Shown here piece by piece: positions 1 through 36,592 of a stretch of DNA of 36,592 bases. Source of the stretch: Gammaproteobacteria bacterium (GTDB lineage: Bacteria > Pseudomonadota > Gammaproteobacteria > Steroidobacterales > Woeseiaceae). Each line of letters begins with the position of its first letter. Within the stretch, counting starts at the first letter, position 1. Position numbers and translations under genes: made by a program. The notes beneath the pieces are model-generated. The model had not been told where the DNA came from, ran no database searches, and worked only from the letters and a program-made list of their open reading frames with translations. The stretch lies in assembly GCA_029865385.1 (NCBI GenBank), contig JAOUGX010000028.1:1-36592 (forward strand), in the 5' to 3' direction.

Positions 1-2544
1 CGCGATCTGTTGCGATGCTATGCGGAACATCAACAGCTATCGGGTGTTGAAACCTGGCATACGCCGGCTATTGGATTCTGGAGCGACTGGCTCGTCGAGC
101 TGTTCGAGTCGGCGGATTTGTCGGCGGCCCGGCCAACCCGAATCGATCACAACGCAGCTACTATCCTCTGGGAACGCTGCCTTGCGGCGCACGGCAGCGA
201 TCAACTGCTCGGTTTCGCGGGTGCAGTTCGCCAGTCTCGCCAGGCCTGGCAACGGCTGCAGGATTGGAACGTGTCGGTCGAAGAGCTATTGCGCTCGTCA
301 CGCAGCGCCGATCAGCAGCTGTTTGCCCGGGCAGCCCGCGCTTACCAGGAGCTGTTGATTCAAAACAACTGGATTGATCCGGCACGCCTTCCCGCCGCCG
401 TTGCAGACGCATTGCAGTCGAATCAAATCGTGCTGCCTCACCGCGTGATGTTTGCAGGATTCGATCGTGCGGCGCCGGTTGTCGAACGCATCATTGACCG
501 GCTGCGAGTGCGGGGCTGCGCCGTCGAATTGGCGCCAGTCGAGAAATACGGCGGCGAGTTGCACGGACAGCCATGCCAGAACCGCCAACAGGAATTCCGA
601 TCCGCAGGGCTGTGGGCACGCAATTATCTGACCCGGCATCCTGATGCCCGCATCGCCATAGTCTGCCCCGACCTGGATGCCGACGCGCCGGGCGCCACCC
701 GTTTGCTAAGGGAGGGTCTGGCACCAGGTTGGCAATACGCGGACGAAGCTGCCCGCGCGTCGGTCAATGTCTCATACGGACGCCGATTGAGTGATTTTCC
801 AGCGGTTGCCGTTGCCTTGCTGGTGCTGCGGTGGATAAACGACGGACTGAGCTCACGGGAGGTCAGCATTTTGCTACGCAGTCCTTTTCTTGCCGGACAG
901 AGAACGTCCGGGCGGTCGCGATTTGAATTGGAATTGCGACGCTGGCCGGACCGGTCCTGGACGGCAGCCAGTCTTGCCAGCTTGTTGCGCGGCCAGGATC
1001 AATCTGATGACTGTCGCGAATGGCTGCAATTCGTCGATCGGGTCGTCGCGTTGCGTCTCGAGTATCGGGCGCACGCCAGCCCGTCGAAGTGGGCAGAAAT
1101 CTTCGATCGATTTCTGGACGAAATCGGCTGGCCAGGTGAGGCGACACGTGACAGTGCTGCATTTCAGTTGCTGGAGCGCTGGCGGTCATTGCTTGGCGAG
1201 CTCGCAGCGACCGGGATGGTCACGTCGGGCCTTTCGATGCCGGCGGCGATCGAGCGATTGAGGACCATGGCGATGGAAGTGGTTTTTCAGCCGGAATCAT
1301 CGCCCGGAATAGTGCAATTGCTCGGCATGCTGGAAGCCAGCGGTCTGACTTTTGATGCGGTCTGGATTTGCGGACTCGATGCGACACGCTGGCCGCCACC
1401 GCCAAACCCGCTGGCGCTCGTTTCCCGACAGCTCCAGGAAAAACATGGGATGCCGGACGCGACACCCGCGGACAGTCTCGCGTTTGCCGAGGCAGTCCTG
1501 CAAGGTATCGCGGACTCGGCACGAACTGTTGTTATGAGTTGGCCAAGAGCGGAGGGCGACGTGCTGCTTTCTCCGAGTCCGCTACTTGCGAATTTCTCGT
1601 TGACGATCACCGACAGCCATTTGGATCCGTCATGGCACGCGTCGAGTTTCCAGGATCCGGAGATGATAGCGATCCTCGATGCAGACAGTGCGCCGGCGGT
1701 CGAATCGCCAGAGGCCGTTTCAGGCGGAGCCTATACGATTCAGATGCAGACAGTCGACCCGTTCTCCGCCTTCGCGCAGGGCCGCCTTGGAATCAAGGAC
1801 CTGCCGCGGTTCGAATCCGGGCTGCCCGCTGCACTGAAAGGCAGTATCGCGCACCGCGTCTTGCACGCTCTGCTGGCTGACAGGCCGGACAGGGACGCCA
1901 TTGCCCAATGGAGCGAAAGCGAACTCACGGCGCGGATTGAAAACGCTCTGGCAAGGGTTTTCGCATCGTCAAACAGACACCTGAACCCCGTGCACCAGCA
2001 ATTGATGGAATTCGAGCGATTGCGGCTCGGAAACATGCTGCGGGTTTTTGTCGGTGCCGAACTGGACCGCCCACCCTTTGCAGTGGAGTGCGTTGAGCAG
2101 CGGTTCGACTTCGAGCGACTCGGCATGCAATTCGGGTTGCGTGTGGACAGAATCGATCGGCTGGCAGACAACACTTTGCTGATCCTCGACTACAAGACCG
2201 GCGCAGCAAAGTCATTGTTGAACAGGGATGGCGAGCTTAGCGATCTGCAACTGGTGGTCTACGCGATGGCGATCGCTGGAGCCATCGACGGAGATATCGG
2301 GGGTCTCGCACTGGTCAATATCGACAGCCGGGGCGTCAGTTACAAAGGCACCGGTGGCAGTGTCGAGTGGGATGCCAGGCGCCGGGACGACTGGCCGCAA
2401 CGCCTGGCATCGTGGATCGATGCTGCAGAAATCGCACTTACCAGCCTGGCACGGGGCGATGCGCGACTGAACATGCAATTGCCGGATTCACATTCAAGGC
2501 CGCTGGCCCTGCTCAGCCGGATTGGGCACTTGCGTCATGAATGA
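1..2544 (+). CDS. AddB-like PD-(D/E)XK nuclease (probable DNA repair protein), 5' partial
   Basis: The frame is open from the first base, so the gene starts upstream and only about 847 C-terminal residues are here. The family (TIGR03623-type, AddB-like) works with an AddA/RecB-like helicase to resect double-strand breaks in the cytoplasm. The visible part has the degraded helicase-like body, a conserved GSIAH motif near 1840 and a C-terminal nuclease core, LILDYKTG, with Asp codon 2188-2190 and Lys two residues on. It overlaps the next gene by 8 bases (ATGAATGA), which implies translational coupling. Oddity: relatives carry an Fe-S cluster built from one Cys in a CPF motif before the nuclease and three at the C-terminus; here these positions read DPF (Asp codon 1756) and a tail with Ser, Arg and Ser. 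The protein may therefore lack the cluster. Family assignment is firm; loss of the cluster is inferred. Confidence 0.88.
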   Translation, partial: RDLLRCYAEHQQLSGVETWHTPAIGFWSDWLVELFESADLSAARPTRIDHNAATILWERCLAAHGSDQLLGFAGAVRQSRQAWQRLQDWNVSVEELLRSSRSADQQLFARAARAYQELLIQNNWIDPARLPAAVADALQSNQIVLPHRVMFAGFDRAAPVVERIIDRLRVRGCAVELAPVEKYGGELHGQPCQNRQQEFRSAGLWARNYLTRHPDARIAIVCPDLDADAPGATRLLREGLAPGWQYADEAARASVNVSYGRRLSDFPAVAVALLVLRWINDGLSSREVSILLRSPFLAGQRTSGRSRFELELRRWPDRSWTAASLASLLRGQDQSDDCREWLQFVDRVVALRLEYRAHASPSKWAEIFDRFLDEIGWPGEATRDSAAFQLLERWRSLLGELAATGMVTSGLSMPAAIERLRTMAMEVVFQPESSPGIVQLLGMLEASGLTFDAVWICGLDATRWPPPPNPLALVSRQLQEKHGMPDATPADSLAFAEAVLQGIADSARTVVMSWPRAEGDVLLSPSPLLANFSLTITDSHLDPSWHASSFQDPEMIAILDADSAPAVESPEAVSGGAYTIQMQTVDPFSAFAQGRLGIKDLPRFESGLPAALKGSIAHRVLHALLADRPDRDAIAQWSESELTARIENALARVFASSNRHLNPVHQQLMEFERLRLGNMLRVFVGAELDRPPFAVECVEQRFDFERLGMQFGLRVDRIDRLADNTLLILDYKTGAAKSLLNRDGELSDLQLVVYAMAIAGAIDGDIGGLALVNIDSRGVSYKGTGGSVEWDARRRDDWPQRLASWIDAAEIALTSLARGDARLNMQLPDSHSRPLALLSRIGHLRHE

Positions 2545-5500
2545 CGACGCACGGCTACTTCGGGACGATGCCAGAGCCCGATCGGACGCGCTGGACGTAC
2601 ATCGATCATTTGTCGTGCAGGCGCCAGCGGGTTCAGGCAAGACTGAGCTGCTCATTCAGCGTTATCTGAGGCTTCTTGCCTGTGTCCGGAATCCGGAGGA
2701 GGTACTTGCAATCACCTTCACTCGCAAGGCGGCACTGGAGATGCAAACCCGGGTCACCGATGCTTTACGAGATGCGACGAAGGGCGTCGTTGCCGACGAA
2801 CAGCATCGTCGCCAGACGATTGAACTGGCTGCTGCTGTGCTGCACAGAGACGAGGAGTTTGCGTGGCGTCTAAGGGAATCGCCGCGGCGAATGCGCATAC
2901 AAACTCTGGATTCTTTTTGTGCCGGCCTGGTGAAATCCTTGCCGATCAGCTGCGGGCTTGGCGGGTCCCTCGCGACTCTGGCCGATGCCGAAATGCATGC
3001 GATGTACAGATTCGCCGCCGCCGCGACTCTGGACTGGTTATTGTCCGAAGATGATAAATCGGTAGCGGTCACCCGTCTCCTGAAGCATCTTGACAATCAT
3101 ACAGGCGTGTACATCGAGCATCTGGCGCGAATGCTGGAAACGCGTGATCAGTGGTTGCAGCTCGTCGGCAGTGGGTCGCAACCCGACTCACAGGCGATCC
3201 GTGGCGCGAGGCGACGCCTCGAACAGAATATCGAGGTTATCATCAGGTCGCAGCTCGAAAGCTTGCAGAAATCTCTGAAGCCTGAATTGAGCGTCGCGTT
3301 GCTGCCATTGCTCAAATACGCTGCGGCGTACAGTGCGCAGCACGGGTCGGGCTCCCATCCGCTGACGGTGTTCTCCGGCGAGCGCCCGTTTCCCGGGGTC
3401 GCGGTATCGGATCTCCCTGCCTGGCAGGCCATCGCGGGTATGCTTCTCAAGCAGGATGGCGACTGGCGGAGATCGGTCAACAAGAACGACGGCTTTCCCC
3501 CCAAGGACCACGGCGAAAAAAAAGCCATGCTGCAGTTGCTGCAGGATCTGGAAGGCAACGATGAGCTGCGCATGCGACTGCAAAAGGTCCTGCTCCTGCC
3601 CGATGGCAGGTACGGCGACGAACAATGGGAGGTCTTGCTCGCTTTGTTCAGTCTGCTGCCGATTGCGGTAGGAGAGTTGCGGCGCTTGTTCAGCGAACGC
3701 AATGCGACGGATCACACGGAAGTCGCACTGGCCGCGAACGCCGCGCTTGGTGATTCTGATGCACCGGGCGACGCAACCCTGCTGCTGGACTATTCCATAA
3801 AGCATATCCTCATTGACGAAATGCAGGACACATCAATCGGTCAGTACCAGCTGATAGCAAAGCTGATCGGCGGCTGGATTCCCGGAGACGGCAGGACACT
3901 TTTTTGTGTCGGTGATCCAATGCAATCCATCTACCGGTTCCGGAACGCGGAAGTTGGACGGTTTCTGCAGATTCGCGAGCACGGAATCGGTACGCTGAAC
4001 CCGGAGTCGCTGGTGCTGCGGCGAAACTTCCGCTCAGGCTCGAACCTCGTGCACTGGTTCAATACGGTTTTTGCACAGGTTCTGCCATTACACGACGACA
4101 TCGCGGAAGGAGCTATCAGCTACACCGAATCAGTTCCGGTCGAGTCCTGGCAAGGGCAGGGCGAGTGTCGGGTTCACGCGCTTTTCGGCGCCAGTTCCGA
4201 CGCAGAAGCGGACTACGGTCTGAGCGTCATACAACAATCGCTGATTTCAGCGAAAGAACAGACAAGCGCGGTGTTGGTGCGAAGCAGAACGCAATTGCCG
4301 GCACTGTTGAGCCGCCTGCGCAAGGCAGGCGTTGAGTATCGGGCCGTTGAAATCGACCGCCTGACCGATCTGCCGGAAATCATCGATGTCCTGGCATTGA
4401 CGAGGGCCTGGTGTCACGAAGGAGACCGGCTTGCCTGGCTCGCATTGCTGAGAGGACCCTGGGTCGGTTTGACCTGGAAAAACCTGCATCGACTCGTGCG
4501 AAACGATACCAAGAGTACCGTGTGGGAGCTGATGAACGACGAGCATCGGTTGGCCACGCTTGATACGGATTCGCAGCAACGCCTGTCAGGTCTGCGGGAG
4601 CTGTACGAAACGTATTCGAAACGGCGATTGTCGGAGTCGCTGCGCGACAGGATTGAAGTTGCCTGGTTCGGACTTGGTGGCCCGGCGCTGCTACGTGGTC
4701 GCGATCAGCTCGAAAACGTTTACCGATTCTTTGACCTTCTTGAAAAGATCGAATCGGCGGGAACGGTTGTTGATGTCGCAGATCTCGAATCGAGGCTCGA
4801 TGACGAGCGAGTATCCAGCGCCGTCGAAAATCCCTACGCATTGCAGGTCATGACTATGCACAAGGCGAAAGGACTGGAGTTCGATCATGTAATGCTCTAC
4901 GCGCTCGGTCGCAGTACACGTGGCAGAAGGCAATCCGTGATGAGCTGGATGAATATGCCGGACCAGGAAGATGAATTCGAAATGTTACTTAGTCCGATTG
5001 GCCCTCGTGCCGAATTGGAAAATGACCCGTTACATCAGTACATCGAGATTGCGGAATCGAACAAGGAACGTCTCGAGCTGGATCGACTATTGTACGTTGC
5101 GTGTACGCGGGCCCGCCGCTCGTTGCATCTTGTCGGTACGGTCCCCGCTGACAAGGAGTCGTTCAAGGGGCCACCGCCAAACAGCTTGTTGGGTCGAATG
5201 TGGCCTGCCGTCGAACAAGAGTACGCGCGTGCATTTTCCAGTGGGCAGAATTGCTACGAAAGCGCTGAAAATCAGCTGGCTGAGTTTGCATCGCCACCGT
5301 TTCGCAGGTTCCGTGACCGGTTCAAGTTGCCAAAACCGCCAGACCTGCCGGTTCGCGCGAATCTCGCGGCAAGCATGGATACGGGACCCGGAGTCGAGTT
5401 TTACTGGGTGGGATTGGCCGCAAGACATGCCGGCACTATCGTTCACATGTGGTTGAAACAGATTGCGACGGGCTTGTTGAGTATTGATTCTGCCACTGTC

Positions 5501-5926
5501 GCCAGGCTGCGCTCCGCCAACATTCGCCTGGCAACGCAGCTTGGTGTTCCCGAGGAGTCGCAGGAGGCCGTTTGTCAACGTGTCGAACAGGCGTTGCATC
5601 GTATTTTGAGCGATCCGCGGGGGCAATGGCTGATATCAGGTGAGGGACATTCCGAGTTACCGCTGTCGGGCCAATGGGGAGATCAGATTGTGTCGATCGT
5701 GATCGATCGAATTCGTATCGACGACGGCATTCACTGGATAGTCGACTACAAGACCAGCACGCACGAAGGTGGTGACCTAGACAGGTTTCTTCGCGAGGAG
5801 TCCGAGCGTTATCGCTATCAACTGCGGAAGTATGCAACGCTGTATCGGCGGTTGGTCGATGAGCCGATCAGGACCGCGTTGTATTTTCCCTTGTTGCAGC
5901 GATTTGAGGAGGTAGTCCTCGGCTGA
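2537..5926 (+). CDS. AddA-like UvrD/RecB-family helicase-nuclease
   Basis: A 1129-residue superfamily 1A helicase with a C-terminal RecB-type nuclease, the motor subunit expected to pair with the upstream AddB-like protein in break resection. Visible motifs in order: Walker A APAGSGKT (residues 29-36), Walker B/motif II with Asp427-Glu428 in IDEMQDT, motif III GDPMQSIYRFR, motif V TMHKAKGLEF, motif VI YVACTRARR, then the nuclease core IVDYKT (Asp1070, Lys1072) followed by a QLRKYA stretch. The start is ATG at 2537; an in-frame TTG at 2522 would only lengthen the overlap with the upstream gene. It ends 42 bases before the convergent gspN. Both subunits keep a nuclease core, as in AddAB rather than RecBCD. 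The motor is intact; sequence recognition of Chi-like sites cannot be judged. Confidence 0.93.
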   Translation: MNDDARLLRDDARARSDALDVHRSFVVQAPAGSGKTELLIQRYLRLLACVRNPEEVLAITFTRKAALEMQTRVTDALRDATKGVVADEQHRRQTIELAAAVLHRDEEFAWRLRESPRRMRIQTLDSFCAGLVKSLPISCGLGGSLATLADAEMHAMYRFAAAATLDWLLSEDDKSVAVTRLLKHLDNHTGVYIEHLARMLETRDQWLQLVGSGSQPDSQAIRGARRRLEQNIEVIIRSQLESLQKSLKPELSVALLPLLKYAAAYSAQHGSGSHPLTVFSGERPFPGVAVSDLPAWQAIAGMLLKQDGDWRRSVNKNDGFPPKDHGEKKAMLQLLQDLEGNDELRMRLQKVLLLPDGRYGDEQWEVLLALFSLLPIAVGELRRLFSERNATDHTEVALAANAALGDSDAPGDATLLLDYSIKHILIDEMQDTSIGQYQLIAKLIGGWIPGDGRTLFCVGDPMQSIYRFRNAEVGRFLQIREHGIGTLNPESLVLRRNFRSGSNLVHWFNTVFAQVLPLHDDIAEGAISYTESVPVESWQGQGECRVHALFGASSDAEADYGLSVIQQSLISAKEQTSAVLVRSRTQLPALLSRLRKAGVEYRAVEIDRLTDLPEIIDVLALTRAWCHEGDRLAWLALLRGPWVGLTWKNLHRLVRNDTKSTVWELMNDEHRLATLDTDSQQRLSGLRELYETYSKRRLSESLRDRIEVAWFGLGGPALLRGRDQLENVYRFFDLLEKIESAGTVVDVADLESRLDDERVSSAVENPYALQVMTMHKAKGLEFDHVMLYALGRSTRGRRQSVMSWMNMPDQEDEFEMLLSPIGPRAELENDPLHQYIEIAESNKERLELDRLLYVACTRARRSLHLVGTVPADKESFKGPPPNSLLGRMWPAVEQEYARAFSSGQNCYESAENQLAEFASPPFRRFRDRFKLPKPPDLPVRANLAASMDTGPGVEFYWVGLAARHAGTIVHMWLKQIATGLLSIDSATVARLRSANIRLATQLGVPEESQEAVCQRVEQALHRILSDPRGQWLISGEGHSELPLSGQWGDQIVSIVIDRIRIDDGIHWIVDYKTSTHEGGDLDRFLREESERYRYQLRKYATLYRRLVDEPIRTALYFPLLQRFEEVVLG

Positions 5927-5968
5927 ATGAATAACGCAGGCTGCCTGCAGCACGGTGGCAACAGGTTT

Positions 5969-6706
5969 TCAGAACTTGCCTTCGATTCGAAAATCCCGGT
6001 GCCCGCGTTCATCGGCGGAACCGAGATAGCGCAATTGATTGCTGAGCCCGGGGGGTGCCTCGGGCAACGCCGCGACTTTTCCGGTGAAGGAATAGCTCCT
6101 GTCGTTGCCAATCGTAATCGTGCCGGCGACGTCCAGCACACCGCTGAGTTCTTCGACGACGCCAATGATGCCGTTCTCGTGTCGGGAGAACTGTGCCTCG
6201 TAGTCGCCAATGACAAGCGGAGAAATATTCGGCGCGAGAAGGTTGGAGAGCCTGACGTTGCCGATGGCATGCTCGGGAAACCCGTCCCGCATTACCAGAG
6301 TTTCCAGCTGTACCCGCAGTGCGCCCTCGAATCCCTGCAGCTGAAAGAGGTCTCTGAACTCTTGCAGGGAAAATCTGCAGTCCACATTGTTCAGTATGAT
6401 GGTGCCCAGTGCGTTTGCACCGATGTCGGTGCGAACAGATCCCGATGCCGTATTGGATGAAATTGCGTATGCCAGTTGTCCTTTGAATACTGACAATGGC
6501 AGGAACGACCAGCGAATATCGTGCAGGTAAAAAGTGCCGGCAGAACCTTGCGCTGCCTGACCGCTCCAGACTGTGCCTGCTATGCCTGAAAGGCGCAGGG
6601 TGCCTGGGGCAAACCAGTCATACGCGATGCGTGCCGGAAACGTCGCCGCAATTCCTACGACAAACGTTGCCGCGGCGGCGGCAATCAGTCGATTCCTCGC
6701 CCACAT
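5969..6706 (-). CDS. gspN: Type II secretion system protein N
   Basis: A 245-residue protein with one N-terminal membrane segment (about residues 8-26), followed by a periplasmic beta-rich domain. This is the layout of GspN, an inner-membrane accessory part of the T2SS that is not universally required. Characteristic features are the LSGIAGTVWSG stretch around residue 40 and the SFLPLSVFKGQL stretch shortly after. It is the last gene of the gspG-N block; its ATG at 6706 follows the gspM stop after two bases (TAATCATG). It ends convergently with the addA-like gene, and a small GCAGG/CCTGC hairpin (5936-5948) lies in the 42-base gap. The GspN call rests on position and fold-like features, and it is the least conserved of the block together with GspM. 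Confidence 0.85.
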   Translation of the reverse strand: MWARNRLIAAAAATFVVGIAATFPARIAYDWFAPGTLRLSGIAGTVWSGQAAQGSAGTFYLHDIRWSFLPLSVFKGQLAYAISSNTASGSVRTDIGANALGTIILNNVDCRFSLQEFRDLFQLQGFEGALRVQLETLVMRDGFPEHAIGNVRLSNLLAPNISPLVIGDYEAQFSRHENGIIGVVEELSGVLDVAGTITIGNDRSYSFTGKVAALPEAPPGLSNQLRYLGSADERGHRDFRIEGKF

Positions 6707-6708
6707 GA

Positions 6709-7185
6709 TTATCGTTCCAAGGTTACAGTTGCATTTACTCGCCCGGGCGTGCCACTGGCGTTGCCGGAAAAACTGCCGGACTGCACATGCATGCCGTAGG
6801 ACTGGCCGAGATCACCGAGCCAGAGGACCAGGTCATCGAATGCGGCATTCTCGAATTCGACCCGGATACCGTTTTGCGAGGTCGGCTGGCTGCGTTGCAG
6901 TGCACTGTACAACCCGCGCTGACGCAGCGTGTTGTCGATGATGACGACCAGCGATTCGTTCTGTCCCACTCGGGGCATCGCAGAAACACTCTGCACCTGA
7001 CCTCGCAATGGTCGGAGATCGGCAAGCGCATTGCTCCACGTTTGTACGCTGTTCCTGAGGCTTGTATGGCTGCGATTGACGGGTTGCCACAGCCCGAAAT
7101 AGAGAATCGCAAACGCTATCATGCCGGCCGCAGACAGTACCAACATGCGCTCCCTTGGTTGGAGTGTTTCGAGCCAGGATTTCAT
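6709..7185 (-). CDS. gspM: Type II secretion system protein M
   Basis: A 158-residue bitopic inner-membrane protein. A short cytoplasmic start (LETLQPRERM) is followed by one membrane segment (about residues 13-33, ending in FGLWQPV) and a periplasmic ferredoxin-like domain. GspM binds GspL and helps hold the GspE ATPase platform at the membrane. The RE(R)xLL-like pattern before the membrane segment and the xxWxPV motif after it are typical. The ATG at 7185 overlaps the gspL stop as ATGA, so the two are translationally coupled. Sequence conservation in this family is low, but length, topology and position between gspL and gspN agree. Confidence 0.9.
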   Translation of the reverse strand: MKSWLETLQPRERMLVLSAAGMIAFAILYFGLWQPVNRSHTSLRNSVQTWSNALADLRPLRGQVQSVSAMPRVGQNESLVVIIDNTLRQRGLYSALQRSQPTSQNGIRVEFENAAFDDLVLWLGDLGQSYGMHVQSGSFSGNASGTPGRVNATVTLER

Positions 7186-8459
7186 GCGCCATTCGCCTGA
7201 ATCTGGATGCGGCTATTTACCTTGTCACCATCCTGGTCTGTCGACTGGATCGCCGCAGTGAATCGGCCGTTCTCCGCAATCGTTCGCTGAACATTGTCCA
7301 GCGTTGCAACGTCCGGGGCCGAAAGTCTCACATCGATTATTCCAGGGCGGTAGCTGATTGCTTCGAGACGAACCGACTGATTCTGTTGCAGTGCGCGACT
7401 GAGTTGTTCCATCGACTGCAGAAATACCGGGGTGGCGCCGGATGCTCCGCCGGCAATGCGGGCACGCAGTGATTTTACCACCGCCGCCGGATCAAGAACG
7501 TCTGCGGCGCCGGGCGATACCTGCCGGTACTGATCGTGAAATTCCGTCATCAAGGATGCTTCCTGCTTCTTCAGACGGTAAATGTCAGTACCTTTCGCGG
7601 CCAGGCTGACCACCAGAAAAGCCAGCAACAGTACCGCTGCATATTTCCATGGCCGAAGCAGGCCGGCGTACTCGGTGCGTTTGCCGAACTCTCCCTGCAG
7701 AAGATTGACACCTGCACCGGTTACCACCGTTACCGCGAGTCGCGGCAATATGCCGTCCGCCAGCACCTTGACGTCCAGGCTGTCCAGTTCCTGGCGAATT
7801 GCTATCCAGTCGTGTGCAAATCGCTCCTCCTCGCCGGCAGCACAGTACACGAGGACATGCCGCGGCATTTCGCCGGCCGCGCCTGTCGCTTCCTTGCCAC
7901 CGGTGCCCGGATCCAGCGCGCCGATGGCGGCCAGGGCATCGCCGGGGCTTACGTTCTGCAGAACCAGCTCGACGTCGGCTCCATTGTTCACGACGACCTG
8001 GTCTTCGGCCACCAGCATGCTGATTGTTCCGGGAATTCGCGCGAGACCGTAGCTCTCCGCCATGATCGATGTCGGGTCGATACCGGCAGCGTCCAGCCGT
8101 GCTATCCAGCCTTCGAGTGTTTCCCTGTTGACGACGGATACCGGGGTCTTGCCGCTGCTGCGCCGGGTGCCTGCCGCGAAATGCAGATTGTCGACGTCTT
8201 CGGCAACGTATTCTTCGAGCGCGTAGGGCAGAGCAGCCTGCAGGCGCGCGCCGCCCTTGATCGGTATATCGACCGAGGTCGTGAGTACGTCGGCGCTGTT
8301 TACCAGCACGATCACTTTGCGATCGCCGATGTCGTTCACGGCTTCGGCCAGAGGGCCGGTCACCGGCGGGCTCCGCCGGCTACCGGTGGATTCAACGGCA
8401 ATCCAATTCGCCGGCTCGTCCGGCGTGTTGCCAATTCTTATGACCAGAAACTCAGACAT
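7182..8459 (-). CDS. gspL: Type II secretion system protein L
   Basis: A 425-residue inner-membrane platform protein that recruits the secretion ATPase GspE through an actin-like cytoplasmic domain. The cytoplasmic part covers about residues 1-265 and includes LPYALEEYVAEDVDNLHFA. A single membrane segment lies near 268-290 (YAAVLLLAFLVVSL), followed by a periplasmic domain that pairs with GspM. I set the start at ATG 8459 (MSEFLVIRIG); a longer open frame reaches 8573 but its extra 38 residues overlap gspK and look like read-through. The gspK stop and this ATG are separated by two bases (TGACAATG), and the stop overlaps gspM as ATGA. GspE, its usual partner, is not in the window. Confidence 0.93.
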   Translation of the reverse strand: MSEFLVIRIGNTPDEPANWIAVESTGSRRSPPVTGPLAEAVNDIGDRKVIVLVNSADVLTTSVDIPIKGGARLQAALPYALEEYVAEDVDNLHFAAGTRRSSGKTPVSVVNRETLEGWIARLDAAGIDPTSIMAESYGLARIPGTISMLVAEDQVVVNNGADVELVLQNVSPGDALAAIGALDPGTGGKEATGAAGEMPRHVLVYCAAGEEERFAHDWIAIRQELDSLDVKVLADGILPRLAVTVVTGAGVNLLQGEFGKRTEYAGLLRPWKYAAVLLLAFLVVSLAAKGTDIYRLKKQEASLMTEFHDQYRQVSPGAADVLDPAAVVKSLRARIAGGASGATPVFLQSMEQLSRALQQNQSVRLEAISYRPGIIDVRLSAPDVATLDNVQRTIAENGRFTAAIQSTDQDGDKVNSRIQIQANGA

Positions 8460-8461
8460 TG

Positions 8462-9394
8462 TCAGGTCGTTCCAAGACTTCGCACGATTGGCGTCACGTC
8501 GCCGCGGGGCCCACGCAACAGCAAGCTGTATAGGGTAATACGTACGGTGTCGATACGCACCACTACGCGGCACTGAAAATAGTCAGTCGATTCGTCCAGG
8601 CGGCTCAGTACGTCCGGTGTCACCAGCGACGCAAAGGCCGTCTGGATGTCGGAGAATCCACCGCTTTCCCTTTCTTTCAGCAGACCTTCGACGTCGGAAG
8701 GCGACATATTCTCGTCCAGCGACTGCAATACGGCCGCTGTAGCGGTATTGACGTTGATATTCGTCCGACCAGGCAGCGCGACGATATGCGGTAACAGCGT
8801 ATCAAGCGATGCCTTGTCCATGCCTTCGAGGGCGGCCAGCTCGCTGACGGAAGTCAGCGTCTGATTGGCACTGCGATACGGCGGGATCATGCCGGTATAA
8901 ATCGGGTCTTCCGCGCCGTCCGGAAACTCCGCATTCTCATCGCTGTCCAGCCAATCCGCGGTGATTCCGGCAAATCGCGGATCGAGACCCAGAGCGTTCA
9001 GCAACCTGCGAAATTGTTCAAGCGCTTCCGCATCGATTTTGCCGTTCGGGTCAATGAGGTTATTGATATTGAATCGTCCCTGAAGGTCTTCAATGGTACC
9101 GAATACCTCGCCACCCTCGATCGGAAAGACCGGCAGGTCGCCGGCCCAGAATTCGCCGAGGTGATCGGTCTGCCCCTCGTCAAGGTCCTGGTGCAGTACG
9201 CTGATAACCAGGCTTTCGGCTCCGAGCGCAACCTGCAGCGCCTGGTCGCGATTCATCAGCACCATCGTACGCCGCACATCCAGCGCATTGTCCCAGGCGA
9301 GATTCGCGGCGACGAGAGTGGCAAGCGCTGTTATCAGCATGGCGGTTATCAGTGCCACTCCCCGATTGCGCCGGGTGCCTGCACGATGGCTCAC
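8462..9394 (-). CDS. gspK: Type II secretion system minor pseudopilin K
   Basis: A 310-residue minor pseudopilin expected at the tip of the T2SS pseudopilus, in complex with GspI and GspJ. The N-terminus has the prepilin peptidase site RNRG/VALITAML. As is usual for GspK, position +5 is not Glu (VALIT instead of FTLIE), because K inserts as the tip without needing the +1/+5 salt bridge. A hydrophobic helix follows to about residue 37, then the large T2SK globular domain (GRFNINNLIDPNG, DWLDSDE, TNINVNTA). The start is GTG at 9394, overlapping the gspJ stop as GTGA. The gene ends two bases before gspL. Confidence 0.94.
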   Translation of the reverse strand: MSHRAGTRRNRGVALITAMLITALATLVAANLAWDNALDVRRTMVLMNRDQALQVALGAESLVISVLHQDLDEGQTDHLGEFWAGDLPVFPIEGGEVFGTIEDLQGRFNINNLIDPNGKIDAEALEQFRRLLNALGLDPRFAGITADWLDSDENAEFPDGAEDPIYTGMIPPYRSANQTLTSVSELAALEGMDKASLDTLLPHIVALPGRTNINVNTATAAVLQSLDENMSPSDVEGLLKERESGGFSDIQTAFASLVTPDVLSRLDESTDYFQCRVVVRIDTVRITLYSLLLRGPRGDVTPIVRSLGTT

Positions 9395-10011
9395 GGCGCA
9401 ACCTCGATAAGCCGGGTCATAGTTCCTTCGCCCTGCAAACTCAGAATAATCTCAACTGCCCGGGGGCGCTGGCGCAATATATTCGGTCCGGACGCGCCTT
9501 GCGGCGGCCACTGGTCTGTCCACTCGCCGTTGTCCCGCATGAAGCGAAACACGATGCTTTCCACGCCGTCGAGCAGCGTGACGCCAACCAGCTCGTTGCT
9601 GAATGTCCTGTCGAGCACGTTCCAGTGGTATCGCACCAGCTGGTCTTCCTCCATTCGATAGGCGGCGCGCTGCAGCGTGCCACGCGGCATCGCAAGCGGG
9701 TTGTTCCAGCCGCCGCGAGTCAGTTCCAGGGCATATCCGGTTACGAGGCTTGTTTGTATTGCGGCCCCGAAATCGTCGCCCAATTCCAGGCGAACCGGCC
9801 GGGGCGTGAGTTGAAAGAGATCCTCGCTCAGTATGCGCATGGTTCGTTGCACGGCTTGCAGGCGATTCATTCTTTCGCTGAGCATTTCCGCGTTGGCGAG
9901 CGTCTGATTCAGGACACCGTAAGCCAGTGCCGCAAGAATGGCGAAAACCGCCAGCGACACGAGAACCTCGATCAGCGTGAAGGCTGAGATCACCTTTACA
10001 TGCCGTTTCAC
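9391..10011 (-). CDS. gspJ: Type II secretion system minor pseudopilin J
   Basis: A 206-residue minor pseudopilin of the tip complex. The N-terminus VISA/FTLIEVLVSLAV carries the prepilin peptidase site with Glu at +5. The residue before the cut is Ala where Gly is the rule. The start is GTG at 10011, which overlaps the gspI stop as GTGA and leaves an 11-residue basic leader (MKRHVKVISA plus F+1). The open frame extends up to 10212, but that part lies inside gspI and has no pilin character. The C-terminal domain contains VRLELGDDFG and EGTMTRLIEV, typical of GspJ. It overlaps gspK by four bases. Confidence 0.92.
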   Translation of the reverse strand: MKRHVKVISAFTLIEVLVSLAVFAILAALAYGVLNQTLANAEMLSERMNRLQAVQRTMRILSEDLFQLTPRPVRLELGDDFGAAIQTSLVTGYALELTRGGWNNPLAMPRGTLQRAAYRMEEDQLVRYHWNVLDRTFSNELVGVTLLDGVESIVFRFMRDNGEWTDQWPPQGASGPNILRQRPRAVEIILSLQGEGTMTRLIEVAP

Positions 10012-10469
10012 GTGCCGCTCCCTGGCACTGGCGCAGGTCCACCGGCTGCCGGCGCGTTGCTGGTCCACGCGATATTGCTTTGCCCGGGTATTCCCGGCTC
10101 GCCTATGAAGCCGGAAACGGTCCGGAACGCCTCGTCGGTGCCCGGCCGCGAGACGGTGACATCGACACGAAACAGGTTCTCCACGCCGGTTTCGGAAATC
10201 GTTGCACGCCACTCCCAGTCGCTACCCGCGTACGCGACCTGGCCCGAGCTGCTGCTGACTTCCGGAATCACGTTGGCGAGTCGAAGCTCGGCGATTTTGT
10301 TCTGGGCTATCCAGTTGGCGTAACTGCGTTGCTGCATCGAAGTGGCGGCATCGACCATCTGGCTGACCGAAGCCGCCACCGCTGCGAGCCCCAATGCCGC
10401 AATCGCCAATGCAACCATCACCTCAATGAGAGTGAAACCGCTGCTGCAATTGCAATATTTACCGCGCAC
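10008..10469 (-). CDS. gspI: Type II secretion system minor pseudopilin I
   Basis: A minor pseudopilin of about 153 residues that nucleates the tip with J and K. The prepilin site is CSSG/FTLIEVMVALAIAALGL, with the normal Gly at -1 and Glu at +5; QNKIAELRL after the helix is typical of GspI. I chose GTG 10469 because GGAG lies seven bases upstream; TTG at 10487 is an alternative that adds six residues (159 total). Either start lies inside the end of gspH, so the two genes overlap by 11 or 29 bases. The stop overlaps gspJ as GTGA. Confidence 0.91.
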   Translation of the reverse strand: MRGKYCNCSSGFTLIEVMVALAIAALGLAAVAASVSQMVDAATSMQQRSYANWIAQNKIAELRLANVIPEVSSSSGQVAYAGSDWEWRATISETGVENLFRVDVTVSRPGTDEAFRTVSGFIGEPGIPGQSNIAWTSNAPAAGGPAPVPGSGT

Positions 10470-11049
10470 CGTCTTGCTCCGAATCAATCGAGATCTCGCC
10501 GGCCACCGAGACAGTGAGCATTTTCGAAGCCCGGTCGGCTTCGCGAATGATGCGAAGCGTAAAGGGCGACAGATCGCCGCTGGACAGAATCAGCGCATGC
10601 GGTGCGTAATCCTCGGTCGGGTCGCGCTTTTTGTCCTCGTCCTTCTCGGTCTTTGCCGCTTGCTCATGCAGTGGTACCCGACGGTCTTCAATGAAAAGTT
10701 CGAACTCCATGCCTTCGTCGAGTTGCCGCGATTTCAATATGTCGTCACCGACAATCTCATGCCACTGACCCGTGATGGGATCGAGCTCGACGAAGCGGTA
10801 ACCGCCAAGCATCATTTCAAGCCCGAAATCCCGACCCTGCAGTGTCGCTTCGTCGAGACTCAATTCGAGCAGGGATGCCAGTCGGCGCGCGTGTTGATCG
10901 AGTGCGCGGTCATCACCCAGGATGCCCATCGACATCAGGAGAAACGCGCTCATGATGCCGATGATCACGATGACCACCAGCAACTCGATCAATGTGAATG
11001 CGTCACGCCTGCGAATGCTGTTCCAGCTGCGGAGCACGCCAGCAGACAC
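10459..11049 (-). CDS. gspH: Type II secretion system minor pseudopilin H
   Basis: A 196-residue minor pseudopilin. The prepilin site is RRRDA/FTLIELLVVIVIIGIM: Glu +5 is present, but -1 is Ala instead of Gly, as in gspJ here. The GspH/FimT-type domain follows, with RRLASLLELSLDEA and GLEMMLGGYRF. A strongly charged insert (KTEKDEDKKRDPTED, about residues 137-151) interrupts the beta domain and is unlikely to be structured. The start is GTG at 11049, eight bases after the gspG stop; the end overlaps gspI. The role is that of the subunit linking the tip complex to the GspG shaft. Confidence 0.9.
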   Translation of the reverse strand: MSAGVLRSWNSIRRRDAFTLIELLVVIVIIGIMSAFLLMSMGILGDDRALDQHARRLASLLELSLDEATLQGRDFGLEMMLGGYRFVELDPITGQWHEIVGDDILKSRQLDEGMEFELFIEDRRVPLHEQAAKTEKDEDKKRDPTEDYAPHALILSSGDLSPFTLRIIREADRASKMLTVSVAGEISIDSEQDGAR

Positions 11050-11057
11050 GCCGGGAA

Positions 11058-11510
11058 TTATTCCAGCTCCCAGTTACCAATATCGCCGTCCAGCCCCTCG
11101 CCACCGGGGCGTCCGTCACGTCCCAGCGTATAGATATCGAATTCGCCGTTATTGCCCGGACTAAGGTACTGGTAGGGATTGCCCCATGGATCTTTCGGCA
11201 TGCGTTCGAGGTAGCCGCCCTGGCGCCAGTTCTTGATATTCGGATCATTCGGCTTTGTGATCAAAGCCTCCAATCCCTGTTCGCTGCTAGGGTACGAAAA
11301 ATTGTCCAGGCGATAGAACTTGAGGGCGCTCTCGATTCCCCGCATATCGGACTGCGCCCGAGTAATCTGAGCCTTGTCAATATTTCCCAGGACATTAGGC
11401 GCAACAATTGCGACGAGGATGCCAATGATGATCACGACGACCATGATTTCGATCAGGGTGAAACCGCGCTGGACCATCTCGGAAACTGGGTGGTGCTTCG
11501 GCATGTTCAA
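11058..11510 (-). CDS. gspG: Type II secretion system major pseudopilin G
   Basis: The major pseudopilin, about 150 residues, which polymerises into the T2SS piston. The prepilin site is MVQRG/FTLIEIMVVVIIIGIL. The globular part has the conserved PNVLGNIDKA, SALKFYRLDN, YLERMPKDPWGNPYQY and a C-terminal loop with GEGLDGDIGNW, where calcium is bound in relatives. TTG at 11510 has GGAG seven bases upstream; the in-frame ATG at 11504 is also possible (148 residues). This is the first gene of the block; gspC, D, E and F, which usually precede it, are absent and must lie elsewhere. A divergent intergenic region separates it from the rhombosortase gene. Confidence 0.95.
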   Translation of the reverse strand: MNMPKHHPVSEMVQRGFTLIEIMVVVIIIGILVAIVAPNVLGNIDKAQITRAQSDMRGIESALKFYRLDNFSYPSSEQGLEALITKPNDPNIKNWRQGGYLERMPKDPWGNPYQYLSPGNNGEFDIYTLGRDGRPGGEGLDGDIGNWELE

Positions 11511-11553
11511 TGAGTGACTCCGGTTGGCAGCGCCGCGGCTGCCGTGCTATTGC

Positions 11554-11581
11554 ATAATCTTAATAAACGCGAGTATATCAA
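11554..11581 (-). promoter_or_regulatory. Candidate sigma-70 promoter for the gspG-N block
   Basis: On the minus strand a -35-like TTGATA (11581-11576) is followed after 16 bases by GATTAT (11559-11554), about 43 bases upstream of gspG. It matches the consensus at 5 of 6 and 4 of 6 positions. On the plus strand the same AT-rich patch contains TATATC (11574-11579) that could serve rrtA, so the two genes may share an overlapping divergent promoter. An inverted repeat GGCAGC/GCTGCC (11526-11531 and 11538-11543) would lie in the gspG leader. Pattern only. Confidence 0.35.
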
Positions 11582-11619
11582 ACATGGGGTCAGGCCAGGT
11601 TCAGGGAGGCGCATCGTCA

Positions 11620-12192
11620 ATGCTGCGCGGCGGCTTGCTGCCGGCTTGCATGGCGGCTGCCAGCCTGCTTGTTGAACTCGCCGGTAACGCGGGTAGACAG
11701 GCTCTGCGATTCGAGCGATCCGCAGTTCAGGCAGGCGAGGCCTGGCGACTCCTGACAGGCCACTTCGCCCATCTCGGATGGCGCCACCTGCTGCTTAACC
11801 TTGCCGGACTGTTGCTGGTTTGGCTGCTGGTTGGGCAGCGGTTTGACCGTCGCCAATGGCTCGTCGTTATTGCGTTGACGGTGCTCGGCATCGACCTGGG
11901 TTTCTGGCTGCTGGACCCCGACCTCGACTGGTACGTCGGTCTTTCCGGACTGCTTCATGGGGTCCTCGTAGCTGGCCTGGCTGCACGGATCGGCGACGGC
12001 TCACGCGAAGCCCTGATCCTTTTGCTTATTATCGTAGGCAAACTGCTTTGGGAGCAGCTGATTGGACCCATGCCGGGGTCGGAGTCGCTCGCCGGCGACT
12101 CGGTCGTGGTCAATGCTCACCTGTACGGCGCGATCGCCGGAGGACTTGCCGGCATGATGGTCATTAGAGTCCGAAGCGCCCGGCCTATATAA
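11620..12192 (+). CDS. rrtA: Rhombosortase (rhomboid-family intramembrane serine protease)
   Basis: A 190-residue polytopic membrane protein of the rhomboid family with the compact layout of rhombosortase. Visible motifs: HFAHLGWRHLLLNLAGL (about 47-63), the serine motif GLSGLLHG with catalytic Ser109, and a last-helix histidine in NAHLYGA (His167). Rhombosortases cut the C-terminal GlyGly-CTERM tail of certain proteins exported by the T2SS and leave them on the cell surface or released. ATG 11620 is preferred because GGGAGG lies ten bases upstream; ATG 11584 and the longer frame from 11524 lack such a site. It is divergent from gspG, which fits the known functional link. No GlyGly-CTERM substrate is encoded in this window. 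fabD begins 33 bases downstream. Confidence 0.85.
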   Translation: MLRGGLLPACMAAASLLVELAGNAGRQALRFERSAVQAGEAWRLLTGHFAHLGWRHLLLNLAGLLLVWLLVGQRFDRRQWLVVIALTVLGIDLGFWLLDPDLDWYVGLSGLLHGVLVAGLAARIGDGSREALILLLIIVGKLLWEQLIGPMPGSESLAGDSVVVNAHLYGAIAGGLAGMMVIRVRSARPI

Positions 12193-12225
12193 TCGCCGCC
12201 CAATCAATGCCGAGGAGAATTCGTT

Positions 12226-13149
12226 TTGACCATTGCTGTCGTCTTTCCCGGCCAGGGGTCGCAGTCGCGGGGCATGCAGGCTGAGCTCGCAAGCCAGTTT
12301 GACGAGGTACGGGCCTGTTATGCAAAAGCCAGTGAGGAACTGGGTTATGACCTGTGGGAGTTGGTGCAGGAGGGCCCGGCTGAAAAACTCGAGTCGACGA
12401 TTGTCACTCAGCCCGCCATGCTCACGGCCGGAGTCGCGGCGTGGCACGCGTATCGCAAGGCCGGTGGAGCCATGCCGGCCCTGATGGCGGGGCACAGCCT
12501 GGGGGAGTACACAGCGCTGGTGTGCTCGGGTTCGCTGGATTTTCGCACAGCCGTGGCGCTGGTTCGCACACGCGGGGAGCTGATGCAGGCCGCGGTGCCG
12601 GAAGGCAGCGGTGCAATGGCGGCGATCATCGGTCTGGACGACGACAAGGTCATCGAGGCTTGTAAAAGTGCCGCGCAGGGTGATGTTGTCAGCGCCGTCA
12701 ATTTCAACTCGCCGGGTCAGGTCGTCATCGCAGGGTCGCGGCCGGCGGTTGAGCGCGCCGTCGGACTGGCAACGGCGGCCGGGGCCAGGAGGGCACTCAT
12801 GCTCAATGTCAGTGTGCCTTCGCATTGCGCGCTGATGGACCCCGCCGCGAAAAAGCTTGCAGAGGCTTTAAAGTCCGTCGAAATTCGCGAGCCTGGCGTA
12901 ACGGTGATCAACAACGTCGATGTGACACCGTATTCGACCCCGGCCAGCATCCGGGACGGGCTGACGAGACAGCTGTACAGTCCCGTTCGTTGGGTAGAAA
13001 CGGTGCAGTACCTGGTGGCGAACGGTGCCGACTCGATGATCGAGTGTGGACCTGGAAAAGTGCTTACCGGTCTCGCCCGGCGCATCGACAGATCGGTCGC
13101 CGCCAGGCACATCGATTCGCCGGACTCTCTTGCCGAGGCGCTAGCCTGA
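12226..13149 (+). CDS. fabD: Malonyl-CoA:ACP transacylase
   Basis: A 307-residue enzyme that moves malonyl from CoA to acyl carrier protein, feeding type II fatty-acid elongation. Motifs: FPGQGSQ at the start, GHSLGEYTAL with nucleophile Ser91, VPSHCALM with His200, and VRWVETVQYL near the C-terminus. The start is TTG 12226, with GAGGAG eight bases upstream; no better start exists. It heads the fab run here, whereas in many gammaproteobacteria fabH and plsX come immediately before it. Its promoter must lie within or upstream of rrtA, since only 33 bases separate them. Confidence 0.96.
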   Translation: MTIAVVFPGQGSQSRGMQAELASQFDEVRACYAKASEELGYDLWELVQEGPAEKLESTIVTQPAMLTAGVAAWHAYRKAGGAMPALMAGHSLGEYTALVCSGSLDFRTAVALVRTRGELMQAAVPEGSGAMAAIIGLDDDKVIEACKSAAQGDVVSAVNFNSPGQVVIAGSRPAVERAVGLATAAGARRALMLNVSVPSHCALMDPAAKKLAEALKSVEIREPGVTVINNVDVTPYSTPASIRDGLTRQLYSPVRWVETVQYLVANGADSMIECGPGKVLTGLARRIDRSVAARHIDSPDSLAEALA

Positions 13150-13177
13150 TTTTAAAAAAGATAAGGATTCCAAATAG

Positions 13178-13933
13178 ATGACTGATATTTTTAATGCCAA
13201 TACTCTTGGCGGTCAGGTAGCCCTCGTGACCGGCGCCTCACGTGGCATCGGTGCGGCGATTGCCGCATCACTCGCGGCGGCAGGCGCCCGGGTAGTCGGC
13301 ACGGCCACAAGCGACAGTGGGGCCGCATCCATCAGCGAGTCGCTGGGCGGTAAGGGGCGCGGGATCGTACTGGATATTGCAGATCCTGAATCCGTCGACG
13401 CGGCATTTGCCGATATCCAGACCACCGAAGGCGCACCGACGATCGTGGTCAACAATGCCGGCATCACCCGTGACAACCTGTTGCTACGCATGAAAACCGA
13501 GGAATGGGATGCAGTAATCGCGACCAACCTGTCCGGTGTCTTCCGGGTTTGTAAAGCGTCCCTGCGCGGCATGATGAAAGCGCGGCAGGGACGAATCATA
13601 AATATCGCTTCGGTCATAGGTGTGATGGGCAACGCCGGCCAGGCCAACTATGCGGCAGCCAAGGCCGGCATCATTGGCTTCTCAAAATCGCTGGCGCGGG
13701 AAGTAGGTTCCAGAAACATTACGGTCAACGTGGTCGCGCCAGGTTTCATCGACACCGACATGACGCGGGTTTTGTCCGAAGAACAACGTGCGCCAATGCT
13801 CGCACAGGTCCCGCTCGCGCGACTCGGAGACGTGCAGGACATCGCCTCTTCGGTCTTGTTTCTTGCGTCGCCAGCGGCGGCATATATCACCGGCGAGACG
13901 CTGCATGTCAACGGCGGAATGCTGATGGCCTGA
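13178..13933 (+). CDS. fabG: 3-oxoacyl-ACP reductase
   Basis: A 251-residue short-chain dehydrogenase/reductase that reduces 3-oxoacyl-ACP with NADPH. The nucleotide site is TGASRGIG (about 19-26), followed by NNAG; the catalytic set is Ser145, Tyr158 and Lys162 (YAAAK). The C-terminal HVNGGMLMA is typical of FabG. An AAGGA motif precedes ATG 13178. It follows fabD by 28 bases and precedes acpP after a 227-base gap, which is the largest gap in the operon and the likely place for an extra acpP promoter. Confidence 0.96.
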   Translation: MTDIFNANTLGGQVALVTGASRGIGAAIAASLAAAGARVVGTATSDSGAASISESLGGKGRGIVLDIADPESVDAAFADIQTTEGAPTIVVNNAGITRDNLLLRMKTEEWDAVIATNLSGVFRVCKASLRGMMKARQGRIINIASVIGVMGNAGQANYAAAKAGIIGFSKSLAREVGSRNITVNVVAPGFIDTDMTRVLSEEQRAPMLAQVPLARLGDVQDIASSVLFLASPAAAYITGETLHVNGGMLMA

Positions 13934-14160
13934 GCCCGCGGCGAACGTGGCTTGTCGCCCCGATCTTTTGACGCCAAATGACAAAAATTGCCGGTTTCCA
14001 TGTGTAGAATGAGGCCTGCGATTCACTTACAATACACCGCCTCTACCGGGTTGGGGTGGATAATCAAAGACTTACAACGTATCCCGGCGAGGCCTGCGAT
14101 GGCTTGCATCTGGATTTTGACCGATTTTGAGAAATCTCTTCTTAAGGAGAAGCGACCACT

Positions 14161-14400
14161 ATGAGCAGTATCGAAGAACAAGTTAAGGCCATCGTTGCGG
14201 AGCAGCTTGGTGTCAAGGAAGAAGAAGTCACCAACGATGCGTCGTTTGTCGACGACCTGGGCGCTGATTCACTGGATACGGTGGAGCTGGTAATGGCCCT
14301 TGAGGAGGAATTCGAGACCGAGATTCCGGATGAAGACGCTGAGAAAATCACGACTGTCCAGCAGGCGATCGATTTTGTCACGGCCCGGAAAAAAGCCTGA
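14161..14400 (+). CDS. acpP: Acyl carrier protein
   Basis: A 79-residue, strongly acidic four-helix carrier protein. The phosphopantetheine site is [11 protein letters not shown], with Ser37 as the attachment residue. The Shine-Dalgarno AAGGAG is 11 bases before ATG 14161. The 227 bases upstream contain a TAGAAT box at 14005-14010 with no convincing -35 at the right distance, so an own promoter is likely but not shown. A strong hairpin follows the gene and may set its mRNA level above that of fabF. Confidence 0.97.
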
Positions 14401-14408
14401 TCCGGTGC

Positions 14409-14437
14409 GCGGGTGCGGTCGCCCCGACCGTGCCCGC
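14409..14437 (+). terminator. Strong hairpin between acpP and fabF
   Basis: A 13-base-pair stem (14409-14421 with 14425-14437) closes on a CCC loop; 11 pairs are Watson-Crick and two are G-U wobbles. It starts eight bases after the acpP stop codon. There is no clean run of T after it, so it is not a textbook intrinsic terminator. A role as partial attenuator or as a barrier protecting acpP mRNA from 3' decay fits the much higher need for ACP than for FabF. Structure is seen directly; function is inferred. Confidence 0.55.
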
Positions 14438-14494
14438 AGATTCCTCCTGAATTTCTGTTGATGGCTTTTCTGCCACTGTCGATCGGATAAACAT

Positions 14495-15736
14495 TTGAGC
14501 AAACGACGCGTCGTGGTTACCGGCATGGGGATCATTTCCCCGGTTGGAAATGAATTGGATGAAGCATGGGCCAACGTTCGCGACGGCAAGTCCGGAATCC
14601 GTCGAATCGACCTGTTCGATGTCAGCAGTTTCAACACTCAAATCGCCGGAATGGTGAACGATTTTGATCCGGCGGAGTACATACCTGCCAAGGATGTACG
14701 GAAGATGGATCCGTTCATTCACTACGGTATTGCCGCAAGCGTCAACGCGCTTCGGGATTCGGGCCTGGAGATTACCGACGCCAATAACCACAGAATCGGC
14801 ATTGCAATGGGCGCCGGAATTGGCGGACTGCAAACGATCGAGGCCAACCACGAAAAGTTTCTCGAAGGCGGCGCACGCAAGATTTCGCCGTTTTACATAC
14901 CTGGAAGCATCATTAATATGATCTCCGGCAATGTCAGTATTATGCACGGCATTACCGGCCCGAACCTTTCCATCGTTACAGCCTGTACGACATCGACGCA
15001 TTGCATTGGCCTTGCCGCGCGCACGGTAGCCTATGGCGACGCCGATGTAATGCTTGCCGGCGGTGCGGAGTATGCGACGACGCCGACCGCGGTTGGCGGT
15101 TTCTGTTCGGCACGTGCGATGTCAACGCGCAACGATGAGCCTGAAAAAGCGAGCAGGCCGTTCGACCGTGATCGAGACGGATTCGTTCTCAGCAACGGTG
15201 CGGGCTGCATGGTTCTCGAAGAGTATGAGCATGCGAAATCTCGCGGTGCAAGAATGTATGCAGAACTGATCGGTTTTGGCATGAGCGGTGATGCATACCA
15301 CATAACACTGCCACCGGCAGACGGCGAAGGGGCGCGAAAGTGCATGGTCGCGGCCATGAACGATGCAGGGATTAATCCGGGCGACGTCGATTATCTCAAT
15401 GCACATGGCACCTCAACACCTGCAGGCGATGTCGGCGAATCCCTGGGTATCAAACGGGCGTTCGGCGATGCGGCAAAAAGGCTCGCCGTCAGTTCCACGA
15501 AATCGGTAACAGGGCACCTGCTCGGTGCCGCCGGAGTCGCCGAAGCCATTTTCTCGGTAATGGCGATTTCGCATCAGGCGCTTCCACCGACAATCAACCT
15601 GGAAAACCAGGATCCGCAATGCGACCTGGACTACGTACCCAACGTGGCGAGAGATGCCAGCGTAAGTATCGTCATGTCGAATTCGTTTGGCTTCGGCGGT
15701 ACGAATGGCAGCCTGGTGTTTCGGGCACCTGACTGA
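14495..15736 (+). CDS. fabF: 3-oxoacyl-ACP synthase II
   Basis: A 413-residue condensing enzyme that elongates acyl-ACP with malonyl-ACP. The Cys-His-His triad is visible: Cys164 in VTACTTSTH, His304 in NAHGTSTPAGD and His341 in SVTGHLLGAAG. The C-terminal NSFGFGGTNGSLVF is typical. The start is TTG 14495 (SKRRVVVTGMG); no ATG is available nearby and the ribosome site is weak (GGAT). The low-efficiency start and the preceding hairpin both point to lower output than acpP. Its stop may overlap a CTG start of pabB. Confidence 0.96.
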   Translation: MSKRRVVVTGMGIISPVGNELDEAWANVRDGKSGIRRIDLFDVSSFNTQIAGMVNDFDPAEYIPAKDVRKMDPFIHYGIAASVNALRDSGLEITDANNHRIGIAMGAGIGGLQTIEANHEKFLEGGARKISPFYIPGSIINMISGNVSIMHGITGPNLSIVTACTTSTHCIGLAARTVAYGDADVMLAGGAEYATTPTAVGGFCSARAMSTRNDEPEKASRPFDRDRDGFVLSNGAGCMVLEEYEHAKSRGARMYAELIGFGMSGDAYHITLPPADGEGARKCMVAAMNDAGINPGDVDYLNAHGTSTPAGDVGESLGIKRAFGDAAKRLAVSSTKSVTGHLLGAAGVAEAIFSVMAISHQALPPTINLENQDPQCDLDYVPNVARDASVSIVMSNSFGFGGTNGSLVFRAPD

Positions 15737-17064
15737 ACCCGCCTGACCTAATCTCCCGCGAGATTCCGACTGACGTCAATCTGCGCGAGCTACACTTCTC
15801 CAACCCTGACAGATACCCGTTCTTGCTGCAGAGTACTGCGAGCGACACGGCATTGGGCCGCTTCGATCTGTTGCTGGCGTTTCCGGGCCGGCAACTGATC
15901 GCCGACGAAAGGCGAGCGACTGGAGGGTTCCTCAACGCACTCGATTCCTGGTGGCAGTCGGAGCGCATAAGCGCGACAGACAGCAGGTTGCCGTTTCACG
16001 GTGGCTGGTTCATTTACCTTGGTTACGAACTGGCCGACGAGATCGAGCCGACCCTGCAGCTACGAGAGGATCCGCTGCTGCCACGCGCATTCGCCGTGCG
16101 GTGTCCAGCGGCGGTGATACGGGATCATTCGAATGCGAAAAACTACGTCGTATGTGAATCGATGTCGGCAAATTTCCTTGAAACACTGATCGGAGATGTT
16201 GCTTCGCTTCGGCCCGGGTCCGCGTCTGTTCCCACCGAGGCAAGTGCAGGCGGCGAAATCGTCGAAGAAGATGAGGTGCTGTTTCTTGCGGCGGTGCAGC
16301 GTGCAAAGCAGCATATTGCAGCCGGTGATATTTTCCAGGCCAATCTGTCTCGTGGCTGGTCGGCAGTGACAAAACTATCGTCGAGTGAGGTTTATGAACG
16401 GCTGGCGGCAGCGAATCCGGCGCCGTTTGCCGGAAGCGCGAAATGGCGCGACAAATGGATCATTTCATCGTCGCCGGAGCGCTTGCTGGAGATCCGTGAT
16501 CGGATCGCGTCAACCCGGCCAATTGCAGGCACCCGTCCGCGCGCCACCGAGCTCGACCAGGACCAGTACTTGTCCGCAGAACTTATCGCGCATCCGAAGG
16601 AGCGCGCGGAACATGTCATGCTTATCGATTTGGAGCGAAATGATCTGGGACGTATTTGCGAAGCTGGCAGCGTGGAAGTCAATGAAATGATGATTCTCGA
16701 GTCGTATGCCCACGTACACCACATCGTATCTAACGTGCGTGGACGCCTGCGACGGGACGTAACGCCCGGCATGGCAATGCGTGCGGTTTTTCCAGGTGGC
16801 ACGATAACCGGTTGTCCGAAAGTGCGTTGCATGGAAATAATCGGCGAACTGGAGAGTACACCGCGTGGCGCATATACCGGTTCATTCGGTTATCTTAACC
16901 GGGATGGCAGTCTCGATCTGAACATTCTGATACGTACGATGATCATGAACGGATCCTCGATACAGTTGCGTGCAGGTGCCGGTATTGTCGCCGATTCGGA
17001 AGCGACAGCGGAGCTAGCCGAAACCCGGGCGAAGGCGAAAGGTCTTCTGGAGGCATTGACATGA
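15733..17064 (+). CDS. pabB: Aminodeoxychorismate synthase component I (PabB), probable CTG start
   Basis: A chorismate-binding enzyme that, with a glutamine amidotransferase partner, makes 4-amino-4-deoxychorismate for folate. Conserved blocks: GDIFQANLSRG, PERLLEI, HPKERAEHVMLIDLERND, GGTITGCPKVRCMEIIGE and GAYTGSFGYL. Context with pabC directly downstream supports PabB. Two oddities. First, homology to PabB N-termini (LRELHFSNPDRYPFLLQS) begins before the first ATG/GTG/TTG (TTG 15823), so a CTG at 15733 that overlaps the fabF stop as CTGA is the best guess (443 residues); TTG 15823 would give 413. Second, the motif is PIAGTRPR (Ala codon 16525-16527), as in anthranilate synthase, where PabB normally has PIKGT. 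TrpE-like activity cannot be excluded. Confidence 0.85.
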   Translation: MNPPDLISREIPTDVNLRELHFSNPDRYPFLLQSTASDTALGRFDLLLAFPGRQLIADERRATGGFLNALDSWWQSERISATDSRLPFHGGWFIYLGYELADEIEPTLQLREDPLLPRAFAVRCPAAVIRDHSNAKNYVVCESMSANFLETLIGDVASLRPGSASVPTEASAGGEIVEEDEVLFLAAVQRAKQHIAAGDIFQANLSRGWSAVTKLSSSEVYERLAAANPAPFAGSAKWRDKWIISSSPERLLEIRDRIASTRPIAGTRPRATELDQDQYLSAELIAHPKERAEHVMLIDLERNDLGRICEAGSVEVNEMMILESYAHVHHIVSNVRGRLRRDVTPGMAMRAVFPGGTITGCPKVRCMEIIGELESTPRGAYTGSFGYLNRDGSLDLNILIRTMIMNGSSIQLRAGAGIVADSEATAELAETRAKAKGLLEALT

Positions 17065-17909
17065 CTGGTACCTGGTTTTGCGGGGATCGCGAGTGCCATA
17101 CGCTGCCTGTTGATGACCGTGGTTTGCACTATGGCGATGGTCTTTTCGAGACCATTGCGATTCGCGATGGGCGGCCACGATTATGGAGTTTGCATGTCGA
17201 TCGGCTGCAGTCCAGCGGCGACCGACTGTCCATCGAGATTCCAGCGCCCGACCAATTGCGTGCCAACCTCGACAACGCCATTGGTTCCAGCGGAAAAACC
17301 GCGCGGGCTACAGCGAAAATTATCGTAACCCGCGGGTCCGGCCGACGCGGGTATCGCTACGCCGAAAATTCGTCGCCACGAACGATCATTGGAATATTTG
17401 ACACTCCCATCGAGCCGAGCGAGAACTGGGAGCGGGGTGTCGTCGTGCGCTTATGTACTCTGCGTCTGGCGTCACAGCCAGCGCTTGCCGGTATGAAAAC
17501 ACTCAACCGGCTCGAACAGGTACTCGCCAGGAGTGAATGGCAGGACGCATCGATCGCTGAGGGATTGATGATGGATGCCGATGGCAACGTTGTTTGTGGC
17601 ACCATGTGCAATGTGTTTTTCGTCGACGGGGCACGTGTAATTACGCCTGCCATCACGGTATCCGGTGTTTGTGGAGTCATGCGCCGACATATAATTGAAA
17701 TCATGCATCGAGCAAAATTCTCAATTGCTGTGGAGCCGGTAACAACTGCCGAAATGAGGGAATGCCGCGAGATTTTTCTTTGTAACAGTCAGATAGGAGT
17801 GTGGCCGGTTCGCGAGTGTGCAGGTAGCCGCTACAGCGCGCCTGGACCCATGACGCAGCGGATCATGGAGCTGCTTGCACATTCCGGGATTGTAGAGTGT
17901 CGACAATGA
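17061..17909 (+). CDS. pabC: Aminodeoxychorismate lyase
   Basis: A 282-residue fold-type IV PLP enzyme that cleaves aminodeoxychorismate to p-aminobenzoate and pyruvate. Visible features: GLHYGDGLFETIA near the N-terminus, the PLP lysine Lys146 in GMKTLNRLEQVLAR, and EGLMMDADGNVVCGTMCNVFF after it. ATG 17061 overlaps the pabB stop as ATGA, and its own stop overlaps the mltG start as ATGA. Other class IV aminotransferases look similar, but the pabB neighbour and the NRLEQV sequence favour PabC. Confidence 0.93.
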   Translation: MTGTWFCGDRECHTLPVDDRGLHYGDGLFETIAIRDGRPRLWSLHVDRLQSSGDRLSIEIPAPDQLRANLDNAIGSSGKTARATAKIIVTRGSGRRGYRYAENSSPRTIIGIFDTPIEPSENWERGVVVRLCTLRLASQPALAGMKTLNRLEQVLARSEWQDASIAEGLMMDADGNVVCGTMCNVFFVDGARVITPAITVSGVCGVMRRHIIEIMHRAKFSIAVEPVTTAEMRECREIFLCNSQIGVWPVRECAGSRYSAPGPMTQRIMELLAHSGIVECRQ

Positions 17910-18937
17910 AGCGTCTTTTTTTTCTGGCCTCACTAGCGGTACTTGCAATTCTCGCAATTCTCGGATTGATTGCGAATCGCAGCCTCAATGCGCCGCTTGA
18001 TGTGCCTGACGACGGAATGACCTTCGTGATTCGCCCCGGAATGTCGTTCACGGCAGTCAGTAATTCGCTTGCGGAACAGGGCATTGTTGCTCGCCCGCGG
18101 ATCCTGCGCTGGTACGGAAGTGTCACTGGAAAAGCCAGTTCCGTGCAGGCGGGTGAGTACCGGATCACTAAAGACATGTCGGCGCGCGATCTTCTGCAAG
18201 CGTTCCTCTCCGGTAACGTGCAGCTGTACTCGTTCGCAATCATCGAGGGATGGAACTTTCGTGAATTGCTGGCGGCGATGGCCGGCAACGACGCGATTCA
18301 GTCGACGCTGACTGTCGAGGATGTTCCGCGGCTGCTTGATGAACTTGAAACCGAATTCGAACACCCGGAGGGTTTGTTCTTACCTGAGACCTATCGATTT
18401 CCACGCGGCACGCCGGATATCGACGTCCTGCGCGAAGCTTACGTGTTGATGCAAAAAGTTCTGGCCGAAGAATGGCCGGCGCGAGATCCGGCCGTGCCGT
18501 TTTCCAGTCCGTACGAAGCGCTGATCCTGGCGTCGATTGTCGAAAAGGAGACGGCGAGAGAAGACGAAAGGCACCGTATCGCCGGAGTGTTTGTCCGTCG
18601 GCTCGAAAAGCGCATGCGGCTGCAGACCGATCCCACCGTAATCTACGGGATCGGTCCGGGTTTCAATGGCAATCTGACGCGCACCGACCTCAGGAGTGAT
18701 TCTCCCTACAACACCTACACACGCGGTGGTTTGCCACCGACGCCAATCGCAATGCCAGGGCGCAAGGCCATTCGTGCGGTCCTGCATCCCGAGCCGGGGG
18801 CCGAGCTCTATTTCGTCGCGACCGGACTGGGAGACGGCAGTCACCGCTTTTCCGAAACGAAGGAGCAGCACGATGCCGCCGTGCGGGAGTTTCTCGCCAG
18901 GCAAAGAGCCGATCGGCAGGCGGCGAAGGGTCAATGA
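17906..18937 (+). CDS. mltG: Endolytic peptidoglycan transglycosylase
   Basis: A 343-residue YceG-type protein that cuts nascent glycan strands at the inner membrane. It has one N-terminal membrane segment (about 4-25), a LysM-like part (FVIRPGMSFTAVSN) and the catalytic domain: ILASIVEKET with Glu213, RMRLQTDPTVIYG, and SPYNTYTRGGLPPTPI. ATG 17906 was chosen because it overlaps the pabC stop as ATGA; the GTG at 17897 adds three residues only. Its stop overlaps tmk in the same way. The pabC-mltG-tmk-holB order is conserved in gammaproteobacteria. Confidence 0.95.
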   Translation: MKRLFFLASLAVLAILAILGLIANRSLNAPLDVPDDGMTFVIRPGMSFTAVSNSLAEQGIVARPRILRWYGSVTGKASSVQAGEYRITKDMSARDLLQAFLSGNVQLYSFAIIEGWNFRELLAAMAGNDAIQSTLTVEDVPRLLDELETEFEHPEGLFLPETYRFPRGTPDIDVLREAYVLMQKVLAEEWPARDPAVPFSSPYEALILASIVEKETAREDERHRIAGVFVRRLEKRMRLQTDPTVIYGIGPGFNGNLTRTDLRSDSPYNTYTRGGLPPTPIAMPGRKAIRAVLHPEPGAELYFVATGLGDGSHRFSETKEQHDAAVREFLARQRADRQAAKGQ

Positions 18938-19575
18938 AAGGAAAATTCATCACGGTCGAGGGAATAGAAGGCGTCGGCAAATCGACGAACATCGATTTCC
19001 TGTCAGGTCTCATTGAATCCGCCGGGCATCCTGTCTTACGAACCCGGGAGCCAGGCGGAACGCCAATGGCTGAATCGATTCGCGACATGTTGCTGGAGCA
19101 CGGACATGAACCGGTACCGGATGTGGCGGAACTGTTGTTGTTCTTTGCGGCACGCTCGCTGCACTTGCAGAACCGGATCAGGCCCGCTCTTGAGCGTGGC
19201 GAGTGGGTGGTGTGCGACAGGTTTACGGATGCCAGCCGTGCCTACCAGGGCAACGGGCGCGGACTGGACATGACGATGATCGATACCCTGGCGGCATGGG
19301 TTCAGAACGGCCTGGAGCCGGATCTGACCATCCTCCTGGATGCATCGGCCGAACTGGGCATGGCACGTGCCGGAGCGCGCGGTGGCACCGACCGGCTGGA
19401 GTCCGAGCAAGCCGCTTTTTATACGCGGGTTCGCGAGGGGTACCTGTCGCTGGCAAGCGCTCATCCGGAGCGCTTCTGCGTTGTCGACGCGAGCCAGCCT
19501 ATAGATGTCGTGCAGGCATCGATAAGACAGACAATGGCCGGATTCCTTAATAATAAGTTAGATCATAAAAAGTGA
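18934..19575 (+). CDS. tmk: Thymidylate kinase
   Basis: A 213-residue kinase that converts dTMP to dTDP. The P-loop is EGIEGVGKST (residues 9-18), followed by REPGGTPMAE and DRFTDASRAYQG, the dTMP-binding region. The lid sequence ARGGTDRLES carries its arginines there rather than in the P-loop, as in E. coli-type enzymes. ATG 18934 overlaps the mltG stop (ATGA), and the stop overlaps holB as GTGA. Confidence 0.96.
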   Translation: MKGKFITVEGIEGVGKSTNIDFLSGLIESAGHPVLRTREPGGTPMAESIRDMLLEHGHEPVPDVAELLLFFAARSLHLQNRIRPALERGEWVVCDRFTDASRAYQGNGRGLDMTMIDTLAAWVQNGLEPDLTILLDASAELGMARAGARGGTDRLESEQAAFYTRVREGYLSLASAHPERFCVVDASQPIDVVQASIRQTMAGFLNNKLDHKK

Positions 19576-20570
19576 CTAATTTATTGAAAAAAATGGAATT
19601 GCCATGGCTGCACGGTGTCGGCACGGCCTGGGAAGAACGGATCCTGCAGGGTCGCATTCCGCACTCGGTGGTGCTGCTCGGACCGGCTGGCGTGGGCAAA
19701 CGCTGCTTGGCTGCCTGGCTCGCAAGGCGGCACCTCGGCACGGTTGATCCATCAATGCCCGGCTATCCGCTGGAAGTCCCCGAGCAGGCTGATCTGCGCT
19801 GGCTGAAGCCGGCGGACGACAAACAGACCATCGGCATCGATGCCGTCCGCGAGCTGATCGTAGACTTGTCGCTGACCAGTCACTCGGGCCGTGGCAAGGT
19901 GGCTGTAATAGAGCCGGCAGATGCCATGACCGGCAACGCCGCCAACAGCCTGCTCAAGACACTGGAAGAACCGTCGGGCAATGCCTTGCTGATCTTGGTC
20001 GTCGATCGGGCCGGTCGTCTGCCCGCAACCATTATGAGCCGCTGTCAGCGAATCGACATTCCGCTGCCTCCGCTGCACGTCAGCATGGCGTGGCTGGACA
20101 GGATCCAGCGCTCGGATCACTGGTCCGAGGCCCTTGCCTTAAGTGGCAACGCGCCGCTTCGTGCAATGCAGGAAATCGAACGCCGTAATGACGCCGAAGC
20201 CCTGAGCCGCGATTTCGCGGCTCTTGCCGAGAACTCCGCCATGCCGGTCGAGGTAGCGGCGCGCTGGGCGCGCCTCGATAGCGGATTCGTACTCGATTGG
20301 CTGTCGCGACAGGTGCAGTGCTGTATACGTGCTTCGTTCGTCGCGACCCAGCCAAGCGGTGCTGCAGTGACACATTCTGTGCTGCAGCGCATGGACAGGC
20401 GAAATTTGTTCTGCTATTTAGACATAATCAACGGGACTCGGCGCCAGGCCGCCGGTTCCTTTAACGTGCAACTCACTCTGGAAAGCCTCTTGATCGACTG
20501 GGCTGAAGGATTGCGGGATTGCCGCGCGGCGAACGATGCCGCGGATATGCGTCTGAACTTTGCCAGGTAA
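19572..20570 (+). CDS. holB: DNA polymerase III delta-prime subunit
   Basis: A 332-residue AAA+ clamp-loader subunit. It has a P-loop-like GPAGVGKR (37-44), AANSLLKTLEEPSGNALLILV and MSRCQR (sensor 1 with the SRC motif), and a helical C-terminal domain. In E. coli and most homologues four cysteines form a zinc module shortly after the P-loop; here that stretch is short and reads HLGTVDPSMPGYPLEV with no cysteine, so the zinc module is missing. The start is GTG 19572 overlapping the tmk stop as GTGA. The pilZ start follows the stop by five bases. Confidence 0.93.
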   Translation: MTNLLKKMELPWLHGVGTAWEERILQGRIPHSVVLLGPAGVGKRCLAAWLARRHLGTVDPSMPGYPLEVPEQADLRWLKPADDKQTIGIDAVRELIVDLSLTSHSGRGKVAVIEPADAMTGNAANSLLKTLEEPSGNALLILVVDRAGRLPATIMSRCQRIDIPLPPLHVSMAWLDRIQRSDHWSEALALSGNAPLRAMQEIERRNDAEALSRDFAALAENSAMPVEVAARWARLDSGFVLDWLSRQVQCCIRASFVATQPSGAAVTHSVLQRMDRRNLFCYLDIINGTRRQAAGSFNVQLTLESLLIDWAEGLRDCRAANDAADMRLNFAR

Positions 20571-20575
20571 GTTGA

Positions 20576-20914
20576 ATGACCAAACCAGGATTGCTGACAC
20601 TGACGATCAAGGACAAGAGCGCGTTGTATCTCGCGTACATGCCCTTTGTGATTAATGGTGGTCTGTTTATTCCCACCAACAGTTCTTATCGGCTGGGTGA
20701 CGAGGTATTCATGCTGCTCAATCTTATGGGCGAAGACGAGAAAATACCCGTTGCGGGTACCGTTATCTGGATGACGCCGAAAGGCGCGCAGGGCAAACGC
20801 ACGACCGGCATAGGTGTGCAGTTCAGTGATCAGGATCAGGGCAATACGCAAAAGAAGATAGAAAACTACCTGGCCGGCGCTTTGGGCGGTGACAAACCCA
20901 CCCACACGATGTAG
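20576..20914 (+). CDS. pilZ: PilZ-domain protein, type IV pilus assembly
   Basis: A 112-residue PilZ-fold protein. In Pseudomonas and Xanthomonas the holB-linked PilZ is needed for type IV pili through FimX and PilB and does not itself bind cyclic di-GMP. Consistent with that, the N-terminal RxxxR motif of c-di-GMP binders is absent, while GGLFIPTN, VAGTVIWMTPKG and GIGVQF are present. It closes the operon; tatD, which often follows, is missing and a minus-strand gene begins instead. Confidence 0.9.
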   Translation: MTKPGLLTLTIKDKSALYLAYMPFVINGGLFIPTNSSYRLGDEVFMLLNLMGEDEKIPVAGTVIWMTPKGAQGKRTTGIGVQFSDQDQGNTQKKIENYLAGALGGDKPTHTM

Positions 20915-20966
20915 TTTGCTGGCGGCCACCTGCCGCGGAGAGCGCCAATAGCGACAGACATGCCGT

Positions 20967-20984
20967 GGCCCGTGGATCCGGGCC
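20967..20984. terminator. GC-rich hairpin between convergent pilZ and the cNMP/rhodanese gene
   Basis: A perfect six-base stem GGCCCG/CGGGCC with a six-base loop lies in the 74-base gap between two convergent genes. It has no T run on either side, so an efficient intrinsic terminator is uncertain; the position between converging stops is the main argument. Confidence 0.3.
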
Positions 20985-20988
20985 GACT

Positions 20989-22026
20989 TCAGTTACTGTT
21001 GATTCCGCCGCGCAATACGTAGGCGTGATAGCCGCGTTCGCTCAGGATGTAGGCACCTGCCGAACTGCGGCGTCCGGTATCGCAGCAAACGACGTACTTG
21101 GTGTTGCTATCCAGCGTGTTGATCTTCAGCCGGATGAAATACAGGGGGATGTTGATTGCGCCTTCCTTGTGGTGATTCTCAAACTCGGATGGCAACCGAA
21201 CGTCCAACCACTTGCCGCCACCGCTGACGATCTGTTCGGCTTCCTTGACCGACAGCCAGTCGAGCATCGGTTCGTTCAGCAGCCGCTTGAAATCTTCTTT
21301 GCCCAGGCGCATCACGGAACCGTCTGACAGCATCGTTACCGTTGCATTGCGTTTGGCATCCGATATGAGCGCTTCCTCGCCGAACGTATCGCCAACCGAC
21401 AATTCCGCCAGCTTGATCCCGTCCTTGTTCAGAGGCGTTTCGCGGGTAACGAGGCACTTGCCGCGCGTGAGGACATAGAAGAAATCGCCTTCCGAGCCTT
21501 GCTTTAATACCACGTCACCCGACTTGTAGTTGATCTGCTGCATGCGCATGAATATCGCCTGGATGTTGGCCGGCGGTATCTTGTGAAATGCCTTGGTCTG
21601 CAACAACATTGTCATCCAGTCGTCGCCGACTTCGGTCTGGCCCTGCAGCTCCGACACTTCGTAGGAACCGGTCTGATCCCATGTCAGCATGACGTCGAGC
21701 AGGTCGCTGTCGATCGAAATGTATTGAACGCGATCCCGCGCCCGTGCGGCGACCCGGCGCGGGAACAACGGTGCGACCGGATTTCGCGCTGCGTCCTTGC
21801 CGCCGACAATAATCTCCGTAACCTTGCCCTGGTCGATTAGCTCGAGAGAACCGCTCACGACATAGATAGTGCGCTTTTCGGTGTCGCCCTCCTTGAACAG
21901 GATCTGCTGCGGCGACAGTTCCCGGATCTGGACCTTGCGCGCCAGCGCAACCAGATTGTCCCGCTTCAAGCCATCCAGTGGGGAAAAGTTCTTGAGCAGA
22001 TTGATATCCAGCTGCTCACCCGACAT
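20989..22026 (-). CDS. Double cyclic-nucleotide-binding domain protein with C-terminal rhodanese domain
   Basis: A 345-residue soluble protein with three domains. The first cNMP-type domain (about 5-120) is degenerate: it lacks the phosphate-binding FGE...RxA signature. The second (about 130-245) keeps it as VGDTFGEEALISDAKRNATV, so it may bind a cyclic nucleotide. The third (about 250-345) is a rhodanese domain with the loop CCDTGRRS, whose Cys could carry sulphane sulphur. No helix-turn-helix is seen, so it is not a CRP-type regulator. It probably senses a nucleotide and controls or is coupled to sulphur transfer; substrate unknown. A minus-strand TAGAAT box lies about 57 bases upstream of the ATG. 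Such fusions are widespread in gammaproteobacteria and poorly studied. Confidence 0.85.
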   Translation of the reverse strand: MSGEQLDINLLKNFSPLDGLKRDNLVALARKVQIRELSPQQILFKEGDTEKRTIYVVSGSLELIDQGKVTEIIVGGKDAARNPVAPLFPRRVAARARDRVQYISIDSDLLDVMLTWDQTGSYEVSELQGQTEVGDDWMTMLLQTKAFHKIPPANIQAIFMRMQQINYKSGDVVLKQGSEGDFFYVLTRGKCLVTRETPLNKDGIKLAELSVGDTFGEEALISDAKRNATVTMLSDGSVMRLGKEDFKRLLNEPMLDWLSVKEAEQIVSGGGKWLDVRLPSEFENHHKEGAINIPLYFIRLKINTLDSNTKYVVCCDTGRRSSAGAYILSERGYHAYVLRGGINSN

Positions 22027-22082
22027 TCTTCATCCAGTCTATGCTCGTGTTAGTTGTTATGGGGCGGGGTGCCTAAGCCCTT

Positions 22083-22088
22083 ATTCTA
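22083..22088 (-). promoter_or_regulatory. Candidate -10 box upstream of the cNMP/rhodanese gene
   Basis: TAGAAT on the minus strand (5 of 6 consensus) lies about 57 bases upstream of the ATG at 22026. The best -35 at 16 bases, TCGAAA, is weak. The remaining 170-base gap (22027-22196) shows no gene or clear terminator for the fad gene upstream. Confidence 0.3.
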
Positions 22089-22196
22089 CCGTCAATTTGT
22101 CAGGTTTCGATACCACCGCGTCCTGCATCGTGATGCGCCGCACAGTTTAACAGTGACCAACCGGGACAAAGACAGCAATTCGGGGTCGGCGAGCAG

Positions 22197-24236
22197 TCAG
22201 CGAAGTCGCGACCAGCCCTGGTGAGGCTTGAACCGGTCACCGTATTTGTCGGCAAATGCTCGCAGGGTCTTTTCGATCTCAGCCGGGCCGCGATCCCGGG
22301 CATATTGCAACGGTCCGCCTCGGAACGGTGCAAAGCCGGTGCCGAAAATTACCCCCGCATCGAGAAGGTCGGCATCGGCGACGATTTCCTCATGCAGGCA
22401 GGCAACCGCTTCATTTACCATGGGCAGCATCAGTCGGTCCATCGCATCGTCCGGTACTGCCGCGGTATTGCGGGGTTTGATCGCCTTGCCATCGACCCAC
22501 TGATAAAAGCCTTGTCCCGACTTGCGGCCCAGATGTCCCTTTTCGACCATCTGGCCAAGTCGTGCCGGGACCGGACGACCATACTCGGCACCGAGTACTT
22601 TCGATACGTGCAGTGCAACGTCGATGCCGACGCTGTCGACCAGCTCAACCGGTCCCATGGGCATACCGAATTCCTCTGCCGTCTTGTCGATGTCGACCAG
22701 GGCAACGCCGTCTTCGGCGAGGTGCATCGCTTCGGCCATGTAGGGGGCCAGAACCCGATTGACCACAAATCCCGGCGAACTCGCACATTCGAGCGGGAAC
22801 TTGCCTATCGCTTTGATGAAAGATAATCCGATGTCGAGTATCTCTCGGTCCGTGTCGTTACAGCGAATGAGCTCGACCAGCGGCAACATCGCAACCGGAT
22901 TGAAGAAATGCAGCCCGATAAACCGCTGTGGCCTTTCGAGCACGGTGCGCAGCTCCTCCAGCCGGATACTGGAGGTGTTGGTAGCCAATACGGCCGATTC
23001 TTTCATCTGCGACTGCAGTTTGCCGTACAGCTCGTGCTTTGCCTCGCGATTTTCGTAGATAGCCTCGATAACGAGATCGGCATCCGCAATACCGTTACCC
23101 TCGACGTCGGCGCGGAGTCGGGCGGTCGCAGCGCCGCGTTCAGCGTCGCTTCGAGTCTTCTTGTCAAAGAGTTTGGCCGCCCTTCCCATGGCGGGTTGGA
23201 TGTACTCGTCCGCACGGTCCTGCAGAGTGACATCCAGGCCGTGCAGTGCGCACCAGGCGGCAATGTCGCCGCCCATGACGCCGGCGCCAACCACGTGAAC
23301 GTGGCGAATTTTGGCCGACGGCTTGCCGCCCTGGCTCTTCAGACGGTTTTGCAGGAAGAAAACCCGCACGAGGTTACGTGAAGTGCTGCCGCACATGAGA
23401 TCCGCCATCGAGCGTGCTTCAGCCTCGTATCCCGTCTTTTCGGACGCGGCGAATCTCGACCACAGTTTAATGATGGCGTAGGGGGCCGGATAATGGTCCT
23501 GTCGGGCTTTGACACGCACCTGCCTGGTCAACATGTTCACCACCAGCGGCCGCAGGAACGGCAGGCTCAACAGGCGATCGACAAACGGAGCTTTCGCCCG
23601 TGGCGGTTTCTGCAGGATCAGGTCTGTCGTGGCCCGCATCCAGTCATCGGCAGTCACGATCCGGTCGACAAGCTTCTGTCGCAGCGCTTTTGCCGCCGTG
23701 ATGGGTTGTCCTGTCAGCATCAACTGCATAGCCGCACGCACACCACTGATTCGCACGGCGCGGACGGTGCCACCGAATCCGGGATGCAGGCCCAGCTGCA
23801 CTTCCGGAAGCCCGATAATCGGCTTTTCGCTCTCTATGGCAATTCGATAGTGACAGGACATTGCCAGTTCAAGGCCGCCGCCCAGCGCGAATCCGTTGAT
23901 CACGGCAACGCTGGGGCAACGCAGTGCTTCGACTTCGTCCATCATTTGCTGACCAAGCCTGATCAGCTCGTACGCTTCTTGCGGCGTTTCGATGGTCGTG
24001 AACTCGTTGATGTCGGCGCCCATAACGAAGCCGTTCTGTTTGCCGGAATGAATGACGACACCCTCAGGCGGAGACGCTTTGAACGGTTCGATAATGCTGG
24101 CGAGTTCGCGAAGAACCGCGCCGGACAATACGTTGGCACTGCCGTCCGATTTGTCGATGCAAAGCCAGGCGATCCCCTTGTCATCGGTTTCCACGCGCCA
24201 GTGCTGGTAGGTCTGCATCATCGTCTTTTCGCTCAT
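22197..24236 (-). CDS. FadJ/FadB-like enoyl-CoA hydratase / 3-hydroxyacyl-CoA dehydrogenase
   Basis: A 679-residue bifunctional beta-oxidation enzyme. The N-terminal crotonase domain (about 1-190) has the oxyanion motif GFALGGGLELAMSC and GLPEVQLGLHPGFGGT, with both catalytic glutamates. The dehydrogenase half begins with an NAD-binding VVGAGVMGGDIA near residue 316, followed by NTSSIRLEEL and GLHFFNPVAMLPLVEL. Two C-terminal helical repeats complete it, with GFVVNRVLAPYM at the join. It is shorter than E. coli FadB (729 residues). No thiolase gene is adjacent, so it does not form a fadBA pair here and resembles FadJ-type or stand-alone homologues. The ATG at 24236 is clear. It sits 28 bases from the end of the EEP gene on the same strand and may be co-transcribed with it. 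Confidence 0.92.
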   Translation of the reverse strand: MSEKTMMQTYQHWRVETDDKGIAWLCIDKSDGSANVLSGAVLRELASIIEPFKASPPEGVVIHSGKQNGFVMGADINEFTTIETPQEAYELIRLGQQMMDEVEALRCPSVAVINGFALGGGLELAMSCHYRIAIESEKPIIGLPEVQLGLHPGFGGTVRAVRISGVRAAMQLMLTGQPITAAKALRQKLVDRIVTADDWMRATTDLILQKPPRAKAPFVDRLLSLPFLRPLVVNMLTRQVRVKARQDHYPAPYAIIKLWSRFAASEKTGYEAEARSMADLMCGSTSRNLVRVFFLQNRLKSQGGKPSAKIRHVHVVGAGVMGGDIAAWCALHGLDVTLQDRADEYIQPAMGRAAKLFDKKTRSDAERGAATARLRADVEGNGIADADLVIEAIYENREAKHELYGKLQSQMKESAVLATNTSSIRLEELRTVLERPQRFIGLHFFNPVAMLPLVELIRCNDTDREILDIGLSFIKAIGKFPLECASSPGFVVNRVLAPYMAEAMHLAEDGVALVDIDKTAEEFGMPMGPVELVDSVGIDVALHVSKVLGAEYGRPVPARLGQMVEKGHLGRKSGQGFYQWVDGKAIKPRNTAAVPDDAMDRLMLPMVNEAVACLHEEIVADADLLDAGVIFGTGFAPFRGGPLQYARDRGPAEIEKTLRAFADKYGDRFKPHQGWSRLR

Positions 24237-24264
24237 AGTGTCTTTTCGCCTCGTTGGGTCGGGA

Positions 24265-24999
24265 TCAATCGACTTCGAAGTCGCAAATCAGCGGCAGGTG
24301 ATCGGAAAACCTGACCGAAGGAATGCGAAAGTCGGTTACGTTGATGCCGTCCTGGTAAAGGATGAAATCGAGTTCCTTGCGTGGAGCACGGCTGGGGTAA
24401 GAGGGCAGGCTCTTTGTATTGGCACTGCGCAAGCCGGCGGCACGCATGAACAGATATATTTCATTTTCGCCCCAGAAAGTATTGAAATCACCCGCCACTA
24501 TGACCGGTTTACTGGTTGCCTCGATGAGGTCAAAGAGTTTTCTCAGTTGCAGGTGACGATGCCGGTATTTCAGCGACAGATGTACCAGGAACACTGAGAA
24601 TTTCTCCATCTCCAGCTCGATGATGAGACGCTTGATGCCGGTATCGAAATAGTGAAATTTCTCGCCGTGCACGCGTTCGGCCGCCAGGAAGGCGTTGCCC
24701 TGTTTTCGAATGATCGGGAGGAGCTGGTTAATCGAACTTTCGGCGTACTTGATCTCGTAAGAGGTATTCATTCCGAGGCTCTCGGCGATCACCAGCGCCT
24801 GGTTCACCATGCGGCTGCGAATCGACCCGGTATCGACCTCGATAAGCCCCACGATGTCCGGATCCGCTGACTTGATGAAATTCGAGATTTCCGGCAATAC
24901 GTTCTGATTGCCCAAAAGGTAGCCGGCGCCGGGAAGCGGCACATGCATTGAAGCGCCACCGCCGATGGCGTAGCGGATGTTATACAGAAGCAGTCGCAT
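24265..24999 (-). CDS. Endonuclease/exonuclease/phosphatase (EEP) family hydrolase
   Basis: A 244-residue protein of the DNase I-like EEP fold, without a signal peptide. Family motifs are intact: YNIRYA at the start (metal Asn), GLIEVD (metal Glu), LVHLSLKYRHRHLQL, AGDFNTFWG and a terminal FSDHLPL. Members cut phosphodiester or phosphomonoester bonds in nucleic acids, phosphoinositides or sphingomyelin, so the substrate cannot be named. It begins 135-156 bases from the divergent TIR-like gene. The neighbouring glycerophosphodiesterase gives a loose hint of phospholipid chemistry, but this is only association. Confidence 0.82.
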   Translation of the reverse strand: MRLLLYNIRYAIGGGASMHVPLPGAGYLLGNQNVLPEISNFIKSADPDIVGLIEVDTGSIRSRMVNQALVIAESLGMNTSYEIKYAESSINQLLPIIRKQGNAFLAAERVHGEKFHYFDTGIKRLIIELEMEKFSVFLVHLSLKYRHRHLQLRKLFDLIEATSKPVIVAGDFNTFWGENEIYLFMRAAGLRSANTKSLPSYPSRAPRKELDFILYQDGINVTDFRIPSVRFSDHLPLICDFEVD

Positions 25000-25155
25000 T
25001 CCAGGGGATTTTCACAGTCGGAAAGAAACCGGGCTACGATACCGAAAGCACGTGGGCTTTGAAACCACGGTGACTCACGTCGCTGGCCACGGCCAGAGCC
25101 GATTCGATACACTTGCCCGGTACCTGACGAAACGATGCCGCAACTGGAGACGTCT

Positions 25156-25605
25156 GTGTCCGAGAAAAATCCAATCCGGGTTTTCGTAACCCATACGTTT
25201 GCCGAAACCGACGATTATTTGCGGGTTTTCGAATTCCTGGAAAGTATCGATAATTTCTTTTATCTGAATACAGCCAAGCCAGAAAACGTACCGGAGAAGG
25301 GCGGTCTGGAAGCCATCAAGGAAGAGCTGATTGCTCAGATCAAGGAATGCGAGGCAGTGATTGTGCTGGCGTCGCAATACATGGAGAAGCCCGATCTTGT
25401 GCGGTTCCAGATCGACGTAGCGGAAGCGAATAAAAAGCCGACCATTGCAATCCGTCCTTTCGGCGGGATCGCGGCGACGCCGAAGGACCTCGCGGCGCGG
25501 GCCAGCGAGAACGTCGAGTGGAACGAACGAGAGATCGTCGATGCGCTCAAGAAACAGGCTCGTGACGAGGACACGGCAAGATGGGAAGTTATTGATTTTC
25601 CTTAA
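25156..25605 (+). CDS. TIR-like (MTH538/DUF1863-related) nucleotide-binding-fold protein
   Basis: A stand-alone protein of about 149 residues with an IRVFVTHTFAETDDYLRVFE opening, typical of the TIR-like families that include Thoeris ThsB. A flavodoxin-like alternation follows: IKECEAVIVLASQYM, then VRFQIDVAEANKKPTIAIRP. At the place where TIR NADases have Glu in a WxxxEI helix, this protein appears to have Gln (FQIDVA), so NAD hydrolysis is doubtful. GTG 25156 has GGAG six bases upstream; ATG 25135 adds seven residues but has no ribosome site. No ThsA or other effector gene is adjacent. Flanks are an EEP hydrolase (divergent) and GlpQ (49 bases downstream). Role unknown; signalling or nucleotide binding is the most that can be said. 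Confidence 0.75.
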   Translation: MSEKNPIRVFVTHTFAETDDYLRVFEFLESIDNFFYLNTAKPENVPEKGGLEAIKEELIAQIKECEAVIVLASQYMEKPDLVRFQIDVAEANKKPTIAIRPFGGIAATPKDLAARASENVEWNEREIVDALKKQARDEDTARWEVIDFP

Positions 25606-25653
25606 TAATGCCGTTACGCAGGCGAACCATACGCCGTTTGCCGGGGCTTCTTT

Positions 25654-26619
25654 ATGCCAGCTTCACCCATAGTCATCGCTCATCGGGGCGCATCGGGCTA
25701 CCTGCCGGAACATACCCAGGAGGCGAAAGCGCTGGCCTATGCCATGGGCGCGGACTTTCTCGAGCAGGATGTTGTCGCCTCACGGGATGACCAACTCATC
25801 GTGTCGCACGACATTCATCTCGATCGCGTGAGCGATGTGGCAAGCCGTTTTCCGGACCGACATCGCGATGACGGCCGATTCTACGTCCGCGACTTCGAGC
25901 TGCAGGAGTTGCAGACGCTGAACATCCACGAGCGCCTGAACGATGACGGGAGCGCCGCTGCGTTTCCTGGTCGATTTCCGCTGCACAAGGGGCGATTCCG
26001 CATCGTGACCCTTGCCCAGGAGATCGAGATGATCCAGGGCATGAATCGCGCGACCGGTCGCAACGTCGGCATATATCCCGAGATCAAGGCACCGGCATGG
26101 CATCGTGCCGAAGGTGTCGATGTATCCGCATTGCTGCTGGCAATGCTGGATGATTACGGTTATCGCTCCGCGGCCGATCCCGTTTTCGTGCAATGTTTCG
26201 ACGCTGCCGAAGTTCGGCGACTGAAAAACGAGCTTGATTGTCAGCTGCCACTTATCCAGCTGATAGGCGAAAACAGCTGGGCCGAATCCGATACGGATTA
26301 CGACTACCTCCGGAGTGAAGCTGGGCTCAGGGAGATTGCGGCGACCGCGATCGGTATCGGACCCTGGATCGGTCAGCTTTACACTCTCGCCAATATTGAC
26401 GGCCAACCGGTTTCTACCGGCCTGGTCAAGTTGGCACAACAGCTGGGCCTCGCCGTGCACCCGTACACCTTCAGGGCCGACGCGGTACCGCCCGGTTTTG
26501 CGAGTTACGCGGCGCTGGTGCAGTGGTTTGTCCTGGAATTGAAAGTCGACGGCCTGTTTACCGATTTTGCCGACAAGACGCTGGAGGCTTTGCAGCTGCG
26601 GCCTCTTGCGAGGAGCTGA
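25654..26619 (+). CDS. glpQ: Glycerophosphodiester phosphodiesterase (cytosolic)
   Basis: A 321-residue GDPD-family TIM barrel that hydrolyses glycerophosphodiesters to glycerol-3-phosphate and an alcohol. Catalytic elements: AHRGASGYLPEHT (His and Glu), FLEQDVVASRDDQLIVSHD (metal Glu/Asp and second His), and YPEIKAP (metal Glu). The insert containing RFPDRHRDDGRFYVRDF is typical of GlpQ rather than UgpQ. Unlike E. coli GlpQ there is no signal peptide, so it should act in the cytoplasm. PEHT replaces the usual PENT. The 49-base spacing suggests co-transcription with the TIR-like gene. Confidence 0.92.
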   Translation: MPASPIVIAHRGASGYLPEHTQEAKALAYAMGADFLEQDVVASRDDQLIVSHDIHLDRVSDVASRFPDRHRDDGRFYVRDFELQELQTLNIHERLNDDGSAAAFPGRFPLHKGRFRIVTLAQEIEMIQGMNRATGRNVGIYPEIKAPAWHRAEGVDVSALLLAMLDDYGYRSAADPVFVQCFDAAEVRRLKNELDCQLPLIQLIGENSWAESDTDYDYLRSEAGLREIAATAIGIGPWIGQLYTLANIDGQPVSTGLVKLAQQLGLAVHPYTFRADAVPPGFASYAALVQWFVLELKVDGLFTDFADKTLEALQLRPLARS

Positions 26620-26689
26620 ATCCGGCTCCGGATACGCGGCAGCCGGACGCGACGGGGGCGGGCGGTCCGCGGCAAGGGTACAGGATACG

Positions 26690-26752
26690 TGATAATAAAA
26701 AAGATTAATAAAATATTCTAAAATATTGATTTAAAACAATAAAAATAGACAT
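26690..26752. promoter_or_regulatory. AT-rich tract upstream of the coiled-coil gene
   Basis: The 254-base gap between glpQ and the coiled-coil gene contains about 60 bases that are almost purely A and T, in sharp contrast to the surrounding GC-rich sequence. It includes two direct copies of AAAATATT (two bases apart) and a TTTAAAAC stretch. A small hairpin CCTGC/GCAGG with a four-base loop follows at 26764-26777. No convincing -35/-10 pair could be fixed. It may be an UP-element, a nucleoid-protein site or a scar of inserted DNA. Confidence 0.35.
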
Positions 26753-26873
26753 TTGCAGCCCCCTGCCATCGCAGGCGACAAGGCCAGCGATACAGGATTG
26801 AGAACTCGGTCCTTTTACTGAGGGCAAAACTGCATAATCTAGGACGTTGCCAAGAAATCGAAGGACAACTGGC

Positions 26874-27401
26874 ATGTTCATGGAGGCCCCTGAAACCCTG
26901 TTGTACGCGACCGTTGCGGCGTTCGTGTTGGGGTGGCTTGTGGCCAAAATCGGGTCGTATTTCGGCAATAAGGTTGCCGCCAAGAACAGGGATCCGCGCG
27001 ATGACCGGATCCGATCCCTGGAGGCAGAACTTCGGGTGGCCAAGAGTGACGCGGAGAAGAACAAGGATGAGCTTGCCAATCGCGGCAAGGACCTTACCGA
27101 TTCGAACAAGTCGATTGCAGAGCGCGATGCCACGATCGAAAAGCTGCATGTCGAGGTCGAAAGGCTACGCAAGGACCTGAAAGAGTCGGTCAAAAAAACC
27201 CGAGAGTTGAGGGCGGAATTGTCTGACAGAGCCACCGAAAACCTGCGCTCCGAAGTCAAATTGCGAGAAGTGGAAACCGAGTTGTCAGTGGCACAGGCTT
27301 CGACCGACATGATCGCAACCGGTGTACTCGACTACTCGGTTGCCCCGGGTGAAGAGGATTCAGACAAGCCCCGGGCTCAGGTGGCGAAAGGCCGAAACTG
27401 A
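26874..27401 (+). CDS. Membrane-anchored coiled-coil protein, function unknown
   Basis: A 175-residue protein. One N-terminal membrane segment (about 8-27, LLYATVAAFVLGWLVAKIG) is followed by a long charged coiled coil (about 40-145) rich in Lys, Glu and Arg with heptad-like leucines, and a short acidic tail. ATG 26874 is chosen because AAGGA lies eight bases upstream; the open frame reaches back to 26847 without a ribosome site. The layout resembles small envelope or division-associated proteins such as ZapG/YhcB, but no family signature is seen and I do not assign it. It is separated from the mbn genes by 78 bases and may not belong to them. Confidence 0.75.
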   Translation: MFMEAPETLLYATVAAFVLGWLVAKIGSYFGNKVAAKNRDPRDDRIRSLEAELRVAKSDAEKNKDELANRGKDLTDSNKSIAERDATIEKLHVEVERLRKDLKESVKKTRELRAELSDRATENLRSEVKLREVETELSVAQASTDMIATGVLDYSVAPGEEDSDKPRAQVAKGRN

Positions 27402-27479
27402 CCTTCGCCCCCCCCATCGGGCTTACACTAGCGCATTGAGATTTCGCCGCCGCCAAGGGCCCATCCGCCTGTTTCGCGC

Positions 27480-28310
27480 ATGCAAGTTACCAATAAAGCA
27501 TTGATTTTCATAATTATTTCGGGCTTATTGCTCGTTAGCGCTTGCGCCGAGCGTACGCAACCTGTCGAACTCCGTTTTGCCGCCGTTTATGGCAACGCTG
27601 ACGTTTCCTGCCGTGTGCCGGCCGGTAATGTGCAGCTGACCGATCTCAGGTTCTTCGTCCACGACATTTCCTTGATAGACGATTCAGGCAACGCATCGCC
27701 CGTGCAGTTGCTGGATGACGATACCTGGCAGAACAGTCGGGTCGCGCTGCTCGATTTTGAGGACGGCCAGGGTAGCTGCCTGAACGGCAGCGCGGCTACC
27801 AATACCTCGGTTCGCGGCAAGGTTCGTGCCGCGACAGGCGGTGGATCCTATCGCGGCGTGACTTTCACGGTGGGCGTTCCCGACGATGCAAATCACGGCG
27901 ACCCGATGATAGCTTCGCCGCCGCTCGATCAGCTGTCGATGCACTGGCATTGGCTGAGCGGGTATAAATTCCTGAGGGCAGGTGTCACAGGCGACACAGA
28001 CAGCTTCTGGATTCACCTTGGAAGCAGCCATTGTGACGGCAGTATCGGTGCCGGCATACGTTGCAACTCGCCGAACCGGGTCATAGTCAGGATCGAGAAA
28101 TTCGATCCACAGAAAGAGCGGGTCGCCCTCGACTTGCAAGAACTCTTTGCGGGCATCAGCCTGCAGGACGGTGTCCATTCCGACTGCTCATCCGGACCTG
28201 CGGAGCACGACTGTGCCGCACCATTCCTCGCGCTTGGCATCCCGTTCGGACACAGCCAATCTTTGCAGGAGCCGCAATCCACCGTATTCAAGAGCGTCTT
28301 GGCACGATGA
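27480..28310 (+). CDS. mbnP: MbnP-family copper-binding lipoprotein (metallo-mystery pair, four-Cys protein)
   Basis: A 276-residue secreted lipoprotein. The signal peptide ends in a lipobox LVSAC, giving the lipidated Cys22. The mature part has the MbnP hallmarks: LRFFVHDISLID, LLDFEDGQGSC, YRGVTFTVGVP, and the motif LSMHWHWLSGYKFLR, plus six further cysteines (VSC, GSC, SHC, IRC, SDC, HDC). In the characterised pair from a methanotroph, the partner MbnH converts a tryptophan of MbnP to kynurenine and this creates the copper site; the Trp of MHWHW is the obvious candidate region here. Its stop overlaps the partner gene as ATGA. No methanobactin precursor or mbnB/C genes are seen, so it belongs to the larger, non-methanobactin set. 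Confidence 0.88.
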   Translation: MQVTNKALIFIIISGLLLVSACAERTQPVELRFAAVYGNADVSCRVPAGNVQLTDLRFFVHDISLIDDSGNASPVQLLDDDTWQNSRVALLDFEDGQGSCLNGSAATNTSVRGKVRAATGGGSYRGVTFTVGVPDDANHGDPMIASPPLDQLSMHWHWLSGYKFLRAGVTGDTDSFWIHLGSSHCDGSIGAGIRCNSPNRVIVRIEKFDPQKERVALDLQELFAGISLQDGVHSDCSSGPAEHDCAAPFLALGIPFGHSQSLQEPQSTVFKSVLAR

Positions 28311-29467
28311 AAACAGCGTTCTCGGCGGCAGCCGGTTTCCTGCTGACGGCATTCTTGATCTGGTATGTGACGGAAGTGCCTGCGACCTACGAATGGCAAT
28401 TGCCGGCATCCTATCCGCAGCCGCCGGTTCCAGTGGACAATCCGATGAGCGAGACCAAGGTTACGCTTGGCAGACGCTTGTTTTACGATCGGCGTTTGTC
28501 AGTCAACGGTTCATTCTCCTGCGCGAGCTGCCACCGACAGTCGCTGGCATTTACCGACGGTTTGGCCCGATCCGTTGGCGCTACAGGAGAGCTGCATCCC
28601 CGTAGCTCGATGTCGCTTGTCAATGCCGCTTACGCATCGCGACTGACCTGGGCCAATCCGCTGCTGGACCGGCTGGAGTTTCAGGCTTTGACTCCGCTGT
28701 TTGCGGAAATACCGGTGGAAATGGGAATGTCAGGGCGGGACGAACAGATTGTCGAACTGCTGAAGGCCGACGTTCACTATCGCGAGCTGCTGCCGATAGC
28801 GTTTCCCGGCGACGCAGATCCGTTTTCGCTGTTGAACGCATTGCGCGCAATCGCAAGTTTCATTCGCAGTATCGTATCGTTCGATTCTCCGTACGACAGA
28901 TTCCTGCACGGCGATCCTTCGGCGATGTCGAAGTCGGCATTGCGCGGCCTGGATCTGTTTTTTTCTGAAAAGATCGAGTGCTTTCATTGCCATGGCGGAT
29001 ATCATTTCACCGACAGCAGCACGCATGCCGACGCCTCGGTAGAGAGTGTCGGATTTCACAACAATGGTCTTTACAACATCGACGGCAACGGTGCGTACCC
29101 GCCGGATAACACAGGGTTGTTCGATGTAACCGGGGAACGACGCGACATGGGGCGATTCAAGGCACCGACGTTGAGAAATATCGCCGTTACTGCACCGTAT
29201 ATGCACGACGGCAGCATCGCTACGCTGCAAGAAGTTATTCGGCATTACGAAGCCGGCGGACGCCTTATAGAACAAGGCGAAAGAGCAGGGGACGGGCGTC
29301 GAAATCCGTATAAGTCCACGTTTGTCAAAGGTTTTTCCTTGACGGATGCCGAACGGGAGGATTTGCTCGCATTTCTTAACGCGTTGACAGACCAGACGGT
29401 CCTGACAGATCCGGTCTTTGCTGACCCCTTCACAGTAACGGAAATCCCGACCGGCGGTCCGAATTAG
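28307..29467 (+). CDS. mbnH: MbnH-family di-haem peroxidase-like enzyme (partner of MbnP)
   Basis: A 386-residue periplasmic c-type cytochrome of the CcpA/MauG superfamily. An N-terminal membrane or signal segment (about 5-22) precedes two haem-binding motifs, CASCH (near residue 68) and CFHCH (near 226). Further motifs are GRRLFYDRRLS, HTRDE-like surroundings, FKAPTLRNIAVTAPYMHDG and an acidic GGRLIEQGERAGDGR loop. MbnH uses peroxide to oxidise a Trp of MbnP. ATG 28307 overlaps the mbnP stop (ATGA); a longer frame from 28061 is inside mbnP and is rejected. Classical CcpA peroxidase is the alternative, but the pairing with MbnP decides it. Confidence 0.88.
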   Translation: MKTAFSAAAGFLLTAFLIWYVTEVPATYEWQLPASYPQPPVPVDNPMSETKVTLGRRLFYDRRLSVNGSFSCASCHRQSLAFTDGLARSVGATGELHPRSSMSLVNAAYASRLTWANPLLDRLEFQALTPLFAEIPVEMGMSGRDEQIVELLKADVHYRELLPIAFPGDADPFSLLNALRAIASFIRSIVSFDSPYDRFLHGDPSAMSKSALRGLDLFFSEKIECFHCHGGYHFTDSSTHADASVESVGFHNNGLYNIDGNGAYPPDNTGLFDVTGERRDMGRFKAPTLRNIAVTAPYMHDGSIATLQEVIRHYEAGGRLIEQGERAGDGRRNPYKSTFVKGFSLTDAEREDLLAFLNALTDQTVLTDPVFADPFTVTEIPTGGPN

Positions 29468-29534
29468 GCGGCGATGGCGCTAGAATGGCCACCTTTGAAG
29501 AAACTCCCAACAAAAATAAGCAAGGAGAGTTGTC

Positions 29535-30083
29535 ATGAGCATACTTGATCTGTGGATGCCCATTCTGGTGTCTTCTGTGCTGGTATGGATACTCAGCGCC
29601 ATGGTCTGGATGGTTTTCGGCTGGCACAAATCGGACTACAGCCAAACACGCGACGAACAGGCCGCACGTGCGGCGTTAAAGGGCTTGAGTCCCGGGATGT
29701 ACACCGTTCCGTATTGCGCCGACCAGAAGGATATGGCGAAGCCGGAAATGCAGCAAAAAATGCATGAAGGGCCGGTGGCGTACGTTACCGTTGTGCCGTC
29801 GGGAATGCCGAAAATGGGTGGCAAGCTCATTGCGTCCTTCTTGTACAACGTATTCGTCGGTGTGCTCTGCGCATATTTCGTTACTCGCACGCTCGCCGCC
29901 GATGCAAGTTACCTGGCGGTATTCCGCGTGGCCGGGACGGTGGCATTCGTGGCCTACGGCGTGGCCTATATTCAGGAGTGCATCTGGTTCGGTCGGCCGA
30001 TAGGCGTGACGATGAAGAATATGCTGGATGCCTTGTTGTATGGTCTCGTAACCGGCGGCGCATTCGGCTGGCTCGTCACATGA
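29535..30083 (+). CDS. Conserved-looking small membrane protein, function unknown
   Basis: A 182-residue inner-membrane protein. It has one hydrophobic segment at the N-terminus (about 6-28) and three more in the C-terminal half (about 98-116, 126-148, 160-180), with a soluble loop between that contains GMYTVPYCADQKDM and YVTVVPSGMPKMG. The Shine-Dalgarno GGAGA is well placed before ATG 29535. It follows mbnH by 67 bases on the same strand and could be co-transcribed. No family is recognised. A weak interrupted hairpin lies downstream at 30117-30149. Confidence 0.75.
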   Translation: MSILDLWMPILVSSVLVWILSAMVWMVFGWHKSDYSQTRDEQAARAALKGLSPGMYTVPYCADQKDMAKPEMQQKMHEGPVAYVTVVPSGMPKMGGKLIASFLYNVFVGVLCAYFVTRTLAADASYLAVFRVAGTVAFVAYGVAYIQECIWFGRPIGVTMKNMLDALLYGLVTGGAFGWLVT

Positions 30084-30252
30084 AAAAGCAATGACCGATT
30101 GATTTGAGAGTTTTGCTACCGGCATGGCTTCGCGACCTATGAAGCGGTAAGACGTTACGGCGCGTACAATTATCAGGACAAATCCAGCAGCTATTGCGAA
30201 TACCGTTAGCTAAGATGCCGCTTTGGTTCAGAACCGGCTTTCAGCAATCCGC

Positions 30253-31590
30253 ATGTCATCTCCTGCACCGTTGATCAGCAGCGAAAGCCTCATCGCCGAG
30301 GTTATCGATAACGGCGAGATCAGCGGGCAGCAGTTGCTCGTGATCTGTCTATGCATGTTCCTGAACATGCTGGATGGTTTTGACATTACCGCCATGGCAA
30401 TCGTCGGGCACGCCGTATCCGGCGAACTTTCGCTTCCGCCGGACCTTCTCGGCTGGATTTTCAGTTGCGCATTGGCCGGGATGATGGCCGGTGCGATGTT
30501 TCTTGCGCCGCTGGCCGATGTCATTGGCCGGCGCTCGCTGATCATTATCAGTATTGCCCTGGTTGCGGCCTCGATACTGCTGACCGCACTGGCAACGTCT
30601 TTTTTCGAATTCCTCTCTCTTCGTTTTGTGTCCGGCCTCGGCGCCGGCGCCATGTTGGCAACGCAGGCGGCCCTTGCCGCCGAATACAGCCCCGAGAGGG
30701 TTCGCTCTTTGTCCGTTGCGATCGTGGTTGCGGGCTATCCGGCCGGGGCACTGCTGACTTCTGTCGTGGCCGCCTGGGTCATGCCCGAATACGGCTGGCG
30801 GGGCATGTTCTGGTTCGGGGGAGGGGTGACACTGACGATGGGATTTGTCGCCTGGTTACTCATTCCGGAGTCGCTGAAATTCCTTATCGAACGGCGCCCG
30901 CCCGGTGCGCTGGAGCGGGTCAACCGGATTCTGAGCAAACTGGATCGAGCCCCTGTCGAATCGATGCCGCGTATAGCTCCGGGCGCCGCAAAATCGCAGC
31001 GCGGCGCAATCGAGAGCATGTGGCAGCTGCTGGGTAAACAGCATCGTATCCTGACGCTTACGCTGTGGCTCACGTTCTTCCTGTGCTTTGCCGCGCTGTA
31101 CTTCCTGATGAGCTGGATCCCGTTGCTCATGCAGGCTTCGGGCTATTCAGAGGCCGACGGGCGGCAGTCCTTTTTCCTGTTCAACCTGGGCGGCGTGATT
31201 GGCATATTCATCATGGGGATACTGTCGCTGCGCCTGAAACTCACGAACGTGGTTTTCACCTTGCTGGTAGGCGCTTCGATCGGAATGGCAGTATTCGCAG
31301 CAGTTCCTGGCCGAATTTCCCTGTTGTTGCCGATAATTTTTGTTATCGGCTTGCTGCAGCAAGGCGGATTCACGGGGCTCTACAGTGTCGCCGCGAAAGC
31401 CTATCCGACGGAGCTTCGCAGCACGGGCATCGGCTGGGCTATCGGCTTGGGCCGTTTCGGCGCAGTGGTTGGACCTGCGGCGGCCGGTTACCTGATTGAC
31501 GCGGGCTTCGACATGTCCACGAATTTCTATGTGTTTGCGATTCCAATGGCGATCGGGGGCCTGATCGCGTATCGGCTGAATATCCGATAG
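30253..31590 (+). CDS. MFS transporter, aromatic acid:H+ symporter (AAHS)-like
   Basis: A 445-residue twelve-helix transporter. The first helix carries the DGFDITAMA motif typical of the AAHS group (PcaK, BenK), which takes up benzoate- or 4-hydroxybenzoate-like acids with protons. The loop between helices 2 and 3 has APLADVIGRRSL (MFS motif A), and PESLKFLIERRPP follows helix 6. ATG 30253 starts just before a soluble N-terminal stretch of about 25 residues; the frame extends to a TTG at 30223 with no support. No aromatic degradation genes are near, so the substrate remains open. Confidence 0.87.
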   Translation: MSSPAPLISSESLIAEVIDNGEISGQQLLVICLCMFLNMLDGFDITAMAIVGHAVSGELSLPPDLLGWIFSCALAGMMAGAMFLAPLADVIGRRSLIIISIALVAASILLTALATSFFEFLSLRFVSGLGAGAMLATQAALAAEYSPERVRSLSVAIVVAGYPAGALLTSVVAAWVMPEYGWRGMFWFGGGVTLTMGFVAWLLIPESLKFLIERRPPGALERVNRILSKLDRAPVESMPRIAPGAAKSQRGAIESMWQLLGKQHRILTLTLWLTFFLCFAALYFLMSWIPLLMQASGYSEADGRQSFFLFNLGGVIGIFIMGILSLRLKLTNVVFTLLVGASIGMAVFAAVPGRISLLLPIIFVIGLLQQGGFTGLYSVAAKAYPTELRSTGIGWAIGLGRFGAVVGPAAAGYLIDAGFDMSTNFYVFAIPMAIGGLIAYRLNIR

Positions 31591-31591
31591 G

Positions 31592-31672
31592 GGTGCTCTG
31601 GTCTTGGTCAGTCCATTTGTAATTTAACATAATATACATTATACGCATAAGGGGCAGCACCAAGGGCCAGAG
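31592..31672. repeat. Imperfect inverted repeat with AT-rich centre downstream of the MFS gene
   Basis: Immediately after the MFS stop codon, CTCTGGTCTTGGT (31596-31608) pairs with ACCAAGGGCCAGAG (31659-31672) with one extra base. A second, overlapping pairing is possible between GGTGCT (31592-31597) and AGCACC (31656-31661), so the two stems compete. The 50-base centre is AT-rich and contains a small palindrome, ATAATATACATTAT. It could be a folded 3' end, a switch between alternative RNA structures, or a short MITE-like element. No flanking duplication was found. Confidence 0.45.
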
Positions 31673-31772
31673 GGCAAGCCCGGATTCCGCGGACCATTCC
31701 GTATTGGCAGTATCGTTACAATAGTCGCCAGCTAGCGGAAGGCTTCACCAAGGCAGATGGAAATCCGGGCAA

Positions 31773-32975
31773 ATGCGCAAACGTAAGGCTGCACGTCAAA
31801 GAAATTCGCGGGCCAGCCCATCGGCGGCGAGCGCCCCGAGGTCGAACCGCCCGTTCCGCTTTTACGACAACCGGCAAAAGTACCTGGCATTCGTCAATAC
31901 CTGTAATGAGAAATGGGTTGTCGCCGAGCGTGCGGCGAGCGAGCTGGCCCATGTTCGTCCTACTCCGCCGGCCGTCAGGCTTTTCGATGCCGGCATGGGC
32001 GACGGATCCGTGCTCAGCCATACCCTGCGCGCCATGCATCAGCGTTTTCCGACACAGCCCTTTTATGTCGTCGGCAAGGAAATCAGCCTCGAAGACATAC
32101 GGCTCAGCCTGGCGAAGCTGCCGGACCGCTTTGTGGAACACCCGGCAAGCGTCATCATTTTTACCAACCTCTACTATCGTGAAGCGCCGTGGCTCCAGCC
32201 TGGTGACCCGGGCAATGTGGCCGCGATGAACTGGAAGACGGTCGAACTCGAGGGAAACTCCGCCTACGAATACGGCCATCAGCTCGATGCGCTGGACGAA
32301 TTCCTGGTGAGCGCGTGGCAAGCCAAGGCCAGCGCGAAATCGGGTAATCCCTTGTACGTACGGCCGTCAGTTCTGATCATGTATCGCAAAGATCACCGAT
32401 TCACGCTGGATTCCGTTATTCCGCGCCAGGGGAAGGCTGTCGCGAACTACGATCTCTCCATCGCGTCGCAACCGTGGCGCGCGCGAATGGACGCCGCCTT
32501 CAAGGTCAAATACGTGCTGCTGCCTCTCATTCGAAGTCTGGCGCCGGGCGGAAGAATGCTGGCAGTGCAATCCTTCGGTCAGGACCCGGGATTGGAAATC
32601 GTGCAGGAAATCTGGCCGGACGAGGACCCGTTTCAGGTCGATCGTCATCAACTGATCAAGGCGTTGAAAGCTGAACTGAAAAAGGATGCGCGAAGCTTCA
32701 CAATCGATTCACAACCGGATTCCAAAGCGTTGTTCCAATACAAGATGCACACGTTGCCGGAAGAACTGGAAGACAGCATTGGCACGTCCACGCTGTTTGC
32801 GGCATGGAACGCTGCGATATACGTGGCTCAGATCGAAGACCAGAAGCTGGAATTGGCTTTGGCCTCAACCAAATACCTGGAGGCCACGGCGCGCATACTG
32901 CACAAGCACAACGGCCTGTGGTTCAACGACGAGAGCTTCGTCGTTTCCCGCCACACTGCTGCACCAAGTGGCTAG
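31773..32975 (+). CDS. Putative class I SAM-dependent methyltransferase, basic N-terminus
   Basis: A 400-residue protein. The first 28 residues are very basic and rich in Arg, Ser and Ala, and probably disordered. From about residue 68, VRLFDAGMGDGSVLSH resembles motif I of class I methyltransferases, and YVVGKEISLEDIRLSL supplies the acidic residue after strand 2. Later, LLPLIRSLAPGGRMLAVQSFG resembles the motif IV-V region with the usual PGG. The rest is unfamiliar. EgtD-like histidine methyltransferases have a comparable size, but I see no decisive signature. Its TAG shares a CTAG palindrome with the stop of the convergent DUF1428 gene. Substrate unknown. Confidence 0.65.
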   Translation: MRKRKAARQRNSRASPSAASAPRSNRPFRFYDNRQKYLAFVNTCNEKWVVAERAASELAHVRPTPPAVRLFDAGMGDGSVLSHTLRAMHQRFPTQPFYVVGKEISLEDIRLSLAKLPDRFVEHPASVIIFTNLYYREAPWLQPGDPGNVAAMNWKTVELEGNSAYEYGHQLDALDEFLVSAWQAKASAKSGNPLYVRPSVLIMYRKDHRFTLDSVIPRQGKAVANYDLSIASQPWRARMDAAFKVKYVLLPLIRSLAPGGRMLAVQSFGQDPGLEIVQEIWPDEDPFQVDRHQLIKALKAELKKDARSFTIDSQPDSKALFQYKMHTLPEELEDSIGTSTLFAAWNAAIYVAQIEDQKLELALASTKYLEATARILHKHNGLWFNDESFVVSRHTAAPSG

Positions 32976-33334
32976 AGCTGGACGATCGTTTTAAATCCGC
33001 CCCAGATCAAGCGCTTGCCGTCGAATGGCATGGACTTGGGATTCATCATGCTGGCCAGACGGGGATCTTTCATCACCTTGGCATTGACGCGATCCCGATG
33101 TTTCCTCGATTTGTATACTATCCAGGAGAAAACAACGGTCTCGCCCCGTTTCATTTTGACGCTTTGCGGGAATGAGGTCAGCTTGCCGGGTTTGACATCA
33201 TCGGCGGCACATTCGATGTACTCCAGTGCACCGTGTTCCCGCCAGACCTTGCCGGCCTTACGCGAGATCCGCTTGTAGGCGTCCAGATTTTTTTTTGGCA
33301 CCGGAACAACGAAGCCATCAACGTACTTGCCCAT
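32972..33334 (-). CDS. DUF1428 family protein
   Basis: A 120-residue protein of the DUF1428 (YbaA-like) family, a small dimeric alpha-beta barrel fold. Hallmarks: YVDGFVVPVPKKNLDAY at the start, WREHGALEYIEC, ETVVFSWIVYKSRKHRD and a terminal MPFDGKRLIWGGF. Its biochemical role is unknown across the family. The stop is TAG within a CTAG shared with the convergent methyltransferase-like gene. ABC permease genes lie upstream on the same strand, 42 bases away. Confidence 0.9.
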   Translation of the reverse strand: MGKYVDGFVVPVPKKNLDAYKRISRKAGKVWREHGALEYIECAADDVKPGKLTSFPQSVKMKRGETVVFSWIVYKSRKHRDRVNAKVMKDPRLASMMNPKSMPFDGKRLIWGGFKTIVQL

Positions 33335-33376
33335 CGTAACACTCCCCTTCTTGACGGAAATGAAGTCGAACTGATC

Positions 33377-34564
33377 CTAGACCTCGCGCAGGGCCTGTGC
33401 CACCGGCAGCCTTGCGGCGCGTATGGCGGGGAAGAACCCGCCGATCAGCCCGATAATTGCGGCTGCCGCCAGGCCTTGCACAAGCAGCTCGGGTGTGACC
33501 GCGAAATCGAACACGACCTGGCTGAAACTCGCGCCATTCAATGTCGACACGCGAAAACCGTTGAACAGCAAGTAAGCGGCGGCGCCACCGAGCAGGCCGC
33601 CGGCCAGTGCCAGCACAGTCGACTCGATGATGGTGGATACCAGTACCGAAATCGGTCCGAAGCCAAGGGCGCGCAGCGTAGCGATTTCCTTGCCTCGAAC
33701 GGATACGGACGAATACATCGAGTTCAGTGCACCGAATACTGCGCCTATTGCCATGAGAATCGTCAGCGGGTAGCCGATCAGTCGAATGAATCGGCTCAAT
33801 GGTTCTGCCTGACTCGAGTAGTAGTCTTTTTCGCTCATAACATCGACATCCACGCGCGGATCGGCATCGAGTGTTTCTTTGAGCGTTACGATGCTGCCGG
33901 TATTGTCGAGTTTCACACGCACAGACTGGTAACTGGTGCCGCGGCGATAGGCGCCCTGCAAAACGCGCACATCGGTCCATAGCTCGGATTCGGATACGCT
34001 GCCATCCGCCTCGAATGTGCCGACGATTGCCCAGTTCGTCTGGCCGAATCGAATGGTCGACCCGACCTCGAGCCCATCGAATTCCAGTTGTGCGGCTCGC
34101 CCCACGATTATTTCGTTCTTGCCCTGTTCGAACAGGCGGCCATCGACAAGCCGTACGTTCGGGCGAACCACCATCGCCGACGGTTGCACGCCGCGAAACG
34201 GGACGTTGGCATCCGCGTCCGTCGATTTCTTGCGCACGTCGACGACCACATAGAGTTCGGCGGATGTGATCGGGCGATTGCCCTCTTTCACGATGCCCGG
34301 CGAATTCTCGATGATCAGCGCACTGTCATTGCTGAGGCCGCTGTTCAATTCGGCGGTCGAGCCGCTTCGCAGGATAATGGCTGTGTCATCGGAACCGGCC
34401 GCCACCATTGTTCTTTCGAATCCCTTGGCCATCGAAAGGATCGCGGCAAATACCAGCACCACCGCGGCAACGCCGATGACGGCGACCAGTGAGGTCGCAA
34501 TGCGTTGCGGCAAATTGAGTATGTTCAGCCAACTGACGGCGACTACCTGTTGAATTCCTGCCAT
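33377..34564 (-). CDS. ABC transporter permease, FtsX/MacB-like
   Basis: A 395-residue permease with one N-terminal membrane helix (about 22-45), a large periplasmic domain (about 50-260) of MacB type and three C-terminal helices (about 270-385), ending in LPVAQALREV. GALNSMYSSVSVRGKEIATLRALGFG is the cytoplasmic loop that couples to the ATPase. In this fold the permease works mechanically on periplasmic substrates rather than moving them across the inner membrane. It is the second of two related permeases; the first ends nine bases upstream. Together with the ATPase and fusion protein it forms one exporter. Confidence 0.9.
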   Translation of the reverse strand: MAGIQQVVAVSWLNILNLPQRIATSLVAVIGVAAVVLVFAAILSMAKGFERTMVAAGSDDTAIILRSGSTAELNSGLSNDSALIIENSPGIVKEGNRPITSAELYVVVDVRKKSTDADANVPFRGVQPSAMVVRPNVRLVDGRLFEQGKNEIIVGRAAQLEFDGLEVGSTIRFGQTNWAIVGTFEADGSVSESELWTDVRVLQGAYRRGTSYQSVRVKLDNTGSIVTLKETLDADPRVDVDVMSEKDYYSSQAEPLSRFIRLIGYPLTILMAIGAVFGALNSMYSSVSVRGKEIATLRALGFGPISVLVSTIIESTVLALAGGLLGGAAAYLLFNGFRVSTLNGASFSQVVFDFAVTPELLVQGLAAAAIIGLIGGFFPAIRAARLPVAQALREV

Positions 34565-34573
34565 CGTTCTCCC

Positions 34574-35731
34574 CTACCGTCGCGCCAGTGCGTCGACTAT
34601 GGTCAGACGCATGCCCTTGATCGCGGGAAATGCTCCCGCAAGAACGCCTGCACCGATCATGCAGCCAAGGCCGATCAGCAAGGCTGACGGCCCGAGGAAA
34701 ATACCGGGCAGGAAAGCCCCCATTTGCTGGCCGAGGCCCTGCACCAGTACCCAGCCAATCGACAGGCCGAGCACGCCACCGATCAGCATGATCAGAACGG
34801 ATTCCGCCAACACGATGCCGAGCACCGTGTGGTCGGTAAAACCAAGAGTCTTAAGCACGCCAATCTCCGATATGCGCTCGCGAATCGATTGCGCCATGGT
34901 GTTGCCTGCAACCAGCAGCAACGTGAAAAATACGGCGCCGAGAATCAGCTGGACGATCAGCGCGATATTGCCGAACTGCTTGGCAAACGACGTTGCGAAC
35001 GCAGCTTCTGTACTCGTTTCGGTTTCGTTTGGCGAATTGGCAAATTCGTTGTCGACAGCATTGGCGATAGCAACCGGATCCGCGCCCTTGTTAATTCGCA
35101 GTACGTACCAACCGACGGTTCCCTTGCCGAATGCCCGGGCCTCCTCGAAGTAGTCGTAGTTCATCAGCATAAAGGCGGTCGTGCCACGCGGATCGTCGGT
35201 TGAGAAAATGCCGACCAGGTCGAATTCCCAGGTACGCCCCCCGTCTGCTTTGGTCCAGATCGTGGCCTGTATCGGGATGCGATCGCCGATTTTCCAGCCG
35301 AATTGTTCGGCCAGTTCGCGTCCGACCACAGCGCCGGTGCGTGTCTTCGCCCAGGTATCGAGCTGCTCCTTGGAAATAACGTGTTCCGGATACATTTCGA
35401 AATAGCCGTAAGGCTCGGTCGGGAATTGCGCGAACTGATTCCGCGGATCCTGGTAGTAGCCGCCGAACCAGGACTGGTGTGTCACAGCCGCCACACCCGG
35501 CGTACTGGCGATCTTGTTCCTGTAACTGATCGGCAACGGGTTGATCAGTGAGATTTTGTCGATGACGACCAGTCGCTCGGCCTGCGCGACGTCAACTCCG
35601 GCCTTGAACGCGTGGCCGATGGCGTTCAGCAAAGCAAACAGCAGAAACGCAACGAACACTGAAAGAATAGTCAGCAGTGTACGTGCTTTCTTGCGCCAGA
35701 CGTTCTTCCAGACGAGGCCGAAATATTTCAC
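34574..35731 (-). CDS. ABC transporter permease, FtsX/MacB-like
   Basis: A 385-residue permease with the same layout as its downstream neighbour: N-terminal helix (about 15-42), periplasmic domain, and three C-terminal helices, with IRERISEIGVLKTLGFTD as the coupling loop and a terminal LTIVDALARR. The two are clearly homologous in plan but distinct in sequence, so the transporter is probably a heterodimer. The GTG start at 35731 overlaps the ATPase stop as GTGA. Confidence 0.9.
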   Translation of the reverse strand: MKYFGLVWKNVWRKKARTLLTILSVFVAFLLFALLNAIGHAFKAGVDVAQAERLVVIDKISLINPLPISYRNKIASTPGVAAVTHQSWFGGYYQDPRNQFAQFPTEPYGYFEMYPEHVISKEQLDTWAKTRTGAVVGRELAEQFGWKIGDRIPIQATIWTKADGGRTWEFDLVGIFSTDDPRGTTAFMLMNYDYFEEARAFGKGTVGWYVLRINKGADPVAIANAVDNEFANSPNETETSTEAAFATSFAKQFGNIALIVQLILGAVFFTLLLVAGNTMAQSIRERISEIGVLKTLGFTDHTVLGIVLAESVLIMLIGGVLGLSIGWVLVQGLGQQMGAFLPGIFLGPSALLIGLGCMIGAGVLAGAFPAIKGMRLTIVDALARR

Positions 35732-36417
35732 GCGGCAGCCCTCTGTTCGAGCTTGCCCTTGTCGACATGCAGCGTCCTGCTGGCAAATCCGGCGGCCTGC
35801 GCATCGTGTGTCACCATAACGATGGTCTTGCCGTGTTCGCGATTCAGGATCTGCAGAAGCCTGAGAATGTCATCCGCAGTTTCGCGATCCAGGTCGCCCG
35901 TCGGTTCGTCGCACAAAAGCAGAGACGGATCCGACACGATGGCCCTGGCGATGGCTACCCGTTGTTCCTGGCCGCCGGACAATTCGCGCGGATAATGTTT
36001 GCCGCGATCGCCGAGGCCGACGATCTCGAGTGCAATGGTGGCTCGCTTTGCGCGCTCGGCCGATCCAAAGCTGGTCAGCAACAATGGTAATTCAACGTTT
36101 TTTTGCGCGGTCAGTACCGGCAACAGATTGTAAAACTGAAATATGAATCCGACGTGCGTCGAACGCCATCGTGACAACTGGCTATTGGACATTGACGATA
36201 GACCCGCTGCACCGACGGTCACTGTCCCGGAACTCGGCTTGTCGAGTCCGCCAAGCAAGTTCAGCAACGTCGTTTTGCCCGATCCGGACGGGCCCATGAT
36301 CGCAACGAAGTCGCCTTTCGGTATGACAAGGTCGAGTTCATGCAGAACCTCGACCTTATCTTTGCCTTTCTGGTAAACGCGACTGACCTTTTTCAGTTCA
36401 GCGAGCGCCTCGCTCAT
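35728..36417 (-). CDS. ABC transporter ATP-binding protein, MacB/LolD-like
   Basis: A 229-residue ATPase of the MacB/LolD group. Walker A is GPSGSGKTT (42-50), the signature is LSGGQEQRVAIARA, and Walker B is LLLCDEPTGDLD with the D-loop following. The signature has Glu where LSGGQQQR is usual, a mild variation. It sits between the membrane-fusion gene (13 bases upstream) and the two permeases, in the usual order for a MacAB-type export system split into separate subunits. LolCDE-type lipoprotein release is less likely because a fusion protein is present. Confidence 0.94.
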   Translation of the reverse strand: MSEALAELKKVSRVYQKGKDKVEVLHELDLVIPKGDFVAIMGPSGSGKTTLLNLLGGLDKPSSGTVTVGAAGLSSMSNSQLSRWRSTHVGFIFQFYNLLPVLTAQKNVELPLLLTSFGSAERAKRATIALEIVGLGDRGKHYPRELSGGQEQRVAIARAIVSDPSLLLCDEPTGDLDRETADDILRLLQILNREHGKTIVMVTHDAQAAGFASRTLHVDKGKLEQRAAA

Positions 36418-36430
36418 CCTGTTGCTCCCG

Positions 36431-36592
36431 TCATTTAGTTTTTACTTTTTGTCCGGCGCTCAATGCCTTTGCGGCACTCTTTACTACTGTATCTCCTGCC
36501 GATAAACCCTGTGCAATCAGCACCCTGTCCCGGTCAGCAGCGCCACCGAGAACCACGCCGCGTCTTTCGACCACAGATTCGCTGCTTATGCG
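36431..36592 (-). CDS. Periplasmic adaptor (membrane fusion) protein, C-terminal fragment
   Basis: Fifty-three residues at the C-terminus of a gene that begins beyond the window. The text VERRGVVLGG, then RVLIAQGLSAGDTVVKSA and ALSAGQKVKTK matches the last beta domain of HlyD/MacA/RND-type adaptors, where a G-L-x-x-G-D-x-V-V turn precedes a dG-x-x-V end. It bridges the inner-membrane permeases and an outer-membrane channel. It is encoded 13 bases upstream of the ABC ATPase, on the same strand, so the four genes form one operon. Confidence 0.82.
   Translation of the reverse strand, partial: RISSESVVERRGVVLGGAADRDRVLIAQGLSAGDTVVKSAAKALSAGQKVKTK

Follow-up and report, generated by a model that had tools for sequence, protein, structure and literature searches.

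The AddB-like protein encoded at the start of the window (the whole analysed stretch of 36,592 nucleotides, from a Gammaproteobacteria bacterium of the family Woeseiaceae) carries none of the four cysteines that hold the iron-sulfur (Fe-S) cluster in this type of nuclease. The aligned sequences indicate that the cysteine-free state is fixed in Woeseiaceae. We consider it probable that the gene encodes a working AddB in which the cluster, known as the 'iron staple', has been replaced, the loss having been stepwise and fixed in the family and possibly compensated by a salt bridge between an acidic residue and an arginine.

The cluster is reported to staple together the two terminal extensions of the nuclease, N- and C-terminal, in both Dna2 and AddB, and these extensions are said to support a loop over the DNA channel (PMC4716839). 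Four conserved cysteines are described as a mark of such nucleases (PMC3466216, PMC5704561, PMC7430649), and all Cas4 members are reported to have them (PMC5704561). In AddAB, the nuclease domain is said to depend critically on the cluster for its integrity, and AddAB with replaced cysteines is described as less stable (PMC7311471). Bad with replaced cysteines was reportedly too labile for purification (PMC7430649), and instability on cysteine removal is also reported for Sso0001 (PMC3466216). For DNA2, loss of the cluster is said to affect stability less, or not at all (PMC7311471).

Genomic context of the addB-like gene

The addB-like gene and its partner have the following positions in the window:

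1–2544, + strand: addB-like gene (TIGR03623, 'probable DNA repair protein'), 847 aa, 5′ end cut by the contig start
2537–5926, + strand: addA-like helicase-nuclease partner with UvrD-helicase, UvrD_C and PDDEXK_1 matches

The frame at 1–2544 (+) is open, and the contig start is its sole interruption. The NCBIfam profile search showed that the protein scored 580.8 bits against TIGR03623 (cut-off 299.6) and covered positions 13–861 of the 876 of the profile, nearly the whole length; it shares the nuclease motifs of this family. A Pfam PDDEXK_1 match was also found in the protein. It does not belong to TIGR02786, the alphaproteobacterial AddB family (alpha AddB), for which it reached 68.8 bits vs a cut-off of 486.5.

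The ATG of addA at 2537 lies inside the 3′ end of addB with an overlap of 8 bases, and the listed addA open reading frame starts further upstream, at a TTG at 2522. The best named model for addA was addA_alphas, below its own cut-off (222.6 vs 860.75). An adjoining addA with UvrD-type helicase and PD-(D/E)XK domains identifies the pair as an AddAB-type enzyme. RecC, the one alternative searched for, had no match in the 99.96% complete host genome, and the E. coli control was positive. AddAB is therefore probably the main end-resection enzyme of the host. A general loss of Fe-S repair enzymes was rejected as a candidate explanation; the Fe-S loop of EndIII, the sole test, gave one match in the host genome.

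The host genome assembly consists of 198 contigs, and addB lies at a contig edge. The final 595 bases of contig C27 (G000; L042, 2075–2669) are 97.6% identical to window 1–595, and the frame on C27 extends the window AddB by 24 residues at the N-terminus. The contigs probably overlap here, with strain variation in the assembly between them. Type II secretion genes (T2SSN, T2SSL and T2SSK matches) lie at 5969–9394 on the − strand, convergent to addAB.

Ligand positions and nuclease core

The residues that bear on the cluster and on catalysis are as follows:

1756–1758, + strand: GAC codon of Asp586, first Fe-S cysteine position (usual CPFRAFA, here DPFSAFA)
1852–1854, + strand: His618, nuclease core (His in 92 of 92 family rows)
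2146–2148, + strand: Asp716, nuclease motif DRIDR (Asp in 221 of 221 rows)
2188–2196, + strand: Asp730-Tyr731-Lys732 (DYK), PD-(D/E)XK motif (Asp and Lys in 92 of 92 family rows; Tyr in 90, Phe in 2)
2248–2262, + strand: Gln750 to Tyr754, motif QxxxY (both residues in 92 of 92 family rows)
2488–2490, + strand: Ser830, first tail cysteine position by CxxC spacing (column variable in the family)
2497–2499, + strand: Arg833, second tail cysteine position
2515–2517, + strand: Ser839, third tail cysteine position
2518–2520, + strand: Arg840, conserved with or without the cluster

In an iron staple, one cysteine precedes the nuclease core and three lie in the tail; the window protein has D586, S830, R833 and S839 at these places. 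An earlier note on this sequence had read, by eye, an Asp in DPFSAFA at the first position and Ser, Arg and Ser in the tail, and both readings held. The tail DSHSRPLALLSRI carries Ser830, Arg833 and Ser839, and every one of the 83 four-Cys rows has Cys in columns 586, 833 and 839. The first tail cysteine of the four-Cys rows falls in gap columns beside residues 831–832 of the MAFFT alignment, so Ser830 was assigned by CxxC spacing and structure. The alignment with TIGR03623 relatives and AddB that the note had proposed was run, and all four ligands were absent from the window protein. Its final cysteine is residue 697 of 847, which leaves the last 150 residues free of Cys and bears out the note's count of 140.

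The note's intact nuclease core was confirmed as well. H618, D716, D730, K732, Q750 and Y754 are invariant among the 92 family rows, so that the H, D, D-x-K and QxxxY elements of a RecB-type PD-(D/E)XK nuclease are present in every one. Dna2, Cas4 and Bad are nucleases of the same type that reportedly keep the four cysteines, unlike the window protein. RecB and lambda exonuclease belong to the same PD-(D/E)XK superfamily and are reported to have no cluster and to carry extensions structurally unlike the staple type (PMC4716839).

Distribution of the cysteines among relatives

A total of 242 loci gave 240 AddB frames; the remaining two were L034 (an E. coli test stretch) and L233 (no phmmer hit; read separately). 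Nineteen of the 240 frames were left out of the alignment as fragments, duplicates or truncated, and it comprised the other 221 rows, which are full-length and end in a stop: 92 of f1, which we infer to be Woeseiaceae, the family of the host, 90 of other families of the order, and 39 of the class. A match was found in 99 of 107 f1 genomes, and 98 of the 101 matching non-f1 genomes of the order were taken. For the class, 40 of the 98 non-f1 genomes over the cut-off were taken, of which 30 were the best matches, and G253, just under the cut-off, was added. Outside the best 30 there were 11 class genomes, ten of them chosen by hand among those above the cut-off. G336 and G297, in both of which the match stopped early, are two of these ten; the class set is thus not random. 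For alpha AddB, 22 of 30 loci passed a DYKT[GA] filter and were read, and the other eight were left out. These 22 rows and the 221 relatives make up the 243 aligned rows.

Of the 243 rows, 83 had the first cysteine (Cys1) and the tail triad, 36 had Cys1 only and 124 had neither. All four cysteines were absent from the 92 full-length f1 rows, in which the first position is Glu (45), Asp (43), Asn (2) or Ser (2). Four C-terminal fragments of f1 were read and all end in an [AS]-R...LSR tail. The eight f12 rows also lacked all four (Asn in seven and Ser in one at the first position). The Cys1-only rows belong to f15 (20), f6 (13), f2 (1), f3 (1) and the wider class (1). The other f15 rows comprise one with Ser and no triad and one with four Cys, f6 has one more row with Phe at the first position, f2 has one more row with four Cys, and f3 has its single Cys1-only row. 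All 43 rows of f4, f5, f7, f8, f9, f10, f11, f14 and f16 have four Cys. In the wider class, 38 of 39 aligned rows keep a CPFRAFA-like Cys1 and a CxxCx5C tail, a share that may be overstated since most of these rows are best-scoring matches, whereas Woeseiaceae have Asp or Glu and no tail cysteine. The exception in the class is L232. The four-Cys state thus appears to be the usual one beyond the order of Woeseiaceae, with the caveat that the class sample may overstate it.

The earlier note had taken the loss for a change of this organism and had named cysteine-free closest relatives as evidence against its reading. The survey of relatives that it called for showed just such relatives throughout the 92 full-length Woeseiaceae rows, so an organism-specific loss was rejected.

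Alphaproteobacterial AddB (TIGR02786) likewise lacks all four cysteines in the 22 rows read. Its first position is Asp, in a DPYAIYA-type motif, and its tail is of the H/D-L-[AS]-R-x-x-E type, akin to that of the window protein. It is a distinct family, with Gly at the position of residue 833 in 16 of 22 rows vs Arg in Woeseiaceae. To judge from these rows, a cluster-free AddB is already present in a curated family. No description of a cluster-free AddB appeared in the titles or abstract openings of the literature matches listed. The present data add a second such lineage, together with its intermediates and two residues that may compensate for the loss.

Order of loss

The mixture-model tree was built from 65 hand-picked rows of the 243, with the trait columns removed and without the alpha rows, L092, L116, L228 and L232. 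It placed f1, f15, f12 and f2 (G146) in one group with an SH-aLRT support of 98, and it needed two changes of the tail state and two of the Cys1 state. An LG+G4 tree and an AU test were run on 41 of the 65 rows. A single clade of the 22 tail-less rows was not rejected (p-AU 0.536), and the likelihood was slightly higher under the constraint. The LG+G4 tree did not recover the group of f1, f15 and f12, and it put two f10 rows that have four Cys beside f6 and f3 (support 96, with a long-branch warning). FastTree with all 243 rows and alpha AddB as the root set f1 outside the rest, with three tail and four Cys1 changes; the alpha AddB branch in this tree is long (1.02).

As the simplest reading, we infer that a common ancestor lost the tail triad and that f1 and f12 later lost Cys1 separately, each a single time. 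Since relatives with Cys1 only exist (36 of 243 rows), the tail was probably lost first, and the loss, family-wide in Woeseiaceae, was probably stepwise. For the same reason a simultaneous loss of the four ligands is unsupported. The earlier note had proposed a coordinated loss as a real evolutionary change; the evolutionary part stands, given the tail dN/dS of 0.165, and the coordinated part does not.

Structure of the window protein

The AlphaFold2 model of the window protein, built from 80 sequences, had a mean pLDDT of 92.3, with blocks of 90, 86 and 82 across residues 821–847. Foldseek returned AddAB chain B at ranks first to fifth. The model (1–847) aligned with AddAB chain B over 809 residues with a Z of 22.5 and an rmsd of 4.7, and it has the AddB fold, a helicase-like part followed by a C-terminal RecB-type nuclease. 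B. subtilis AddB (PDB 3U4Q, 4CEH), the first 'iron staple' nuclease, shares this fold including the C-terminal extension (Z 21.9–22.5); it has the cluster ligands and the window protein has none. Helices were modelled at 577–585, 587–595, 798–817, 829–839 and 841–846, so that the model retains both the N-terminal helices on either side of D586 and the C-terminal ones that bear R833–R840. In the model, the two extensions normally stapled by the cluster appear to persist without it.

Sequence profiles did not match B. subtilis AddB in the PDB, and a single-protein query matched nothing; the tail register therefore rests on structure. Residue 847 of the model of the window protein paired with B. 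subtilis AddB residue 1138 in three of five chains and with 1136 in two. In a four-Cys control (L106), residue 850 or 851 paired with AddB 1132 or 1133 in five of five chains. If the ends are ungapped, C839, C842 and C848 of the control fall on AddB 1121, 1124 and 1130 in five of five chains, the control model being the weaker one (pLDDT 82.8; tail blocks 68, 57, 33 and 23; rmsd to AddB 11.5–11.9). Under the same assumption, S830, R833 and S839 of the window protein fall on these residues in three of five chains. We take AddB 1121, 1124 and 1130 to be the published tail ligand positions.

Selection on the gene and its tail

Fifteen independent close pairs of the family gave a dN/dS of 0.157 over the whole gene, 0.131 over the nuclease domain and 0.165 over the tail. 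The tail is under purifying selection. Decay of the gene to a pseudogene was rejected on the purifying dN/dS and the intact core; the note's statement that the loss is not random decay agrees with a tail value of 0.165 vs 0.157 for the whole gene.

Several tail residues are well conserved in the family: Leu at 838 in 89 of 92 rows, Ser or Thr at 839 in 91 of 92 (Ser 74, Thr 17, Ala 1) and Arg at 840 in all 92. Residue 843 is Glu in 87 of 92 family rows and His in the window protein. R840 is also Arg in 82 of 83 four-Cys rows, in 22 of 22 alpha AddB rows and in 19 of 21 tail-less f15 rows. The f15 rows L171 and L177, both with Cys1 only, have Gly at this position. Replacement cysteines were sought among the family rows and none was found. 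Only residue 60, far from the nuclease domain, is Cys in a majority of 91 family rows (72 of 91).

Possible replacement of the cluster

The addB-like gene would encode a working AddB-like subunit of an AddAB-type enzyme for double-strand-break resection, in which ordinary protein contacts have taken over from the iron staple. The three tail cysteines were probably lost in an ancestor shared by Woeseiaceae and the neighbouring families, leaving a useless first cysteine, and this leftover would then have become Asp or Glu in Woeseiaceae. The N-terminal helices at D586 would still pack on the C-terminal helices that carry R833, S839 and R840. A salt bridge could stand in for the cluster, with the acidic residue at the former first ligand position paired to a tail arginine, either R833 or R840, which is almost universal.

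Sites that once faced one cluster must be close, which makes such a salt bridge plausible. In f1, position 586 is Asp or Glu in 88 of 92 rows and position 833 is Arg in 87 of 92. Position 833 is Gly in 17 of 21 tail-less f15 rows, 10 of 14 f6 rows and eight of eight f12 rows, and the first site there is mostly Cys or Asn. Against a bridge to R833, alpha AddB has Asp at the first site but mostly Gly at 833; it perhaps uses R840 instead.

Within 91 family rows, no coupling was detected between 586 and 833. The best coupling partners of 586 were R645 (z 2.4) and P834 (z 2.1), and none of the eight best partners of 833 lies near 586. R840 is invariant in the family and therefore uninformative for coupling. 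The strongest link between the two old ligand segments was F588–S839 (z 4.6), and it was unsupported after relatedness was allowed for (sign tests, p 0.25–1). Exceptions to the acid-Arg pairing were four of 91 rows with Glu and Gly, Asn or Ala at 833, and four of 91 with Asn or Ser and Arg. The joint change of 586 and 833 maps to a single branch and counts as one event. As 586 and 833 showed no link and the 588–839 link is unsupported, we lowered our estimate for the salt bridge, which we now put forward tentatively.

The boldest form of the proposal, which we likewise regard as possible but somewhat doubtful, is that after the loss of the tail cysteines two of the ligand sites became an Asp/Glu-Arg bridge that keeps the nuclease domain closed, with the neighbouring families halfway. 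Such a metal-free protein staple, if real, would free AddAB from any need for iron and leave it unharmed by oxidants. Woeseiaceae and their halfway relatives would also form a natural series on the purpose of the cluster, whether it is structure only or also sensing.

Alternative explanations

The cluster-free state might be ancestral in this branch and common to alpha AddB, and the other groups would then have acquired the cysteines, for the first time or anew. In the 22 alpha AddB rows read, the first site is always Asp, the triad is missing and the tail is similar (DYDHLAR..EW), and the alpha-rooted FastTree sets first f1 and next f6 and f3 outside the groups that bear Cys. However, the long alpha branch may attract, and in the mixture model, run without alpha rows, f1 groups with f15 and f12. 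The four-Cys staple of B. subtilis AddB is also reported in Dna2, Cas4 and Bad, which makes a separate gain unlikely. We judge an ancestral cluster-free state improbable on balance. A redundant AddB nuclease, whose cluster was lost as its cutting became unimportant beside the PD-(D/E)XK domain of AddA, seems less probable still. AddA does have its own PDDEXK_1 match, and loss of the cluster is reported to impair and destabilise AddAB (PMC7311471), yet the six core residues remain invariant throughout the family and the nuclease domain has a lower dN/dS than the gene as a whole.

The site might also still bind zinc or a cluster through other ligands or residues. A related nuclease of E. rectale (PDB 3L0A) has zinc at the four-Cys site, possibly an artefact according to its reporters (PMC3466216), and Asp is reported as a cluster ligand in NsrR (PMC5411485). 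Against this, Ser, Arg and Ser are poor ligands, the last 150 residues have no Cys and the only majority Cys column is the distant residue 60, so we regard continued metal binding as very unlikely. An assembly or alignment artefact, in which an error, a frameshift or a misplaced tail mimics the loss, could be suspected from the 198-contig genome and the position of the gene at a contig edge. The frame nevertheless reaches a normal stop that overlaps addA, the tail register fits AddB, and the same states recur in all 92 full-length rows from separate genomes; this family-wide pattern already refutes an artefact, to which we give almost no credence. We retain the reading of a working AddB with a replaced staple, in which the real protein would lack a cluster and would probably have kept its activity.

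Unusual rows among the relatives

Two members of the class outside the order depart from the four-Cys state. L232 (G336) keeps Cys1 without the tail triad, and L233 (G253), which scored 298.3, just under the cut-off, has no Cys in its last 120 residues. The losses in these two are apparently separate ones. L104 (G156, f2) and L106 (G215, f15) have four Cys, whereas the triad is missing from the one remaining f2 row and the 21 remaining f15 rows of the alignment. They pair together with a support of 100, away from the other rows of their own families, which suggests horizontal replacement or misbinning. L352, an AddB-like relative with 31% identity, was found in a genome record labelled Acidobacteria and represents a mislabelled bin or a transfer.
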